Shown here: positions 1 through 64,000 of the stretch, in pieces
Layout of the letters: each line of letters starts with the position of its first letter
How positions within the stretch are numbered: the stretch's first letter is position 1
DNA from: Salinibacterium sp. TMP30
Lineage (GTDB): Bacteria > Actinomycetota > Actinomycetes > Actinomycetales > Microbacteriaceae
Assembly (NCBI RefSeq): GCF_038397785.1
Contig: NZ_CP151642.1
Coordinates: forward strand, 434,001-498,000
Direction: 5' to 3'
DNA length: 64,000 nt
Notes under the pieces: model-generated
Told to the model about the DNA's origin: nothing
What the model saw: the letters and a program-made list of their open reading frames with translations, nothing else
Database searches by the model: none
Program-made: the position numbers and the translations under genes

Positions 1-42
1 TTTCGGGTCGCTGATCCTGCCCGAGGCTTCGTTAACGACGAA

Positions 43-66
43 TCAGCCTGCTTTTGGGCAGGCTGA
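43..66. terminator. Stem-loop next to the transposase remnant
   Basis: A 9-bp perfect inverted repeat (TCAGCCTGC at 43-51 and GCAGGCTGA at 58-66) closes a 6-base loop. It lies about 50 bp beyond the stop of the transposase remnant, which reads leftwards towards it. No clear T-run follows on either strand, so it may be a weak terminator or the remains of an element end. Confidence 0.35.
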
Positions 67-116
67 ATTGTTTCGGTGAAGCGGTAGCGGAAGTGGTGTC
101 TATATTTTGGCGCTGA

Positions 117-1070
117 TTACCCTGGTGGTGCGGCGGCCTGAGCGGTGACTAGGCGGGCCAGCGGGCGCTTGTTCTCGTCTTTTCGACGGCGTGCACGTAT
201 GGGCTTCTCGACGGCTTTATCTCGAAGCTTCAATATAAAAGCGGCTATCGAACGCAGGTTGAACGAGCTGATAGCGAGGGCGGGGACGAGATAGTTCGAG
301 CTAAATCCGCGGCCAGAGCGCTTCCCGCGGTTTCCCAGGTCTTCTCGGTTTGCATCCTTGAACCGCGAGTTGGAGGCTTCGACGAGGTTGCGCATGCCGT
401 AGTAACTTGCCCACTCTTCGCTCTTGTAGGCGAACCGTTGCAGGTGCTTGAGCGGCTGGAGGCGACGCGACTTACCTCCGCGCTTCTCGGACTTGACGAC
501 TGTCTCCGGAATCATCAACGGAATCATGATGCTGTTCTTGCCGTTGAGCGGAGCGTGTGGCACGGGGACCCGGTTGGATAGGTGAAGCGTTGGTAGCCGT
601 CAGGGTCAGGCAGACCCTTGGCAATCATGCGGTAGTGGCTTCGGTTCTTTAGACGAGCGAGGAGGGCGGCGCGTTTCTGGTTGTAGTCGATGACGAGTTC
701 GACCCCCGCTTTGCGGGCAGGGATATGGAACGTTTCGACTCGACTGTTGTTGTGGGCGCGGTCTGCCATGACGAGAAAACGGTCAAGGTCGAAGGCAGCC
801 TTGTGTCGCTCAATGAGCTTCATTCCGTGCCCGACGAGCGCGCCGGGCTTATGAAAGCTGATGGCGGTGACGACGGATGGGAACAGCTCGCTTTCAGAAG
901 GGCGATTCCAGGCTGTTGTTGCTGTTTCGACTTCGTACCCGGCGATATCGGTTTTCGCCCCCTTGCCGTCGTGGTTATCACCGCGACAATTTGGATTAAA
1001 TACGGTGGTCAGAGCCCGATTGGGGGGTACAGTTTCTTCAGCAGGCTCGACTTGGCTGTAGGAGTAAGGC
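117..1070 (-). pseudogene. Degraded DDE-type transposase
   Basis: Two minus-strand open segments in different frames together read like the middle and C-terminal parts of one transposase. The upstream segment (about 1060 down to 570) contains HGMKLIERHKAAFDLDRFLVMADRAH in two pieces, with a DRFLVMADRAHNN stretch resembling a catalytic Asp region, and ends near DPDGYQRFTYP. The downstream segment (563-117) contains YGMRNLVEASNSRFKDANRE and a basic tail. The frame changes around 565-590. No N-terminal DNA-binding part is found, and the gene is cut off where the small membrane protein gene begins at 1101. I see no convincing terminal inverted repeats, so the IS family is not assigned. Confidence 0.6.
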
Positions 1071-1100
1071 CGTCGGAGCTTAACGAAATGGAGCAACACC

Positions 1101-1244
1101 ATGGCAACACTTCTCTGGATCATCGCGGCAATTCTCGTTATTTCTGGCATCGTCGCGATCTTTCGCCGCCAGCTTATCTGGGGCATTGTGCTCATCGTCT
1201 TGGGACTGCTGGTTGGTCCAGGTGGTGTGAGCCTCTTCACCTAA
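1101..1244 (+). CDS. GPGG-motif small membrane protein (47 aa)
   Basis: This 47-residue ORF starts at an ATG preceded by GGAG (1090-1093) at 7-base spacing. Residues 3-20 form one hydrophobic segment, a short basic stretch (FRRQ) follows, and residues 25-39 form a second hydrophobic segment ending in the motif LVGPGG, with a short tail VSLFT. This matches the widespread actinobacterial family of GPGG-motif small membrane proteins, whose function is unknown to me. It is intact although both flanks (transposase remnant and LtrA pseudogene) are decayed, which suggests it is maintained. Confidence 0.8.
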   Translation: MATLLWIIAAILVISGIVAIFRRQLIWGIVLIVLGLLVGPGGVSLFT

Positions 1245-1640
1245 GGCCGCGGACCAGCGCGGTATGGAGCGCACGCCGAGTCCTGTGCTTCCCGACCGGG
1301 AGCGTGGGTCAGTAGTCGCTGCGCTGGCTATGTGGTGAGTCGCGGTGTAATGATTCCGCGCTTTTGCTGGTGACAGGGTGTGGCCGGGGGAGGTGCTGTC
1401 GTTCTGCGCCCCCAAGACCGGGTGTTGCGCGTCTCACCCTCTGCCGGATTTCGTCTGCGCGCCAGAGGAGGGCCGACCAGCGCCCCATTCCGGCTGCACT
1501 ACGAAACCAACCGGGACAGGCCCGCGATCGGGGCCGCCGCTCGGTTAATCACTTGTGACCAGGTCGTTTGCATCTAAGAGCTCCTCGGTAGCAACAGCTT
1601 CGGCATAGCCGTTCGCCACGGGTACACCGCGGACGAGAAT
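1245..1640. other. Non-coding stretch, nothing recognised
   Basis: No open frame here has a ribosome binding site or a recognisable protein. Short frames in all phases look random. It lies between the GPGG gene and the LtrA pseudogene and is probably eroded sequence. Confidence 0.4.
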
Positions 1641-1689
1641 TGGTCCTGCGTGCGGTTGAACACGACGCCGAAGGCTCCCCGACTGCCCT

Positions 1690-2629
1690 CACCCCGTTAT
1701 CGCGCTACCCCTATGAGAACCAGTCACCGACCGGCGCCCTTGAGTCCGCAGCGCTCGTGCTTGCTCTCTGGTGGGTTTGAGTTTATGCGACATGGGTAAC
1801 TAATTGGCTCGACCCGGCACGTTTTCCAGTGCGTGCCGCGGTCATCGGGCTCGCGCTCGTCGGGCTCATCATGAGCGTCTCAATCTTTGAATCATTCGGC
1901 GATCGTGGTCTGACCTTCGCGATCGCGTACGTCGTGCTCCAGATCGGCCGCAAGGTATTCATGATCGCCGCCGTAGCCCGCCATAATCGCGATCTGTCCC
2001 ACGATTTCGTCCGCGTCCTCATTTGGCTTGCTGCGTCGGGTGTCTTTTGGATCCTCGGCGGGCTCGTGTCGATCGAATTTCGGATCTGGTTCTGGCTCAT
2101 TGCGTTCGGGATTGAATACATGTCGGGAGCGGTGGGATTCAGGCTTCCCGGACGAGGTTCGGCACGGATCGAAGACTGGGACATCTCCGGTTCGCACATC
2201 GCCCAACGCAGCGCCCTGTTCGTCATCATCGCGCTTGGTGAATTGTTTCTCGTTACCGGCTTTGCGTTCGTTGCCCAGGAGCCTTCCGTCGTCGGCGTCG
2301 CCTCTGTACTGCTCGCATTCGTCAACACGGTGACCCTGTGGTGGCTCTATTTCGACCACGCTGAGCGTGCACGGGTGAAGCGATCGCTCGTGCCGACAAA
2401 CCGGGCCGAATTGGAAATCGCGCGTACACCTGCACTCACGCCATTATTGTCGCGGGGATCGTGCTCGGTTCGGTGGCAGACAAAGAGGTCCGCGGTCATC
2501 CGGATGACGCCGTTCGTGCTTTTCGCCGTGATGGCCGCGATTCTCGTAGCGACGGCGGCGTGGGAGACCGTCACCCGCGTGCGCGCAGGGGAAACGATGA
2601 GCAGGCAGGGTAGGGCCAGTTTTCGGTAA
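1690..2629 (+). pseudogene. ltrA: LtrA-family membrane protein, broken
   Basis: The translated segments align by eye with low-temperature-requirement protein A (LtrA), a polytopic membrane family of about 400 residues and unclear function. Homology starts near 1700 (PLSRYPYENQSPTGALESA, ALVLALWWV) and runs into a TGA at 1778-1780, where the family has Trp in a WWxW stretch. It resumes in the same frame with VYATWVTNWLDP and continues to about 2415 through the core (EDWDISGSHIAQRSALFVIIALGE). Near 2415 the reading shifts to another frame (IIVAGIVLGSVADKEV) and returns to the first frame near 2508 after a deletion, ending in ILVATAAWETV. The N-terminal LELFFDLVFV motif is not readable. At least three independent lesions make this a decayed gene. 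Confidence 0.85.
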
Positions 2630-3252
2630 CGGGAGCTGATGTCGCACAACTGAAGCGGGTGAGCACATTCGATACGGTCGATTGAGGCAGGCGCAGGTTT
2701 TTCCCGATCCGGTGCGGACTCCACCGTCGAGTGAACCTCGACGCGAGGATGTGCTGCTCGGTGTGACCAAACCTTCAGCAGTCCCCTTCTTTAGATCCTC
2801 AAAGCTACGGATCTATTCGGGCCGGACTGCTGGGATGTCCGCTGGTGTTGGAACGATTCGCGGCCTAGCCTGGAATCGGTTTCCGCGCTTTCAAAAACTG
2901 CGGTTCCTGATCAGGACTTTTTCAATCGAATGAAACCGCCACAACCTGCCGTTCCTGGACTCGGTTGTCTCCCACGTCATCTTCGCGTTGCGTGAAGCGC
3001 ACTTGAGCCCGTCGTGCAACGCACTCAAGCGCGCGACAAACAGTGCCGATTCGTCAAAGCTCCACCGTTGAGAGGGCGCCAATTGACGAAGTAATAAGTG
3101 AAATATCGTGTCTTTGTCGAGAGATTCATTCGAACTTCATGGTTATTTCATAGAAACGTGTGGTTCTATTTGGGGATGGACTCCTTTATGAAGCCCACAT
3201 TTGTCGTGCTGGAAAGCTCGACCCTTCGACTGCGGGAGGGTGTGAGCAACCG
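2630..3252. other. Intergenic region without a gene
   Basis: I find no supported coding sequence here. The region includes a nested inverted repeat (2776-2832, listed separately) and an AT-richer stretch around 3090-3160. That stretch could carry the promoter of the acetyltransferase gene, but no clear hexamer pair stands out. Confidence 0.4.
2776..2832. repeat. Nested inverted repeat
   Basis: CAGCAGTCC (2776-2784) is the exact reverse complement of GGACTGCTG (2824-2832). Nested inside it, GATCC (2794-2798) pairs with GGATC (2809-2813). The two coaxial helices could form one folded RNA or DNA element in otherwise non-coding sequence. There is no T-run, so it is not an obvious terminator. Confidence 0.4.
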
Positions 3253-3846
3253 GTGAACCTATTCCCACGCCCGCGATTGATTCGTGGCTCCGCGCTTGAG
3301 CGGGCCATAAGCGCGCCGACCCTGCACACTCAGCGACTCGTGTTGCGCCCTCACCGCATGGACGATGCCCAGCGCTGGCAAGAGATCGAATCGTCGCCCG
3401 ATGTGCGCGCCTACACCTCATGGCCCAAACGCACCGCTGCCGAGTCGCGTACACACCTTAAACACCGCACCAAGCATGTTGAGCTCAAACAGGCCGACGA
3501 CTTTTTGGCGTTAGCTATCGAACACGACGGAAAGTTAGTGGGGGATGTCGGGCTGCATTTGCGGTCAGTTTCGCCCTCGACGCGTTTCGCGGAGATCAGT
3601 TGGATTCTGCACCCCGATAGCTATGGCCACGGTTACGCGGCTGAAGCCGCCACAGCAGTGATGGAATTCGCTTTCGCTGAAGTGCAGATTCGGTGGCTGG
3701 TGGCGATCGTCGATCCGGCCAACGCGGCATCCATCACGCTGGCTAGCCGCTTGGGCTTCACCCAGCTCGACAACGTTGAGGGGGCGCTGACTTTCGTCGC
3801 AAGCGGCCCACCCGCACGCCGCCAGAAGCCATACCGCGCAAGCTGA
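3253..3846 (+). CDS. GNAT family N-acetyltransferase (RimJ/RimL type)
   Basis: It is predicted to transfer an acetyl group from acetyl-CoA to an amine, possibly a ribosomal protein N-terminus or a small metabolite. The start LHTQRLVLRPHRMDDAQRW is the classic opening of the Acetyltransf_3 family, followed by FLALAIEHDGKLVGDVGL, ISWILHPDSYGHGYAAEA (the acetyl-CoA binding Q/R-x-x-G-x-G/A region, here YGHGYA) and NAASITLASRLGF. The frame is open further upstream to a GTG at 3160, but GTG 3253 sits 12 bases after GGGAGGG (3234-3240) and gives a family-typical length of 197 residues. The substrate cannot be told from sequence. Confidence 0.8.
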   Translation: MNLFPRPRLIRGSALERAISAPTLHTQRLVLRPHRMDDAQRWQEIESSPDVRAYTSWPKRTAAESRTHLKHRTKHVELKQADDFLALAIEHDGKLVGDVGLHLRSVSPSTRFAEISWILHPDSYGHGYAAEAATAVMEFAFAEVQIRWLVAIVDPANAASITLASRLGFTQLDNVEGALTFVASGPPARRQKPYRAS

Positions 3847-3917
3847 CGTGCGCCCGTCCGGCGAAGGTGGAAATGCGGTGCTAGCGTGGCACCCACACCG
3901 TCGAAGGGAACGTCATC

Positions 3918-4721
3918 ATGGCGAAAAAGGCCTACACTCCGGAGCAGCAAGTGGATCGGCTGCGGATTTACAACGTCGTCGCAGGCAGTCTGCATCTGCT
4001 GCAGGCGATCGGCTTTGCGGTGGTGCTCACGATGCTCAGTTCTCAGGTGCTGTTTGCAGTAACAGCCGACTACTTGGCCGGGCCTCCCGGGGTGCCGATC
4101 CCGCCCGAGCGCGTCACGCTGTTCGAAGTCAACATCGGCATCGGTGTTGTTGTGTTCCTCGCTCTCAGCGCGCTATTCCACTTCCTCATCTCTAGCCCGT
4201 GGTTCTTCGGCCGCTACAAGAATGGCCTTCTGCAGAATCGCAACTACTTCCGCTGGACCGAATATTCGCTGAGCTCGTCGATCATGATCTGGCTCATCCT
4301 GGCCATCAACGGTGTAACCGACATCGCCGCCCTGGTCGCCGTATTTGCGGTGAACGCCGCGATGATCCTCTTCGGAGCGCTGCAGGAAAAATATGAGAAG
4401 CCGGGCTCCGGTGGGCTTCTGCCGTTCATTTTCGGCTCGATGGTTGGTATCGTGCCGTGGATCTTGATCCTCATCTTCTTCCTGCGCCCCGGAAGTGAAA
4501 ACGAGGTTTCCCCACCCGGCTTCGTCGTCGGCATCGTCATTTCGCTGTTCTTGTTCTTCAATACCTTCGCGATCAACCAGTGGCTTCAGTACAAGCAGAT
4601 CGGCAAGTGGAAGAGCTACCTGCAGGGCGAACGCACCTACATCACTCTGAGCTTGGTTGCCAAGACTGCACTCGCCTGGCAAGTGTTCTCGGGCGCAATC
4701 ATCCCGGCGATCACTGGCTAA
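3918..4721 (+). CDS. Heliorhodopsin
   Basis: A seven-transmembrane retinal protein of 267 residues. Family features visible: the N-terminal RLRIYNVVAGSLHLLQA with His26, a conserved His88, RWTEYSLSSSIMI in helix 3 with Glu115 in the Schiff-base counterion position, and SLVAKTALAWQVF in helix 7 with Lys249 as the retinal attachment site. The spacings between His88, Glu115 and Lys249 match those of the founding heliorhodopsin 48C12 (His80, Glu107, Lys241). Heliorhodopsins have an inverted topology (N-terminus inside), slow photocycles and no general ion pumping; their role is debated. The start ATG follows GAAGGGA. No carotenoid, retinal-cleavage or light-sensor gene lies in this window, so the retinal source must be elsewhere or external. 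Confidence 0.95.
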   Translation: MAKKAYTPEQQVDRLRIYNVVAGSLHLLQAIGFAVVLTMLSSQVLFAVTADYLAGPPGVPIPPERVTLFEVNIGIGVVVFLALSALFHFLISSPWFFGRYKNGLLQNRNYFRWTEYSLSSSIMIWLILAINGVTDIAALVAVFAVNAAMILFGALQEKYEKPGSGGLLPFIFGSMVGIVPWILILIFFLRPGSENEVSPPGFVVGIVISLFLFFNTFAINQWLQYKQIGKWKSYLQGERTYITLSLVAKTALAWQVFSGAIIPAITG

Positions 4722-4754
4722 TTCTGAGGCGCTGCTAACTCACTAAACACGCAG

Positions 4755-4791
4755 AAACGCACCCCGAGCAAAGCTGCTTCGGGGTGCGTTT
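4755..4791 (+). terminator. Rho-independent-type terminator after heliorhodopsin
   Basis: A 13-bp perfect stem (4755-4767 with 4779-4791, core GCACCCCGA/TCGGGGTGC) closes an 11-base loop. It begins 33 bp after the heliorhodopsin stop codon and its right arm ends in TTT followed by a T-rich tract. It probably makes the heliorhodopsin gene a separate transcription unit from the AbiE-like pair. Confidence 0.8.
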
Positions 4792-4886
4792 CGTGTTTGT
4801 GCTGGTTGTGGCTGATCGCTGGAACCCGAGCGCACCAAGGTGGCTAGCCCCACCGCTAGAGACGGTCTGGGAAACTCACTACTCAT

Positions 4887-4933
4887 CGAGAGCGAGGCTC
4901 TCGCTTGGTCCCCGCGCGTTTCACGGTCATTAT
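4887..4933 (+). promoter_or_regulatory. Operator-like palindrome and promoter of the AbiE-like pair
   Basis: CGAGAGC (4887-4893) and GCTCTCG (4897-4903) form a perfect 7-bp inverted repeat directly before a TTGGTC (4905-4910), 17-base spacer, CATTAT (4928-4933) promoter-like pair. The -10 box ends 8 bases before the ATG at 4942, which points to a leaderless transcript. Autoregulation by the first gene product would be typical of antitoxins, but this is inference. Confidence 0.45.
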
Positions 4934-4941
4934 CGCCACGA

Positions 4942-5436
4942 ATGGCGTTGTCGCTTGCGCACCACTTGGAAGGCGGAGTAAGTGACGAGCTGAGACCTTC
5001 CGAACGCAGCCGGGTTAAGGCCTACGCGCGACGGCTATTCGAATCTCAAAATTCCGCCCAGTTATTGAGTGGCTACATGGCCAAGCGGGCGGTGCGGCAT
5101 TCTTTCTCAGTCTCGGTGGACGACATTTCAGATCTGCGCCGCGACCGCCGACTGGCCTTATCAGGCGTAAGCGCTCCCATCTCGCGAATGTCCGCGTCCG
5201 ATGTTGTCGAAGGCTATGTGTCGGAGAAGGATCTCCCCATTCTTGTTCAGGAGTATCTTCTGCGAGAAGCTGTTAAGGGAAACGTAATTCTGCGCGTTCC
5301 GTCACGTGAAGCACAGGTGGGCCCTGTGTTTGTGGCAGCCGATCTAGCTGATTGGAATCGCCCCAGAGAGCAAAGGCAGGCGCGGATAATACTCGGCGAA
5401 CTAGACCCGGCAAAGCAGCACGATGATCACGGTTGA
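4942..5436 (+). CDS. Putative antitoxin/regulator partner of a nucleotidyltransferase
   Basis: A 164-residue protein whose family I do not recognise with certainty. The N-terminal half is basic and helical (RSRVKAYARRLFESQNSAQ). The C-terminal half contains YLLREAVKGNVILRVPSRE and FVAADLADWNRPREQRQAR, which resemble the tail of regulators paired with AbiEii-type nucleotidyltransferases. It overlaps the downstream nucleotidyltransferase by 14 bases, implying translational coupling. The frame extends to a GTG at 4840, but ATG 4942 fits a leaderless start 8 bases after a -10 box. The antitoxin role rests mainly on gene order. Confidence 0.55.
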   Translation: MALSLAHHLEGGVSDELRPSERSRVKAYARRLFESQNSAQLLSGYMAKRAVRHSFSVSVDDISDLRRDRRLALSGVSAPISRMSASDVVEGYVSEKDLPILVQEYLLREAVKGNVILRVPSREAQVGPVFVAADLADWNRPREQRQARIILGELDPAKQHDDHG

Positions 5437-5830
5437 TCTTGGCGAGCTTGAACCCGCGGCTGCTGCGGCATGGCACGGGCTCATCGACGTCTCGGAGATA
5501 CTGCCTCAGGGGTGGGCGGTCGCTGGCGGGCAAATGGTTTACTTGCACTGCGCACAGAGAGCGACGTTTCCCGAACGACCAAGCGCTGATGGCGATGTTG
5601 TCGTAGATGTTCGCGCCCACGGATACGCACTCCGAGACTTTGTCGCTGCGCTCAAGCACGTTGGTTTTCGATCCGCGGGTTCGACCCTACAGGGATACCA
5701 ACATAGGTGGGTTCGAGATGACGCTCAGATCGACGTACTGGTTCCACGGCACCTCGGGCCGATTGCTGAAAGGCGAGACAAGGTGACCGGACTATCGACC
5801 ATTGCTGCCCCGGAGCGCAGCATCTTTTGA
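5423..5830 (+). pseudogene. AbiEii-like nucleotidyltransferase, N-terminal part (frameshifted)
   Basis: It starts with an ATG inside the preceding gene. GWAVAGGQMVYLH gives the Gly-Gly nucleotide-binding motif and DGDVVVDVR the acidic D-x-D metal site of the nucleotidyltransferase fold; QIDVLVPRHLG is the third strand of that fold. The frame ends at TGA 5828-5830 right after STIAAPERSIF. Reading one base back from about 5811 gives PGAQHLLNRSE, the conserved continuation seen in homologues (usually PGGTQALNRTE). A single missing base in the C-run at 5808-5811 therefore separates this half from the next. It could be a real inactivation, phase variation, or an assembly error. Confidence 0.7.
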
Positions 5831-6165
5831 ACCGTTCAGAGCAGATCGAAGTGCTGATCGATGGGCGACGAGGCGTAGTTCACCGTCCCGACTTAATGGG
5901 TGCACTCTCCTCCAAAGCAGCCGCTTTCAAGGAAATTCTTGTAGAGGAAGCCAAAGATAGGCACCTCATTGATGTGCTGACGGTGGCAGGATTTGTTTCA
6001 CGACGAGAGCTAAGTGGGCGCGAGCCCTGGGAGAAGCTCGAAAAGCATAGAGTGGCGAACGCAATCGGAGCAATCCGGTACCGACCTGACATTCAAGCAA
6101 GGTTTGACGACAGTGATGAGCGGCTGGACTTGTTGGTGCTCGCGCTGCGCTACTTCGGGGAGTAG
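5827..6165 (+). pseudogene. AbiEii-like nucleotidyltransferase, C-terminal part
   Basis: This frame continues the nucleotidyltransferase after the apparent one-base deletion: NRSEQIEVLIDGR, then HRPDLMGALSSKAAAFKEI and AKDRHLIDVLTVAGF, the helical region that follows the catalytic domain in AbiEii-like proteins. Its nominal TTG start overlaps the TGA of the upstream half (TTGA). A free-standing protein made from here would lack the catalytic site. With the frame corrected the whole protein would be about 247 residues, a normal length for the family. Confidence 0.65.
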
Positions 6166-6259
6166 TCGCGAGCGACGCGACAACCGTTCAGCCGGACCGA
6201 CTCTGCCGTTGACCAAGCCCAAACCCGAGGTAGCGCAGCGCGAAGCCTTTTCTCTAGGG

Positions 6260-7267
6260 CTAGATGCGAACAATCGCCTTGCCCACGTTTGCGCCGTTCA
6301 TCATGCCAGTGAAGGCGTCGAAAGCGCTATCGATCCCATCGGTGATGGTTTCGTCATAAACGATCTTTCCTTCGCCCAGCCACCCCTGCATTGCTTCAGC
6401 AAACTGAGGTGCGAGGTAGAAGTAGCTGCCCATTGTGAAGCCCTTGATCGTCAGACCACGAGTCACAATGTTCTGGCTGTTGTGGATGCCGGTGTCGCCT
6501 TTGGCGTTATAGAGCGAGATCGCGCCACAGATTGCCGCGCGGCCGCCATCCTTGAACGCTCCGAGTGCTGCCGAGAGGTGCTCGCCACCAACATTGTCAA
6601 AGTAGACGTCGATTCCGTCGGGAGCTGCAGTGTGAAGCTGTCCGGCGATGTCACCGTCACGGTAGTTGAAGGCTGCGTCATAGCCGTACTTGCTCGTGAG
6701 AAGTTCGACCTTCTCGGCGGTGCCGGCACTGCCAACAACGCGTGCGGCGCCAAGGATTCGAGCAATCTGGCCGACCATGGTTCCGACTCCACCTGCAGCG
6801 CCCGAGACGAACACGGTGTCGCCTTCCTTGATGTGAGCGATCTGGGTGAGTCCGGTCCAGGCGGTGATTCCGGTGATGCCGAGAACGCTGAGGAACAGCG
6901 AGGGCGAGATGCCGGGGACGCTGGGGAGCGCCTTAAAGTGCTCGGCAGGGCCTTGCGCGATGTCGCGCCATCCACGTTGGTGCTGCACGAGCGCACCGAC
7001 GGCGAGCGCGTCATCCTTCGATTCGATGACCTCTCCGACGGCCGCGCCTCCCATGGTTTCGTGGAGGGAGTAGGGCGCAACGTACGAGCGGCCCCCGTTC
7101 ATACGACCACGCATGTACGGGTCAACCGAGATGAACGAATTGCGAACGCGAACTTCGCCTCCAGCCAACTCGGGAAGTTCAACCTGAACCTTGACGACGT
7201 TCTCGCTGGTGGGTTCACCGGCTGGGCGTGAAGCAAGTTGCCATTGCGTGCTTATGGTGGTGCTCAT
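6260..7267 (-). CDS. NADP-dependent MDR oxidoreductase (CurA/LTB4DH-like)
   Basis: A zinc-free medium-chain dehydrogenase/reductase of 335 residues, predicted to reduce alpha,beta-unsaturated ketones or aldehydes with NADPH. Visible features are the VDPYMRGRMN motif typical of the leukotriene B4 dehydrogenase/curcumin reductase group, the Rossmann motif VSGAAGGVGTMVGQIA, VGSAGTAEKVELL and DVYFDNVGGEHL, and a family-typical C-terminus. AAGGAG lies 7 bases before the ATG. It is 45 bp downstream of the DJ-1/PfpI gene on the same strand and so probably in one operon under the TetR-type operators at 8033-8106, suggesting a role in detoxifying reactive carbonyls. Confidence 0.88.
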   Translation of the reverse strand: MSTTISTQWQLASRPAGEPTSENVVKVQVELPELAGGEVRVRNSFISVDPYMRGRMNGGRSYVAPYSLHETMGGAAVGEVIESKDDALAVGALVQHQRGWRDIAQGPAEHFKALPSVPGISPSLFLSVLGITGITAWTGLTQIAHIKEGDTVFVSGAAGGVGTMVGQIARILGAARVVGSAGTAEKVELLTSKYGYDAAFNYRDGDIAGQLHTAAPDGIDVYFDNVGGEHLSAALGAFKDGGRAAICGAISLYNAKGDTGIHNSQNIVTRGLTIKGFTMGSYFYLAPQFAEAMQGWLGEGKIVYDETITDGIDSAFDAFTGMMNGANVGKAIVRI

Positions 7268-7312
7268 GTGGTGCTCCTTGAGTTTCTGAATGTGCTGAAC
7301 GCGGGTGAAGCG

Positions 7313-8017
7313 CTATGACTTGTCGGCGACGATGCGCTCGGCAATGGCAACGGATGATGCGGGGTTCTGCCCCGTGTACAGCTGACCGTCGACCACCACG
7401 TAGGAGGCGAAGGGCTCGGGGGCTTTCGAGTAGTCGGCGCCCAGTTCAACGAGACGATCTTCAACGAGCCACTTGGCCTTGGGGGCAAGACCGCCAATCT
7501 CCTCTTCGCTATTCGCGAAGCCCGTCATCTTGCGGCCCTTGAGAACCCATTCGCCGGTCGCCTTGTCGTTTGCGGCGAGGAGTGCGGCGGGAGCGTGGCA
7601 GAGCACACCAAGAGTTGTGTTCGATTTCACGGCTTCAACGATGAGCTGGCCAGAGTTGTCGTCGACCGCGAGGTCTTCCATGGGGCCGTGGCCGCCGGGG
7701 TAGAAGATCACGTCATAGTCACCGGCGTTGACGGCATCCAAGCGAAGTGGATGCTGCATCACGGACTGTAGGCCGGCGATGCGTGCTTCGAAGTCGGCGA
7801 CGCGTTCTGCAGAGCCGACACCACCTTCGCTGAGGCTTACGGCGTCGAAAGTAGGGGAGGCGCCTGCGGGGCTGGCGACCTGAACCTTCCAGCCGGCTTC
7901 GCTAAAGATGCGGTACGGCTCGAGGAACTCTTCTGCCCAGACACCCGTGGGGTGATGTGTGCCGTCGGCGAGCGTCCAGTGTGATGCAGCCGAGAGAACC
8001 ATTAGTACGTTTGTCAT
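7313..8017 (-). CDS. DJ-1/PfpI family protein (type 1 glutamine amidotransferase-like)
   Basis: A 234-residue protein of the Hsp31/PfpI class. It carries the nucleophile elbow LGVLCHAPA with Cys140 next to His141, Glu30 (WAEE) in the conserved acidic position and YPGGHGPMEDL at 106-116. Members act as chaperones, deglycases or glyoxalase III enzymes; which activity applies cannot be read from sequence. It is the first gene of the TetR-controlled pair with the MDR reductase, and its start lies 16 bp from the nearest operator copy. The pairing of a glyoxalase-like protein with a carbonyl reductase fits an electrophile-stress role. Confidence 0.85.
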   Translation of the reverse strand: MTNVLMVLSAASHWTLADGTHHPTGVWAEEFLEPYRIFSEAGWKVQVASPAGASPTFDAVSLSEGGVGSAERVADFEARIAGLQSVMQHPLRLDAVNAGDYDVIFYPGGHGPMEDLAVDDNSGQLIVEAVKSNTTLGVLCHAPAALLAANDKATGEWVLKGRKMTGFANSEEEIGGLAPKAKWLVEDRLVELGADYSKAPEPFASYVVVDGQLYTGQNPASSVAIAERIVADKS

Positions 8018-8032
8018 GACAACTCCTTATCA

Positions 8033-8106
8033 AACCGATTGGCTCCTTACCAAACCAATTGGTTCGACAGTACGTCGGCGTGTAGGCTAAGTCAAACCAA
8101 CCGGTT
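8033..8106. promoter_or_regulatory. Three copies of a TetR-type operator
   Basis: Three 12-bp near-palindromes occur in the divergent promoter region: AACCGATTGGCT (8033-8044), AACCAATTGGTT (8053-8064, perfectly palindromic) and AACCAACCGGTT (8095-8106). The first two are spaced 20 bp start to start, two helical turns. They lie between the DJ-1/PfpI gene and the tetR gene, so they are likely bound by that TetR protein to repress both directions. Confidence 0.75.
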
Positions 8107-8123
8107 CGATTTGGAGGTGTTTG

Positions 8124-8729
8124 GTGGTTTCGACAGAAATGCCGCGTGATCAGCTCCGTGGCCGCGAAACAAAACAGCGCGTGCTAGAGGCCGCAGCGGC
8201 CGAGTTCGCCGAATACGGCGTTGCCGGTGCGCGCATCAATCGCATTGCAGAAACAGCGAAAGCGAGCAAGGAACGCATCTACGCGTGGTTCGGCGATAAG
8301 GATGCGCTCTTCGACCACGTGATGCAGACCGGTCTTGACAGGCTTGCCCACGCGGTGCCGATCGACGCAGACCTCGTCGAATACACCGTGCGCCTGCACA
8401 ACTATTTCGTCAACGACCACACCGCTCAACGCGTCACCATGTGGGCGTGGCTGCACGATGTCGACACCCTTGGATCGTTCTCCGAAGGACGTGTCGAAGG
8501 TTATCGACACAAACTCGAGGTTATCCGCGATGCTCAACACCGTGGCATTGTCGACAACACCTGGAACCCCGAAGAGCTGCTAGCTCTACTGCTCGCCGTC
8601 GCCAGCAACTGGGAACGCGCGCCCGCAGAATTGCGCTCGCTGGGTTCTGCCGAATTTGCCGGAGACTTAGAGGCCTGCAGCGCATCGGTGCGCGAAGCTG
8701 CCCGACGCCTCGTCGAGCCTCGGAGCTGA
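8124..8729 (+). CDS. TetR/AcrR family transcriptional regulator
   Basis: The N-terminus RGRETKQRVLEAAAAEFAEYGVAGARINRIAETAKASKERIYAWFGDKDALFDHVM, shown here only as landmarks RETKQRVLEAA, GARINRI and RIYAWFGDKDAL, is a textbook TetR helix-turn-helix. The rest is a helical ligand-binding domain of about 140 residues. GGAGGT (8113-8118) lies 5 bases before GTG 8124; a TTG at 8121 is an alternative start. It is transcribed away from the DJ-1/MDR pair over three shared operator copies, suggesting autoregulation and repression of that pair. The inducer is unknown. Confidence 0.9.
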   Translation: MVSTEMPRDQLRGRETKQRVLEAAAAEFAEYGVAGARINRIAETAKASKERIYAWFGDKDALFDHVMQTGLDRLAHAVPIDADLVEYTVRLHNYFVNDHTAQRVTMWAWLHDVDTLGSFSEGRVEGYRHKLEVIRDAQHRGIVDNTWNPEELLALLLAVASNWERAPAELRSLGSAEFAGDLEACSASVREAARRLVEPRS

Positions 8730-8740
8730 ACTAGCGCCCG

Positions 8741-9757
8741 TTACTCTGGCGGTCGACTTGTGCTCGATCGCACTACCAGGTCATAGCCAATCGGAGTGTT
8801 CTCGGGTATCTCAGGGTGCTTGCCGGGAATGAGCAGGTTCATCAGAATTTCGACGGCATGCTCGCCCTGCGCCTGGGGATACTGCGAGACCGTGGTGAGT
8901 CCAAAAAATTCTGAGAGTTCGTGACCATCGATTCCGATAATGGAGATATCGCGTGGCACGACCAAACCTAGATCGCGTGCGGCAAGAATGCAGCCAATGG
9001 CCATCTCATCGGAGGAAGCGAAGATTGCCGTAGGGCGCCGTAGCGGACTGCCGAGGAGCTGCTTTGCAGCGTGATAGCCACCCTGAATCGTGAAATCAGC
9101 GGTGGCAAAAAACTCTGGTCGTGGCTCAATCCCGGCCTTGCGCAACGCGGCCTCGTAGCCGTGGCGGCGATTGGTAGGGATGTGGAATTCGAGATCGTAG
9201 TCTTCGGAGCCACCAATGTGCGCAATGCGCGTATGGCCAAGCGCCAACAAGTGACCGGTAGCAAGACTCGACACTGCGTCATCGTCTAAGGTCAGGGTTC
9301 GCACACCCTCGATCGGGCCACCCACCCCCACAACAGGTTTGCCGAACGCATGAAGCCGCTCAACCTCGGCGGCAGAAAGCTTCAGCGAAACAGTAATGAT
9401 CCCGTCGATCCGTTTTCGCTGCAAAAACACATCGAACACAGTCTCGCGTTCAGCGACGCTCCCCGAGAGGTTGTACAGCGTGACGTCATAACCGTGTCGC
9501 ATTAACGCTTGCTGGGCGCCTTCCACGACCGAGGTGAAAAACCAGCGGGCCAAATAAGGCACCATGAGCCCAACATTTTTGGTGCGACCCGAAGCCAAAC
9601 TCGACGCGGTCGATGACACGACATAGTCGAGAGCGGCCGCGGCCTCCGCAACTTTTTCACGAGCGGACGCCGATACAGGGCCATTTCCGCTGAGCGCTCG
9701 CGATACCGTGGCCGTTGAGACCCCAGCACGCTGGGCAACGTCTTCGATGCTCACCAT
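8741..9757 (-). CDS. LacI family transcriptional regulator
   Basis: The start MVSIEDVAQRAGVSTATVSR is a canonical LacI DNA-binding domain, followed by a periplasmic-binding-protein-like sensor (VGLMVPYLARWFFTSVVEGA, IFASSDEMAIGCILAARDLG, ISIIGIDGHELSEFFGLTTV). ATG 9757 follows AAGAAGGG at good spacing; the frame stays open upstream to 9991 but that extension is not LacI-like. It lies 100 bp downstream of the GH13 gene on the same strand. Two CRE-like boxes sit upstream of that gene, so it most likely controls alpha-glucoside use and responds to a malto- or isomalto-oligosaccharide. Confidence 0.92.
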   Translation of the reverse strand: MVSIEDVAQRAGVSTATVSRALSGNGPVSASAREKVAEAAAALDYVVSSTASSLASGRTKNVGLMVPYLARWFFTSVVEGAQQALMRHGYDVTLYNLSGSVAERETVFDVFLQRKRIDGIITVSLKLSAAEVERLHAFGKPVVGVGGPIEGVRTLTLDDDAVSSLATGHLLALGHTRIAHIGGSEDYDLEFHIPTNRRHGYEAALRKAGIEPRPEFFATADFTIQGGYHAAKQLLGSPLRRPTAIFASSDEMAIGCILAARDLGLVVPRDISIIGIDGHELSEFFGLTTVSQYPQAQGEHAVEILMNLLIPGKHPEIPENTPIGYDLVVRSSTSRPPE

Positions 9758-9857
9758 CAGTTGCCCTTCTTTGGATTCTGACGAGATTGGATGCCGACCG
9801 GCAGTCAGCGTGCCGTTGCCGATTCTAGCGACCGGGCACCCATTCGCGTGAACAGGC

Positions 9858-11534
9858 TTACGCGCGCAACCACACAGTCGTGTCTGCAGGCAGTTTTCCG
9901 TCGCCGAGCGGACCGCTCGCAAGCAGCACCTCGCCGGCGGGTAGCGCGACCGCAGCATCACCCGTGTTGGCGTACACACGCACGTCGCCATTGCGCAGCG
10001 CGAGCACCGTTTTGTCGCCAGAGTCGAGCCACTCGAGCTCGCCCATGCCGAGTTCGTGGGCTCGGCGCAGGGCGAGTGCCATCATGTACATCGTGAGGGT
10101 CGAGTCGCTGACGTTGCGCTGTGCGTCGCGGGCGAACGGAGCCCAGTCTGCGGGTTGTGGTAGCCATGAGGCAGCCGTGGGTCCGAAGCCGTAGGAGGGG
10201 GCGTCAGCCTCCCAGGGGATCGGCACGCGGCATCCATCTCGACCGTAACGTTCCCCATTGGTGCGGAACCAGGTGGGGTCTTCGCGGGCCTCATCGGGAA
10301 GGTCGATTACTTCGGGCAAGCCAAGCTCTTCGCCCTGATAGAGGTAAGAGCTCCCCGGAAGCGACAGCATGAGTGCCGTTGCAGCCCGCGCACGATGTAA
10401 GCCCAACTCGGGATTCGGGAGACCGGCGGAGCGCGGGCCAATACCGTGGCCTTGAGGGTTCACCGCGGTGAGCGCGAGTCGTGAGGCATGACGAACAACG
10501 TCGTGGTTTGAGAGCACCCACGTGCTGGGCGCGTCAACCGCAGAGAACGCGCTAATCGATGCATCAATGACAGCACGAAGTGGCTCAGCCGCCCACGGAG
10601 TTTCCAAATAGGGGAAATTGAAAGCCTGATGCATCTCATCGGGACGCACCCAGTTGGCCATGTCGGTGAGAGGATCAACCCACGCCTCAGCGGCGAGAAT
10701 GCGCTCGCCGTCGTAGCTGTCGAGAACGCGGCGCCATTCGCGGTAAATCTCGTGCACGCCATCCTGAGCCCAGTACGGTGCTCGGGATGCCGCAAGCTCG
10801 GCAGCGTCGGCAGCGGTACCGGTTCCGCCCATGCTGCCGCCCGCGACGGGAGGGGTCCAGTCGGGTAGGCGGTCGGCTTTGATCATTCCGTGGGCGACAT
10901 CCACTCGGAATCCATCGACGCCACGGTCGAGCCAGAACCGAAGCACGTCTTCGAACTGGCGGCGAACCCACGGATTGTGCCAGTCGAAGTCGGGCTGGGT
11001 GCTGTCGAACAGGTGCAGGTACCACTGGCCGGGGGTGCCGTCAGAATTTTCGGTGCGGGTCCAGGCTTGGCCGCCGAAGACGGAGTCCCAGTTGTTGGGC
11101 GGGAGTTCGCCGTTCTCGCCGCGCCCTTCGCGGAAAATGTAGCGGGCGCGCTCATCGCTGCCGGGTGCTGCGGCGAGCGCTTCTTGGAACCAGCGGTGAT
11201 CACTTGATGAGTGGTTGGGAACGAGGTCGACGATCACACGCAGGTCGAGTTCGTGAGCACGCGCTGTCATCGAGTCGAAATCGTCGAGCGTGCCGAAGAG
11301 CGGGTCGACGTCGCAGTAATCGGCAACATCGTAGCCGGCATCGCGTTGCGGCGAGGTGTAGAAGGGCGACAGCCAGACGGCGTCGATGCCGAGCTCAGCG
11401 AGTTCCGGTAATCGGTCACGGATGCCGAGCAAATCCCCCATTCCGTCGCCATTAGAGTCGGCGAACGACCGGGGGTAGATCTGATAAATCACGGCGGAAC
11501 GCCACCATTGGCTGCTCGGGAGAACGCTAGTCAT
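9858..11534 (-). CDS. GH13 alpha-glucosidase (oligo-1,6-glucosidase/amylase type)
   Basis: The protein of 558 residues opens with WWRSAVIYQIYPRSFADSNG and has DAVWLSPFYTSPQ, IVDLVPNHSS, DGFRVDVAHG (nucleophile Asp212), ILAAEAW (acid/base Glu283) and VLSNHDVVR (Asp345), the complete GH13 catalytic set. The VDLVPNHSSSDHRWF version and the missing signal peptide point to a cytoplasmic alpha-glucosidase of the GH13 oligosaccharide group rather than a secreted amylase. ATG 11534 matches the family start; GTG 11543 or a longer form is possible. It is flanked upstream by a CRE-like operator and downstream by the lacI-type gene. Confidence 0.92.
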   Translation of the reverse strand: MTSVLPSSQWWRSAVIYQIYPRSFADSNGDGMGDLLGIRDRLPELAELGIDAVWLSPFYTSPQRDAGYDVADYCDVDPLFGTLDDFDSMTARAHELDLRVIVDLVPNHSSSDHRWFQEALAAAPGSDERARYIFREGRGENGELPPNNWDSVFGGQAWTRTENSDGTPGQWYLHLFDSTQPDFDWHNPWVRRQFEDVLRFWLDRGVDGFRVDVAHGMIKADRLPDWTPPVAGGSMGGTGTAADAAELAASRAPYWAQDGVHEIYREWRRVLDSYDGERILAAEAWVDPLTDMANWVRPDEMHQAFNFPYLETPWAAEPLRAVIDASISAFSAVDAPSTWVLSNHDVVRHASRLALTAVNPQGHGIGPRSAGLPNPELGLHRARAATALMLSLPGSSYLYQGEELGLPEVIDLPDEAREDPTWFRTNGERYGRDGCRVPIPWEADAPSYGFGPTAASWLPQPADWAPFARDAQRNVSDSTLTMYMMALALRRAHELGMGELEWLDSGDKTVLALRNGDVRVYANTGDAAVALPAGEVLLASGPLGDGKLPADTTVWLRA

Positions 11535-11568
11535 AGTCGCCACAGTATCGCTTTCTTTCAGAATAGCT

Positions 11569-11677
11569 AAGCGCTTGCACACGCGTTGTTCTGATTTCTC
11601 CCCGAAAAGGTTGTTCATTTCGGCAATGCGGGCGTGCCGCGCCATTGCCCTATGGGGCATAGATGAAAGCGCTTGCA
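11569..11677. promoter_or_regulatory. Pair of identical LacI/CRE-like operators
   Basis: AAGCGCTTGCA occurs at 11569-11579 and again at 11667-11677, each centred on the palindrome AAGCGCTT, with 98 bp between centres. The first is 35 bp before the GH13 start codon. Both resemble operators of LacI-family sugar regulators, and the spacing is compatible with DNA looping. Confidence 0.7.
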
Positions 11678-11909
11678 GTTTGCGACGGCTTCACTGACGA
11701 AAGGCAGCACCAACGAGAGTGAACAACGGCGCCTCAGCGCGGAAGTGCGCCAGCTCACGCGCTCAGCGCCCGCCAGAGCCCTGCTCTACCGAGGGCTCAC
11801 GTGCCGCATTTGCATGCTGTGTTTGGTGTTAGTTGACGACTCGGGTGTTAGGTTCTGGTTGTCGTGGACGAGCGCGCGTGGGGCGCCCGCGCTAGGAGAG
11901 TGGAGTCGG

Positions 11910-12128
11910 ATGCCGTTGGTCGCCAGCAGAGAACGATCTGCCGCCCCCTTTCTGCGAGCGCTGGCGATTGAGTCCTTGTGGGCGGTAGCGGCTGTTGCCC
12001 TCGCCCTCACCGTGGTGACCCACTTGGCGGGGCCCGCAGGCCGGGCCGAGCTGATGTTTCTCGATGGCGACTCGATGATCGTGCCGCTGTTCTCGCACTC
12101 CATCCTTGAGGGCACTGCGGAACAGTGA
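11910..12128 (+). pseudogene. Polytopic membrane protein, N-terminal fragment before an in-frame TGA
   Basis: The segment from ATG 11910 (GGAG at 11902-11905) encodes one transmembrane helix (LWAVAAVALALTVVTHLAG) and an outer loop with FLDGDSMIVPLFSHSILEG. It stops at TGA 12126-12128. The next gene begins two codons later in the same frame (E-Q-stop-A-M-S-A-V-L). In this type of membrane protein the corresponding loop reads roughly (Q/E)-W-x-M-S-S-V-L, so the stop looks like a Trp codon mutated to TGA. Confidence 0.6.
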
Positions 12129-12131
12129 GCG

Positions 12132-13385
12132 ATGTCTGCGGTGCTGAACTTTGTGGGGCTCTATCTCGCCTTTCGTGTTGCCGCCGTCACCATCGCCAAG
12201 GGAAACCGGGCGGCGCTTGCGGCAACCGCGGGGTTCGTGGCGGTATGTATGACCGCGCTGACGGAGAGCAACGGTGACGGTGACAGCCTGCAACTTGCCT
12301 CCCTGCTCGCGATGACCACTTACTATGCCGCGACCGTTCTCGGCGCGGTTCTCACCGTCAGACTCACGCGCCGCATTCTCGAGACCATTTCGCTGCAGCG
12401 AGTGCTCGCGATAACGGTGTTTGTCGTCGCAACCGTGTCGGTGTTCTCCAATCCGCTCTATCTCGCTTGGGTCACCGCCCCGCTCGTTCTCGTTGTGCTT
12501 GTCGTGTGGGCGGGGGCCGTGTGGGGGCGATCTCCGACGTGGGCTCTCGCCGCGCTTGTTGGAGGGTCTGTGCTTGGGTTGTTGCTCAGGATCCCGTTGG
12601 CGCCGTGGATCGTGGCGAACCCCGATAACTATTTTCAGCCGGGGCGTGCACGCGGGTCCTTCGCCTACTACTGGTCTCTCCTCGTCGAGCGACTCTCAAG
12701 CCCCGCGGGTGTTTTCGCAGTCGCGATGGTGATTGCGTTGAGCTTGCTCGGCGCATGGCTAACGGTGCGCTCGCTGCGACAGGGCGCAATCGCCTCGGCC
12801 GTTGTGGCGGCGTACTCCTGGTTCGCCCCACTGGCTGCCACCGTCGGGTTCATCCTGATGGGCACCGAAGCAGCCCGTTACTTGCAACTCTGGGCTTTCG
12901 CGCCGGCTCTCGCGCTTGTTGTTCTTGTAGCGGATGCTCGGCCCGCGAAGCTCGCAGCAGCACCGTGGCGACGGCTCGCCGCAGTCGCCGCGATCCCCGC
13001 TCTGCTGGGTGGAGTGCTGTTCGTCGTTGCGCTTCCGGCAGCCGTCGAGCGAGCGACCGCTGCAGATCCGTCTCTTGAGTGTGCGGTCAACTGGGTAAAC
13101 CAATCGGGCGCGGTCGGTGCTGGGCAGTTCTGGAGCGTACGAGCGATCAAGACTCACGTGGCTAACCCGTCGCAACTCATCCAAGTCGACTTTGCGCTCC
13201 GGGATTACGCCTGGATGGTGGACCGAGCAGACTTTGCCCAGCCTGCGGTGTCATTTTTGATCGTTGACGACCAAAGCGTTCCCTTCACGCTTCCGCCCGG
13301 CGCAGAGAATCCTTCCTCGGCCTCGATCGATTGCGGGCGCTTCCGGATTCTCGACTACAGCCCGGCGAGCATCATTCGGCCGTAA
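12132..13385 (+). pseudogene. Polytopic membrane protein, main part (possible glycosyltransferase-like)
   Basis: 417 residues with about 10 hydrophobic segments and an extracytoplasmic C-terminal domain of about 100 residues containing ECAVNWVNQSGAVGAGQFW and a second Cys (SIDCGRF). The architecture of short N-terminal helix, FLDGDS loop, many helices and periplasmic tail resembles integral membrane glycosyltransferase-like proteins of Actinobacteria, but I cannot assign a family. It lacks its own ribosome binding site and is in frame with the preceding fragment. It is either translated only by readthrough or dead. The 3' end overlaps the convergent quinone-reductase gene by 14 bp. Confidence 0.55.
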
Positions 13386-14403
13386 CGTCGATCAGCACTT
13401 TGCCGACCGCTCCGCTCTCGACCATGGCATGGGCATCCGCTGTGTGTGCAAGGTCGAAACGGTGGAGGGGCAAACCAGTCTCTTCGCCTACGCTCAGCGC
13501 GCCGTCGCGAAGTGCAGCGTTGATGGCCTCGGCCGCAGCATGAAGGACAGCGGGGCCCACCGTGTAGAGCAGCACAAATTGGTAGCGCACGTTGAGGCTG
13601 AAGTGGCGGCGAACGTCGAGAGTCACGAGGTCTCCGCCATTGTTGGCGTAAACGGCGATTGACCCACGATTGCGGATGACGGCGAGGTCGAGTTCAGCAT
13701 TCTGGGCGGGTGCGACTTCGACGATGAGGTCCACGCCGTCCGGTGCAATCGCACGAATCTGCTCGACGATGTCGGCGTCGGTGTAAGTAAGCACGTGCTG
13801 TGCGCCAGCGGCGGTCGCGAGTGCAGCTTTCGCCGGCCCGCTCACTGTGGTGACGACGGTTGCTCCGCCCCAGCGAGCAAGTTGGATCGCTGCGTGGCCC
13901 ACGGCACCCGCCCCACCAGCCACGAGCACGACCTTGTCGGCGAGGGCGCCCGGATGAAGTCGACCTGGTCCGTCTTCGGCCACCGTCAGCGCGCGGTACG
14001 CCGTGATCGCAGGAACACCGAGGCTCGCACCCTGGTCAAAGCTGGCGCTAGCGGGAAGGGCGAAGACCCGTTCTGCCGGAAGCACGGAGGTTTCTTGGCT
14101 CGCGCCACTGCTTGCGCGTTGATAGGCGGCGAGTGCTAGCCAGACGCGGTCGCCGACGCTGACATGCTGCACGTCAGAGCCGATTGCCTCGACGATACCG
14201 GCGCCGTCTTGGCCGGGAACAACATCATCGAAGGGCAACGCCTGGCCGGGAGCCCCGCCGCGGCGCGACTTCCAATCAGTGGGGTTCACACCACTCACCA
14301 CGATCCGAACGCGCACCTCGTCAGGCCCGGGTTCGAGGAACGGCCGATCAACGAGCTGAAGTACGGAGGGGTCACCGGTCTCGCTGTAGACAATTGCTTT
14401 CAT
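13372..14403 (-). CDS. Quinone oxidoreductase-like MDR protein (NADPH-dependent)
   Basis: 343 residues of the zinc-independent MDR family: MKAIVYSETGDPSVLQL at the start, SGVNPTDWKSRRG, VPGQDGAGIVEAIG, the coenzyme site VLVAGGAGAVGHAAIQLAR and GVDLIVEVAPAQNAELDL. It is predicted to reduce quinones or enals with NADPH. It has no cysteine-rich zinc lobe. It stands on the minus strand between the split membrane protein (3' overlap) and kbl, 68 bp beyond kbl's stop, so cotranscription with tdh-kbl is possible but not clear. Confidence 0.88.
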   Translation of the reverse strand: MKAIVYSETGDPSVLQLVDRPFLEPGPDEVRVRIVVSGVNPTDWKSRRGGAPGQALPFDDVVPGQDGAGIVEAIGSDVQHVSVGDRVWLALAAYQRASSGASQETSVLPAERVFALPASASFDQGASLGVPAITAYRALTVAEDGPGRLHPGALADKVVLVAGGAGAVGHAAIQLARWGGATVVTTVSGPAKAALATAAGAQHVLTYTDADIVEQIRAIAPDGVDLIVEVAPAQNAELDLAVIRNRGSIAVYANNGGDLVTLDVRRHFSLNVRYQFVLLYTVGPAVLHAAAEAINAALRDGALSVGEETGLPLHRFDLAHTADAHAMVESGAVGKVLIDVTAE

Positions 14404-14471
14404 AGCAAGGTCAACGTGGCTGCGTTGCGGGATATTTCCCCCACCACGAAAATCGCCGTCTCAGGGATCCG

Positions 14472-15653
14472 CTACGCCGCGATCGACTCCCGAGCCGCAA
14501 CAAAAGCCTTAACACAGCGAGTGATGTCGTCGCTGGAGTGGCCAGCCGACACCTGCACGCGAATACGGGCTTTTCCTAGAGGCACGACGGGGAACGAGAA
14601 GGCGATCACGTAGACGCCATGCTCGAGCAGAGCATCCGCCATCGCAACAGCTTCGTGCTCATCCGCGAACATGACCGGAATGATGGGATGCTCGCCCGGC
14701 AGTAGCGTGAACCCGGCCTCAGCCATACCGCTGCGAAACTGCTCTGCGTTAGACTTCAGCTTCGCCCGGCTCTCCGCACCGTCAGCCACAAGGTTGAGCG
14801 CTTCGATCGAGCCTGCCACCACCGACGGGGCGACAGCATTGGAGAACAGGTAGGGGCGGGCGCGCTGCCGAAGCAGTTCCACGATTTCGGCGTGAGCGCT
14901 GATGTATCCACCCGAGGCGCCGCCGAGTGCTTTGCCGAGGGTGCCCGAGATGATGTCGACGCGGTCGGAGACACCGCAGTGTTCGGGGGTTCCCGCGCCG
15001 GTGTCGCCGACGAAGCCCACGGCGTGCGAGTCGTCGACCATGACCATTGCGTCGTACTGTTCGGCGAGATCGCAGATCGCTTCGAGGGGGGCAAGATAGC
15101 CGTCCATCGAGAAGACTCCGTCGGTGACGATGAGGCGGCGTCGGGCATCCTTCGCCGCTATTAACTGGGCTTCAAGGTCGGCCATGTCGCGGTTCTTGTA
15201 ACGGTAGCGCGCCGCCTTCGACAGGCGAATTCCGTCGATAATCGACGCGTGGTTGAGTTCATCCGAAATCACCGCATCCTCGGCACCGAGCAGCACCTCA
15301 AAGATGCCGCCGTTCGCATCGAAACAGGAGGGGAACAGGATGGTCGCCTCCATGCTCAGCAGCGCCGAGAGCCGGTTCTCTAACTCAACATGCTGGGTCT
15401 GGGTGCCGCAGATAAAGCGCACGCTCGCCATCCCGAACCCCCAGTCGTCGAGAGCTTCCTTGGCGGCGGCGACGAGTCGTGGGTGGTTAGCGAGACCGAG
15501 GTAGTTGTTGGCGCAGAAGTTGAGCACCGGTTTTCCTGCCGACTCCACGTGGGCCGACTGGGCGGTATCGAGCTGGCGCTCGGTCTTGTAGAGGCCTGCC
15601 GAGCGGATCTCTCCCAGAGTTTCGTTGAGTTGTTCGCGAACGGTTCCGTACAT
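14472..15653 (-). CDS. kbl: Glycine C-acetyltransferase (2-amino-3-ketobutyrate CoA ligase)
   Basis: A PLP enzyme that cleaves 2-amino-3-ketobutyrate with CoA to glycine and acetyl-CoA. The 393-residue length is standard. Diagnostic stretches are [75 protein letters not shown] and the PLP lysine in [15 protein letters not shown]. Gene order with tdh 74 bp upstream on the same strand confirms kbl rather than the related 8-amino-7-oxononanoate synthase. AGGAGA precedes the ATG. It acts in the cytoplasm as the second step of threonine catabolism. Confidence 0.95.
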
Positions 15654-15727
15654 TGTGTTCTCCTAAAATCGTGTGGGGCGACCGAGTTGGGTCTGCAGGT
15701 CGCTAGGCCGGGTGGCGCCCAGTCGGG

Positions 15728-16753
15728 CTACGACCAATCGATGATGACTTTGCCGCTGTTGCCGCGGCGGGCGGTCGCGAATGCTTCTTCCCAGCGCTCG
15801 GCGGGGAACCTGTCAGTGACGACGCCTGAGACATCCAAACCGGTGTGCACCATGGCGTTCATCGCGTACCAAGTCTCGAACATCTCGCGGCCGTAGATGC
15901 CCTTGATGGTGATCATGTGGGTCACGACGGTCGCCCAGTCAATGCTGATTGGTTCCGCGGGGAGACCGAGCATGGCGATGCGGCCGCCCTGATTCATGTT
16001 GCTGATCATCTCGGGCAAGGCAGTGGGGTGCCCGCTCATTTCGAGGCCGATATCGAAGCCTTCCTTCATTCCCAGTTGCTCTTGCGCTTCGGCGATGCGC
16101 ACCTTGGACACGTTGATCGCGAGGCTCACTCCCATATCGCGGGCGAGTTGGAGTCGCTGCTCGTTGACATCAGTCATCACGATGTGGCGGGCACCAATAT
16201 GGTGGGCAACTTTGGCGGCCATGAGCCCGATGGGTCCAGCTCCGGTGATGAGCACGTCTTCCCCAACCATCGGGAACGACAGTGCGGTGTGCACGGCATT
16301 GCCGAGCGGGTCAAAGATTGCGGCAAGCTCCGGGTCGATATCGAGTGGATGCTGCCACACATTCTGTTCCGGAATGACAACAAACTCAGCGAATGCCCCA
16401 TCGCGGTTCACGCCAATGCTGGAGGTGAACTTGCACAGGTGGCGACGGCCAGCACGGCAGTTGCGGCAGTGGCCGCAGACGACGTGACCTTCGCCAGAGA
16501 CGAGGGCGCCGACCTCAACCGAGGTGATTCCTTCGCCGAGTTCAACGACGTGGCCCGAGAATTCGTGGCCCGGAATGAGGGGAGCGTTGATAGCACCGGC
16601 GGCCCAGACATCCCACGATTCAATATGCAGGTCGGTGCCGCAAATCCCTGTGCGGGCGACACGGATCTTGACCTCTCCACGCCCCGGGGTGGGCTCTGGT
16701 CGTTCGGCCAAGATGAGGCCTGGTCCGGCCTTGTCTTTATAGAGGGCTTTCAT
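15728..16753 (-). CDS. tdh: L-threonine 3-dehydrogenase
   Basis: A zinc MDR enzyme oxidising L-threonine to 2-amino-3-ketobutyrate with NAD+. Features in order: the catalytic zinc site [14 protein letters not shown] and [16 protein letters not shown], the structural zinc cysteines [27 protein letters not shown], the Rossmann motif [15 protein letters not shown], and [14 protein letters not shown], which is characteristic of Tdh. Length is 341 residues as expected. GAGAGGA precedes the ATG. The first gene of the tdh-kbl operon, with the promoter in the 213-bp gap that also serves the divergent gene at 16967. Confidence 0.95.
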
Positions 16754-16935
16754 CGTTGATTCCTCTCATGCATGACACTGGCGACTGGTGCGCACTTGTG
16801 GCGTGCACCATCCGACGTGTCCGCTGCTGTGTCTCAGCGCTTTAGCACTGACAACAAATTCCACTCGTTTGCGGGCGTCATACAAATCATAATTTGAATG
16901 AGTGGTGTTTAACACGAATGTCCCCGTTCAACTTC

Positions 16936-16966
16936 TTGCAAGAGAAACACCCGATACACTTACAAA
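16936..16966 (+). promoter_or_regulatory. Promoter of a leaderless membrane-protein pair
   Basis: A TACACT box (16955-16960) ends 6 bases before the GTG at 16967 (ATG at 16970), and there is no Shine-Dalgarno sequence in between. This is the arrangement expected of a leaderless actinobacterial transcript. A TTGCAA at 16936 is a poor -35 candidate because the spacer is only 13 bases. Confidence 0.4.
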
Positions 16967-17521
16967 GTGATGGGGACTGCACGTATAGCGCTGATCGGCG
17001 TGCTCGCGATCGCGATAGTCGCCAATATCCTCCAGTTTCAGAGTATCGATGAGGCTGCACCCGACAACTATGAGGCGATTAGTCGCAAGCCGAGTTCTGA
17101 CATCGTCGAAATTGCGGGTGGAAACGCGGCGGTCAATCGAGCATACGGGCTCTATTGGGCCATTTCTGAAGACCAGCCTGCTGCCGAAATAACGATGTCT
17201 GCAAACGATGAAGTCGCTTTCGTAGTCACCAGATTCCTCACTCTGGGCTTTGCCAAGGCCGAGAGCTTTGAACTCTCAGCAATTTCGCTCTCCGATGAAA
17301 CGACACTAGACAGTCTTCTCGATAGTCCAGATGTGTCATCCGTTCAGACTGGTCTCTATGACGGGCACGGCCACCGGAGTGAGAACTGGTTCTATGTGCG
17401 CGGAACATGTGACAGTGCCGATGTTCCCTCTCTTCTGATTGGCCATTTGCCAGAAGACGCTGGGGAAGCATTTGTTGTCGTGGATAGCTGCCTAGTGCCG
17501 AATAGCGGGGTCAACGGATGA
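16967..17521 (+). CDS. Hypothetical membrane-anchored protein
   Basis: 184 residues: an N-terminal hydrophobic anchor or uncleaved signal (RIALIGVLAIAIVANILQF) and an exported domain rich in Asp, Glu and Ser with two Cys residues (RGTCDSADV and VDSCLVP) that could form a disulfide. I do not recognise the family. The start is GTG 16967 or ATG 16970. Its stop overlaps the next start by ATGA, so it is translationally coupled to the polytopic membrane protein and probably works with it at the cell surface. Confidence 0.7.
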   Translation: MMGTARIALIGVLAIAIVANILQFQSIDEAAPDNYEAISRKPSSDIVEIAGGNAAVNRAYGLYWAISEDQPAAEITMSANDEVAFVVTRFLTLGFAKAESFELSAISLSDETTLDSLLDSPDVSSVQTGLYDGHGHRSENWFYVRGTCDSADVPSLLIGHLPEDAGEAFVVVDSCLVPNSGVNG

Positions 17522-18984
17522 TCGTTGAAGTAACCCTAATCTTGGCTATTGTTCTCGGGGGATCCGCCCTCATGCAGTCTTTCGGCGCTCGCGGCCTTGG
17601 GGTTCCGATCTTGGGAGCGACCGCGGGCCTCGCGCTCTACCTCTGCATTGGTGCGATTCAAGTGATGACCCCGGTGACAAGCTCTCCGATCCTCACAATC
17701 GCGCTGACGGTGCTTATTCCCAGCACACTGTGGTTGTGGCTCCGGCTGAGTAAGCGAGCGGAGTTCGGTCTTCGGCCAGGCTGGGCGGCGATCATCGTCG
17801 CTGGCGTGGTCGGATCAGTGGCTGTGTTTCGTGCGCTTCCGCAGGTTGCCTGGTCGAACGACAGCTTGCAGTATCTGCTCAACGGATCACTTATTGCGAG
17901 CAACAACATCACGATCGCGTCCACCTCGCTTCTCCCCAAGAGGCTCATCGGGGTGCCCGAGTTGCACGCCGCAGCGAATCTTGGCGGCGAATACTATGTG
18001 CAGTCGATCACTCCGCTCATAGCAGCGCTCCTGCTCGCACTTCTCGCGTGGATGCTGTGGGAGTCGCTGTCGCCTCACCTCAGCCGTTGCGCGTTGACCC
18101 TGCTTGTCGTTGGGGGGGTCGTGTTCCTCGTATCAATGAACCGTTTTGTCTTCCATGCCTTCTATCTCAACGGCCACCTGTTGTTCGGCATGTTCATGCT
18201 TGTCGTCGTCGGTGGCGGGTGGATGCTGGTCTCAACCGATTCGGTCAAGAAAACGGCTCTCGTCATCGCAATGGCGCTCGCTGTTGGAGCGCTGGTTTTT
18301 GTGCGCGCAGAGTCATCGATCTTGGTATTTCTTGTACTGTTACCGATCCTGTTCCATCATTCGGTAAGCAGAATTCATAAGTCAGTTCTTCTGGCGGTGC
18401 TTGGGGCAGGAACTATTGCGTGGCAATCATTCATGGCTGCCGTGTATCTCGCTCAGGGGCTTTCCGTTGCTTTCTCGATCTGGGGTCTGCTCGGGTTCGG
18501 CGTCATGATTCTTGCCGCCATCCCCTTACTCCAGTGGAATCAGCTCATGAAGCGTGGTCGCCTCGTTTTGGTGCTTACTGAGGTTGTTCTGTGGTTAGCA
18601 CTTCTTGCGCTTTTTGTTCGTGAACCGCAGATCCTGATCGAAAGCGTTTCAGCGACGTTTGAGAATGTGTTTCTCGGCGCTGGTTCGTGGGGTCTGTCGC
18701 TCATATTCATCGTGGCGCTGCTTGTGATCGCGTCCTTTATCGCGACACCGAATCGGGTCAACCTCCGATTCCCGCTGACGAGTTTTATTCCGCTAGGGTT
18801 CTTGCTCGCTTATTTGCGCGACGCGGCGTACCGGGTGGGCGACGGTGACTCTCTCAACCGGATGTGGATTCAGCTCATCCCCGTTGCGCTGTTCTACGTG
18901 CTCATCGCGCTCGGTGTTGGTCAGTGGCGCCGTCGCTCATCGGCCCCATCCTCCGCACCAGCGCCAATCTCCTTGGCTTCGTAG
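17518..18984 (+). CDS. Polytopic membrane protein, glycosyltransferase-like
   Basis: 488 residues with about 12 transmembrane segments. The loop after helix 3 reads ALPQVAWSNDSLQYLLNGSLIASNN with acidic and polar residues like the first external loop of membrane-embedded glycosyltransferases (GT-C fold), but no defined motif proves the function. O-antigen ligase or polymerase activity are alternatives. It is coupled to the upstream exported protein by an ATGA overlap and is followed after 85 bp by a polysaccharide-type gene set, which supports an envelope-glycan role. Confidence 0.65.
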   Translation: MIVEVTLILAIVLGGSALMQSFGARGLGVPILGATAGLALYLCIGAIQVMTPVTSSPILTIALTVLIPSTLWLWLRLSKRAEFGLRPGWAAIIVAGVVGSVAVFRALPQVAWSNDSLQYLLNGSLIASNNITIASTSLLPKRLIGVPELHAAANLGGEYYVQSITPLIAALLLALLAWMLWESLSPHLSRCALTLLVVGGVVFLVSMNRFVFHAFYLNGHLLFGMFMLVVVGGGWMLVSTDSVKKTALVIAMALAVGALVFVRAESSILVFLVLLPILFHHSVSRIHKSVLLAVLGAGTIAWQSFMAAVYLAQGLSVAFSIWGLLGFGVMILAAIPLLQWNQLMKRGRLVLVLTEVVLWLALLALFVREPQILIESVSATFENVFLGAGSWGLSLIFIVALLVIASFIATPNRVNLRFPLTSFIPLGFLLAYLRDAAYRVGDGDSLNRMWIQLIPVALFYVLIALGVGQWRRRSSAPSSAPAPISLAS

Positions 18985-19069
18985 CAGATATAGTTGCTGT
19001 GGCGTTGACGTGCCTGCGCTCAGCTGAGCGGGCTCGGCGCCTCGTGACGTTCTGGAGTGCGGAGAGAAT

Positions 19070-20152
19070 TTGCTGAAAAAACTCAAGACCATCGCTACGA
19101 ATCTTTTAGCGATTTCGTGGATTCGAAAGTGCTATGAGCTCGTCAATCGAGTATTTCTCGAAACATTCGGTTCGAGTCGAATCCTTGCGCACTTTTTTTA
19201 TATGTTCGCGTTTCTTGCATTCAACCGCGAGCAAGCGGGCGTCCTCCGCGGGCGTCGAAATTACTACCGAAACAAGAATCACGACCGAACCTCGCGCGTG
19301 GAGTTGCGTCGCAACATCCATCGCCTGGAAAAGGGCATCATCATGATGCCTCGGCGGGACATCTTTGCGCGGGATTACATCACCGAGACGGTCGAATTTT
19401 ACGAGCTGGCCGCTCGCCAGTGCTCGACAGATCCATCTTCGCTGGAAGCGAGCGAAGTCGAGTGGGCTAACAACGTCTTGACGGAGTACTTCCGCGTCAG
19501 CACGGGGAGCGATCCGGTCGTAGATTCAGCGCGCAAGCGCTTCTTCGAGCTGGAATATCACCCCTCCGACAACGGCAAGGTACCCTATGTGAAAAAGAAC
19601 CTGTCGAGCATTTCGTACGATCAGCTTCACGAACTAGCAATGCAGCGTCGTTCAGTTCGCTGGTTTGAACAGAAGCCGGTACCCCGCGAACTGGTCGACA
19701 AAGCTCTCCTCGTCGGACGCCAATCGCCCACGGCGTGCAATCGTTTGCCTTACGAGTTCCGCGTGTTCGACGACCCGGCCATCGTCAGCACAATCGCTGG
19801 CCTACCGTTCGGTGCAACAGGCTACGCACAAAACATCCCAACGATCGTCGTGGTTGTGGGCAAGTTGGAGAGCTACTTCAGCCCGCGCGACCGACATGCG
19901 ATCTACATTGACTCGTCACTGGCCGCGATGTCATTCATGTTTGGTTTAGAAACTCTTGGGCTCAGTTCAAGCGTGATCAACTGGCCCGACTTCGAGCCGC
20001 TTGAAGCCAAGATGCAGAAGACGCTCAGCCTCGACGTCACCGATCGAGTGATCATGTTGATCGCCGTTGGCTACTCGCACCCCGAGGGCCTTGTCCCTTA
20101 CTCGCAGAAGAAGGAACTCGACACCTTCCGCTCATACAACAAGTTGCGATGA
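19070..20152 (+). CDS. Nitroreductase-fold protein in a polysaccharide locus
   Basis: 360 residues starting at TTG 19070 just after GGAGAG. The C-terminal half (from about residue 185) is nitroreductase-like: LHELAMQRRSVRWFEQKPVP, VGRQSPTACNRLPYEFRVF, SSLAAMSFMFGLETLGLSS and a C-terminal VIMLIAVGY. The N-terminal 180 residues are basic and helical (MMPRRDIFARDYI, ETVEFYELAA) and are not part of the standard domain. An FMN redox enzyme is expected. Its stop overlaps the next gene by ATGA. Placement beside a flippase-like protein, a GT2 enzyme and a pyruvyl transferase suggests a role in glycan modification rather than nitroaromatic reduction. Confidence 0.75.
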   Translation: MLKKLKTIATNLLAISWIRKCYELVNRVFLETFGSSRILAHFFYMFAFLAFNREQAGVLRGRRNYYRNKNHDRTSRVELRRNIHRLEKGIIMMPRRDIFARDYITETVEFYELAARQCSTDPSSLEASEVEWANNVLTEYFRVSTGSDPVVDSARKRFFELEYHPSDNGKVPYVKKNLSSISYDQLHELAMQRRSVRWFEQKPVPRELVDKALLVGRQSPTACNRLPYEFRVFDDPAIVSTIAGLPFGATGYAQNIPTIVVVVGKLESYFSPRDRHAIYIDSSLAAMSFMFGLETLGLSSSVINWPDFEPLEAKMQKTLSLDVTDRVIMLIAVGYSHPEGLVPYSQKKELDTFRSYNKLR

Positions 20153-21132
20153 CCACCCCGTCATCGTCGAAGCTACCTAAGCGACTTCTGAGGTACGGGC
20201 TTACCGCGGTAGTCCTTGCATTCATCGCTGTACTGTTCTGGCGCGCTCTTTCTGACAACTGGGCCGAGGTTCAAGCGCAGCAGTTGCAGTTCAATTGGCT
20301 GATGGTTGCTGGGGTTGCGCTATTTGCCGTCGCGGTGCCGATCTCTGGTCTGCTGTGGGGCGCAATCGTCAATCGGCTCACCGACCGACCGGCCGTGTCA
20401 CCTCGGGAAGCTATGGCTGTGCACTCTGCATCGTGGCTGCTCAAGTACGTGCCAGGCCAGGTAGGGTCACTGCTCAATAAGATTCTGTGGGGCAAACAGC
20501 GCGGCATCAGCCGCAGCGTGATGGTGATTTCGTTCATCTATGAGAATGTTTTCCTTCAAATCTCATCCATTGTTCCCAGCGCGGCAATCTTGCTTGTCAG
20601 CGTTGGCCTCGCCGTATTCCAAGACAACGCAATCACGCTGCTTCTTCCCCTCCTCGCCCTTATCCCTCTGCTCGTGGTACTCGACCGCAGGCTATTCCAT
20701 CCGGTCATGAATTTCGGGGCACAGCGGATTCTCAAACAGCAACTTCCGAAGGAGTACTTCCTTCCGCCAGTCGCGGTTGGCGGCTACCTCGTAAGTTTTG
20801 TCGGCCCGCGAATTATCAATGCGGTTGGATTCGTTGTGGTCGCTGCATCGTTTCTTGACGTGTCGCCAGCCGCGTGGCTTCCTCTTGGAGCAGCGTATGT
20901 ACTTGCAGGGGCTATCGGCATCTTGGCAGTTTTTGTTCCCAGCGGTCTCGGGGTGCGCGAAGCGGTAGTCTTCGCATTTGCTCTTCAATATGTCACTCCA
21001 GCACAGGCGGTTATTCTCGCGCTGCTTGCTCGGCTACTGAGTACGGTTGCGGATGCCCTGGTGGCATTGTTCTACTTGTTGCTCAGGGTTTCGTTGAGGC
21101 GTCGACCCCCTAAGCTCGTTCAGGGCACTTAA
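20149..21132 (+). CDS. Lysylphosphatidylglycerol synthase TM region/UPF0104-like membrane protein
   Basis: 327 residues with about 8 transmembrane helices. The pattern SWLLKYVPGQVGSLLNKILWG and GILAVFVPSGLGVREAVVFAF is characteristic of the LPG_synthase_TM (flippase-like) family, without the cytosolic lysyl-transfer domain of MprF. Members linked to glycosyltransferases are thought to move lipid-linked sugars or lipids. It is coupled to the nitroreductase-like gene and followed 83 bp later by a GT2 gene, which suggests handling of the lipid-linked sugar that the GT2 makes. Confidence 0.8.
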   Translation: MTTPSSSKLPKRLLRYGLTAVVLAFIAVLFWRALSDNWAEVQAQQLQFNWLMVAGVALFAVAVPISGLLWGAIVNRLTDRPAVSPREAMAVHSASWLLKYVPGQVGSLLNKILWGKQRGISRSVMVISFIYENVFLQISSIVPSAAILLVSVGLAVFQDNAITLLLPLLALIPLLVVLDRRLFHPVMNFGAQRILKQQLPKEYFLPPVAVGGYLVSFVGPRIINAVGFVVVAASFLDVSPAAWLPLGAAYVLAGAIGILAVFVPSGLGVREAVVFAFALQYVTPAQAVILALLARLLSTVADALVALFYLLLRVSLRRRPPKLVQGT

Positions 21133-21215
21133 TGTGCCTCACTGACTTCCGTTTATACGCCGCCACAATCTAAGATTCACGCGCTGAATCTTTCGCACCT
21201 GGAGCTGATTTTCTC

Positions 21216-22193
21216 GTGAAAGTTTTCGTTCAAATCCCTTGCTTGAATGAAGAGCACACTCTGCCACTCGTTCTCAAGTCGATTCCGAAAGATATCCCCG
21301 GTGTAGACGAGCTGCACGTTTTAGTGATCGATGATGGTTCAACCGATCGCACCATCGAGGTGGCCAAGGAACACGGCGTCATTCACTTTGTGCGCCACTC
21401 CGGCAACCGGGGCTTGGCTCGCTCGTTCTCCGACGGCGTCAGTTACGCGCTCGCTCACGGTGCCGACATCGTTGTGAACACGGACGGCGATAACCAGTAT
21501 CCCCAGGACCGAATCCCCGATCTCATCGCACCGTTGATGAGTGGGTCTGCAGACATCGCAATCGGCGACCGTCAAACGGCCACCATCGCTCACTTCTCGC
21601 CCTTCAAGCGACTCCTTCAGCGCTTCGGCAGTCGGGTTGTCAACATGGCTGCAGGAACTGATGTTCCGGATGCCGCGAGCGGATTCCGCGCGTACTCACG
21701 CGAGTCGCTGCTCCGGCTCAACGTCGTCACCGAGTTCAGCTACTGCATGGAGACGATCATCCAGGCGGGCCACAAGAGGATGCGCTTGGCGAGCGTTCCG
21801 ATCGAGACGAATGCGAAGACTCGCGAGTCTCGCTTGTTCTCGTCGATCTGGCAGCATGTGGGAGAGTCCGCAAGAGCTATCATTCGTAGCTACCTCATGT
21901 TCCGCCCGCTGGCGTTTTTCTTGCCGTTGGGAACTGCGCTCACTGTTGCTTCGTTGATTCCATTCGTTCGCTATCTAATTCTGTGGCTGTCGGGCACTAC
22001 GGGCGACCACATCCAGTCGCTGATTCTTGGTGCTGCATTGCTTGTTGGAGGCTTGTTGAGCTTCGCGCTTGGTCTGCTCGCCGACCTCATGCGCATCAAC
22101 CGCATTCTGCTGGAGGACTCAATGGAGCGCACGAAAAGGATTGAATTTGGCCCCGGCTACACGGCTGTCAAGCAGCGCGGAAAGAGTGCATAG
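21216..22193 (+). CDS. Family 2 glycosyltransferase (DPM1/GtrB-like)
   Basis: 325 residues. The GT-A domain spans residues 1-220: VQIPCLNEEHTLPLVL, VLVIDDGSTDRTIEVA, HSGNRGLARSFSDGV, VVNTDGDNQYPQDRIPDLI (metal-binding DxD-type site), and DVPDAASGFRAYSRE. Two C-terminal transmembrane helices follow (PLAFFLPLGTALTVASLIP and SLILGAALLVGGLLSFALG). Such proteins transfer a sugar from a nucleotide donor to polyprenyl phosphate. A GTG for the next gene overlaps its final codons. The donor sugar is unknown. Confidence 0.9.
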   Translation: MKVFVQIPCLNEEHTLPLVLKSIPKDIPGVDELHVLVIDDGSTDRTIEVAKEHGVIHFVRHSGNRGLARSFSDGVSYALAHGADIVVNTDGDNQYPQDRIPDLIAPLMSGSADIAIGDRQTATIAHFSPFKRLLQRFGSRVVNMAAGTDVPDAASGFRAYSRESLLRLNVVTEFSYCMETIIQAGHKRMRLASVPIETNAKTRESRLFSSIWQHVGESARAIIRSYLMFRPLAFFLPLGTALTVASLIPFVRYLILWLSGTTGDHIQSLILGAALLVGGLLSFALGLLADLMRINRILLEDSMERTKRIEFGPGYTAVKQRGKSA

Positions 22194-23428
22194 TGACGGC
22201 TCCACACATTACGATCATCGGTTCTGCGTTAGCAGGTAATAAGGGCGCTTCAGCGATGCTGGAGAGCGCGATTCAGACGTTGAGTCCGCGCATTCCCGGT
22301 GTCAGTTTCACCCTGCTCAGCATGTATCCGGAAGAGGATCGCGCTCAGAACGTCTACGACAACCTCGACATCGTGGCTGCGCAACCGCGCCAACTCGGTG
22401 TGACCATCAATTCGCTCGCTCTGCTGTACCGAGTAATTCCGCCGCTTCGGCCGCTCATCCGCAAAAAGTCTAAGGCGATCGCCGCCGTGGCGAAGTCACA
22501 AGTGCTCCTTGATCAGGGGGGTATTACTTTCACTGATGGTCGCGAGAAGTTTCTGCTGTACAACGTGGCATCCATTCTTCCTGCGATGTTTGTGAAGACC
22601 CCGGTTTTCAAGTGCGCTCAGGCGATCGGCCCATTCAAGAACCCAGTAAACCGCCGTGCGGCACGCTTCTTCTTGCCCAAGGTGCACACCATCGTTACCC
22701 GGGGGGCGAAGACTCATGAGTTTGCCGAAGCTCTGGGCCTATCGAACCTCTATGCGGGTGCCGATTACGCATTCTCGCTGCAGCTTGATGGCAGCGAAGG
22801 TGCTGTAGTTTCGCGCGAATTTGATATGACGTTTTTTGAATCGGGCACTGTCGTTGGTGTGTCGCCAAGCGTCGTTCTGCAGAAAAAGGTCGATGCTCGC
22901 GACGGTGACTACATCGGGCAGACTGCCGATTTCATCAAGCATCTCCTCACCTCCGGCCGCAAGGTCGTAATCCTGCCTCACAGCGCGCGTGAAGACTCGA
23001 CGAAGACGCATAACAATGATCTGCCGCTCTGCCGTGAGATTTTCGATCGCATAGGAGCCGATACGAATCTGCTGTTTATCGACAAGGAGCTGCCGTCACA
23101 GCAGCTTCGCTACATTATTGGCGAGTGCGATCTCTTCGTTGCAAGTCGTTTTCATGCAATGGTCTCGGCGTTGGCTATGGCCGTGCCTACACTCGTAATC
23201 GGGTGGAGCCACAAGTACCAAGAGGTGCTTGAGATGTTTGAGGCAGAAGAGTGGGCAATGCCCCACAGCGAAGCGGAACTTGGCGCGCTTGTAGCGCGCT
23301 TCGAGCAGCTTGCCGAGGCGCGCACCGAGGTTGCTGCGTCGCTGCGGCAGCACCTGCCTGCTGTTCAAGAGCGCTCACTGGCTCAAGCGGATCTCATTGC
23401 GACCATTGTGACGGAGCGGGCAGCCTAG
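22193..23428 (+). CDS. Polysaccharide pyruvyl transferase family protein
   Basis: 411 residues. ITIIGSALAGNKGASAMLESA at the N-terminus, VLLDQGGITFTDGREKFLLYN, KCAQAIGPFKNPVNRRAARFF, TIVTRGAKTHEFAEALGL, KVVILPHSAREDSTKTHNND and ECDLFVASRFHAMVSALAMAVPTLVIGWSHKYQEVL together define the PS_pyruv_trans family (CsaB/WcaK-like, GT-B-like fold). It probably adds a pyruvyl ketal from PEP to a sugar of a surface polymer. It is the last gene of the polysaccharide-type set and starts at GTG inside the GT2 gene's stop region. Confidence 0.88.
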   Translation: MTAPHITIIGSALAGNKGASAMLESAIQTLSPRIPGVSFTLLSMYPEEDRAQNVYDNLDIVAAQPRQLGVTINSLALLYRVIPPLRPLIRKKSKAIAAVAKSQVLLDQGGITFTDGREKFLLYNVASILPAMFVKTPVFKCAQAIGPFKNPVNRRAARFFLPKVHTIVTRGAKTHEFAEALGLSNLYAGADYAFSLQLDGSEGAVVSREFDMTFFESGTVVGVSPSVVLQKKVDARDGDYIGQTADFIKHLLTSGRKVVILPHSAREDSTKTHNNDLPLCREIFDRIGADTNLLFIDKELPSQQLRYIIGECDLFVASRFHAMVSALAMAVPTLVIGWSHKYQEVLEMFEAEEWAMPHSEAELGALVARFEQLAEARTEVAASLRQHLPAVQERSLAQADLIATIVTERAA

Positions 23429-23443
23429 AAGCCCAATGCTGCA

Positions 23444-24358
23444 CTAGCGGTGGTGAACGTGCTCCCGGTCGATGTTGCTTTCGGGCTCGATTTGGAACGT
23501 TGAGTGCTCGATGCTCAGTGAAAAGTGTTCAGCGACGCACTTCTGCAGCGAGGGAAGCATTTCGGCGGCATGGCCGTCGATGAAGCAAGAGTCTTCGACG
23601 ATCACGTGGGCGGTGAGCACGGGCAGGTCAGAGGAGATGCGGGTGATGTGGAGGTCGTGCACATCAGTCACATGCTCCATATCCATAATGTGTGCACGAA
23701 CGTCTGCGGGATCGATGCCCTTGGGGGTGGACTCCAGCAGCACGCCGACGCTCGCCTTGAGCAGAATGATGGTGCGGGGCACGATCAGTATGGCGATCAG
23801 GATGCCGACCACGGCATCCGCCTGATACCAGCCAAAGAGGGCAATCACGATTGCGCTGAGGATCACACCGACAGACCCGAGGGCGTCGTTGACGACTTCG
23901 AGGAACGCGGCCTTCATGTTGAGGTTCGAGTTGCGCCCGCCGGTCAGCACGATCATGGCGGCGATGTTGGCGACGAGGCCGATGATTCCAAAAATCAGCA
24001 AACCTGTTGGCTGGATTTCGGGTGGATCGAAGAGTCGTCGCACGCCCTCGATGAGGGCGTAAATACCGACCGCAAAAAGCAAGCTCGATTGGGCCATCGC
24101 GCTGAGAACTTCGGTGCGTTTGAGGCCCCACGAGTGGGTGGCGGTCGCGGGGCGTTGCATGAGTCCGGCCGCGAGCAGTGCCATGAGAAGGCCAGCAGAA
24201 TCGGTGAGCATGTGCGCGGTGTCGACGAGTAGCGCGAGGCTGCCAGTGACAATCGCACCGATTGCCTGAGCGATAAAGACGCCGACGGTGATGATGAAGG
24301 CGATGAGCAACCGAGTGCGGTTCCTATTTCCGGTGGCGTGGTTGTGGCTGGTGCCCAT
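23444..24358 (-). CDS. Cation diffusion facilitator (CzcD/ZitB-like metal exporter)
   Basis: 304 residues with six transmembrane helices. The metal site in helix 2 is VDTAHMLTDSAGL (HxxxD) and that in helix 5 is VVNDALGSVGV (NxxxD-like variant), and a C-terminal metal-chaperone-like domain follows (HVTDVHDLHITRISSDLPVLTAHVIV in pieces). The His-rich ends (GTSHNHATGN and EHVHHR) suit Zn2+ binding. Likely role: proton-driven efflux of zinc or a similar divalent metal. Its ATG overlaps the stop of a possible tiny upstream ORF (TGATG). Confidence 0.92.
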   Translation of the reverse strand: MGTSHNHATGNRNRTRLLIAFIITVGVFIAQAIGAIVTGSLALLVDTAHMLTDSAGLLMALLAAGLMQRPATATHSWGLKRTEVLSAMAQSSLLFAVGIYALIEGVRRLFDPPEIQPTGLLIFGIIGLVANIAAMIVLTGGRNSNLNMKAAFLEVVNDALGSVGVILSAIVIALFGWYQADAVVGILIAILIVPRTIILLKASVGVLLESTPKGIDPADVRAHIMDMEHVTDVHDLHITRISSDLPVLTAHVIVEDSCFIDGHAAEMLPSLQKCVAEHFSLSIEHSTFQIEPESNIDREHVHHR

Positions 24359-24435
24359 CAGCGTGCCCCAGTCATGGCGCCGCGCCGAAGCTTTTCGCGG
24401 GCGCTTGCGCGATACGCGATCCTATTTCGGCTCAT
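24358..24435 (-). CDS. Possible 25-residue leader ORF of the metal exporter
   Basis: A 25-codon basic ORF (MSRNRIAYRASAREKLRR at its start) ends at a TGA that overlaps the exporter ATG (TGATG), so the two could be translationally coupled. On the minus strand a TAGACT box lies 6 bases before its ATG with no Shine-Dalgarno, as expected for a leaderless transcript. No homologue is known to me. It may only be an in-frame accident of the leader. Confidence 0.3.
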   Translation of the reverse strand: MSRNRIAYRASAREKLRRGAMTGAR

Positions 24436-24499
24436 GAGCCGAGTCTAACTGGCCGACCTGCACCGCGCCGAGGGTGGGTCTGCGAGCACAGGTCGAGAA

Positions 24500-24781
24500 C
24501 TAGATCGTAGGTTTAGCCGCGCCCTTGGCCGCCGCGGATTGTGTCAGCTGAAGCTGTCGCTGATGGCGCGCCTTCGCTTCGTCGAGCGTTGTGCAAGTGC
24601 CGAGTGGGTGCGCGTGCTCGTCGGTGATGAAGTATTCACCGCGGGAACTTCGCTCGATCATGCCAGCGAATTCACCGCCAACGTTGCCCACCCAGAGACC
24701 AGCTTGGATGCTTGTCCACGCCACCGTCGGGCGTGCCTTGTCTGCTGAACCTTCGGTCGGACGGGGTGAGGCAATCGTCAT
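24500..24781 (-). CDS. Hypothetical protein (93 aa)
   Basis: A small soluble protein preceded by GAAGGAG 9 bases before the ATG. The centre reads GLWVGNVGGEFAGMIERSS, GEYFITDEHAHPLGTCTTLDEAKARHQRQLQ: a short antiparallel-strand domain with an alpha-helical end, of the kind seen in small actinobacterial proteins that carry a DEAK-type ending helix. I do not recognise its function. Composition is like that of neighbouring genes. Confidence 0.65.
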   Translation of the reverse strand: MTIASPRPTEGSADKARPTVAWTSIQAGLWVGNVGGEFAGMIERSSRGEYFITDEHAHPLGTCTTLDEAKARHQRQLQLTQSAAAKGAAKPTI

Positions 24782-25064
24782 AGTTTTCTACTCCTTCGAG
24801 TTCACACTATTGAAGACATCAGACACTGTGCGGTGAATCGTGCGGCAGTGAAGATGTACTCTATCTCCGATTCAACCCCTCGTGCCTATCCCACACAGCC
24901 GCCGCAAGTTATCATCGGTGTGAGTGGCTCGGAGCAGTGCTGATCGTTGCCGAACACTTGACAGTTGCGCTACCGCGGTGGCGAAACTGTCGGTAGCACC
25001 CGCTGGCTCAAGGCCCGACGGTGCATCGATTGGCATACCGTATTTCTCGTTACAGAAAGCTGCC

Positions 25065-26114
25065 ATGACCTCGACCGATTCCATCCTGCGCGGGTATTTG
25101 AGTGACAACGCTGCCGGTGCTTCGCCACAGATATTGGATGCCGTTGTTGCGGCATCCGCTGGCCCGGCAGCTCCCTATGGCAATGATCCGCTCACGGCCC
25201 GGATGCGTGCCAAGATGGCGGCAGCGTTCGAGTGCGAGCTCGACGTCTTCGCGGTCGGTACGGGTTCGGCGGCAAACGGGATTGGTCTTGCGGCATTGAC
25301 GCGCCCGTGGGGAAGCATTCTCGCGCATGCGGATAGCCACATAAACAATGATGAGGCTGGCGCGCCGGAGTTCTTCACCGATGGCTCAAAGATCGTCTTG
25401 CTGGGTGGCGAGCACTCCAAGATTGACCCGGATGAGTTGCGGGTGGCGGCGCACGCCGGCCGGGGCGACGTTCACAGTGTTCAGGCCTCGGTGCTCAGCA
25501 TTACGCAGGTAACGGAGACCGGCAGCGTGTACACGATTGATGAGCTGCGCGAGCTGACAACAATCGCCCGTGAGGCAGGGCTCCGCATCCACATGGATGG
25601 CGCCCGCTTCGCAAACGCACTCGTTGCACTCGACGTCAGCCCTGCCGAAATGACCTGGAAGCTCGGCGTAAACATGCTCTCGTTTGGCGCAACAAAGAAT
25701 GGTGCGCTCACTGCGGATGCCATTATTTCCTTCGATCCGACCCTCGCAACGGAGTTGTCGTTCCGGCACAAGCGCGGTGGCCAACTGACCTCCAAGATGC
25801 GGTTTCAGGCCGCCCAGCTCGACGCCTACCTCACCAATGATTTGTGGCTCGATAACGCCCGTCAGGCGAACGCAATGGCGGCGCGGCTGCGCGCGGGGAT
25901 CGCGGATGTCGCAGGCGTGACCGTCACGAGCGAACCCGGCAGCAATATCCTCTTCGCCGTCTTCCCTGACGAGCTCTCAGAAGCGCTCCACGATCGCGGT
26001 TTTGGTTTCTACACCAACCGTTGGGAGCCTGGTGTCGTGCGCATCGTGGTGTCGTTCGCGCATGAGGCTGCTGACATTGACGAGTTTGTGGCTGCCATTC
26101 GCGAACTTGCCTAG
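25065..26114 (+). CDS. Low-specificity L-threonine aldolase/beta-eliminating lyase
   Basis: 349 residues from ATG 25065; the frame is open upstream to 24924 but that part is not family-like. Fold type I PLP lyase: LRGYLSDNAAGASPQILDAV (usual LRSDN variant), AVGTGSAANGIGLAAL, HADSHINNDEAGAPEF (His stacking on PLP), IHMDGARFANALVAL (Asp binding the ring nitrogen) and SFGATKNGALTADA with the PLP lysine. It should cleave threonine or allo-threonine to glycine and acetaldehyde, a second threonine-to-glycine route in this window besides tdh-kbl. The Shine-Dalgarno is weak (AGAAAG). Confidence 0.88.
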   Translation: MTSTDSILRGYLSDNAAGASPQILDAVVAASAGPAAPYGNDPLTARMRAKMAAAFECELDVFAVGTGSAANGIGLAALTRPWGSILAHADSHINNDEAGAPEFFTDGSKIVLLGGEHSKIDPDELRVAAHAGRGDVHSVQASVLSITQVTETGSVYTIDELRELTTIAREAGLRIHMDGARFANALVALDVSPAEMTWKLGVNMLSFGATKNGALTADAIISFDPTLATELSFRHKRGGQLTSKMRFQAAQLDAYLTNDLWLDNARQANAMAARLRAGIADVAGVTVTSEPGSNILFAVFPDELSEALHDRGFGFYTNRWEPGVVRIVVSFAHEAADIDEFVAAIRELA

Positions 26115-26375
26115 CTCGACGTCGCGGCATTCGACGCTTGGGGTGAACCAATTCGCGACGCGGTGCTCGAACTGCGGGGTCCGCTTTTGAGCACTGCGAC
26201 CGAGACAGATGGCGTTGGCACGATTACTGAGACGCTCATGTGGGGCCAGCACACGAATCTGGGGAGCGAGACGCATAACGGCAGCACGGTCCGGATTGCT
26301 CCTGCTGGTAGCGTGGTCACTCACTATCGGCGCGATCAGGAGTGCACCTGATCCGAACGGGAAGAGGTGGGGCGG

Positions 26376-27359
26376 ATGCCGGTGGTTCTGACCGTGCTCG
26401 GCGTTGCCGTCATCCTGATGGTCCTTGTCGATGTTTTTCTGACTATTCTGAGTACCTCAACGGCCGGTCCGCTGACCCGCGCATGGTCGCGCCCGATGTG
26501 GAAAACCCTCTTGGCGATCCATCGCCGCACCCCGATCCACCGGGCGCTGAGCATGACCGGTCCACTCATGGTCGTGATCTCGATCTTGGTTTGGTATGGA
26601 CTACTCGTGTTTGGCACTTGGCTGATTTATGTTGCTCATCCCGGCTCAGTGGTTAACAACACCACCCGAATTGCCTCAGACCCCGGGCAAGTTTTCTACT
26701 TTGTTCCGACTACCTTGACAGGGCTCGGTTACGGGGATTTGGTTCCGGATGGCTATCCGTGGACCGCTATCGCAACCACAATGGCACTCCTGGGCACGTT
26801 CGTGCTCACACTCTCGCTGTCGTACGTTATCTCCGTCGTCTCTGCGGCGATTGCCCGACGCGCGATGGCGTCTGGGGTTCGCGCGCTCGGCGACAACCCG
26901 GTGAGCGTAGTGCGCCATGCTCAGCTCGACGACCCCGTGAATTCGATGCAGAACTACGTAGCGAGCGTGGCGTCGCTGGTGAGCAAAGCTGCTGAATCCC
27001 AACGCGCATACCCGGTACTGCGGTACTTTCACAGCGCCAGAGCGGCAACCGCTGCAGCGCCAGCAGTGCTCCTACTGGCCGATGCCGCCTTCCTCCTTCG
27101 AATTCAACAAGCAGAGCACGAGCCAGTCCGGGGAATTACGGTTGTGATCGAGAGCGCCGTCGCCGAATTCATCGAAGCAAAAACCACGCGTTCGCCACCG
27201 GCATCATCGACGGGGGAGAATAGTCTTCGCGCCTATGCCGTCGAATTGGGGATCGATGTCGACCCCACATCCGTATTCGAACGTCAACTTAACACCTATC
27301 TCCCGCAACGAGAAACTCTCGTCGCTGCTTGTGCCGACGACGGGTGGACAGTGCCATAG
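26376..27359 (+). CDS. Two-TM potassium channel family protein
   Basis: 327 residues from ATG 26376 (GAGGTGGGG just before; GTG 26367 is an alternative). An N-terminal hydrophobic helix (VVLTVLGVAVILMVLVDVFL), another at 64-85, then the pore signature TTLTGLGYGDLVPDGYPW, which is a clear T-x-G-Y-G-D selectivity filter, followed by the inner helix FVLTLSLSYVISVVSAA. The C-terminal 170 residues are cytosolic and helical without an obvious RCK domain. It should conduct K+; the gate signal is unknown. Confidence 0.85.
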   Translation: MPVVLTVLGVAVILMVLVDVFLTILSTSTAGPLTRAWSRPMWKTLLAIHRRTPIHRALSMTGPLMVVISILVWYGLLVFGTWLIYVAHPGSVVNNTTRIASDPGQVFYFVPTTLTGLGYGDLVPDGYPWTAIATTMALLGTFVLTLSLSYVISVVSAAIARRAMASGVRALGDNPVSVVRHAQLDDPVNSMQNYVASVASLVSKAAESQRAYPVLRYFHSARAATAAAPAVLLLADAAFLLRIQQAEHEPVRGITVVIESAVAEFIEAKTTRSPPASSTGENSLRAYAVELGIDVDPTSVFERQLNTYLPQRETLVAACADDGWTVP

Positions 27360-27537
27360 CGCTGCCTGCCAACCGCACTCTTGAGGATCCCCAACACGAG
27401 GCGCAGCTTTAACGCACACCCTCGACCGGACCTGAATCGTTGAGGTAGCCATAAGGTGCGAGAGTTAAAGTGATCGTGTTAACCGCCCCCTGAGATCGCC
27501 CCGCCACTGGCAGGACAAGATGAATAAGGAGAGAGCA

Positions 27538-27714
27538 ATGGGAAACGACAATGGAAAGATCGACCACAAGGCCGAAGAGCTCGGCGGCAAAGCTAAGGAA
27601 GTCGCTGGCGATGCCACTAACGATGAGTCGTTAGAAGCTGAAGGAAAGCGCGAGCAGGCTGCCGCAAACCTCAAGCAGGCCGGCGACAACGTGAAAGACG
27701 CTGTCACTGACTAA
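27538..27714 (+). CDS. CsbD family stress protein
   Basis: 58 residues starting at ATG 27538 after AAGGAGAG (27526-27533); an in-frame ATG lies at 27520 before that site. The pattern KIDHKAEELGGKAKEVAGDAT, ESLEAEGKREQAAANLKQAG and DNVKDA is the lysine/glutamate-rich hydrophilic CsbD helix-bundle family, which is general-stress induced in many bacteria. The gene is followed by its own hairpin and so is probably monocistronic. Confidence 0.9.
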   Translation: MGNDNGKIDHKAEELGGKAKEVAGDATNDESLEAEGKREQAAANLKQAGDNVKDAVTD

Positions 27715-27725
27715 CAACTTGTTGT

Positions 27726-27756
27726 GGTTGGCCCGCACCGGATCGGTGCGCGCCAA
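27726..27756 (+). terminator. Terminator hairpin after csbD
   Basis: GTTGGC (27726-27731) and CGCACCG (27733-27739) pair with CGGTGCG (27743-27749) and GCCAAC (27751-27756), one mismatch apart, giving a 13-bp stem with a 3-base loop. It starts 12 bp after the csbD stop. The T-run is weak (TCTCATTTAG). Confidence 0.65.
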
Positions 27757-27854
27757 CTCTCATTTAGTACCGGTTCGCTTCGCGTGCAGGCTCCTTCATC
27801 GCTGCGGCTCGGTCACGTTTAGTCATCCTCAGCGTCCACATCCACAGCGTCTTC

Positions 27855-28385
27855 TTACTCAGGCGGATACCACAGTCGATCACCGTCGACTTTCGCAAAC
27901 CGCGTCAGTGCGTGAGGCTTTGTGGATGTAGCGCTCATGATGTCCCCGACGGGGATGTCGCGCACGAGGAACGCATCCCCGATCAGGGAGCGGTGGCAGC
28001 GCCAGGGCACCGCTTCAGCGCACATGATTGCAACGATGCTTTCGGTAGCAGCCGCACGTAGTTCGCGAAGTCCCTCGGCGAATTCCGGGGTCTGCATGTA
28101 ATCTGCATAGTTGCGAAAACTCTTGTTCCTCCAGGCGCCATTGATCGACTTGTGACTGGCTGGCGTGTGCCGGAGACCCCCGAGTTCGGCAATCCGCTCA
28201 TACCGGATGCCCTCAGCAGTCAGGCTGTGCGAGAGTTCCTGTTCGCCAAACTGCGGGTTATGCCGGGAGCCGGGTACCGTGCGAACATCAACCACTCGAT
28301 CGACATCGTTTGCCCGCAGCATCCGAATGAATTCTTCGATTGAATGGGTGGAATGGCCGATCGTAAAGATTGTTTGCGGTCGCAC
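27855..28385 (-). CDS. DUF488 family protein
   Basis: About 176 residues from GTG 28385; ATG 28442 in the same frame is an alternative that would overlap the upstream gene. The start VRPQTIFTIGHSTHSIEEFI, then VDVRTVPGSRHNPQFGEQEL, ELGGLRHTP and the ending IMCAEAVPWRCHRSLIGD are diagnostic for DUF488. The conserved Cys and Arg resemble thiol-dependent phosphatase-like or nucleotide-binding sites, but the function is not established. It lies 22 bp downstream of the SRPBCC gene, probably in one transcript. Confidence 0.85.
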   Translation of the reverse strand: MRPQTIFTIGHSTHSIEEFIRMLRANDVDRVVDVRTVPGSRHNPQFGEQELSHSLTAEGIRYERIAELGGLRHTPASHKSINGAWRNKSFRNYADYMQTPEFAEGLRELRAAATESIVAIMCAEAVPWRCHRSLIGDAFLVRDIPVGDIMSATSTKPHALTRFAKVDGDRLWYPPE

Positions 28386-28407
28386 GGTGGGGCCCCGTTC
28401 TGATGTT

Positions 28408-28881
28408 CTAGCGACCGAGCCCGTCTTCTGCTCGCGGAACATCGCCGCGCCATTCTCCGGACTCAAAACCGTTGGATTCGATGAGTCGCTTGAACTCGGC
28501 CAAGTCCTTGCCGATTTGCATGTCATCGATCTGCAAGATCTCGCCAGCTTTCTCGACGAACCCTTCTGGCTTCCAGTCCATCTGCAGGGTGACCTTGGTG
28601 GAGTCGTCGCTGATGCGGTAGAAGGTCACTACACCTGCGTGAACCTTATCTCCGGTACTGTTCCAGGCGATCCGCTCATCGGGGTGCTGCTCGACGATTT
28701 CGGCATCAAACTCTCGATCGACCCCACCCACGGATACTTCCCAATGGAGTTTGCGGTCGCCGAGCTGAGTAATCGACTTCACTCCTGACATGAAGGCTGG
28801 AAAATCTTCGAACTGGGTCCACTGGTTGTAGGCGACACTGATCGGAACTTCGACCTGAATATCTTTGGATACGGTTCCCAC
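28408..28881 (-). CDS. SRPBCC (polyketide cyclase/START-like) family protein
   Basis: 157 residues from GTG 28881, which follows a perfect AGGAGG at 6-base spacing. The sequence VSKDIQVEVPISVAYNQWTQFEDFPAFMSGVKSITQLG, in pieces, matches the SRPBCC group that opens with V.V..P...VYN.W.QFE.FP.FM, often called cyclase/dehydrase-like. The fold makes a hydrophobic pocket; ligand unknown. Such genes are common in stress islands with CsbD-type genes, as here. The C-terminus (ESGEWRGDVPRAEDGLGR) is a charged tail. Confidence 0.85.
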   Translation of the reverse strand: MGTVSKDIQVEVPISVAYNQWTQFEDFPAFMSGVKSITQLGDRKLHWEVSVGGVDREFDAEIVEQHPDERIAWNSTGDKVHAGVVTFYRISDDSTKVTLQMDWKPEGFVEKAGEILQIDDMQIGKDLAEFKRLIESNGFESGEWRGDVPRAEDGLGR

Positions 28882-29045
28882 GAAAATCCTCCTAATGAAT
28901 TGAAACTGTCGTGTTCTGACCGTAGAAAGGGAACCCTGTGAATTCCTGAGTTTTGTCAGCCTTCGTTCAGCTTCCGTGCTCACATTCCTCCCAGCTAAAA
29001 TCGATCCACCACGGTGAGCACCGTCTAAGGAGGAAGAGCGCGATC

Positions 29046-29576
29046 ATGCCTGAACCGATCGAATCGACTACCCAATCCGCACAGTGGTTGCCTGACGATT
29101 GGCAGCATCCTCGACACGTGGTTTTGTCGACCGGGCACCATCTTCGTCCGATCCGAGCGGACGATACGGATCTAGATATGGAAGCCGTGATGGGGTCGCG
29201 CGAGCGGCTCTGGTCAATTTACGGTGAGGCGTGGGGATGGCCACCGGCGACGTTGACGCCGGAACAGGACCGCCACGACCTTCAGCGTCATGCCGATGAG
29301 ATGGAGACCCACGAGTCATTCAACTACGCGCTTTTCGATGCCGCCGAAACAGAACTGATCAGGTGCCTTTACGTCGGTCCCACTGACAAGGCGGGTGCGG
29401 ACGCGGACATTTCGTGGTGGGTACGCAACGAGTACGTTGGTTCGTCCGTCGAGCATGCGCTTGATGCTTTTGTGCCGAGCTGGATCGCACACGATTGGCC
29501 GCTGAAGTCACCGCGGTACATCGGTCGTGACCTGAGCTGGGCCGAATGGCTAGAGATCCCTAGCGACGGTTACTGA
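29046..29576 (+). CDS. GNAT-like N-acetyltransferase family protein
   Basis: 176 residues from ATG 29046, preceded by AAGGAGGAAG. HVVLSTGHHLRPIRADDTDLDMEAVMGSRERLW and LTPEQDRHDLQRHADEMETHESFNYALFDAAETELIRCLYVG follow the start of a divergent GNAT group, and ISWWVRNEYVGSSVEHALDAFVPSWI takes the place of the acetyl-CoA loop without a clear Q/RxxGxG/A motif. It may be a degenerate or pseudo-acetyltransferase. Substrate unknown. Confidence 0.7.
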   Translation: MPEPIESTTQSAQWLPDDWQHPRHVVLSTGHHLRPIRADDTDLDMEAVMGSRERLWSIYGEAWGWPPATLTPEQDRHDLQRHADEMETHESFNYALFDAAETELIRCLYVGPTDKAGADADISWWVRNEYVGSSVEHALDAFVPSWIAHDWPLKSPRYIGRDLSWAEWLEIPSDGY

Positions 29577-30007
29577 CCTTCAGCGAGTACGCCTAGCGTC
29601 GCCGCAACTTTTGTGCTGAGCTCCTTCCCGAGGGCACCGCTCTCGATAATCTTGCTGCGAAGATTAGGGTCTCTACCGACGACATCATCCCGTTGCTGGC
29701 CCGATTCGGATTTATGATTCGGGGCTCTTGTCAAGCTCCTCACCGTGCCGCAGGCGTGGATAGGTTCGTTCGTTCGGAAGGCCCCTTCGAGAATGCCTAT
29801 GCCGGGCTTCAGGAGGTCATCGCGAGGTTCACCAGAAACCTGCTCCAAGGTCGGGAGGCGCGAAGCGCTGCGTATGTACTCGCTTGTCCGCCGCTGTGAG
29901 CCGAGTGTGAGCTTGAACTCGAGATACGTCCGCGTGCCCAAAACTGGGTGTGTCAATTGATTGGTACACGTGGGACTCTATATCAATAAGTCGATACAGG
30001 GAGACAA
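29577..30007. other. Intergenic region with possible gene remnant
   Basis: No supported gene. A minus-strand frame (29956-29570) ends in a protein-like stretch, RDPNLRSKIIESGALGKELSTKVAATLGVLAEGQ read in pieces, but lacks a ribosome binding site and its N-terminal part looks random, so it may be the tail of a lost gene. Near the right end TTGATT (29957-29962), a 16-base spacer and TATATC (29979-29984) form a plausible promoter for the small ORF at 30008. Confidence 0.4.
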
Positions 30008-30115
30008 ATGACGTTGGACAATGGGATAGCCGTAATTCTGGCAGTGCTTGCTACCTCTCTGATCGGTCACAACGTGCGAGAGCGGCGCGTTCACGCTGCG
30101 CGATCGACGTCGTGA
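30008..30115 (+). CDS. Tiny hydrophobic ORF coupled to a GntR regulator (35 aa)
   Basis: 35 codons starting at ATG after GGGAGA at good spacing. The peptide has one hydrophobic stretch (GIAVILAVLATSLIG) and a basic tail (RERRVHAARS), so it could insert as a single membrane helix. Its stop overlaps the GTG start of the downstream GntR gene (GTGA), implying coupled translation. I know no named family. The good ribosome site and tight coupling argue that it is translated. Confidence 0.55.
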   Translation: MTLDNGIAVILAVLATSLIGHNVRERRVHAARSTS

Positions 30116-30477
30116 TCACCGTTGACCAGTCGCTCGCGGCGCCCGTATTCGAACAGATCCGGGGGCAGATCGCGCACGCCATCCGCAGCGGCGCACTCGA
30201 AGCCGGTGCCCGGCTTCCCTCAATACGTCAGCTTGCGGTGGATCTTCGCGTAGCGCCCGGAACGGTCGCGCGAGCCTTCACCGAACTGGAGAGTGCCGGG
30301 CTGATCCGCAGCGATCGACGTGGTGCCCGTGTCGAAGAGACGGATGTCGCGAGCGAGGATCTTCGTGCTTCAGCAGAGCAGTTCATCCGCAACGCGCGCA
30401 GCGCATCGATCCCGCTCGAGGACGCCCTCAGCATGATCAGAGCCGACTGGTCGGCGGCAGCCACAAGTAACTTTTAG
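30112..30477 (+). CDS. GntR family regulator, YtrA-type
   Basis: 121 residues from GTG 30112. APVFEQIRGQIAHAIRSGALEAGARLPSIRQLAVDLRVAPGTVARAFTELESAGLI, read in pieces, is a complete winged-helix GntR domain, followed by only a short helical tail (LRASAEQFIRNARS), the size typical of the YtrA subgroup. These usually autoregulate and repress ABC exporters, but here the partner is the 35-residue membrane ORF. The 3' end overlaps the convergent Lrp/AsnC gene by 4 bp. Confidence 0.88.
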   Translation: MITVDQSLAAPVFEQIRGQIAHAIRSGALEAGARLPSIRQLAVDLRVAPGTVARAFTELESAGLIRSDRRGARVEETDVASEDLRASAEQFIRNARSASIPLEDALSMIRADWSAAATSNF

Positions 30478-30944
30478 GAAAAGTCGGTGGCGACCGAGTT
30501 GCGGTGATATTCGAAAATCATGCTGGTGTTGGTGGAGGCGACGCTGTGTCGGGCGGAGAGGTGGTCGACGACGAAGAGGCGAACGCTGGAGGAGTTTTCG
30601 ACAGCAATGTGAACCAGGAAGTCGTCGTTACCGCCGACGAAGAACAATTGGATGACTTCTGGCAGCCGGCGAACTTCGTCAGTGAACACCTGAATGCTCT
30701 CTTGGCGGGCGCCCGGACGCAGCGATACTCCAATAATCGCTTGAAGACCCCGGCCGAGCTTCGCTTGATTAAGCGCTGCGTGATATCCGGTGATAAGGCC
30801 GCGGTCGAAGAGTGACTTGATGCGGGTGTGGGCGGTGGATGCTGCGATCCCCACCGCATTGGCGATAGCGGCGTTACTCACCCGAGCATCTCGAGAGAGG
30901 AGGGCAAGAATCTTTGTGTCGATCGGGTCAAGGTCATCGGACAT
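30474..30944 (-). CDS. Lrp/AsnC family regulator (probable alanine dehydrogenase regulator)
   Basis: 156 residues. DLDPIDTKILALLSRDARVSNAAIANAVGIAASTAHTRIKSLFDRGLI, in pieces, is the AsnC helix-turn-helix, followed by the RAM/AsnC ligand domain (IIGVSLRPGARQESIQVF, VIQLFFVGGNDDFLVHIAV). It is divergent from ald with 148 bp between them, the arrangement of AldR, which senses alanine in actinobacteria and controls ald. The symbol is withheld because orthology cannot be checked here. Confidence 0.9.
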   Translation of the reverse strand: MSDDLDPIDTKILALLSRDARVSNAAIANAVGIAASTAHTRIKSLFDRGLITGYHAALNQAKLGRGLQAIIGVSLRPGARQESIQVFTDEVRRLPEVIQLFFVGGNDDFLVHIAVENSSSVRLFVVDHLSARHSVASTNTSMIFEYHRNSVATDFS

Positions 30945-31092
30945 GCGAAGATCCTGCGGTCAAAATGAATTTGGGAGACGACTTCGGCACCATTTTACGC
31001 ACTTCACCTCTTGTTCCCGATTAAAATTCGGACTTTCTCATAAAATGTAGAATTTCTGACAGGCTAAGCGCACAACTGCGAAAGGTCAATCG
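30945..31092. promoter_or_regulatory. Divergent AsnC-type regulator/ald control region
   Basis: This AT-rich gap between two divergent genes contains repeated AT-rich blocks, ATTAAAATTCGG and TAAAATGTAGAATTT (about 31019-31057), of the kind bound cooperatively by Lrp/AsnC proteins. The exact sites cannot be defined by eye. GAAAGG lies shortly before the ald ATG. Confidence 0.4.
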
Positions 31093-32181
31093 ATGTATAT
31101 TTCCGTGCCTGCTGAAATCAAGAACAATGAAAACCGTGTTGCGATCACTCCTGCGGGTGTCGACACCTTGGTGGCAGGCGGACATGTCGTCACTCTGCAG
31201 TCAGGAGCCGGCATTGGTAGTGGCTTTTCCGATGCGGATTACGCTGCAGCGGGCGCGCGCATCGTCGTTGCGGCTGACGAGGTCTGGGCATCCGCCGAAC
31301 TCGTCGTGAAGGTGAAAGAGCCGATTGCGTCGGAGTATGGCTACTTTCGCAAAGATTTGACCCTCTTCACGTACCTGCACTTGGCGGCCGACCGCGCCCT
31401 GACCGAAGCCCTTGTTGCTTCCGGCACCACCGCGATCGCGTACGAAACCGTTCAAGGCGACGACCGGTCGCTTCCCCTGCTCGCCCCCATGAGCGAGGTC
31501 GCTGGTCGACTGTCGATCGTCGCTGGCGCCCACGCTCTGCTCAAGGCTGAGGGTGGCGGCGGGCAACTGTTGGGCGGAGTTGCGGGAACCCCGAAGGCAA
31601 AGGTCGTCGTCATTGGCGGTGGTGTCGCTGGTGAACACGCTGCAGCGAACGCTTTGGGTTTGGGCGCAAACGTCACGATCATCGACATTTCCTTGCCGCG
31701 TCTTCGCGCGCTCGAAGTGCGTTTCAACGGTGAAGTACAGACTCGTGTCTCGACGCGCTACGAAATCGCCGAGCAGCTTCTCGAGGCCGACCTCGTCATC
31801 GGTTCGGTGCTGATCCCCGGAGCCGCAGCCCCCAAGCTGGTCACCGACGAAATGGTTGCGTCGATGAAGCCCGGTTCGGTGCTCGTCGACATTGCGATCG
31901 ACCAGGGCGGATGCTTCGAAGGCTCCCACGCCACCACCTACGACGACCCCACCTTCGCCGTGCATAACTCGCTCTACTACTGCGTCGCCAACATGCCCGG
32001 TGCTGTCCCGCGCACCTCGACGCGCGCGCTCAGCAATGCGACTCTTCCGCACATCGTCGCAATCGCGAACCTGGGATGGGATGTCGCCGCTGCTGCGTCC
32101 CCTGCCCTCGCTCGCGGCCTGAACGTGTACGCCGGCGAGATCGTCAACGAGGGCGTTCGTGCGGCAATGGCTGTCGCCTAA
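31093..32181 (+). CDS. ald: Alanine dehydrogenase
   Basis: 362 residues; catalyses L-alanine + NAD+ to pyruvate + NH4+ + NADH. Features: MYISVPAEIKNNENRVAITPAGV, VKVKEPIASEYGYFRKDLTLFTYLHLAAD (Lys and His near the active site), PLLAPMSEVAGRLSI, the NAD site VVIGGGVAGEHAAANALGLGANVT and DIAIDQGGCFEGSHATTYDDP. It matches the family over the full length. Divergent from an AsnC-type gene that probably activates it when alanine is present. It may help in nitrogen use or redox balance under low oxygen. Confidence 0.96.
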   Translation: MYISVPAEIKNNENRVAITPAGVDTLVAGGHVVTLQSGAGIGSGFSDADYAAAGARIVVAADEVWASAELVVKVKEPIASEYGYFRKDLTLFTYLHLAADRALTEALVASGTTAIAYETVQGDDRSLPLLAPMSEVAGRLSIVAGAHALLKAEGGGGQLLGGVAGTPKAKVVVIGGGVAGEHAAANALGLGANVTIIDISLPRLRALEVRFNGEVQTRVSTRYEIAEQLLEADLVIGSVLIPGAAAPKLVTDEMVASMKPGSVLVDIAIDQGGCFEGSHATTYDDPTFAVHNSLYYCVANMPGAVPRTSTRALSNATLPHIVAIANLGWDVAAAASPALARGLNVYAGEIVNEGVRAAMAVA

Positions 32182-32294
32182 TCACCAGCCGCGGATGCCC
32201 GCGAAAGGAGGATGGTCGGCCCGTTCGCGGGATTTGCTAGCGGAGTTCACTAGCTAGGCTGGGCTGAGAAAACTTCAGCACGGATGGGGGCATC

Positions 32295-33272
32295 GTGACG
32301 GCGAAACCGGTGGCAGTAATCGCAGGGGCGAGTGGCTTTGTGGGCACTGCGTTGGTGCAGGCGTTCCGCGACGATGGCTACGACGTTCGACTCATCGGCC
32401 GCTCGGCTGAGGTGACGTGGAACGATCCTTCCGGTATCGCCCGGGTGATCGATGGTGCCGCTGTGGTGATCAACTTGGCGGGCAAGTCGGTGAACTGCCG
32501 TTACACCGACGCCAACCGCAACGAGATTCTGCGGTCTCGAGTCGACACCACTCGGGCATTGCGAGAGGCGATCGCCACTGCATCCAACCCGCCTGCGGTC
32601 TGGTTCAATTCGTCGACCGCCACCATCTACCGCCACTCGACCGACCGCCCCAATACTGACGCCGATGGTGAGCTTGGTGATGGATTCTCGGTCGATGTTG
32701 CCCGCAACTGGGAGAACGAATTCTTCGACGGGGACCTGCCGCAGACCCGGCGCGTCGCACTGCGCATGGCGATTGTGCTCGGCGATGGCCCGGCAACAAA
32801 CATCCTGTTCCGCCTTGCGCGCATCGGTTTGGGCGGCCCCCAAATCGACAGCTGGTGGTTTCCGCACCGGCGCTACCGCGGCATCGGTCCGTCGCCTTCG
32901 GGCAGCGAGCGAACGTCGTGGCACCGCACCTCAGGCAAACAAAAGTTCAGCTGGGTGCACATCGAGGATGTGATGGGCGCGGTCAGATTCCTCCTCGCCC
33001 GCGAGGACATCGACGGCCCCATCAACATCTCGTCTCCGCACCCCGCCGACAACCGCACCCTCATGCGCACCCTGCGGCGCGCAGTCGGTGCACCTTTCGG
33101 CCTACCCGCCTGGAAGTGGATGCTCGAGCCCGCCATGTGGGTTCTCCGAACCGAGCCCGAACTTGTGCTCAAAAGCCGGTGGGTTCTGCCCGGTGCGCTG
33201 ACTGACGCCGGGTTCACATTCGCGTATCCCGACCTCAACGATGCCGTCGAGGATATTGCCGCTCGACAGTGA
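32295..33272 (+). CDS. TIGR01777-type NAD-dependent epimerase
   Basis: 325 residues from GTG 32295. It begins VAVIAGASGFVGTALVQAF, an extended-SDR nucleotide motif, and continues with NLAGKSVNCRYTDANRNEIL, a hallmark of the YfcH/TIGR01777 family (usual form NLAG..i...RW), WFNSSTATIYRHSTDRPNTD, MAIVLGDG, RGIGPSPSGSERTSWHR, KFSWVHIEDVMGAVRFLL and a DUF1731-like C-terminal part. The substrate is not known for this family; in some bacteria it is linked to cell division or sugar nucleotide chemistry. Confidence 0.88.
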   Translation: MTAKPVAVIAGASGFVGTALVQAFRDDGYDVRLIGRSAEVTWNDPSGIARVIDGAAVVINLAGKSVNCRYTDANRNEILRSRVDTTRALREAIATASNPPAVWFNSSTATIYRHSTDRPNTDADGELGDGFSVDVARNWENEFFDGDLPQTRRVALRMAIVLGDGPATNILFRLARIGLGGPQIDSWWFPHRRYRGIGPSPSGSERTSWHRTSGKQKFSWVHIEDVMGAVRFLLAREDIDGPINISSPHPADNRTLMRTLRRAVGAPFGLPAWKWMLEPAMWVLRTEPELVLKSRWVLPGALTDAGFTFAYPDLNDAVEDIAARQ

Positions 33273-33404
33273 CGGCCGAGCCGCGACGCACAACGCCGCC
33301 TACGAAACGTCGATTTCGACTGTGCTGTCTAGCCCTAGCAGTGGGGGTCGGCAGATTTTGGCATAAGCCCCCATCCGGTATCCGCTTCTTCTAATGTGAG
33401 TTCT

Positions 33405-33464
33405 GAGGAGTTTCTGAACACGGGAACTCCTCCCGTTGAACCCGAATTTGTTAAAACCCGAATT
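33405..33464. repeat. Hairpin and direct repeat upstream of the giant surface protein
   Basis: GAGGAGTT (33405-33412) pairs with AACTCCTC (33425-33432) in an 8-bp stem-loop. Just after it, AACCCGAATT occurs twice (33439-33448 and 33455-33464) with a 16-base period, one and a half helical turns. These lie 75-150 bp before the start of the giant gene and may be regulatory. No clear -35/-10 pair was found. Confidence 0.4.
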
Positions 33465-33554
33465 CACTTAACCCTTTGCCAGCCTGACCCGACCGGCAGC
33501 CTTCGTTGGCGCCCGACCCGTGGGTCTTGATGGTGCTACGTGAGGTACCTTCTG

Positions 33555-36500
33555 ATGCTTACCCGACACGCCCATTCCCGTGCGCGGAAACATGCCGACG
33601 GTCGAGCGCGCCCGCTTCGGAAGTCGATCTCTGCAGCAACGGCTCTGCTGGTCGTGGCGGCGACGCTCATTCCGACAACCGCGGCGTTCGCTTTTGAGCC
33701 TGCAGCCGTTCGGAACGTCAAGTCAGCGAATGCGACCGTCGTTGGGCCCGGTGACACCTTCAATTGGATGATCGAAGTCGGCTGCTCGGTGCTGACTGAC
33801 GAATGTGTCGATGCAATTCTCACGGACGACATTCCCGCGGATTTCATCGTCCCCGCTCCCGAAGATATTCTCCTGACGCCCGCGCTCAGTGCGTCCGAGC
33901 GCACCATCACTGTGAGCGGGCAAACCGTCACTGTGGCATTTCACCAAGATCTGACAAAGCCGGCCGGCGAAAAGGGCCTCACTAACGGCACCGTCACGGT
34001 GACGATTCCGGTGACTGTACGATCCGACCTGGACTACACGCCGACCCCGCGCACCGTGGAAAACACTTCGGAAATGGTCGCGGAGAACGCCCCCATGCGC
34101 CCCAGTACCGCCTCCGTTCAGATCAACGTTCCGTTGGAACTTGCCACTCAACCCGCAAAGTCGTTTTCGCCTGCGACAAACATTGCGGTAGCGGGCCTCG
34201 GAACTCAACTGACTCTGGGTGGGGCGAACACGTCGAACGCCGCCGTTTCGTCGCTCACGATTCAAGACCCGGTGAACCCGGCAGCGGCAGGCAACATCTT
34301 TCGCACGGCGCTCGAACTGAAGAGTCTGAACTCAGTTTCGTGGCCTGCAGGGGCGACCTCGGCCGTAGTCTCGCTGTGGGACACTTCTCAGCCAACACCG
34401 GCGTGGGTGGATGCTCCTTCCGTCAGTTCTGGTGGCACTCTCGTCTTCCCGGCCGGGGTTAGCCCCGCGGACGCTGGGGGAGTCCGTATAGCTTTCTCCT
34501 CTGGCGCATCCGCCGCTATTCCACGAGCGGCCAGCGCGAACTTCGTACTGGGCCTCGAGAACCGCGTTGGCATCACTCCCGCGTCCTATCCCAACACGTC
34601 GCAATCGGTAGTGGTGCGTGACGCACTTTCGGCAAACAAGCCGGTCACCGCCAACTATGTGGTGACGGCTGCGACGAGTGCCGTTTCTGCCGGAAAGTCG
34701 ATTACACCTGACCGGATGTCGACGGTTGCGTTCGGCGCTAGCGATCTCACCACCGGCACCGTTACTCTCACGGGGGGCAATGCTGGCTCGATTCCGCTCA
34801 CGTCGCTCACCATCTCGGAACCTTCTGACCCGACGCTCGTGGATGGAACTAATCCGCTCGCTCCCGCCCATACCGGCGGCGGACTGATTTTCAGTGGATT
34901 CACCGGGGGCGTTGCCTGGCCAGCAGGCGCAACCGCCGCGAACATCACCTACTATTTTGCCGACGGAACCACCAGTTCGGTGCTCGCGGCGACCGCCCCC
35001 GGACTGCCCGTCGCGGGATCCCCGAAGCGGGTCACCGGATTCAGCGTCACATTCACCGGAACGATGGCGCAGGGAGTCTCCGCAACCGTACCGTTCACGA
35101 TAAAGGCGAATCCGCTGCAGGTTTTCCCCAACCTGAGCGTGCTTTACACCAACCAGATCAAAGTCACTGCGGTTGATAAATACAGCCAGAATGTCGGACC
35201 GAAGTACGCGTCTGACACCGTGACCGTTCTCGCTGAACAGGTTAATCTCGAGACCTCAAAGTCACTCTCTCGCGGTTCCCTCCGGGCCTCAACCGGACAG
35301 TCCACGACAGCGACCCTCACGACTCACATTCTCGACTACCCAAACTCCACGCGCGCGCTCAACCACATCGAGATGATCGATCCGTCAACCGGCACCGGCC
35401 TCACTGACTGGTACCAGCATTTTGATGCCACGAAACTCGTGGTAACCCCCGTACCGGGCGACGCGACCCTCACGATTTCGTACCGTGACTCAGCAGGAAC
35501 GTATACAGCTCTCACTGTGCTCGGCCCGGGAATTCAGAACTACGACATTCCCTCCGGGGTCCGTGACAGCATTTACGGTCTCAAACTCAGCTGGGACAGC
35601 TTTCCGGGGTTTCAGCCAGACCAGACTCTCGTCGCGAACGTCGAATATGCGCTCCGCTCGACGCTCAGAGACACCGCAACTCCGCTGCCAAATGCGGCAG
35701 CGGTAGTGGAGAATTGCAGCGCCTCCAGCGGAACTAGTGGCGCAGGCGCAACAGCCTTGTCCTCCAACAACGCCGTCGCTAACCCCTGCCCGACCGTCAC
35801 GCTGGTTCCCTTTGACAATTCAGGGAGCGGGGGCGCAGCGAACCTACTCGACAAGAACTTCATCAACACAAACAACAACAACAGCCAAAGTGTGATGAAC
35901 ACTCGCAACAGCGAGAGCACGCGGGCACGACTCTCGTGGTCAACGGACGGTTACACCGGAGTGAACCAGATGGTGGTCTATGACGGGGCTGTCGATGCTT
36001 CGGGAAACCCAGACCCGGCTGCGTTTGCCAAAGGAATGTACGACGCCTACAACCTGACTCAGATTCCCAAGATCAACGTCGTCGACCCGCTCGTGAAGTA
36101 CGACAAGGTCGCCATCGAGTTCTTCAGCACGACGAGCTCGACCTGGGTCACGATCGCCGGATACTGCACGGTTGCAGCGCCCTGCGAAGGCGGCACAGCA
36201 GCCACTCGCCTTCTCTCGACCGCGCAACAGGCCGACTTCGTCGCTGTCCGGTTCACGTTCACGGAGGGTGCGAATCGTCCGGGGCTTGCTCCTGCCCCCG
36301 GCAGCGGCGTTGCCGACTCCATCGGCAATAACCGGAACATCGACCTCGTGTTCCAAATGCGAGACACTCTGCGCAGCAATTCGGCGTCGCCGGTCGTTGA
36401 CGGCTATCGCTACAACGCCAATGTGACGACGGCGACACTGCCCGCTCTCGGGCATAGCGTCATTAGAAACGATGCGTGGTCGCAGGCGACTCTCGCGGTC

Positions 36501-39500
36501 GGTGGTCCGCTCACGGATCGAGCAGCCGACACCCTCGAGCTTCGTGACCCGCCGCTTGCCGTTTCGGCTAACAAGACGTGGACGGGTGGCCCGATTCCGA
36601 TCCCCGATTCCTCAGTAACATCGCAACCCTCAAGCCGGGTTACGCTCACGGCTGTAAACCAGACGGCCGCAAAAGTGAACTCGCTGACGATTAGCGAACC
36701 GAACACCTCAGTAGCGACGCCCAACGATTCGCCCTTCGAGGACTGGAACCTTACGCGGTTCCAGTCAGTTACTCACCCGTCTGGTGCGACGGGCCTCACT
36801 GTCACCGTCATCCGGTCTACCGGCGGAAACCTCACCGTGACCGGCTCAAACTTGACCACCGTTACCTCAACAGTTCTCGGCTGGTCTGCCGCGCAGCTCG
36901 CCGATGCGACGGCGTTCACGTTCGCCTACACGGGCCAGATCAAAGCCAGCAACGGCACAGCGACCATTGTGTTCGACTTGGGACTACGAACGGTAAAGCG
37001 AAGCGGTGGCGCAGTCGTCGCTGGCACGGACTACAACTCAACGCAGGCGACCGTTGCTGACACCCGATGGGACAGCGCGAGCCCAGTGACCGCTCCGACG
37101 TTCAGCGACGCAACACTGTCCGCACGCAAAGGCGCAAACATCGCCCTGGTTGCCACCAACATTGGGGTCTCGACGTCCAAGACATTTGGCAAGACATCCG
37201 AAACCGAACCGAATCGCAGCGTGTTTCCCCTCACGCTTGACGCCACGCCCAGTGGCAGCGAAAGAGTGCAGTCCCTGACCATCACGGATGACCGCGCAAC
37301 GTTCTGGAATGCGTTCAACTTCACCGGAGTCTCGACTGGCACGCCAGTACTCCCCGTGTTCAGCCCAACCTCCTCGGGAAGCGCAACCGTGATTCAGGTC
37401 GAGGCCTGTGTCAGCGGAACGTGGACCGCATCTACCGTCGCAAGCACTCCAGGCTCCGGCTGTGTCGACCGCGGCGGTTCATGGGTTGGCGCCGGAACGT
37501 GGAAGACTGCTGCTCAAGCGCAGGCGAACTTCTTGCCTACCGGGGTAACTGCAAGTCAGGTTGAAGGTCTCCGGTTCACGGTGAAACGACTTGACAACTC
37601 GCAGTGGGAGAACCCACAGGCACCAAAGGTGAGCATCCCGATCCTCGTCCAACGACGAGTCGATCTGCGCACAGGGGATCCGGTTCGCACAGACCTAGCA
37701 GGCAATGCGGCGTCGCCAGGCGAAGCTGACGCTGGCATCACCACGAACTCGCTTCGTGCCGATGTGCTCGGAATCTGGGACAAGACGGCAACCGCGAACA
37801 ACTCGGCCACGTACCTGTTCAAGCATGCGACCACAGGCGTGCAGGTGCAAAAGCGCCCGACGGGTGTGAAAGCGCCTGGTCGTCTCTTCGACTACACGCT
37901 CACGGTGACCAACACCGGAACCTGGCCCATCCTGAACCCGATCATCACCGACTACCTGCCCAGTGACGCCACTGGCGCACAGCTCATCTTTGACCAAGAC
38001 AAACCGTGGACCTACAAGTACGCGCTGTCGGGTGCCGCGCCAGCACCGGTTAACGGAACTGCTCTGCCTACCGGTACTAGCGGCCCGAATGTTGATGTCA
38101 CTGCGGATTCCTTTGGTCCGACCGAAATCCAGTTCACCTTCCCGACCGGGTCGGTATTGGAAGTCGGACAGGTCTACGTGATCACTATCCCGATGATGTT
38201 CCGTCCCGGCCTTGTCAACGACACCAATGTCACGAACAGGTTCGGAATCAGTGGCGATCGCGCATTTGATACCTGCACCGCCCCCGCAGGGTTCACCGCG
38301 AGCTATGACGCACCGAGCGGCGAGTGCTCTACCGCAACGACGGTCCGTCCATCCGAACAGGCTGCGCTTCGGGCGCTCATGACGGTAAAGGCCGAGCTCG
38401 ACGCTGATTACCCGACCGATCAAGGTTTCATCGGGGGAACGAACGCGGACTGCACAGCGGCAAAGAGCAGTGCCGGCTTCTCCCAACTTCCCTGTATCCC
38501 CCTGACGCTTCCCGGCCAGAAGGAAACCTGGCGCCTGACCGCGCAAAACACCGGGACAACCAACATGCCGCGGCTAGTGCTCTCGACAAGGCTCCCGGAT
38601 GTGAGTGACCAGACAATCCTCGACGGGTTTGTGCGCGACTCACGCTGGGCCGCCGGCTTCGCAGACGAGATCACGGCAAACATTGGCATCCCCGGCGCCA
38701 CGATGACCGTGTACTACACGACGGCAGCAGCGCCCTGTAAAGCGGTACTGCAGACTCCGTCGAACGCGAACGCGTGCGGTAATGACCCGGCAACAGGATG
38801 GGCCGTCTGGACCGCCGGCGCCCTCGCTGACCCGACTGTCGTCACTGGGCTCCAATTCGTGATCGACTTCGCTGACGCAGAGCTGTTCAAGCCGGCCGAC
38901 ACGGTCACCATCGATATCGTGACCCGAACCGCTGCGCTGTCAGCGACACCGGGGGCAAACACGACGGCACAGAACTCACTGTCGGCATCCGCGATCACGA
39001 GAACCGGTGCGACCGATACGCGGGTCACGGCACTCGACTACTCGGTCGTTTCCGTTGCGTTGGCCACAGGTGGTCTTCGCCTAGAAAAGGACATCACTGG
39101 CCCTGCAGCATCGTTCATCCCTAACGGTCAGACCTTCGCGGGCAAGCTCGTCTGTACGTCTCTGACCGAGACGATCGAGCGCGATTACACCATGACGGTA
39201 GACACCACTACGGTGCCAGAGACGGTTCCGGTAGTGACATTCAACGACCTGCCTGGTGGTGCTGACTGCACTGTGACCGAGACCACGGCAAGCGGTCAGA
39301 CTAGTTACACCGCAACGACAGTGACAATCGATCCGCTGATCACCGATCCCGCAGTCTTCCCGATGGTGACCTTGACCAATGACTACCAGCTGGCTGGTCT
39401 CACGGTGGCGAAGACGGTCACCACAACGGCCCCGGTTATCCCGACGGAGTTCGCATTTACCGTGAGCTGCACGTTCCTGGGTGTGGCTGTTCCGCTTTCG

Positions 39501-40979
39501 CTGGCGGATGCATCGTTCACGTTAGACGACACCGAGTCCCGCACCATTACAGGGATTCCGGTGAACTCCAACTGTGTTGTGACAGAAACCGACCCGAAGA
39601 GCGCTGACGCAACGATCATGACGGCGAGTACAGACTCGACGCACGCCGGATCGAGTGTCTCCGTCGACAACACCGCTCGCACTGCGACCTTCACTAGGTT
39701 GAGCCCGAACGGCGTCGGCGGTGTGATCACGAACACGGCCAATGCCAATAACAGGTTTGACGCCCCCGCAGCCCTCATAGTCACGAAGAAGCTACTCGGC
39801 GACGGCGCAGCCCAGTTCGGTGAAGACAAGACCTTCAACGTGGCCGTGTTGTGCACCTTTGGGGCGACCACCCAGTATGACGATTCTGTGCTGTTGAATG
39901 CGGGCAACGCTTGGCAGGTGGTGCTCGAGAACATCATCGCGGACTCAGATTGCACTTTCACCGAGTCGACTCTTCAGGGTGCGGATGCCGTAGTCATTAC
40001 GCCGAATGACGGTAGCGACGCGACCGTTGGGCAACTCACAGTGCCCGCGCCGACACTCGCAGTGCCGTCTCCGGTCGTTAATATTGATGTCACCAACTGG
40101 TTCCTGACTGGCTCAGTAGAGGTCACCAAGACGTTTGCGGGAGACCGTGGCGCGATCGACAAGTTTGCGCGCAACCCCGTACCTGAGATCGAGTTCGAGT
40201 TCAGCCTGAGCTGTCTGCGTGACGGGGAAAGCGTTGTCATTCCCGGCGGGGCAACTCGCACGGTGACGGCAGCATCCCCGGTCGCGGATTACACCGGCCT
40301 TGCTTCTGGAGCGGAATGTGCGCTTACAGAAACCCGCACAGGGGGCGCAAGCATCACAAGAGTTCTGGACGAAAACTCCGCAGAGCTCGTCGATGGTGAA
40401 TTCACCATCGCGGTCGACAACACCGTGCTGACAGTCGATGATCAGGCTCAGCCGGACCTTTCGGTAGAGAACACGTTCCGGTTCGCTGATGTTGCTGCAA
40501 CCAAAAAGGTCATTGATGCGGGCGATGCTGGTTCTCGGTCTGCTGGACCATTTGAACTCACGCTCATCTGCACGCTCGACGACAGGGACATCAGTGCCGC
40601 GGAGAACGCCGCACAGTCCATCCTGAACGGTGAGACTGTCATCTGGACAGAACTCGCCGAGGGAGCGGACTGCACGATCGTGGAGACAGTCACGGGAGGT
40701 GCGACCCAGACAACGACGACGCTGATGGCGGCTGACCGCAGCGCTGGACCCTCAGTTGAGGGAACTTCGGTGACACTCCTGCCACTGCGCTGGACCGGTG
40801 CCGATGCGCCCAACGCGATTACCTTCACGAACTCGTTCCGCCTCGCCTACACCGGTTCAGGTTCAGGTTCCGCGTCGCTCGTGATGCTGCCGCTGGGGCT
40901 GATCCTGGTGGGTGGACTGTTCCTTGGTTTGGTGGCCATCAAGCGTCGTAGTCACCGAGAGACAGCGGCAACCAAGTAG
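33555..40979 (+). CDS. Giant LAYTG-anchored surface protein with repeated beta-domains
   Basis: About 2,474 residues from ATG 33555 (GAGGT 8 bases upstream; GTG 33540 adds five residues). A basic N-region and hydrophobic core (ISAATALLVVAATLIPTTAAFA) form a signal peptide. Most of the length is repeated immunoglobulin-like modules that begin with K-S/T-F/I and carry SLTIxEPS or NPIITDYLPSD endings (DUF11-like). About residues 1840-2425 hold five DUF5979-like domains, each with a CxVTET or CTFTES motif (GADCTVTETTASG, SNCVVTETDP, SDCTFTEST, AECALTETRTGG, ADCTIVETVTGG). The end is LAYTG, Gly/Ser linker, hydrophobic helix and KRRSHRETAATK: a sortase signal of the LAxTG type used by class E sortases. 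Codon use and composition (Thr/Ala/Ser-rich, few Lys) fit an exported adhesin. No sortase gene is in the window. Confidence 0.92.
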   Translation: MLTRHAHSRARKHADGRARPLRKSISAATALLVVAATLIPTTAAFAFEPAAVRNVKSANATVVGPGDTFNWMIEVGCSVLTDECVDAILTDDIPADFIVPAPEDILLTPALSASERTITVSGQTVTVAFHQDLTKPAGEKGLTNGTVTVTIPVTVRSDLDYTPTPRTVENTSEMVAENAPMRPSTASVQINVPLELATQPAKSFSPATNIAVAGLGTQLTLGGANTSNAAVSSLTIQDPVNPAAAGNIFRTALELKSLNSVSWPAGATSAVVSLWDTSQPTPAWVDAPSVSSGGTLVFPAGVSPADAGGVRIAFSSGASAAIPRAASANFVLGLENRVGITPASYPNTSQSVVVRDALSANKPVTANYVVTAATSAVSAGKSITPDRMSTVAFGASDLTTGTVTLTGGNAGSIPLTSLTISEPSDPTLVDGTNPLAPAHTGGGLIFSGFTGGVAWPAGATAANITYYFADGTTSSVLAATAPGLPVAGSPKRVTGFSVTFTGTMAQGVSATVPFTIKANPLQVFPNLSVLYTNQIKVTAVDKYSQNVGPKYASDTVTVLAEQVNLETSKSLSRGSLRASTGQSTTATLTTHILDYPNSTRALNHIEMIDPSTGTGLTDWYQHFDATKLVVTPVPGDATLTISYRDSAGTYTALTVLGPGIQNYDIPSGVRDSIYGLKLSWDSFPGFQPDQTLVANVEYALRSTLRDTATPLPNAAAVVENCSASSGTSGAGATALSSNNAVANPCPTVTLVPFDNSGSGGAANLLDKNFINTNNNNSQSVMNTRNSESTRARLSWSTDGYTGVNQMVVYDGAVDASGNPDPAAFAKGMYDAYNLTQIPKINVVDPLVKYDKVAIEFFSTTSSTWVTIAGYCTVAAPCEGGTAATRLLSTAQQADFVAVRFTFTEGANRPGLAPAPGSGVADSIGNNRNIDLVFQMRDTLRSNSASPVVDGYRYNANVTTATLPALGHSVIRNDAWSQATLAVGGPLTDRAADTLELRDPPLAVSANKTWTGGPIPIPDSSVTSQPSSRVTLTAVNQTAAKVNSLTISEPNTSVATPNDSPFEDWNLTRFQSVTHPSGATGLTVTVIRSTGGNLTVTGSNLTTVTSTVLGWSAAQLADATAFTFAYTGQIKASNGTATIVFDLGLRTVKRSGGAVVAGTDYNSTQATVADTRWDSASPVTAPTFSDATLSARKGANIALVATNIGVSTSKTFGKTSETEPNRSVFPLTLDATPSGSERVQSLTITDDRATFWNAFNFTGVSTGTPVLPVFSPTSSGSATVIQVEACVSGTWTASTVASTPGSGCVDRGGSWVGAGTWKTAAQAQANFLPTGVTASQVEGLRFTVKRLDNSQWENPQAPKVSIPILVQRRVDLRTGDPVRTDLAGNAASPGEADAGITTNSLRADVLGIWDKTATANNSATYLFKHATTGVQVQKRPTGVKAPGRLFDYTLTVTNTGTWPILNPIITDYLPSDATGAQLIFDQDKPWTYKYALSGAAPAPVNGTALPTGTSGPNVDVTADSFGPTEIQFTFPTGSVLEVGQVYVITIPMMFRPGLVNDTNVTNRFGISGDRAFDTCTAPAGFTASYDAPSGECSTATTVRPSEQAALRALMTVKAELDADYPTDQGFIGGTNADCTAAKSSAGFSQLPCIPLTLPGQKETWRLTAQNTGTTNMPRLVLSTRLPDVSDQTILDGFVRDSRWAAGFADEITANIGIPGATMTVYYTTAAAPCKAVLQTPSNANACGNDPATGWAVWTAGALADPTVVTGLQFVIDFADAELFKPADTVTIDIVTRTAALSATPGANTTAQNSLSASAITRTGATDTRVTALDYSVVSVALATGGLRLEKDITGPAASFIPNGQTFAGKLVCTSLTETIERDYTMTVDTTTVPETVPVVTFNDLPGGADCTVTETTASGQTSYTATTVTIDPLITDPAVFPMVTLTNDYQLAGLTVAKTVTTTAPVIPTEFAFTVSCTFLGVAVPLSLADASFTLDDTESRTITGIPVNSNCVVTETDPKSADATIMTASTDSTHAGSSVSVDNTARTATFTRLSPNGVGGVITNTANANNRFDAPAALIVTKKLLGDGAAQFGEDKTFNVAVLCTFGATTQYDDSVLLNAGNAWQVVLENIIADSDCTFTESTLQGADAVVITPNDGSDATVGQLTVPAPTLAVPSPVVNIDVTNWFLTGSVEVTKTFAGDRGAIDKFARNPVPEIEFEFSLSCLRDGESVVIPGGATRTVTAASPVADYTGLASGAECALTETRTGGASITRVLDENSAELVDGEFTIAVDNTVLTVDDQAQPDLSVENTFRFADVAATKKVIDAGDAGSRSAGPFELTLICTLDDRDISAAENAAQSILNGETVIWTELAEGADCTIVETVTGGATQTTTTLMAADRSAGPSVEGTSVTLLPLRWTGADAPNAITFTNSFRLAYTGSGSGSASLVMLPLGLILVGGLFLGLVAIKRRSHRETAATK

Positions 40980-41053
40980 CGTTACCTCTATCGGTGCACG
41001 GGTGGGCTGTGATGAGCACAGTCGCGTGGTCGCCACGAAAGGCGCGGCATCCC

Positions 41054-43576
41054 ATGAAGCTGGTCGTTGTTGGAGGAGTTGCGGGAGGGGCATCCGTTGC
41101 CGCCCGCGCACGCAGGCTTGACGAGAGTGCAGACATTGTTGTGCTAGAGCGCGGCCATCACGTCTCATTCGCGAACTGCGGGTTGCCGTACCACATTGGT
41201 GAAATCATCACCGAGCGCGATCGGCTGCTGCTTCAAACGCCGGAGAGCCTGCGCGAGTCCCTCAATATTGACGTGCGCATTGCCAGCGAAGTCACCTCAA
41301 TCGACCGAACAGCCAAGACGGTCACAGTGCGAGAAGTGGACACCGGCCGCGAATACGTCGAAAGCTACGACAACCTCGCCCTCTGCACCGGAGCAGAAGC
41401 AATCCGCCCGCCCCTGCCGGGAATCGACCTGCCAGAACTCCACGTTCTGCGCCGCATCGGCGACATGGATGTCATCAAAGCCGAACTCGATGCCGACCTT
41501 GCGCTTGCTTCCAGCGGCGCTCGCGGTCCGGTCCGCTGTGTCGTCATCGGCGCCGGTTACATCGGCCTCGAAATGGCGGAGAACCTCAAACACCGTGGGG
41601 CGATCGTGGATGTCGTGGAGATGAGCGACCAGATTCTCCCGCCGCTCGACCACGAGATGTCCGTTCCCGTCGAACACCACCTGCGCAGTCGGGGGATCAG
41701 TCTCCACCTTTCCACCGGGGCTGCAGCTTTCACCCGGCGTGACGGTGACGGAATCACGGTAGAGCTCACCAACTCGACCAGTCTTGACGCGGATGTTGTC
41801 ATCCTCTCGGTGGGAGTCCGACCCAGTGTCGACCTGGCCCGGGCTGCAGGGCTCGAACTGGGTGAGCATGGTGGACTGTCTGTCGACACCCACATGCGCA
41901 CGTCTGACCCCAATATTTGGGCTGCTGGTGACTCGGTCGAAACGCCAAACACTGTACTGCCCGGCTCGTGGCTTGCTCCGCTAGCAGGGCCCGCTAATAG
42001 GGAAGCCCGCGTCGCTGCGGAAAACATCTGCGGGCGTGACACGGAGTACACGTCCACTCAGGGCACCTCCATCGTGAAGGTGTTCGAGATGGTCGCGGGT
42101 GGAACCGGCGCGACCGAACGCCAACTGCTCGCCGCGAATGTTCCTTACCGCGCCGTGCACGTGCATCCGTCGGGTCATGCCGGCTACTACCCGGGCACGG
42201 CGATGATGCACATCAAGCTCCTCTTCGCGCCCGATGCCGGAACAGTGCTCGGTGCACAGGTCACCGGGTTTGATGGGGTCGACAAGCGACTCGACGTCTT
42301 CGCCACCGCACTTCGGGCTGGACTAACCGTGTGGGATCTCCAAGAGCTCGAACTTGCTTACGCCCCACCGTTCGGCTCAGCGAAAGACCCGGTCAACATG
42401 GCCGGCTTCGTTGCCAGCAATGTGCTGCTCGGTGACCTGAACCTTTGGTATGCGCAGGATTATCCCCATGCCACAGAGGGTGCACGCATCATTGACGTTC
42501 GCACCCTGGAAGAGTTCTCCATCTTCCACCTCCCCGGCGCCGAGAATGTGCCGCTCGCCACACTGCGCACCGACACCGGCGACTGGGACAGGGCAACGGG
42601 GCTTCGCCTCTACTGCTCGGTGGGCTTCCGCAGTTACCTCGCGTACCGCATCCTCGTGCAGCTTGGTTTCACGGATGTCGCAACGCTGTCGGGCGGATCC
42701 GAAACGTTCCGTGCGTGGCATGAGGTTGAACCGCTCCAGGATGGCCCTGTCGAGCCGGAAACTTCGTACGCCGAAGCAGCCGAAACTCTCAACGCCGCTC
42801 GAGTCGCAGCGCACCTCGCGAACGGTACCGGTGTCTCGGTCAACCTCGACTGCACCGGGCTCGCCTGCCCTGGCCCGATCATGAAGCTTTCCACGGAGAT
42901 GAAGGGTCTCAATCTTGGCGACCAGATCGTGGTCCATGTGTCTGACCCCGGATTCGCAAGCGACGCACCAGCGTGGGTGCGCCGTAATGGTCACGAACTT
43001 CTCGCCATCGAACCGGAGGGGCCCGGCTATGTTGCCACCATCCGAAAGGTTGGCCCAGAAGCGCTCGCGCTCGCCGGTGGGGGAGCGGTCGTTGCAGTGC
43101 CCGCCACACCGAAGATCTCGTTTGTGGTGTTCTCTGGTGACCTTGACAAGCTGATAGCCGCGTTCATCATCGCCAACGGGGCGATCTCGATGGGCGAAGA
43201 AGTGTCAATGTTCTTCACTTTCTGGGGGCTCAACTCGCTGCGCAAGCAGAAGCCACCGAAGCGTCAACGCAAAACCATGGACAAACTGTTCGCCGGGATG
43301 ATGCCCGCCGGAGCCGATAAGCTCACCCTCTCCCAAATGCACATGATGGGGGCTGGAACAGCGATGATCAAGAAAACGATGAAAAAGAACGGCGTGCACT
43401 CCCTCCCTGAGCTGATGGAATCCGCAATGGCCGGAGGCGCGCGTGTCATCGGCTGCACGATGACCATGGACCTGCTCGGAATAGCCGAGTCGGACCTCAT
43501 TGACGGTGTCGAGCTTGGCGGCGTTGCTACGTTCTTGGGTGAGGCGGCAGAGTCAACCACTACGCTGTTTATCTAG
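41054..43576 (+). CDS. CoA-disulfide-reductase-like flavoprotein fused to rhodanese, TusA and DsrE domains
   Basis: 840 residues from ATG 41054. Domain order: (1) FAD/NAD(P) pyridine nucleotide-disulfide oxidoreductase, about 1-450, with VVVGGVAGGASVAARARRL and active-site Cys42 in SFANCGLPYHIG, VVIGAGYIGLEMAENL and WAAGDSVE; (2) rhodanese domain about 475-565 with IIDVRTLEEF and active Cys521 in LYCSVGFRSY; (3) TusA-like domain about 595-670 with DCTGLACPGPIM (Cys600 and the CPxP Cys605); (4) DsrE/DsrF-like domain about 690-840 with VVFSGDLDKLIAAFIIANGA and IGCTMTMD (Cys801). Together they look like a persulfide relay that reduces or transfers sulfane sulfur. Starts further upstream (40994) are possible. 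Confidence 0.93.
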   Translation: MKLVVVGGVAGGASVAARARRLDESADIVVLERGHHVSFANCGLPYHIGEIITERDRLLLQTPESLRESLNIDVRIASEVTSIDRTAKTVTVREVDTGREYVESYDNLALCTGAEAIRPPLPGIDLPELHVLRRIGDMDVIKAELDADLALASSGARGPVRCVVIGAGYIGLEMAENLKHRGAIVDVVEMSDQILPPLDHEMSVPVEHHLRSRGISLHLSTGAAAFTRRDGDGITVELTNSTSLDADVVILSVGVRPSVDLARAAGLELGEHGGLSVDTHMRTSDPNIWAAGDSVETPNTVLPGSWLAPLAGPANREARVAAENICGRDTEYTSTQGTSIVKVFEMVAGGTGATERQLLAANVPYRAVHVHPSGHAGYYPGTAMMHIKLLFAPDAGTVLGAQVTGFDGVDKRLDVFATALRAGLTVWDLQELELAYAPPFGSAKDPVNMAGFVASNVLLGDLNLWYAQDYPHATEGARIIDVRTLEEFSIFHLPGAENVPLATLRTDTGDWDRATGLRLYCSVGFRSYLAYRILVQLGFTDVATLSGGSETFRAWHEVEPLQDGPVEPETSYAEAAETLNAARVAAHLANGTGVSVNLDCTGLACPGPIMKLSTEMKGLNLGDQIVVHVSDPGFASDAPAWVRRNGHELLAIEPEGPGYVATIRKVGPEALALAGGGAVVAVPATPKISFVVFSGDLDKLIAAFIIANGAISMGEEVSMFFTFWGLNSLRKQKPPKRQRKTMDKLFAGMMPAGADKLTLSQMHMMGAGTAMIKKTMKKNGVHSLPELMESAMAGGARVIGCTMTMDLLGIAESDLIDGVELGGVATFLGEAAESTTTLFI

Positions 43577-43683
43577 CTGACTAGCCGCACGACTTCATGT
43601 AACTTTCAACGAAACTCGGGAGCGAAAGTCGACCTCGATGGAGAAATTCTGTGCTGCTGAAATTGTCCTGTAGAATCATCGTC

Positions 43684-43802
43684 AACAAGGGGAGTACTCC
43701 CGTCTGCGGTCGGCCCGTCAATACGTATGCATTCTTGCATTCCGGGCCGTCGGTTCTGAGATGATCAGAGCGGAGGAGACCTTGGCGCCATATGTACGCC
43801 AA
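43684..43802 (+). ncRNA. yybP-ykoY manganese riboswitch
   Basis: The 5' part CAACAAGGGGAGTACTCCC carries the conserved GGGGAGTA block, CCGTCAATACG the central CGTCAA, and the 3' part GGAGGAGACCTTG the GAGACCTT block of this family. CAAGG (43686-43690) pairs with CCTTG (43780-43784) as the closing helix, and CGGCCCG (43711-43717) with CGGGCCG (43743-43749) as an internal arm around ATGCA-TGCAT. A TTGGCG/CGCCAA hairpin (43782-43802) then overlaps the 3' strand of the closing helix and could be the expression platform. The position 30 bp before terC is the classical one for Mn2+ control. Confidence 0.85.
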
Positions 43803-43831
43803 ATCTATGCCAACCCCTTTGGAGCATGCTC

Positions 43832-44854
43832 ATGCAGGTGACACCCCTGATCTGGATCATCACAATCGCTGTGACGATTCTCTTTTTCATTTACGAGTTC
43901 TTCGTGCACGTGCGCAAGCCGCACGAGCCCACCATTGGTGAGTCGGCCCGCTGGTCGGTGTTCTACATCAGTCTCGCGCTGCTGTTCGGCGTCGGCATTG
44001 GCATGGTTTCGGGATGGACGTTCGGCGGCGAGTACTTCGCCGGCTACCTCACCGAGAAGGCGCTCTCGATCGACAATCTCTTCGTCTTCCTGCTGGTCAT
44101 GAGCGCGTTCGCGGTGCCGAAGATTTATCAGCAGAAGGTGCTGATGATTGGCATCGTCATCGCCCTCATCCTGCGGGGTGGCTTCATCGCCATCGGTGCG
44201 GCCCTTATCGAGAACCTGTCATGGATCTTCTACATCTTCGGTGCGCTGCTCCTCTTCTTGGCCTACCGGCAGGCATTCTCCAACCACGAAACGGACCCGG
44301 CCAATAACGGGTTCATGCGTTTCGTGCGCCGACACTTGGCGGTGACCGACCAATACCACGGTGACAAGCTGACCGTGAAGAAGAACGGTAAGCGGTTCGT
44401 CACTCCCATGCTGCTCACGATTGTCGCTATCGGCTTCGTTGACCTAATCTTCGCCGTCGATTCCATCCCCGCCATTTACGGGCTCACGAACGAGGCGTAC
44501 ATCGTGTTCACGGCAAACGCCTTCGCGCTGATGGGGCTGCGGCAGCTGTTCTTTCTCATCGGTGGTCTGCTCCAGCGTTTGGTGTACCTGGCGCAAGGTC
44601 TCGCGGTCATCCTGGCGTTCATCGGTGTGAAGCTCGTCTTCCACGCCCTTCATGTCAACGAATTGCCGTTTATCAACGGTGGGGAGCCACTCCTGTGGGT
44701 GCCTGAGATCCCCATCTCGTTCTCTCTGCTCTTCATCCTCGCCACGATTACGGTGGCTACCGTCGCGAGCCTGCTCAAGACCCGCGGAAAAGGTTCGCAT
44801 CCTGGCACCCCAACGCCGATCGATTCCGCAAGCCAGAATGAGCACTCGAAATGA
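43832..44854 (+). CDS. TerC family integral membrane protein (probable Mn2+ exporter)
   Basis: 340 residues from ATG 43832 (GGAG 7 bases upstream; ATG 43826 is too close to the ribosome site). It has 8-9 transmembrane helices and the TerC signatures YFAGYLTEKALSIDNLFVFLLVMSAF and VDLIFAVDSIPAIYGLTNEAYIVFTANAFALMGLRQLFF, read in pieces, with the conserved acidic residues in the membrane. Members of the TerC/Alx group export manganese or load it onto exoenzymes. The upstream yybP-ykoY riboswitch strongly supports the manganese assignment over tellurite resistance. Confidence 0.92.
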   Translation: MQVTPLIWIITIAVTILFFIYEFFVHVRKPHEPTIGESARWSVFYISLALLFGVGIGMVSGWTFGGEYFAGYLTEKALSIDNLFVFLLVMSAFAVPKIYQQKVLMIGIVIALILRGGFIAIGAALIENLSWIFYIFGALLLFLAYRQAFSNHETDPANNGFMRFVRRHLAVTDQYHGDKLTVKKNGKRFVTPMLLTIVAIGFVDLIFAVDSIPAIYGLTNEAYIVFTANAFALMGLRQLFFLIGGLLQRLVYLAQGLAVILAFIGVKLVFHALHVNELPFINGGEPLLWVPEIPISFSLLFILATITVATVASLLKTRGKGSHPGTPTPIDSASQNEHSK

Positions 44855-44911
44855 GCATGTTTTCTCCATGCTGACTGGTGTCGAGACGCTGTGCGAGCGA
44901 AGGAGACTGAA

Positions 44912-45763
44912 ATGACCGTAGTGATCGCCGGTTGTGGTGATCTGGGCACCGAGACTGGGCTGCGTTTCGCCGCTCTGGGTCATCGCGTGATGGGGATGCG
45001 ACGCTCAGCCGAGAAACTCCCGCGCGAAATTGAAGGACAGTCGGTTGATCTGTCGGCGGAGGTGCCGACGCTACCGGCCGACACCAGCATCGTGATGATC
45101 GCCATGAGCCCCGATGAGCGCAGCGTCGATGGATACCGGGCGGCATATGTCGACAGCGTTCGCAGCATCGCGACGGCCATCAAGCGCGATTGCACTGTGC
45201 CGCCACGTGTCTTGTATGTGTCGTCGACGGCGGTCTACGGCGTTGACGACGGCGGCTGGATCGACGAGGCGACTCCGGCTGAACCTGCCGCGCCGACAGC
45301 AGTCGTGCTGCGAGCAGCGGAGGAGTTGTTGCTCGAACAGCTCCCTGACGCCACGATCCTGCGCCTGGGAGGTATTTATGGACCAGGACGGACTCGACAG
45401 ATTGATCGCATACGTGGCGGGGTCGAGACGATTTCGCGTGAATCGCGATTTACCAATCTGATCCATCGCGACGATGCTGCGGCGGCCATCGTGCACCTCA
45501 TGGCCATGCCAGCGCGACCCGAAACTTTCTACATTGGTGTTGATGATTGCTCGGTCGATCAGCATGAAGTTATCGAGTTTTTGGCACGCAGCCTGGACGT
45601 GCCCGTGCCACCAGTTGCCGCCGAATCCGGCAGCCCTGAGAGAGCCCGTGGCAAACGATGCCGCAATACTCGGCTGCGCGAATCAGGATTCGTATTCACC
45701 TACCCCACCTACCGGGAAGGTTATGCGGCTGTACTGACAGGAGCTGGTGCGCGCCACCCCTAG
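44912..45763 (+). CDS. NAD(P)-dependent epimerase/dehydratase (YeeZ-like)
   Basis: 283 residues from ATG 44912, just after GAAGGAG. TVVIAGCGDLGTETGLRFAALGHRVMGMRRS is an atypical extended-SDR dinucleotide site (GxGxxG-like), followed by VLYVSSTAVYGVDDGGWIDEATPAEP (Ser and a YxxxK-less Tyr region), ILRLGGIYGPGR and NLIHRDDAAAAIVHLM. This matches the YeeZ group of short SDR-like epimerases of unknown substrate. It follows terC by 57 bp on the same strand but has its own ribosome site. Confidence 0.85.
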   Translation: MTVVIAGCGDLGTETGLRFAALGHRVMGMRRSAEKLPREIEGQSVDLSAEVPTLPADTSIVMIAMSPDERSVDGYRAAYVDSVRSIATAIKRDCTVPPRVLYVSSTAVYGVDDGGWIDEATPAEPAAPTAVVLRAAEELLLEQLPDATILRLGGIYGPGRTRQIDRIRGGVETISRESRFTNLIHRDDAAAAIVHLMAMPARPETFYIGVDDCSVDQHEVIEFLARSLDVPVPPVAAESGSPERARGKRCRNTRLRESGFVFTYPTYREGYAAVLTGAGARHP

Positions 45764-45796
45764 ACGGGCCAGCAAATTTGCACCCGTCACTGAGGC

Positions 45797-46015
45797 TCAA
45801 TCCACGATCTCGATTTGAGTTTTGATAAAAGCCCGGTCAGATTCGGAGAGGTGTTGGCGAGAACGGGGAAGGCTGCATGCGAGCAGAGCTTCAATCTCTT
45901 TTAGCACCAAATTACTGATCTTGCCTTCGAGATCCTCTTGCAACTCGTGTTTCGCCGTGATGCTCAGCTCGGGCCACCATCGCTCAATAGGGGGAAGTTT
46001 GTCGTGTGTCTCCAT
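45797..46015 (-). CDS. Hypothetical short helical protein (72 aa)
   Basis: 72 residues from ATG 46015 with GGAG 8 bases upstream; the frame is open to 46087 but that stretch lacks a ribosome site. LPPIERWWPELSITAKHELQEDLEGKISNLVLKEIEAL, in pieces, predicts one or two amphipathic helices. I recognise no domain. It is convergent with the epimerase gene and divergent from the CxxC peptide gene. Confidence 0.6.
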   Translation of the reverse strand: METHDKLPPIERWWPELSITAKHELQEDLEGKISNLVLKEIEALLACSLPRSRQHLSESDRAFIKTQIEIVD

Positions 46016-46170
46016 GGGTTGTGTCTCCGTTCTCGGTAGAACTACTCTCTTCTCGATGACCCTAACGCGGCCCCAGGCGTTCACCAAACAATGTACCGAT
46101 GGGAATATCAGTGGCTGCGTGTACGTTTTAAAGAAAGTACGGCGACACGCCGAGACACTACATCTTGTGT

Positions 46171-46199
46171 AATGACATGGGTGTCATTCCCCGTATATA
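46171..46199 (+). promoter_or_regulatory. Promoter with palindromic operator for the CxxC peptide gene
   Basis: AATGACA (46171-46177) and TGTCATT (46182-46188) form a perfect 7-bp inverted repeat with a 4-base spacer. ATGACA (46172-46177) can serve as -35 and TATATA (46194-46199) as -10 with a 16-base spacer, so a protein bound at the repeat would cover the -35 box. A small hairpin, CCGAC/GTCGG (46209-46223), follows in the leader. Confidence 0.6.
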
Positions 46200-46254
46200 G
46201 TGAAATCTCCGACAAACCGTCGGTAAACTTCGAGAAGACTTTAAGGAGGATCGA

Positions 46255-46338
46255 ATGGATAACGACAACGACAACGTCGGTGGATACGCAATTCCCGTCG
46301 ACCCAATGGATCTTCTGCAGTGCGACAGCTGCCAGTAA
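46255..46338 (+). CDS. 27-residue acidic CxxC micropeptide
   Basis: A 27-codon ORF with a strong AAGGAGG eight bases before the ATG. The peptide is acidic at the N-terminus (MDNDNDN), then reads GGYAIPVDPMDLLQ and ends in CDSCQ. The C-terminal C-x-x-C could bind a metal, form a disulfide, or be a modification site of a ribosomally made peptide. It has its own promoter-operator and a hairpin terminator, so it is a complete transcription unit. No maturation or export gene is adjacent, and I recognise no named family. Too short for most gene callers. Confidence 0.65.
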   Translation: MDNDNDNVGGYAIPVDPMDLLQCDSCQ

Positions 46339-46370
46339 AAACTTACTGAGCTCGCACCTCAACAGATTCC

Positions 46371-46407
46371 TGAAGCCCCGGCCGACCTCACCGTCACCGG
46401 GGCTTCA
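46371..46407 (+). terminator. Terminator hairpin after the CxxC peptide
   Basis: TGAAGCCCCGG (46371-46381) and CCGGGGCTTCA (46397-46407) form a perfect 11-bp stem with a 15-base loop, 33 bp after the peptide stop. There is no strong T-run, as is usual in high-GC actinobacteria. Confidence 0.75.
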
Positions 46408-46499
46408 CCCATTAACCGGAGCAACCTAACCCGAGCAAGGCCACACACCGGCAACCCTCGCCAACCCGCGCGCTCACAACATTGCCTAAGCTGGTAACC

Positions 46500-46946
46500 G
46501 TGCCAGTGAATCCAGAACTACAAGGCCGGGTCTTCCCGCCAACATCCCCCTACCTCGTCGGTCGAGAAAAAGTGCGCGAGTTTGCACGCGCCGTCTTCGC
46601 CCAAAGCCCCCTCAACCACGACCCCGAAGCCGCGATAGCAGCCGGCTACGCCGACGTTGTCGCACCCCCCACCTTCGCGGTCGTCATCCAAGAAGCAGGC
46701 CTCGCCCTGCTCCTCGCCGCCCCCGACACCGGCATCGACTTCTCGCGCATCGTGCACGGCGAACAAAAGTTCACCTACACACGGCCCATCGTTGCCGGAG
46801 ATGAACTCACCGCCATCCTCACCGTCACCAGCATCAAATCGCTCGGCGGCAATGACATGATCACCGCCGAAACCTCCATCAGCGACAGCACCGGCAACCA
46901 CGTCGTCACCGCAACCTCCGTACTCGTCATGAGAGGCACAGAATGA
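46500..46946 (+). CDS. MaoC-type dehydratase, UPF0336/HadA-like
   Basis: 148 residues from GTG 46500, giving the family-typical start VPVNPELQGRVFPPTSPYLVGREKVREFA, in pieces. It has a hot-dog fold; FTYTRPIVAGDELTAILTVTSI is typical. No Shine-Dalgarno is seen, but a TAAGCT box (46487-46492) ends 7 bases before the GTG, suggesting a leaderless start. In mycobacteria the related HadA pairs with HadB as (3R)-hydroxyacyl-ACP dehydratase of fatty acid elongation. The next gene is the HadB-like subunit, overlapping by 4 bp. Confidence 0.88.
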   Translation: MPVNPELQGRVFPPTSPYLVGREKVREFARAVFAQSPLNHDPEAAIAAGYADVVAPPTFAVVIQEAGLALLLAAPDTGIDFSRIVHGEQKFTYTRPIVAGDELTAILTVTSIKSLGGNDMITAETSISDSTGNHVVTATSVLVMRGTE

Positions 46947-47350
46947 GCGACCTCGTCGTCGGCCAAGAACTCATCACCGGCAAAGTCACCCTCACCCGCT
47001 TCTCCCTCGTGCGCTACGCGGGAGCATCCGGAGACTTCAACCCCATCCACTACCGCGATGACGTCGCTGCATCCGTTGGGCTCCCCGGAGTTCTCGCCCA
47101 CGGCATGCTCACCATGGGCCTCGCCGTGCAACCCGTCATCGACTGGATGGGCGACCGCGGCGACCTCATCGAATACGGTGTGCGCTTCACCCGCCCCGTC
47201 GTCGTCGACGGCAACGGCGGAGTCACCATCACCGTCACCGCCAAAGTTGGGGCTATCGAAGAAGACGTGACCCGCATCGATCTCACCGTCAGCGCAGCCA
47301 ATCAGACCGTGCTCGGCAAAGCCCAAGTGAGGGTCAAGCTCCACCAATGA
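46943..47350 (+). CDS. MaoC-type dehydratase, HadB-like
   Basis: 135 residues, the catalytic hot-dog subunit: LVRYAGASGDFNPIHYRDDVAASVGLPGVLAHGMLTMGLA, in pieces, has the hydratase-2 Asp and His (DFNPIH) in place. It overlaps both the HadA-like gene (ATGA) and murB (ATGA), so the three are translated together. Expected to form a heterodimer with the upstream protein and dehydrate 3-hydroxyacyl-ACP. Confidence 0.92.
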   Translation: MSDLVVGQELITGKVTLTRFSLVRYAGASGDFNPIHYRDDVAASVGLPGVLAHGMLTMGLAVQPVIDWMGDRGDLIEYGVRFTRPVVVDGNGGVTITVTAKVGAIEEDVTRIDLTVSAANQTVLGKAQVRVKLHQ

Positions 47351-48480
47351 CCGACTCAGTCCCCCGCGACAACACAGCACTCGCTGACAGCACAGTGCTC
47401 GCCGACCTCACCACCATCCGAGTCGGCGGGCCCGCACATGAACTGCTCCGCCCGACCACCGAAGACGAGCTCATCGAAAAGGTGCGCGAAGTATGGAAAC
47501 GCGGCGACGAATGGCTGCTCATCGGCGGCGGCTCCAACTTGGTCATCAGCGACGAAGGATTCGACGGCACCGTCATCCACATTGCCACTCGCGGCATCCA
47601 GATCGTCACGCAAGATGACACCTCGTTGCACATCCGGGTGCAAGCGGGCGAATCGTGGGATGGCCTCGTCAAACGCCTCATCGCCCGCGGCTGGGCCGGC
47701 ATCGAAGCGCTCAGTGGTATCCCCGGATCGGTCGGTGCAGCACCCATCCAGAACATCGGAGCCTACGGTCAAGAAGTTGCGAGCGCACTAGAGGGCATCG
47801 ACTTTCTCGAATATTCCAGTGGCGAGCTCGTGCACCTCAGCACCGCCGATCTCACCCTCGGATACCGCAGCTCCGTAATCAAGAGCGGCCGTGCCGGAGT
47901 TGTCGTCGCCGTCTACTTCGCACTCACCGCAACGCCGAACAGCACCGTTCAGTATCAGCAGCTTGCCACCGCTCTTGGCGTGAACGTCGGCGACGAAGTT
48001 CCCGTGCACCAAGTGCGTGACACCGTGCTCGCACTGCGGGCATCCAAAGCAATGGTGCTCGACCCCAACGAACCAGACTCTGCAAGCTGTGGCTCGTTCT
48101 TTACCAACCCGATCGTTCCCGAAAACATTGCCCGCGCCCTCTCAGCGGATGCCCCGCGATGGGTCATCGATGATGAACCGGTTGCCGACATTGCCGTTCC
48201 TCTCGGCGAGGCGCCCGCCCTTCCGCCGGCCCCAAAACCGCGCATGGTCAAACTGAGTGCTGCCTGGCTGATCGAGCACTCCGGCGTGAAAAAAGGGTTC
48301 CGACTTCCTGGATCTCGCGCGGCCGTCTCGACCAAACACAGTCTCGCGATCGTCAACCGCACCGGCGCAACTGCCGCTGAAGTATCAGAACTGTCGCGCT
48401 ACATTGCCGCCCGCGTATTGGGTGAGCACGGCATCCGCCTGCAGCCCGAGCCTGTCGCAGTTGGTGTTGAGCTCACCTAG
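47347..48480 (+). CDS. murB: UDP-N-acetylenolpyruvoylglucosamine reductase
   Basis: 377 residues; reduces UDP-GlcNAc-enolpyruvate to UDP-MurNAc with NADPH, the second committed step of peptidoglycan synthesis. FAD-binding stretches TTIRVGGPAHELLRP, WLLIGGGSNLVISDEGFDG and LSGIPGSVGAAPIQNIGAYGQEV are clear, as are YRSSVIKSGRAGVVV, CGSFFTNP (catalytic Ser) and SAAWLIEHSGVKKGFR. The length and the insertion pattern fit the actinobacterial type I enzyme. It is the last gene of the HadA/HadB-like/murB set conserved in Actinobacteria. Confidence 0.96.
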   Translation: MTDSVPRDNTALADSTVLADLTTIRVGGPAHELLRPTTEDELIEKVREVWKRGDEWLLIGGGSNLVISDEGFDGTVIHIATRGIQIVTQDDTSLHIRVQAGESWDGLVKRLIARGWAGIEALSGIPGSVGAAPIQNIGAYGQEVASALEGIDFLEYSSGELVHLSTADLTLGYRSSVIKSGRAGVVVAVYFALTATPNSTVQYQQLATALGVNVGDEVPVHQVRDTVLALRASKAMVLDPNEPDSASCGSFFTNPIVPENIARALSADAPRWVIDDEPVADIAVPLGEAPALPPAPKPRMVKLSAAWLIEHSGVKKGFRLPGSRAAVSTKHSLAIVNRTGATAAEVSELSRYIAARVLGEHGIRLQPEPVAVGVELT

Positions 48481-48509
48481 CTGAGTTGAATTGAACTAGC
48501 CATGCCGCG

Positions 48510-49139
48510 TTAGCCGCGCTGAGCCAGCAACCCCAGCTCCATCGCTTTCGTGACAGCCCGCGTGCGGTCCTTCACCTCGAGCTTCTCAAACACGTGGATG
48601 AGGTGCGTCTTCACCGTCGCCTCGCTCACGAACAGGGTGGCGGCAATCGCCCGGTTGCTATTGCCCTTGGCCACAAGCGCGAGCACTTGGGTTTCGCGTT
48701 CGCTCAGTGCAACTCGCACAGGTTCGCGCATCCGATTCACCAGGAGAGCGGCAATCGACGGAGCCAGCGCCACCTCACCCCGCGCCACCGACCGCAGTCC
48801 GGCCAAGATTTCCTCCTGCGGGGCAGCCTTCAGTAGGTAGCCACTGGCGCCAGCCTCAATCGCGGCGAGGATGTTCTCGTCAGACTCATAGGTCGTCAAG
48901 ATCACAACGCGAACATCGGGACGTGCTGCCACAAGCTGCGCGGTCGCCTCGGCACCTCCGAGTCCGGGCATGCGCAAATCCATGAGCACGACGTCGGGGG
49001 AGAGCTGCGTGGCTAGGGCGACCGCCCCGGCGCCGTCGCCGGCCTCGCCGACAACATCAATGTCATCCGCAGAGCTCAACAGCCCGACGATTCCACTGCG
49101 AACAATGGGGTGGTCGTCAGCAACAACAACACGGATCAT
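48510..49139 (-). CDS. NarL/FixJ-type response regulator
   Basis: 209 residues. Receiver domain with VVADDHPIVRSGI, the phosphoacceptor in VVLMDLRMPGLGG, VVILTTYESDENI and LLKAAPQEEI; then a LuxR helix-turn-helix LSERETQVLALVAKGNSNRAIAATLFVSEATVKTHLIHVFEKL, in pieces. It starts inside the kinase gene (4-bp overlap) and is the last gene of the ABC/two-component operon. It probably activates the operon itself, as is common for DesR/LiaR-like systems linked to ABC exporters. Confidence 0.94.
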   Translation of the reverse strand: MIRVVVADDHPIVRSGIVGLLSSADDIDVVGEAGDGAGAVALATQLSPDVVLMDLRMPGLGGAEATAQLVAARPDVRVVILTTYESDENILAAIEAGASGYLLKAAPQEEILAGLRSVARGEVALAPSIAALLVNRMREPVRVALSERETQVLALVAKGNSNRAIAATLFVSEATVKTHLIHVFEKLEVKDRTRAVTKAMELGLLAQRG

Positions 49140-50290
49140 GCGAGCACGTCCCTCGGGATAATGGCGCGCACAGTGGTTCCTGTGCCCGAACTGTCGATAT
49201 CGAGTCGGCCATTGACGAGCCCCAATCGTTCGCTCATCCCTTCGAGGCCGAAGCCAGTGTGAGTCACTGCAGGATCAAATCCGCCGCCGTTATCTCTCAC
49301 CGACAGGGTGAGCCCGACACCATCTGCGGTGACGACGATCGTGGCGGTGGTCGCCTCTGCGTGCTTGCGCACATTGGCGAGTGCTTCTTGCGCGCAGCGC
49401 AGAACGACCACTTCGGTTTCGCGGGCGATCGCGGGTAGAGCCTGGGCGTCCACTGTCACGGTCAGTTGGGTTTCGCGACTGTAGCGTTCCGCCAGCCGTT
49501 CAAGCGCGCTGGTGATCCCCTCACCTGTGAGCCCCACCGGTGCGGATGCCGCCACGAGCGCCCGTGTTTCTGCTAACGCCGCGCGGGCACTGTCTTCGAT
49601 CAGCTCTAGCTGTTCGGCTGCGGCAGCGATCTGGTTGTTGTCGAGTTCGCGCTTAGCTCTTTGGGCAACGAGAACCAGCCCGGTGAGGTCTTGCGCGATG
49701 GTGTCGTGGATTTCCCGGGCGAGCCGTTTTCGTTCGCTAGAAATTCCGGCATCGCGACTGATGGCGGAAAGTTCGTCGCGGGTGGAGCGTAGTTCGTCGA
49801 CAAGGGTTTGTCGCTGGTCGCTGAGGCGGGAAATTTGGGTGATCCAGAGCCCAAGAGCGAGACTGAAAATGATCGACAGCCCCACGATGGTGCCGCTGTA
49901 GAGCAGCGCTTCGGCACTGGTTCCGTTGTGAATTACGAAACCCACGCCGACAGAGAGAGCTACCGCAACGTTGCCGATGATCGCGTTGCGGGTGCGTTCG
50001 GTGATGATCCACACGAGGGGATACGCTATCGCTTGCAAGATGGCCATTGAGGGTAAAAATGCGACACCAGTGCCGACAATCACTACGAGAATTCCGATGT
50101 AGACGAGCGCCGTGATCTTGCTGTTGAACGCACGGATGCCGACGATGAACCAGGTGAGGAGAAACGCGACGAGGGTGACTCCGGCCCCGATTTGGTCGCT
50201 CAGCGTCGCCCAACCGGAACCGGCAACGAGTACGACCATTACCAGCGTCGTGACGACGACGGCGATACTGATCCAGCGCAGGTAACCCAT
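49136..50290 (-). CDS. Sensor histidine kinase (HisKA_3, NarL-type)
   Basis: 384 residues. The N-terminal half has 5-6 transmembrane helices with almost no external domain, the intramembrane-sensing layout of kinases that watch the membrane or a partner transporter. The dimerisation/phosphoacceptor box is RKRLAREIHDTIAQDLTGLV (His in REIHD), the ATPase part has an N-box region (RCAQEALANVRKHAEATTA), VRDNGGGFDP and GFGLEGMSERL. It directly follows the permease gene, with a start one base after its stop. Confidence 0.94.
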   Translation of the reverse strand: MGYLRWISIAVVVTTLVMVVLVAGSGWATLSDQIGAGVTLVAFLLTWFIVGIRAFNSKITALVYIGILVVIVGTGVAFLPSMAILQAIAYPLVWIITERTRNAIIGNVAVALSVGVGFVIHNGTSAEALLYSGTIVGLSIIFSLALGLWITQISRLSDQRQTLVDELRSTRDELSAISRDAGISSERKRLAREIHDTIAQDLTGLVLVAQRAKRELDNNQIAAAAEQLELIEDSARAALAETRALVAASAPVGLTGEGITSALERLAERYSRETQLTVTVDAQALPAIARETEVVVLRCAQEALANVRKHAEATTATIVVTADGVGLTLSVRDNGGGFDPAVTHTGFGLEGMSERLGLVNGRLDIDSSGTGTTVRAIIPRDVLA

Positions 50291-51151
50291 TTAGCTATCC
50301 TTGCGGATCCACCGGAAAGTCAGGCGTGTCGCGATGAGCCCCAGAACCAACCAGAGACCGGTGGCGATCGCAACGCCGGACAGATTCCAGCTCTCTGACT
50401 GTTCAAGAACTTCGAAGCTTGCGGGCAGAAACACTTCCCGCATGCCCTGCGCCATCCACTTAAGAGGGAAGGCACTTGCGAAGTTTTGTAGCCACTCAGG
50501 CAACAGCGAGAAGCCCAAGTACACGCCGGAGATGAACTGCAGCACTAGGGCGATGGGTATCACTACCGCTGTGGCACTTTTCCCGGTGCGGGGCAGCGCA
50601 CTTAACGCGATGCCGAGCACGGCGGATGTTGAGACACCCAGTATGAAGACCCAGGCAAAGGTGAGCCATTTGCTCGGTTCGCTCGGCAGTTCAACCCCGA
50701 AGGCGACACTCGCGACCAGGATCACGAGGGTTGCTTGCAGCACCCCGGTCACAAAGACTCCACCGATCTTGCCAATGAAGTAGCTCATGATGGGCAGTGG
50801 TGTTCCGGCGAATCGCTTGAGCGTGCCGTCGCTGCGTTCCATCGCAATGTCGATGGCCATGTTTTGCAGGCCGCTCAAAAGGAGCCCGGCGGCGAGCATC
50901 CCGGGCAGGTAGAACGCGGCAGCAGTCAACGTTTCGCCGCCTGTTCCAAAGTCCTGTTCGCTAAAGGCGAGGGAGAAGATGGTGAGCATCACTACGGGGA
51001 AAAGGAAAGTGAAAAACACGGAGTCGCCTTGGCGGAAGTAGGCGCGCACTTCATATTTGATGCGGCTAACACCGAGCGTCAGTGTGCGGCCAAAATTGAT
51101 TCCATAACTGCGGCCGGTGAAGACCTTCGGCTCTGAGGTTGTGGTGCTCAT
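50291..51151 (-). CDS. ABC-2 type transporter permease
   Basis: 286 residues from ATG 51151, which overlaps the ATPase stop by ATGA. Six transmembrane helices of the ABC-2 (DrrB/YvfS-like) kind: FFTFLFPVVMLTIFSLAF, YLPGMLAAGLLLSGLQNMAIDIAMERSDGTLKRFAGTPLPI in pieces, VFILGVSTSAVLGIALSALPRTGKSATAV and LPEWLQNFASAFPLKWMAQGMRE. This DrrB-like set exports drugs, lipids or peptides; the substrate is unknown. Works with the adjacent ATPase. Confidence 0.93.
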   Translation of the reverse strand: MSTTTSEPKVFTGRSYGINFGRTLTLGVSRIKYEVRAYFRQGDSVFFTFLFPVVMLTIFSLAFSEQDFGTGGETLTAAAFYLPGMLAAGLLLSGLQNMAIDIAMERSDGTLKRFAGTPLPIMSYFIGKIGGVFVTGVLQATLVILVASVAFGVELPSEPSKWLTFAWVFILGVSTSAVLGIALSALPRTGKSATAVVIPIALVLQFISGVYLGFSLLPEWLQNFASAFPLKWMAQGMREVFLPASFEVLEQSESWNLSGVAIATGLWLVLGLIATRLTFRWIRKDS

Positions 51152-52023
51152 CGCGCGTTCTCCACTTCGGGTGCCGTCGTGTGCTCGGCGACGAGCTGCA
51201 GGTAGATGTCTTCGAGGCTGGGACGAATGATCTCGAGCCCAGCAGGTTCGGCGCCGTTCAGCATGAGGGATGCTACGAAGGCTCCCGGGCTGTGAGTGCG
51301 TTCTTCCCGCGCTGTTCCTCCATCGCGCCAACGCACAATCGGTACACGTGAGTCTGCGCCACCGAGTTCGTCGATTGCTCCGATGTCGATCATCTTTCCC
51401 CCGGCGATAACTCCGGCGCGGTCACCCAATTGTGCTGCCTCGTCGAGGTAGTGGGTGGTGAGCAGGATGCTCGTACCGTCCGACTTGAGTGAGCGGATCA
51501 GACGCCAAAACTGTTGACGAGCCTCAGGGTCGAAGCCTGTGGTCGGTTCGTCGAGGAAGAGCAACTCGGGGTTTCCGATGATGCCGAGCGCGACATCCAC
51601 TCGCCGCCGTTGCCCGCCCGAGAGCTTGCGGATGAGGGTGCCCGCTTTTTCTTCGAGCCCCACCGAGGCAATGACTTCGTCAACACCGCGCGGGTTGGGG
51701 TAGTAACCGGCAAAATGGCTGAGCTGCTCGCGCACCGTCACATTGCCGCTCTCGCCCGAGGCCTGCAGCACGATTCCGAGTCGCGCCTTCCAGTCGAGGC
51801 CGCCCTTACCCGGGTCGACACCGAGCACGCTCGCGGTTCCACCGGTACGATCCCGATAACCTTCGAGGATTTCGATTGTGGTCGACTTGCCGGCACCGTT
51901 GGGGCCAAGTAGCGCAAAGGTTTCACCTCGCTGAATCTCGAAGCTGACCGAATCAACGGCGGCAAACGTGCCGTAAGTTTTGCGCAGATTGTTAACCTGC
52001 ACGACAGGGGCGGTGGTGTTCAT
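51148..52023 (-). CDS. ABC transporter ATP-binding protein (DrrA/YvfR type)
   Basis: 291 residues from ATG 52023 (an upstream TTG at 52056 is possible; only GAGGA touches the ATG). Walker A is LLGPNGAGKSTTIEIL, the Q-loop region LGIVLQASGE, the ABC signature LSGGQRRRVDVA, Walker B ELLFLDEPTTGFDP and the switch His in LLTTHYLDEA. First gene of a four-gene operon (ATPase, permease, kinase, regulator). An 18-bp palindrome (52080-52097) lies 57 bp before the start and is a likely operator. Confidence 0.94.
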   Translation of the reverse strand: MNTTAPVVQVNNLRKTYGTFAAVDSVSFEIQRGETFALLGPNGAGKSTTIEILEGYRDRTGGTASVLGVDPGKGGLDWKARLGIVLQASGESGNVTVREQLSHFAGYYPNPRGVDEVIASVGLEEKAGTLIRKLSGGQRRRVDVALGIIGNPELLFLDEPTTGFDPEARQQFWRLIRSLKSDGTSILLTTHYLDEAAQLGDRAGVIAGGKMIDIGAIDELGGADSRVPIVRWRDGGTAREERTHSPGAFVASLMLNGAEPAGLEIIRPSLEDIYLQLVAEHTTAPEVENAR

Positions 52024-52079
52024 TCCTCTATCGTCGCGTGTTCGAGCCTCGCGCAACAGATACTCACGGTTAGAGGTCT

Positions 52080-52097
52080 ATCAACCGATCGGTTGAT
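52080..52097. promoter_or_regulatory. Perfect 18-bp palindrome before the ABC/two-component operon
   Basis: ATCAACCGATCGGTTGAT is an exact 18-bp palindrome located 57 bp upstream of the ATPase gene. Its form (AACCGATCGGTT core) suits a TetR-type dimer and is related to, but distinct from, the operators at 8033-8106 (AACC-N4-GGTT pattern). No regulator gene is adjacent. No other copy was noticed in the window. Confidence 0.7.
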
Positions 52098-52234
52098 GCG
52101 AACCTTTCGACCACTTTCAGGGGGCCCGCTCGCAGTATGCGGATGGATGCCGCGTGCAGTCTGTCGATGGCACGGTACTGGGTGAGCACACGCTAACCTA
52201 TGATCACGCCGGCGAGCAGCCGGGCCGCTAGGGC

Positions 52235-52978
52235 TCAGTCGCTGCCAGGCTCGGGCTCGGCATCAGATTCAGGCCCAGCTCCCGGCTCAGATTCACCCTC
52301 AGCTCCGATCTCCGCAGCATCCGCCAACATCACTCTCAGTTCGGCGTCGAAGAGCGCAGCGTCGAAACCTTCATCGGGGGATTCGCGAAGCAACAGGGTC
52401 GCGGTTGCATGAACGCGTCGGCGGGTGTCACCGTCTGCGGCAGCTGCTTCAAGCAACGGTGTCGCAGCGTCTTCCAAGGCGACCAGAGCGCGACTAAGGC
52501 TGAGCTGTACGTCGCGATCACCACGACTGAGGTGGTGCACTAACGCGGCGGATAACGCTAACTCGCTGCCTTCCGGCACGAGCACTACGGCAACCCGCCA
52601 CGCTGTGCGGGCTACCTGATCATCGGCGTCGTTCAGAACTTCCGGCGTGATGGCCACCCATCCACGAGGGTCACCGATCTTCGAAAGCGTGTGCAATGCC
52701 TGACTGCGGGCTTGCGCATTCTCTGAGTGCACTTCGTCGATCAGCAGCGGAACGGTCTCCGAGGCCGGATGCCGCATCAGTGCCCACGTGAGTGTCTCGC
52801 GAACGTTGAGGTCGGGTTCAATCGCGCAGCGTGCGAGGAGCGGCTCAATGTATTCCGGGCGCGGATGTGTTCCGGCTGACATTGCAGCCTGCAATCGAGC
52901 TGAGGCGGGTGCAGAAGTGAGCGCTGCGCGCAGTCTGCCGGCGGCGGCCGCGGCGTCGCGCGGCGGGGTGATGTCCAT
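52235..52978 (-). CDS. HEAT-repeat protein
   Basis: 247 residues from ATG 52978, preceded by GGAGG. Helical repeats of about 31 residues with PHEAT-like texture: EYIEPLLARCAIEPDLNVRETLTWALMRHP, SETVPLLIDEVHSENAQARSQALHTLSKIGDPRGW and VARTAWRVAVVL, in pieces. The C-terminus is a low-complexity acidic Pro/Gly/Ser/Glu tail. HEAT proteins bind other proteins; the partner is unknown. Confidence 0.85.
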   Translation of the reverse strand: MDITPPRDAAAAAGRLRAALTSAPASARLQAAMSAGTHPRPEYIEPLLARCAIEPDLNVRETLTWALMRHPASETVPLLIDEVHSENAQARSQALHTLSKIGDPRGWVAITPEVLNDADDQVARTAWRVAVVLVPEGSELALSAALVHHLSRGDRDVQLSLSRALVALEDAATPLLEAAAADGDTRRRVHATATLLLRESPDEGFDAALFDAELRVMLADAAEIGAEGESEPGAGPESDAEPEPGSD

Positions 52979-53009
52979 TGGATCCTCCACCGAAACTTCG
53001 GCGGCTTAG

Positions 53010-54206
53010 TTAGCTAAAGAGTTTTTGCAACCGCTTCACGCCTTCGAGGAGTGCGTCGTCGCCGAGGGCGTACGAGAGGCGCAGGTAGCCGCTGGGTCCG
53101 AATGCTTCGCCGGGCACTACAGCAACCTCGGCTTGGTCGAGAATCAGGTCGGCGAGTTCGAGGCTAGTGGTCGGGGTGACTCCGCCCCATTCGCGGTTGA
53201 GCAGACCCGAGACATCCGGGTACACGTAGAACGCACCTTGAGGTGTCGGGCAATTCACGCCCTCAATCTTGTTGAGTTCGGAGACCATGAGCTTGCGGCG
53301 ACGATCGAAGGCGAGACGCATTTCTTCAACGGCATCTTGCGGGCCGGTGAGGGCTTCGATGGCAGCGCGCTGCGAAATGTTGGAGACGTTGCTCGTGAGG
53401 TGCGACTGCAGGTTCGCGGCCCCCTTCATGGCGTCGACGGGGCCCACCATCCAGCCAAGGCGCCAGCCGGTCATCGAGTAGCTTTTGGCGACACCGTTCA
53501 CGAGGATCGTGGTGTCGGCGAGCGCCGGAACAGCTTCAACGATGGAGACGGCACGAACTCCGTCGTAGACGAGGTTTTGGTAGATGTCATCACTGATCAC
53601 CCAGATACCGTGCTCGAGAGCCCACTCACCGATGGCTTTGGTTTGCTCGGGGGAGTAGACGGCACCGGTGGGGTTTGAGGGCGAGACGAAGAGCAGCACC
53701 TTGGTGTTCTCGGTACGGGCAGCTTCAAGCTGCTCAACCGTCACAAGGTAACCTTGGTCGGCACCGGCGAAGACTTCGACCATGGTGCCACCGGCGAGCT
53801 TTATTGCTTCGGGGTAGGTGGTCCAGTACGGGGTAGGAACGATCACGTCGTCGCCCTGGTCAACGAGGGTCGCGAATGCTTGGTAGACGGCCTGCTTGCC
53901 ACCGTTGGTGACGACCACCTGGTTAATTCCGACCTCGAGGCCGCTGTCGCGCAGGGTCTTCGCCGCGATCGCTTCCCGCAGTTCGGGTAGGCCTGCTGCT
54001 GGTGTGTAACGGTGATTCTTGGGGTCGAGCACTGCTCGGGATGCCGCATCCACAATGTTCGCGGGCGTCGCGAAATCGGGTTCACCTGCCGCATAGCTGA
54101 TGATGGGGCGGCCTGAGGCGAGAAGCGACTTGGCTTTTGCGTCCACTTTGAGGGTGGCCGACTCGGCGATGGCGGAAATTCTGGCAGAGAGGCGAGGTGA
54201 AGTCAC
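53010..54206 (-). CDS. Pyridoxal phosphate-dependent aminotransferase (aspartate type)
   Basis: 398 residues from GTG 54206. Class I aminotransferase Ib group: [82 protein letters not shown] and the PLP lysine in [17 protein letters not shown], with the C-terminal Arg in YLRLSYAL. Most likely an aspartate/prephenate-type transaminase. It lies upstream of tRNA-Trp and secE on the opposite strand, a gene order seen in related actinobacteria. Confidence 0.93.
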
Positions 54207-54469
54207 CGGTCAAGTCTAGGGCTTCACGCGTGGCTGTGCCCAGAGATTTCAGGCCGCGTACAGGCTCCGTTCGCGCTCACGCTGGGGCACAATGCGAGGG
54301 ACAATGGAGGTGCGACGACGTGGGGGCCGGACCTCGCATTTGATGAGCGCTCCGGATGACGTACACTGGAAGAAGTAGTTGAAAACTGCCATACTTTCGC
54401 GCGCCTGCTCCTCACTTCGTGAGAGTAGATCTGCGAGGGTGTGGGGCGAGAGATTCAGGTCTCTTGCAG

Positions 54470-54542
54470 AGGGTGGTGGCTCAATTGGTAGAGCAGCGGT
54501 CTCCAAAACCGCAGGTTGCAGGTTCGAGTCCTGTCCGCCCTG
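54470..54542 (+). tRNA. tRNA-Trp (CCA)
   Basis: A 73-nt cloverleaf: acceptor AGGGTGG (54470-54476) pairs with CCGCCCT (54535-54541), discriminator G 54542. The D-arm includes GGCTCAATTGGTAGAGC, the anticodon loop CTCCAAA holds CCA at 54503-54505 (stem GCGGT/ACCGC), and the T-arm contains GGTTCGAGTCC. The CCA tail is not fully encoded (only GCA follows). The position before secE is the classical one in Actinobacteria. Confidence 0.96.
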
Positions 54543-54606
54543 CAAGTCCCGATCCGTCTTTCACGGCCCGGGCCGAGCAAGCCGAAGTATCGGAAGGTAA
54601 ATAAGA

Positions 54607-54888
54607 GTGGCCAAGAAAGTCGTAGACGAGCCCAGCGAGGACGTCGTCGCCAAGGCGAAGAAGGACAGCGAGCAACGTCGTGGACCCTTCGGGCGCATGG
54701 CACTCTTCATCCGTCAAGTAATTAATGAACTCAAGAAGGTTGTAACGCCGACAAGGCGTGAACTAATCAGCTTCACGCTGGTCGTTCTTGTGTTCGTTGT
54801 CATCATGATGGCCATCGTTTCCGGACTTGATTTCGGGTTTAGCGCGTTGGTCAACTTCCTGTTTGGTAACCCTGAACTAGTGGTCTAA
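54607..54888 (+). CDS. secE: Preprotein translocase subunit SecE
   Basis: 93 residues from GTG 54607. A charged N-terminal part of about 50 residues is followed by RMALFIRQVINELKKVVTPTRRELISFTLVVLVFVVIMMAIVSG, in pieces, the conserved amphipathic segment and single transmembrane helix of SecE. It stabilises the SecY channel in the membrane. Located between tRNA-Trp and nusG as expected. Confidence 0.96.
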   Translation: MAKKVVDEPSEDVVAKAKKDSEQRRGPFGRMALFIRQVINELKKVVTPTRRELISFTLVVLVFVVIMMAIVSGLDFGFSALVNFLFGNPELVV

Positions 54889-54959
54889 ACCTTCACCGAC
54901 CGCCCTTCACAAACCGCAACGGCTACAAGCCGAACTGCAGAGCAACGAAAAGAGATTTA

Positions 54960-55916
54960 GTGTCCGAGAACCACCGCGAAGACTCCGAGCTCGCTACGGC
55001 AGCAGAGCAGTCCTCCGAGGAGGATGAGGCGCAGACGGGTAACACCCTGGCTGAGGCAGAGCGTTCTGAAGACTCCGCCGAGCACCAGGCAATGCACGTT
55101 GAAGGCAGCTCGACTGATGTCGACGCCGATCTTGCTGGCCTCCTTGAGGCTCTGGATGCTGCAGTCGACCCCGAAGCCGATGCTGCGGTAGACGACGCAC
55201 TTGACATTGATGATGCGGCCGAGGCTGACGCATCTGTGGCTGCCACTGACGACGAAGCATCTGATGATGCTGAGACTGCTGAAGGCGAAGAGGCTGAGGT
55301 TGACCCGTACGCCGAGTTCCGCATGGATCTGCGTCTTCAGCCGGGCAAGTGGTACGTCATCCACTCCTACGCCGGGTTCGAGAAGCGCGTCAAGCACAAC
55401 ATGGAGAACCGTAAGGTATCGATGGCTATGGAAGATTATGTTTTCCAGGTCGAGGTGCCCATGGAAGATGTTGTCGAAATCAAGAACGGCCAGCGAAAGC
55501 TTGTCAACCGCGTTCGCATCCCTGGTTACGTCCTGGTTCGCATGGAGCTCAACGAAGACAGCTGGTCAGTTGTTCGTCACACCCCAGGAGTTACTGGCTT
55601 CGTTGGCAACGCGCACAACCCGGTACCGCTGCGCTTTGAAGAAGCTTTCAACATGCTGAAGAGCCTTGTTGAGATCGTCGAAGCGCCCGCAACCAAGGGT
55701 TCGTCGACCAAGGGCAAGACTGCTGCGCGTTCCATTCCTGCCGAGATTGACTTCGAGATCGGTGAGACCATCACCATCAAGGAAGGTTCGTTCGCGGGCC
55801 TGCCCGGTTCGATCAGCGAGATCAAGGCGGATAGCGGAAAACTCATCGTTCTGGTTTCGCTCTTCGAGCGTGAGACCCCGGTCGAGCTCAGCTTCGATCA
55901 GGTCACCAAGCTTTAA
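54960..55916 (+). CDS. nusG: Transcription termination/antitermination factor NusG
   Basis: 318 residues from GTG 54960. The first 120 residues are a very acidic, alanine-rich, low-complexity extension. The NGN domain follows (KWYVIHSYAGFEKRVKHNMENR, RNRVRIPGYVLVRMEL, VRHTPGVTGFVGNAHNPVPL) and the KOW domain closes the protein (IGETITIKEGSFAGLPGSISEI). Binds RNA polymerase and the ribosome. N-terminal acidic extensions occur in other actinobacterial NusG proteins; this one is long. Confidence 0.96.
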   Translation: MSENHREDSELATAAEQSSEEDEAQTGNTLAEAERSEDSAEHQAMHVEGSSTDVDADLAGLLEALDAAVDPEADAAVDDALDIDDAAEADASVAATDDEASDDAETAEGEEAEVDPYAEFRMDLRLQPGKWYVIHSYAGFEKRVKHNMENRKVSMAMEDYVFQVEVPMEDVVEIKNGQRKLVNRVRIPGYVLVRMELNEDSWSVVRHTPGVTGFVGNAHNPVPLRFEEAFNMLKSLVEIVEAPATKGSSTKGKTAARSIPAEIDFEIGETITIKEGSFAGLPGSISEIKADSGKLIVLVSLFERETPVELSFDQVTKL

Positions 55917-56003
55917 GGGCTAACGCTCCTAAAAAACCACCGCGCCTTCAGGGGTGCGGGAGAGCTGGCCACACGGGTCAGTTCGTACAGTAAAGGAAAC
56001 ACA

Positions 56004-56435
56004 ATGGCACCGAAAAAGAAGGTTACAGGTCTGATTAAGCTTCAGATCCAAGCCGGCGCCGCCAACCCCGCACCGCCCATCGGGCCTGCGCTGGGTCAGC
56101 ACGGCGTTAACATCATGGAGTTCTGCAAGGCGTACAACGCCGCGACCGAGGCACAGCGTGGAAACGTTATCCCGGTAGAGATCACTGTGTACGAGGACCG
56201 TTCATTCACGTTCATCCTCAAGACCCCGCCGGCAGCAGAGCTCATCAAGAAGGCTGCTGGAGTTCCTAAGGGATCGGGCACGCCGCACACCGTCAAGGTT
56301 GCGAAGCTCACAAAAGACCAAGTACGCACGATCGCCGAGCAGAAGATGGCTGACCTCAACGCCAACGACATCGACGGCGCAATGAAGATCATCGCGGGCA
56401 CTGCTCGTTCGATGGGAATCACGGTGGAGGCATAA
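56004..56435 (+). CDS. rplK: 50S ribosomal protein L11
   Basis: 143 residues, matching bacterial L11 throughout: [42 protein letters not shown], in pieces, and [33 protein letters not shown]. It forms part of the GTPase-associated centre with 23S rRNA. Its stop overlaps the ATG of rplA by one base (TAATG). Confidence 0.98.
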
Positions 56436-57124
56436 TGTCCAAGAATTCCAAGGCATACAAGGCCGCCGCCGACAAGCTTGAAGAGGGTAAGTTCTACACG
56501 CCCACTGAGGCTGTTACTGTTGCTCGCGAGACGGGTTCGAAGAAGTTCGACTCCACCGTTGAGGTTGCTCTTCGCCTGGGCGTAGACCCTCGCAAGGCTG
56601 ACCAGATGGTTCGTGGCACCGTTATCCTGCCTCACGGCACGGGTAAGACGGCACGCGTTATCGTTTTTGCGACCGGTCCTGCAGCCGAGGCAGCTCTTGC
56701 TGCTGGCGCTGACGAGGTCGGTGGCGCAGAGCTCATCGAGAAGGTCGCTGCGGGTTACACCAGCTTCGACGCAGCCGTCTCGACCCCTGAGCTCATGGGT
56801 CAGGTTGGTCGTTTGGGTAAGGTTCTTGGCCCTCGTGGCCTCATGCCTAACCCGAAGACCGGAACGGTTACGCCAGACACCGCTAAGGCTGTTTCTGACA
56901 TCAAGGGCGGAAAGATCGAATTCCGTGTCGACAAGCACTCCAACGTGCACTTCATTGTCGGCAAGACGGCATTCACCGCCGAGCAGCTCGACGAGAACAT
57001 CAAGGCAGCGCTCGAAGAAGTTCTTCGTGCCAAGCCCAGCTCTTCGAAGGGTCGCTACATCACCAAGGCAACCGTCTCCACGACCTTTGGTCCTGGCATC
57101 CCGGTCGACGTCAACTCGATCTAG
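56435..57124 (+). CDS. rplA: 50S ribosomal protein L1
   Basis: 229 residues with the L1 hallmarks [26 protein letters not shown], in pieces, [22 protein letters not shown] and the C-terminal [20 protein letters not shown]. Part of the L1 stalk; it can also repress its own mRNA in many bacteria. It is followed by a strong terminator, so the L11-L1 unit ends here. Confidence 0.98.
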
Positions 57125-57137
57125 TACTGCCGCAGTG

Positions 57138-57169
57138 AACGGGGGTCAGCGTCTGCTGGCCCCCGTTTT
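57138..57169 (+). terminator. Terminator of the secE-nusG-rplK-rplA unit
   Basis: AACGGGGGTCAGC (57138-57150) pairs with GCTGGCCCCCGTT (57155-57167), a 13-bp stem including one G-T pair with a GTCT loop, followed by a short T-run (57166-57169). It starts 14 bp after the rplA stop. Confidence 0.88.
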
Positions 57170-57190
57170 CACATCCCCGAGGAGATCATC

Positions 57191-57733
57191 GTGATTGTCA
57201 CCGTTCGCCCTGCTCTGCTCTCTGATGCTGAACTCTTGCATGATCTAGCACTCCAGACGTTCCCGCTCGCGTGCCCTCCAACGACCACGCCCGAGGCGAT
57301 AGCCGAGTTCATCACACAGCACCTCTCGGTGTCGTCATTTCGTGGCTACCTCAACGACAAGACCCGCGAAATTCTGATTGGCGAAGTCGATAGTCAGCCC
57401 GCAGGTTACGTTCTGTTCTGCAGCGACGAACCGAGTGATCCGGATGTTGCGAATGCGCTCACTGTGCGACCAACGATCGAACTCAGCAAATGTTATGTTC
57501 TCAGCAACTTTCATGGCACGGGAGTTGCGCGTGCTCTGATCGTTGACGGTATGGTGCGGTCACGTTCTCAGGGATTCGCCGCTATGTGGCTCGGCGTCAA
57601 TCAGGAGAACATTCGGGCAAATCGTTTCTACGAGAAGATGGGTTTTCGACTCGCTGGCACCAAGAAGTTTCTCGTAGGGGAGCGGTGGGAAGACGACTAC
57701 GTTCGTGAGCTGCTTCTCGACGACAAGGCTTAA
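57191..57733 (+). CDS. GNAT family N-acetyltransferase
   Basis: 180 residues from GTG 57191. VTVRPALLSDAELLHDLALQTFPL is the opening of a GNAT domain; LSKCYVLSNFHGTGVARALIVDGMVRSRSQGFAAMWLGVNQENIRANRFYEKMGFRLAGTKKFLVG, in pieces, contains the acetyl-CoA loop (FHGTGVA) and the conserved NxxARxFYEKxGF ending. Closest by eye to spermidine/amine or protein acetyltransferases; substrate unknown. It lies in the insertion between the two ribosomal operons. Confidence 0.88.
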   Translation: MIVTVRPALLSDAELLHDLALQTFPLACPPTTTPEAIAEFITQHLSVSSFRGYLNDKTREILIGEVDSQPAGYVLFCSDEPSDPDVANALTVRPTIELSKCYVLSNFHGTGVARALIVDGMVRSRSQGFAAMWLGVNQENIRANRFYEKMGFRLAGTKKFLVGERWEDDYVRELLLDDKA

Positions 57734-57826
57734 AGGGCTCTGTTTTCGCTATTGCTGCGTCGTCGTCGTGCCCTACGATTGTGGAATGCCCGCATCGTTG
57801 ACCTCGCGCCTGCGAGCGTTGAAGCG

Positions 57827-58513
57827 ATGACCGCAGTTGCGCCGCAGCAGATTGCTCTCGCGGCGCTTGAAGGCTATGCGGCGGTCGCCGGCAGCATCGC
57901 CGTTGGTGTCGCACTTGTCCTCATTTGGATGTCGCGGCTCGCGGTTCCGCGCGAGCTCTATGTCAGCGAACTCGGCGCTGAGGGTGAACCCACTGCCGCA
58001 GCGTTTGAGATCGCACTGCTGTTGATTGTGGGCGGCGGATCCGCAGTTGCGTGGTCTGCTCGACGTGTTCGGGCCTGGCCCCCACTGCTCGTGCTCGGCT
58101 CGCCTGCGCTGTCGTTGTGGGTGGGTTGCGGATTCTTCCTTCTCGCCTCACAGGTGACCTGCACGTCCGGGTGCCCGTTGCCCTACGGTCCCACCTTCAC
58201 TTGGCAGGACTTCACGCACACTCTCGCTGCTGTGATCGCATTTGCGGCAGCATGCTGGGCCATGATTCAGACATCGTTCGCGCGGGAACATCGAGTGCTC
58301 GCCCGCATGTCCCTCATCACGGCAATTGCTGTCGCAGTCATTGCCGGCACCGGCGGTCTCTTCTCGCTCTTCCGTTTTCAGGTTGCGCTCGGAAGCCGTC
58401 TCGAGTTTGTGGCAACCACTATCGCGATTGCCTGGCTCATGATTCTCGGTACTGTGATCGCCACGCGAAAACTGGGACGTGGCCGAGCGAGCGAACTGGC
58501 CAGCGTCAGCTAG
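57827..58513 (+). CDS. DUF998-like membrane protein
   Basis: 228 residues from ATG 57827; the frame opens at 57752 but no ribosome site supports that start. Six hydrophobic helices with short loops; FFLLASQVTCTSGCPLPYGPTFTWQDFTHTLAAVIAFAAACWAMIQ, in pieces, resembles the DUF998 family (conserved C-x-x-x-C-P loop and the DxxH in TWQDFTHT). Function unknown. The Shine-Dalgarno is weak (GAAG). Confidence 0.65.
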   Translation: MTAVAPQQIALAALEGYAAVAGSIAVGVALVLIWMSRLAVPRELYVSELGAEGEPTAAAFEIALLLIVGGGSAVAWSARRVRAWPPLLVLGSPALSLWVGCGFFLLASQVTCTSGCPLPYGPTFTWQDFTHTLAAVIAFAAACWAMIQTSFAREHRVLARMSLITAIAVAVIAGTGGLFSLFRFQVALGSRLEFVATTIAIAWLMILGTVIATRKLGRGRASELASVS

Positions 58514-58531
58514 TTCGCGAGAATCGACTAC

Positions 58532-59134
58532 CTAGGGTGCGCGCATGAGGTCGAGCAGCCGATCGGCGAGACCCACCAGCGCATGAATCTGGTCTTCGTC
58601 GCGTTCAACCCACAGGAATTTCGGCTCGCCATGCACCGGCACGAAATCGTCGTGCTGTTCCCACACCACTAATGTGCGATCCGCTCCCAGAACGTATTGC
58701 TGCCACCACACCTGACGTAGGTACGAGCGCGGGATGCTGCGCCACGCCTTGTGCGTGGTCTTGATCTCTGACAACACAACTGCCCCATCGACCATTGCAA
58801 CACCGTCAGGGGTCGCAAGATGGAGCGGCTGATCATGCGCGTGATACAGCGCCGAACTGGACTGGATGCCGTGCTGGGACAGCACCCACCGTGCGATCTC
58901 CGGCTCCCGGAGGCGCCCATGATCGGTGAACGCGTTACCGCTGAAACCGGAGCCGAGAAGTTTGCTTTCGACCAGCCCGCGCAAGGATTGTTCGGTTGCT
59001 AGGCGGGCGGCATCCGTTGCAGTCACGCCACGGCTTCGAGCACGAAGCCAAGCAACCCGATCCTCGGCATGGGCGACAACCCGGTCACGGTGATTGGGCG
59101 CAACCGGCTCCCATAGATCGAGTTCCGGCTGCAT
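58532..59134 (-). CDS. YqaJ-like viral recombinase family nuclease
   Basis: 200 residues from ATG 59134 with GAGGTGA just upstream; the frame extends to 59272 without support. ARSRGVTATDAARLATEQSLRGLVESKLLG resembles the start of YqaJ domains (the usual R...iTASd....lG), with TDHGRLREPEIARWV (the conserved G-x-x-x-E), DGVAMVDGAVVLSEIKTTHKAW (catalytic D...ExK) and VWWQQYVLGADRTLVVWE (Q-x-Q-like). A PD-(D/E)XK exonuclease fold, related to lambda exonuclease. A chromosomal member in Actinobacteria; likely DNA repair or phage-derived. Confidence 0.85.
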   Translation of the reverse strand: MQPELDLWEPVAPNHRDRVVAHAEDRVAWLRARSRGVTATDAARLATEQSLRGLVESKLLGSGFSGNAFTDHGRLREPEIARWVLSQHGIQSSSALYHAHDQPLHLATPDGVAMVDGAVVLSEIKTTHKAWRSIPRSYLRQVWWQQYVLGADRTLVVWEQHDDFVPVHGEPKFLWVERDEDQIHALVGLADRLLDLMRAP

Positions 59135-59270
59135 AGTCACCTCACTATTCTCTCGCGTCTGCAACGGTCTTCTGCGCCCACCGCGCAGAAACTCCAATTC
59201 AGCGCTACCAAGTGCGTCGTTGGCACGCGTCACGTCATCGAATGGGTCGCGGTACTGGCAGACTAGGCGC

Positions 59271-60629
59271 ATGCGAGCTGGACGAACCGATAATGCGTCC
59301 CCGTCGAGTCTTTATCGTCGGTGGTCAGTTGCGGCAGCGGCGACACTATTCGCGATCGTAGCGTTTATCCCTGCTGCCGGGGCCGCGGCATCCACCGGGT
59401 CGATTCCGCCAGACGTCTCTGCGTTCGCGATGGCCGACGATGGACTCATCCTTGAGCTCGAAGAGTACTTTGGTGTCGACCAGCGCGGCGACGGTCTTGA
59501 TTTCTCGGAGGGCATCGAGCTTGGCGAAATTGACCGCATTTTTCTGTGGTCAGATGCATACCACTCGGGGCAATCCATTGAGACTCCCGTGCAGTATGTG
59601 AACCGCTGGAAGGTTCCTGTTCTTATTGGTGACGAGCCTGTCGGGATCGCGATGATCGGAATCGATCCGGCAACGGTCGAGCCAGAAATGATTGACTTCA
59701 TCCGCAGCCCTGGCATAGCGCTCGCCCTCGATGACATCAACACCGACGCGACCCTCGTATTTGAGCCTGAGACGGGTGCATGGTTCAGTCTCAGCGACGG
59801 GTCAATCATTCCCCTCGTTCGTGGCGACAGCGGAATCGCAGAAGAGACCACCCTCGCCCAATACCAGCCCATGCTCACGACCCGCGTCGTTGACGTCGTC
59901 GAACCGACCCCCCAGCCGGACCAGGGTTCCGTGCAGTCGGTCGTGCTGATCGCTACCACCGCAGTGGTGCTGCTGCTTGCCCTCCTCGTTCCCACGATCA
60001 TTGGTCAGGTGCGCGAACGACGCGCACGGCAAGCAGCGGGTGAGGGCGAGGGCGAGGGCGAAACAGCTACCGACGTTCACGACGATGTCAAGCACGACGA
60101 TGTCAAGCACGACGCTGAACCCCACAACGCCGAATCCCGAGACGCTGAATCCCGCAACGCTGAACCCACAGTGACCGATGTCGCCGCTGACACCGCTGCG
60201 CCTGAAGTGCCAGCAACGCCTGACGTGGATGCGGCCGCGGTCGCTCCTGCTGAAACAACGGCCACAGAACCGGGAACAGCCGCGAAGCCTGTGGATGAGG
60301 AGAAGGTGGCGACGGCGAAGTCACCAGCCGCGAAGCCCGCTACTCCCAAGAAAGCGCCGGCAAAGAAGACGCCTGCCACGACCAAGCCTGCAACTACCAA
60401 GCCCGCGACGACCAAGCCCGCGACGACCAAGCCTGCCACGAAGAAGCCAGCGACCAGCACCTCGGCAACAAAGAAGCCAGTATCCAGCCCCTCGGCAGGG
60501 GCAAAGCCGCTGGCCAAGAAGCCCGCACCCAAGAAGCCCGCACCCAAGAAACCTGCCGCGTCGAAGCCGGCGCCTGCGAAGCCGGTGGCGTCAGAGTCGC
60601 CTAGTGCGACAGAGTCGTCGGTAGACTAG
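59271..60629 (+). CDS. Secreted-domain membrane protein with lysine/alanine/proline-rich tail
   Basis: 452 residues from ATG 59271. A signal peptide or anchor (WSVAAAATLFAIVAFIPAAGAAAS) is followed by an extracytoplasmic domain of about 170 residues (SDAYHSGQSIETPVQYVNRWKVPVL), one transmembrane helix (VVLIATTAVVLLLALLVPTIIG) and a long cytoplasmic tail. The tail starts with acidic pentapeptide repeats (DDVKHDDVKHDAEPHNAESRDAES, in pieces) and ends in histone-H1-like repeats (TKPAT, KKPAPKKPA). Such tails bind nucleic acid in mycobacterial HupB-like proteins, but no domain here is recognised. Confidence 0.8.
   Translation: MRAGRTDNASPSSLYRRWSVAAAATLFAIVAFIPAAGAAASTGSIPPDVSAFAMADDGLILELEEYFGVDQRGDGLDFSEGIELGEIDRIFLWSDAYHSGQSIETPVQYVNRWKVPVLIGDEPVGIAMIGIDPATVEPEMIDFIRSPGIALALDDINTDATLVFEPETGAWFSLSDGSIIPLVRGDSGIAEETTLAQYQPMLTTRVVDVVEPTPQPDQGSVQSVVLIATTAVVLLLALLVPTIIGQVRERRARQAAGEGEGEGETATDVHDDVKHDDVKHDAEPHNAESRDAESRNAEPTVTDVAADTAAPEVPATPDVDAAAVAPAETTATEPGTAAKPVDEEKVATAKSPAAKPATPKKAPAKKTPATTKPATTKPATTKPATTKPATKKPATSTSATKKPVSSPSAGAKPLAKKPAPKKPAPKKPAASKPAPAKPVASESPSATESSVD
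60081..60110 (+). repeat. Tandem 15-bp repeat encoding DDVKH
   Basis: GACGATGTCAAGCAC occurs twice head to tail (60081-60095 and 60096-60110), and decayed copies coding for AEPHN/AESRD/AESRN follow to about 60170. It lies inside the membrane protein gene and encodes the acidic part of its tail. Confidence 0.7.
60378..60437 (+). repeat. Tandem 15-bp repeats encoding (T)TKPA units
   Basis: Four units of 15 bp (60378-60392, 60393-60407, 60408-60422, 60423-60437), consensus ACGACCAAGCCCGCG, encode T-T-K-P-A. Similar KKPA-rich units continue to about 60590. Slippage could change the copy number without shifting the frame. Confidence 0.8.
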
Positions 60630-60635
60630 CCAACT

Positions 60636-61967
60636 GTGAGTTTGTTGCGCTCGCCGCTTGATCACGACATCCGGCGGTTGGCACTTCCCGCGCTGGGTGC
60701 CCTTGTCGCTGAGCCCGTTTTTCTGCTCACCGATACTGCGCTTGTTGGTCACCTCGGCAGCGAGCAATTGGGTGGGCTTAGTGTCGCAAGCGCCGTGCTG
60801 CAAACCGCGGTTGGGCTACTCATCTTTCTCGCATACTCCACCACTCCAGCAGTAGCGCGCTGGCTAGGTGTCGGCAATCGTGCGCGGGCGGTCGCGGCAG
60901 GTGTCGACGGGGTCTGGCTCGCCATCGGTTTGGGAGTGCTGCTCGTCATCTCCGGCATTCCCGCGACGCCGTGGCTCATTAGCCTCTTTCGCGCGGATGC
61001 CAGCATCGTCGAATACGCCAACCAGTACCTCTCAATCTCCATACTCGGTCTGCCAGCGATGCTCATCACCTTCGCGGCATCCGGACTCCTGCGAGGTCTC
61101 CAAGACACCCGAACCCCACTCGTCGTGGCTGTTGCCGGATTCGCCGCCAACGCTGTGCTCAACGTGCTGTTCATTTATGGATTCGGATGGGGGCTCGCTG
61201 GCTCCGCGATCGGCACGGTCGTCGCAAGTTGGGGAATGGCGTTTGCCTACATCGTGATGCTCATTGTCATTGCGCGCCGTGAGGGCGCACGGCTGCGGCC
61301 GCACCTCGGTGGAATGTTGGTGGCGGGGCACGCCGGAGCCTGGCTGCTGCTGCGCACCGCGTCACTGCGGGCCGCGATGCTCGCGACGATCGCTGTAGCG
61401 ACCGGCTTCGGAGTGCCAGAACTTGCAACCGTACAGATCGCTCTGACTATTTTTGCCACCCTCGCGTTCGTGCTCGACGCCCTCGCGATTGCCGGTCAAG
61501 CGATGATTGGCAAGGAGCTTGGTGCAAGCGATGTTCCGCGCGCACGCGCAATCACTCGGAGGCTCATCGAACTGGGTGTCGGCAGCGGGGTGCTCCTTGG
61601 CCTTGCGGTTCTGGTGATGTCGCCGTGGGCCGGATTTGTCTTCAGTTCCGAACCAGATGTTCGCACAGGGTTGGCTGCACTTCTGCCCGTACTCGCCCTC
61701 GGCATCCCCGTAGCTGGATTTGTATTCGTTCTTGATGGGGTGCTGATCGGTGCGGGGGATGCCCGCTATCTTGCGCTCACCGGGCTCATCAATTTGGCCG
61801 TGTACGTGCCACTGCTCTGGTGGGTCGCGGCCGCAGAGCTCACCGCTGTACCAGCCCTGGTGTCACTGTGGTTCGCGTTCGGCCTCGGGTACATCGGTGC
61901 ACGAGCGGTGACCTTGGGGCTGCGCGCGCGCGGAAATCGTTGGCTCATCACCGGGGCGACGCGGTAG
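60636..61967 (+). CDS. MATE family efflux transporter (DinF-like)
   Basis: 443 residues from GTG 60636 with 12 transmembrane helices. HDIRRLALPALGALVAEPVFLLTDTALVGHLGSEQLGGLSVAS, in pieces, is the typical MATE opening; the second half repeats it (VQIALTIFATLAFVLDALAIAGQAMIGKELGASD). SGLLRGLQDTRTPL and GDARYLALTG fit the DinF subgroup. It exports cationic or amphipathic compounds using Na+ or H+. It follows the tail-repeat membrane protein by 6 bp and so may be cotranscribed. Confidence 0.93.
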   Translation: MSLLRSPLDHDIRRLALPALGALVAEPVFLLTDTALVGHLGSEQLGGLSVASAVLQTAVGLLIFLAYSTTPAVARWLGVGNRARAVAAGVDGVWLAIGLGVLLVISGIPATPWLISLFRADASIVEYANQYLSISILGLPAMLITFAASGLLRGLQDTRTPLVVAVAGFAANAVLNVLFIYGFGWGLAGSAIGTVVASWGMAFAYIVMLIVIARREGARLRPHLGGMLVAGHAGAWLLLRTASLRAAMLATIAVATGFGVPELATVQIALTIFATLAFVLDALAIAGQAMIGKELGASDVPRARAITRRLIELGVGSGVLLGLAVLVMSPWAGFVFSSEPDVRTGLAALLPVLALGIPVAGFVFVLDGVLIGAGDARYLALTGLINLAVYVPLLWWVAAAELTAVPALVSLWFAFGLGYIGARAVTLGLRARGNRWLITGATR

Positions 61968-61984
61968 CCGGCATCCCCGTCAAT

Positions 61985-62178
61985 TTGCAGCAATCCTCCC
62001 GATACCGTAGTCTTACCGAAGCCAAAGACCGCCGGTTGTTTGCATGCGCGAGAGTGTGTGTGATCGAAGTTCGTGAAAACGAAGGCCAGCGCAGGTGTGT
62101 GAAGTAGATTTTCGGCCAGATCTGGTCGGAACTCAGCTCCGTGCCTCTGCGTTTGTGCAGTAGGGCCGGAGCTTTTTT
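61985..62178 (+). promoter_or_regulatory. rplJL promoter and L10 leader with attenuator
   Basis: TTGCAG (61985-61990), a 17-base spacer and TAGTCT (62008-62013) form a good promoter. The transcript then contains ACCGAAGCCAAAGACCGCCGGT (62015-62036, only quoted in part), resembling the L10/L12-binding core of L10 leaders. A long hairpin follows: AGCTCCG (62135-62141), GCCT, CTGC, loop GTTTGT, GCAG, AGGG, CGGAGCT (62167-62173) and six T (62173-62178), a classic intrinsic terminator 70 bp before rplJ. It suggests attenuation by L10(L12)4. Confidence 0.75.
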
Positions 62179-62246
62179 GTTTCCAGCCACTCTTTACCCT
62201 TCCGTGCGGCTCTGAGGCAGACACACATCAACCAGTAGGGAGCACC

Positions 62247-62762
62247 ATGGCGAACAAGGAAGCATCGGTCGCCGAGATGACGGAACTTTTCCGCAGCTCG
62301 ACCGCCGTTCTGCTAACCGAGTATCGCGGACTCACTGTTGCCCAGCTCAAGACGCTGCGCAAGTCAATCAGTGAGCACGCAACATACGCCGTGGTGAAGA
62401 ACACGCTGACAAAGATTGCAGCAAATGCCGCAGGGATCTCGTCATTCGACGAGGAACTTGTTGGTCCTTCTGCAATCGCATTCGTACACGGTGACCCAGT
62501 CACTGTTGCGAAGGCTATGCGTGACTTTGCCAAGGCAAACCCTCTTCTCGTGGTGAAGGGTGGTTACTTTGACGGTAACGCGCTCACCGCAGCAGAGGTC
62601 ACCAAGCTGGCCGACCTGGAAAGCCGGGAGGTGCTCCTTGCGAAGTTTGCTGGAGCAGCAAAGGCTTCACTGTTCGGCGCCGCGTATCTGTTCAACGCAC
62701 CGCTCGCTCAGGCCGTTCGCACGGTCGACGCGCTGCGCGAGAAGCAGGATTCCGCGCAGTAA
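62247..62762 (+). CDS. rplJ: 50S ribosomal protein L10
   Basis: 171 residues with L10 features: [39 protein letters not shown], in pieces, [35 protein letters not shown] and a C-terminal helix region for L12 dimers. GTAGGGAG precedes the ATG. Forms the base of the L7/L12 stalk and probably regulates its own operon through the leader. Confidence 0.97.
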
Positions 62763-62801
62763 CGCGCGGGTTAATTAGCTTAAGAAATATAGGAGAAAAT
62801 C

Positions 62802-63185
62802 ATGGCGAAAATGTCAAGCGACGACCTCATCGAGGCCTTCAAGGAACTGACCCTCATCGAGCTCAGCGACTTCGTTAAGAAGTTCGAAGAGGTCTTCGAG
62901 GTCACCGCTGCTGCTCCGGTTGCTGCTGCAGCTGCTGCACCTGCTGCTGGTGCCGCTGAAGAAGTTGAAGAGAAGGACTCATTCGACGTCGTTCTCGAGT
63001 CAGCTGGCGAGAAGAAGATCCAGGTCATCAAAGAGGTACGTACCCTTACGAGCCTTGGCCTCGGCGAAGCGAAGGCAGTCGTTGATAGCGCTCCCAGCGT
63101 TGTACTCGAGGGTGCAAACAAGGAGACCGCGGAGAAGGCAAAGGCTGCTCTTGAAGAAGCCGGCGCAACCGTAACCCTTAAGTAG
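62802..63185 (+). CDS. rplL: 50S ribosomal protein L7/L12
   Basis: 127 residues: the N-terminal dimerisation region ([28 protein letters not shown]), an alanine-rich hinge ([14 protein letters not shown]) and the C-terminal factor-binding domain ([33 protein letters not shown]). AGGAGA precedes the ATG. Recruits translation factors on the stalk. Last gene of the unit, followed by a strong terminator. Confidence 0.98.
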
Positions 63186-63214
63186 TATCCAGCCTCACTA
63201 GAGGCTTGCTCGGT

Positions 63215-63250
63215 CAGTATGGCGTCACCCTTCGGGGTGGCGCCATACTG
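63215..63250 (+). terminator. Terminator of rplJL
   Basis: A 16-bp stem (63215-63230 with 63235-63250, with two G-T pairs) is closed by a UUCG-type tetraloop TTCG (63231-63234). It starts 29 bp after the rplL stop. The very stable loop compensates for the missing T-run. Confidence 0.88.
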
Positions 63251-63339
63251 CGTTAAATACCTTCACAAGAAGGCCACCTCGCGGAAATCGCGAGAATCTC
63301 GGTATCAGCGCACGCACGAAGGTGAGCATTAGGGAGAGA

Positions 63340-63374
63340 GGTGGGGCGCCTGGTAACCAGCCGAGCGCCCCACC
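63340..63374. terminator. Compound hairpin between rplJL and the LuxR gene
   Basis: GGTGGGGCGC (63340-63349) pairs with GCGCCCCACC (63365-63374); the interior CTGGTAACCAG (63350-63360) forms its own small stem. It probably terminates transcripts of the minus-strand LuxR gene. From 63251 to 63533 I see no coding sequence apart from this element. Confidence 0.6.
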
Positions 63375-63533
63375 AACGTGCCGATTCCGTCGACACCGGG
63401 GATCAGATTCCGGAGGCGGAATTACGGCACGAGAACCGCTGGGCGCGTAAAGAAGTACGGGCCAGCGGAAGTGGTCTACCAAATGTATCGAGGCGAAACT
63501 ACCTCGGCAACACCGCTATGGGTGATTGCCGGG

Positions 63534-64000
63534 TTAGTCGCGGGTGATCTCGACTTGAAGCCCCAACTCACGCGATTTGTGAATCGCTTCGGTGCGCGAC
63601 GTTACACCAAGTTTCCGGTAGATGTTCTTGAGGTGCGACTTGACGGTATTGACCGAAATGAAGAGTGACACCGCGATCTCGGCGGAACTGCTGCCACGCA
63701 CGAGTTCCCGTGCGATCGCTCTCTCGCGATCGCTCAGCGACAGAGAATCCTGCGGGCGAAGAACAACCGTCAGTCCATCGAGGCGCTTGACGAGGGTGCC
63801 TACCGCTAGCGGCTGACTGCGAGTTGCCGCGCGCGTGAGCATTAACTGTACGGTTTCGCTTGGCACGAGCCTGAATGGGCTGTGCAGACGATTGCGGGTG
63901 ACGAGGCGCAGCGACCGATCGAATGCGACATCCGACTTCTCATCATTGCCGAGATTCAGATTCGCTGCCGCCTTAATGAGGAACACGTCAGCGAGCGTTC
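63534..64000 (-). CDS. LuxR-type HTH regulator, C-terminal part (runs off the window)
   Basis: Partial: the frame is open to the right edge, so the N-terminal part is missing. At least 155 residues: a helical, TPR-like stretch ([27 protein letters not shown]) and a C-terminal LuxR/GerE helix-turn-helix ([52 protein letters not shown], in pieces). The preceding helical region suggests a large MalT- or LAL-type ATP-dependent activator rather than a two-component response regulator. Confidence 0.85.

Follow-up and report, generated by a model that had tools for sequence, protein, structure and literature searches.

What does a gene of only 27 codons contribute to a bacterial cell, and why does it have a promoter of its own? 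The question is raised by a locus in the window, the whole stretch of 64,000 nucleotides from Salinibacterium sp. TMP30 analysed here. The gene, recognised by ORF translation, homology and selection, encodes MDNDNDNVGGYAIPVDPMDLLQCDSCQ (46255..46338, plus strand, as are all signals described for it). Its Shine-Dalgarno sequence, AAGGAGG (46243..46249), and its CDSCQ ending are present as an earlier note on this DNA had described, and so are the promoter-like boxes and the palindrome over the -35 box (46171-46201). The promoter-like pair ATGACA-18-TATAGT (46172..46201) has 10/12 matches, one such pair being found against a shuffle mean of 0.3, and a perfect 7-bp inverted repeat, AATGACA-TGGG-TGTCATT (46171..46188), spans the -35 box. 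Two NrdR-box-like elements were also recognised: ACACTACATCTTGTGT (46155..46170), the core of which matches the published box regex, and the half site TATATAGTG (46194..46202), which spans the -10 box and was located by promoter alignment and pattern search. Both cysteines of the C-terminal pair are invariant in all 26 peptide-core rows.

Two further signals were confirmed only in part. The leader hairpin, CCGAC/GTCGG (46209..46223), does fold, but its stability is not above that of shuffled sequence (z +0.46); it was rejected as a regulator and is probably without function. The 11-bp stem behind the gene (46371..46407) is stable (-25.3 kcal/mol, z -6.2), but the T run of a terminator does not follow, and the stem was therefore missing from the terminator scan. 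Just upstream of the gene, a divergent ORF of 96 amino acids on the minus strand (45797-46087) has 51% identity over 79 residues in a same-genus locus (L098) and no match in locus L099.

The peptide alone gave one match in Pfam at E 0.33, under the cut-off, and none in NCBIfam, and three of the peptides gave none in PHROGs. Its origin became apparent from other families. Besides G000 and G141, a search of the order matched 23 of 297 genomes; a search of the phylum matched 4 of 396, namely G000, G648 and two partial matches. The 23 order genomes and G648 provide 24 fused loci, the two partial matches lying outside this set, and in 24/24 NrdA closes with the motif, the reading going from KTTYYLH through to DPxxxxxCxxCQ before the stop codon. 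Judged by this homology, the peptide end YxVPVDPMDxLQCxSCQ is the CxxC arm that forms the C-terminal redox tail of class I RNR alpha chains, here in detached form, which corrects the earlier statement that the peptide has no known family. By parsimony, the fused form would be the older one, and the tail would have been detached in the family to which the window belongs. The suggestions of a metal-binding peptide or of a precursor of a modified peptide found no pointer, since the three downstream genes are HadA-like, HadB-like and MurB and the homologues form the fused C-terminus of NrdA.

When the own genome was searched with the window stretch, two further partial matches appeared, both over the peptide end, and the peptide as query found five places: a copy at the nrd genes, the window copy, 264731(-), 265253(+) and 290705(+). 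The nrd copy, MNRENSIDEYYVPSDPMDDLQCDSCQ, lies between nrdA and nrdB and overlaps the stop codon of nrdA, which is nrdA's own; NrdA itself ends in ..ARRGFGGFSKKEDS, without the cysteine pair. The window copy lies about 126 kb away from nrdA as an ORF with a promoter of its own and is thus not part of the NrdA chain. The copies at 264731 (minus), which is intact, and 265253 (plus), which appears decayed, lacking an evident start and also a stop codon behind CDSCQ, lie in a stretch of about 259-270 kb (L010 897-11706) with ORFs that by eye look integrase-like, ParA-like and methyltransferase-like. The fifth copy, at about 290.7 kb (L008 1375-1557), has a longer N-terminal part, up to 53 residues, and the end HEYIVPVDPADETRCDSCQ.

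The genome encodes one class I/II RNR alpha chain (PF02867), and no class III RNR (PF13597) was found in it. NrdA aligns with solved RNRs through NCFV, NLCTEI and VCNLASIN, which are taken here to be the places of the catalytic cysteines, and therefore the usual active-site disulfide is expected. The best solved match of NrdB (L009 4120-5169) is PDB 1syy, with which it has in common a Phe at the position of the radical Tyr of other enzymes, as in class Ic. The RNR of this lineage thus appears to be class Ic-like.

The tail-less NrdA and the peptide occur together across the family. Among 150 family genomes searched with the NrdA end at E <= 0.001, 80 matched, 69 of them strongly (E <= 3.1e-33) and the other 11 no better than E 6.7e-5; the cut between strong and weak matches was placed after this gap had been seen. 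A profile of the 26 peptide cores matched 72 of the same 150 genomes, namely 69/69 of those with a strong NrdA match versus 3/81 of the others, although the genomes are related and therefore not independent trials. The three exceptions are G101 (85% complete), G113 (77% complete) and G141, where the peptide match is weak. Per genome (n=69), one copy of the peptide was found in 5, two in 42, three in 16, and four, five and six in 2 each. In 56 of the 60 genomes compared, out of the 69, a peptide follows the NrdA match within 600 bp; in the other four (G138, G053, G123 and G015) it lies elsewhere. In five control genomes of the family the one RNR alpha chain is of another type, with a fused CVSCML or CVSCAL end, and the peptide is absent save for a weak remnant in G141. 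There (L094), the fused class Ib-type tail is accompanied by a short stretch, SCPVDSMDELNCDSCQ, perhaps the remnant of a mobile copy.

The search of genome contigs confirmed 281 places, and of the 80 kept for analysis 68 are beside nrdAB, 2 beside HadA/HadB-MurB genes and 10 beside neither. All 68 loci with an nrdA end have an nrdA tail without cysteine, and NrdA in the lineage of the window stops after ..RRGFGG... Among 30 family loci, 29 nrdA tails likewise lack cysteine; in the exception (L015, genome G009), nrdA continues in a different frame that contains one cysteine, and the peptide beside it is intact. A frame that passes the usual nrdA end, with the peptide intact in another frame, is seen in both L112 and L015, and may be an assembly error or a real change.

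The stand-alone copies appear to be under purifying selection. Over the last 20 codons of 35 stand-alone loci (595 pairs), pN was 0.067 and pS 0.477, a ratio of 0.14, and mean entropy was 0.19, 0.13 and 0.82 at the first, second and third codon positions. The ORF is thus conserved against synonymous change in its relatives, and translation of the peptide would be expected. Together with the conserved promoter and the homology to the RNR tail, this lends support to the earlier proposal of a real, regulated micropeptide, possibly redox-active. Within 110 bases downstream of the peptide, folding is stronger than in simple base shuffles (z < -2) in 31 of the 35 loci. The window copy belongs to a group that lies 5' of HadA-like, HadB-like and MurB genes; this synteny was found in 19/30 loci (L041-L070) and in 12/20 regions, which had been picked partly as stand-alone and are partly the same places as those loci.

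Copies are also found on mobile elements. The search of viral contigs confirmed 254 places, of which 80 were retained; the flanks fetched for these (up to 5 kb) show no match to either NrdA or NrdB in 77 cases, and the open frame around the peptide is no longer than 200 codons in 74. One viral contig (L221, 5001-9171) carries the peptide, then NrdA without tail cysteines, then NrdB. Among plasmid records, 19/72,556 matched. Among phage records, 5/50,697 matched, weakly (E 0.2 to 3), and represent three phages, Clavibacter CN1A, Clavibacter CMP1 and Pontimonas phiPsal1. The ORF lacks annotation in CMP1 and phiPsal1, where it lies behind a gene annotated as holin (or hol); the CN1A ORF overlaps the last part of a gene for a metallophosphatase.

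The promoter elements connect the stand-alone gene with nrdA. From 44 loci and the window, 35 distinct promoter sequences in which TATATA[GC]T occurs no more than about 260 bases upstream of the peptide were aligned, and they have in common aCACtAcATnTaGtGgAATGACA...gTGt.ATTcc.gtTATATAGTg, in which the second element is conserved because the loci were chosen by it, which does not apply to the rest. The inner inverted repeat is kept in most of the 35 and absent from the nrdA promoter, where both outer elements are present, spaced one base closer than at the peptide. A box-pair pattern derived from these very two sites, the peptide and nrdA promoters, finds exactly them in the 2.69-Mb genome, with 0 sites for the reversed control. 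The published NrdR box regex (PMC12051234, in its available text) was scored with a pair of boxes 14-17 bp apart as the criterion for the NrdR regulon. Box 1 matches in 35/35 stand-alone promoters and the full pair in 14/35, both same-genus relatives among them; box 2 of the window is one base off the regex, and the nrdA pair matches. The 64-kb window contains one occurrence of the regex box pair. NrdR is encoded in the genome; the window copy is probably under its control, NrdR being expected to bind at these boxes. The two loci fetched for the three other own-genome copies showed no box pair, and up to 300 bases upstream of the 80 viral copies there were 2 matches to the regex pair and none to TATATAG.

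Overall, it appears that the peptide is the detached redox tail of NrdA, which supplies its dithiol in trans and of which a second copy has its own promoter; this reading is given a probability of about 0.88. The peptide may dock on the tail-less NrdA via its conserved YxVPVDPMD stretch, its dithiol would reduce the active-site disulfide after turnover by giving two electrons, and a thioredoxin-type redoxin would re-reduce the spent peptide. Reduction in trans is proposed by analogy with the class I tail, which reduces the active site (PMC9669993), with the redoxins that re-reduce this tail (PMC6187632) and with a split class II RNR in which the separate NrdJb does the work of the tail (PMC4520616), as far as the available parts of these papers go. 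One copy would be coupled to nrdA, and the window copy would be a second source, probably under NrdR. Two sources could let the cell vary the amount of peptide per enzyme, and phage copies would escape that control.

The position of the nrdA-linked copy raises another possibility, in which this copy serves as the working tail through frameshifting or readthrough and the stand-alone copies act as RNR regulators (competitors or decoys). The peptide is in frame relation 2 to nrdA in 60 of 68 loci, and therefore a frameshift-fused product is possible for the nrdA-linked copy; the stand-alone peptides also differ slightly, often ending in ..LLQCDSCQ, as against ..DLQCESCQ at nrdA. However, frame relations 0 and 1 occur as well (3 and 5 of the 68; 4 and 1 in a further set of 26), and the peptide starts share bases with the stop codon of nrdA, an arrangement that fits translational coupling. 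G015 (0.93 Mb) has one RNR alpha chain, tail-less with the end ..NRRGFAGFSKNKDV, no NrdD and a single peptide, which is stand-alone, and in G053 the one RNR alpha chain found is tail-less and the one peptide found is not adjacent. G138 makes no clean trans test because a second RNR alpha chain is present. A fused product with regulatory stand-alone copies is therefore unlikely.

It is even less probable that the peptide, although derived from an RNR tail, now serves another redox partner while a redoxin reduces NrdA directly. The synteny with HadA/HadB-like and MurB genes, which are unrelated to RNR, would fit this, and NrdJa alone keeps trace activity with DTT according to the available text of PMC4520616; yet the co-occurrence with tail-less NrdA in 69/69 genomes, the promoter elements common to nrdA and the peptide and the very existence of an nrdA-linked copy argue for RNR as the partner. 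A last reading, in which the end of nrdA was duplicated and the stand-alone ORF is what is left of it, without a function, can hardly be maintained: one of the five own-genome places, 265253(+), does look decayed, but the pN/pS ratio of 0.14, the conserved promoter, the retention of the peptide in a 0.93-Mb genome and the 254 confirmed viral places all speak against it.

The detached redox tail acting in trans thus remains the preferred reading. The redox tail has been described as belonging to the alpha chain of class I RNR, and here it appears, from sequence comparison, as a free micropeptide; re-reduction of RNR thereby becomes testable in trans. It is somewhat more likely than not that this lineage runs its only RNR on a diffusible, multi-copy peptide of 27 residues instead of a built-in swinging arm and that the phage copies, which lack the NrdR-like boxes of the host, are a minimal auxiliary gene that raises dNTP supply. 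A terminal CxxC was reported for 1737/2022 class I sequences in the available text of PMC9531940, and a detached tail may explain some of the class I sequences without one. A function can also be proposed for an ORF that at least two phage records leave without annotation, and phages may aid the dNTP synthesis of their hosts by means of a gene of some 25 codons.

No description of a split class I tail, or of a micropeptide between nrdA and nrdB, was found in the literature within reach, to which subscription journals mostly do not belong, and NrdJa/NrdJb was the only split RNR found outside viruses according to the available text of the 2015 paper (PMC4520616). What appears new is a split RNR of class I whose separate part is a micropeptide, dispersed and mobile. 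The tail of class I NrdA/NrdE has the same PxDPMxxLQCxSCQ end and is homologous, whereas here it is a separate 27-residue gene in several copies per genome, with its own promoter and with relatives on phages and plasmids. Split phage RNR genes, as far as the available text of PMC3653736 describes them, are likewise RNRs in pieces, but mostly through introns, inteins and homing endonucleases, whereas here only the redox tail is separate and has a start and a stop codon of its own. Thioredoxin, glutaredoxin and NrdH (PMC6187632, same restriction) are, like the peptide, small CxxC electron carriers for RNR, but they reduce the tail cysteines, whereas the peptide would be the counterpart of the tail itself and, judged by its length, could not form a thioredoxin fold. 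Of the precedents found, NrdJa/NrdJb of Pseudomonas aeruginosa comes nearest: there, in the portion of PMC4520616 available, a separate chain likewise provides C-terminal thiols for the catalytic chain; it is of class II, with an NrdJb of 229 residues and one operon, whereas the present system is of class I, with 27 residues and dispersed genes. A catalytic chain without tail cysteines and a separate thiol chain are found here too (68/68 loci; 69/69 genomes), and by analogy the peptide system would work like NrdJa/NrdJb without being a member of it.
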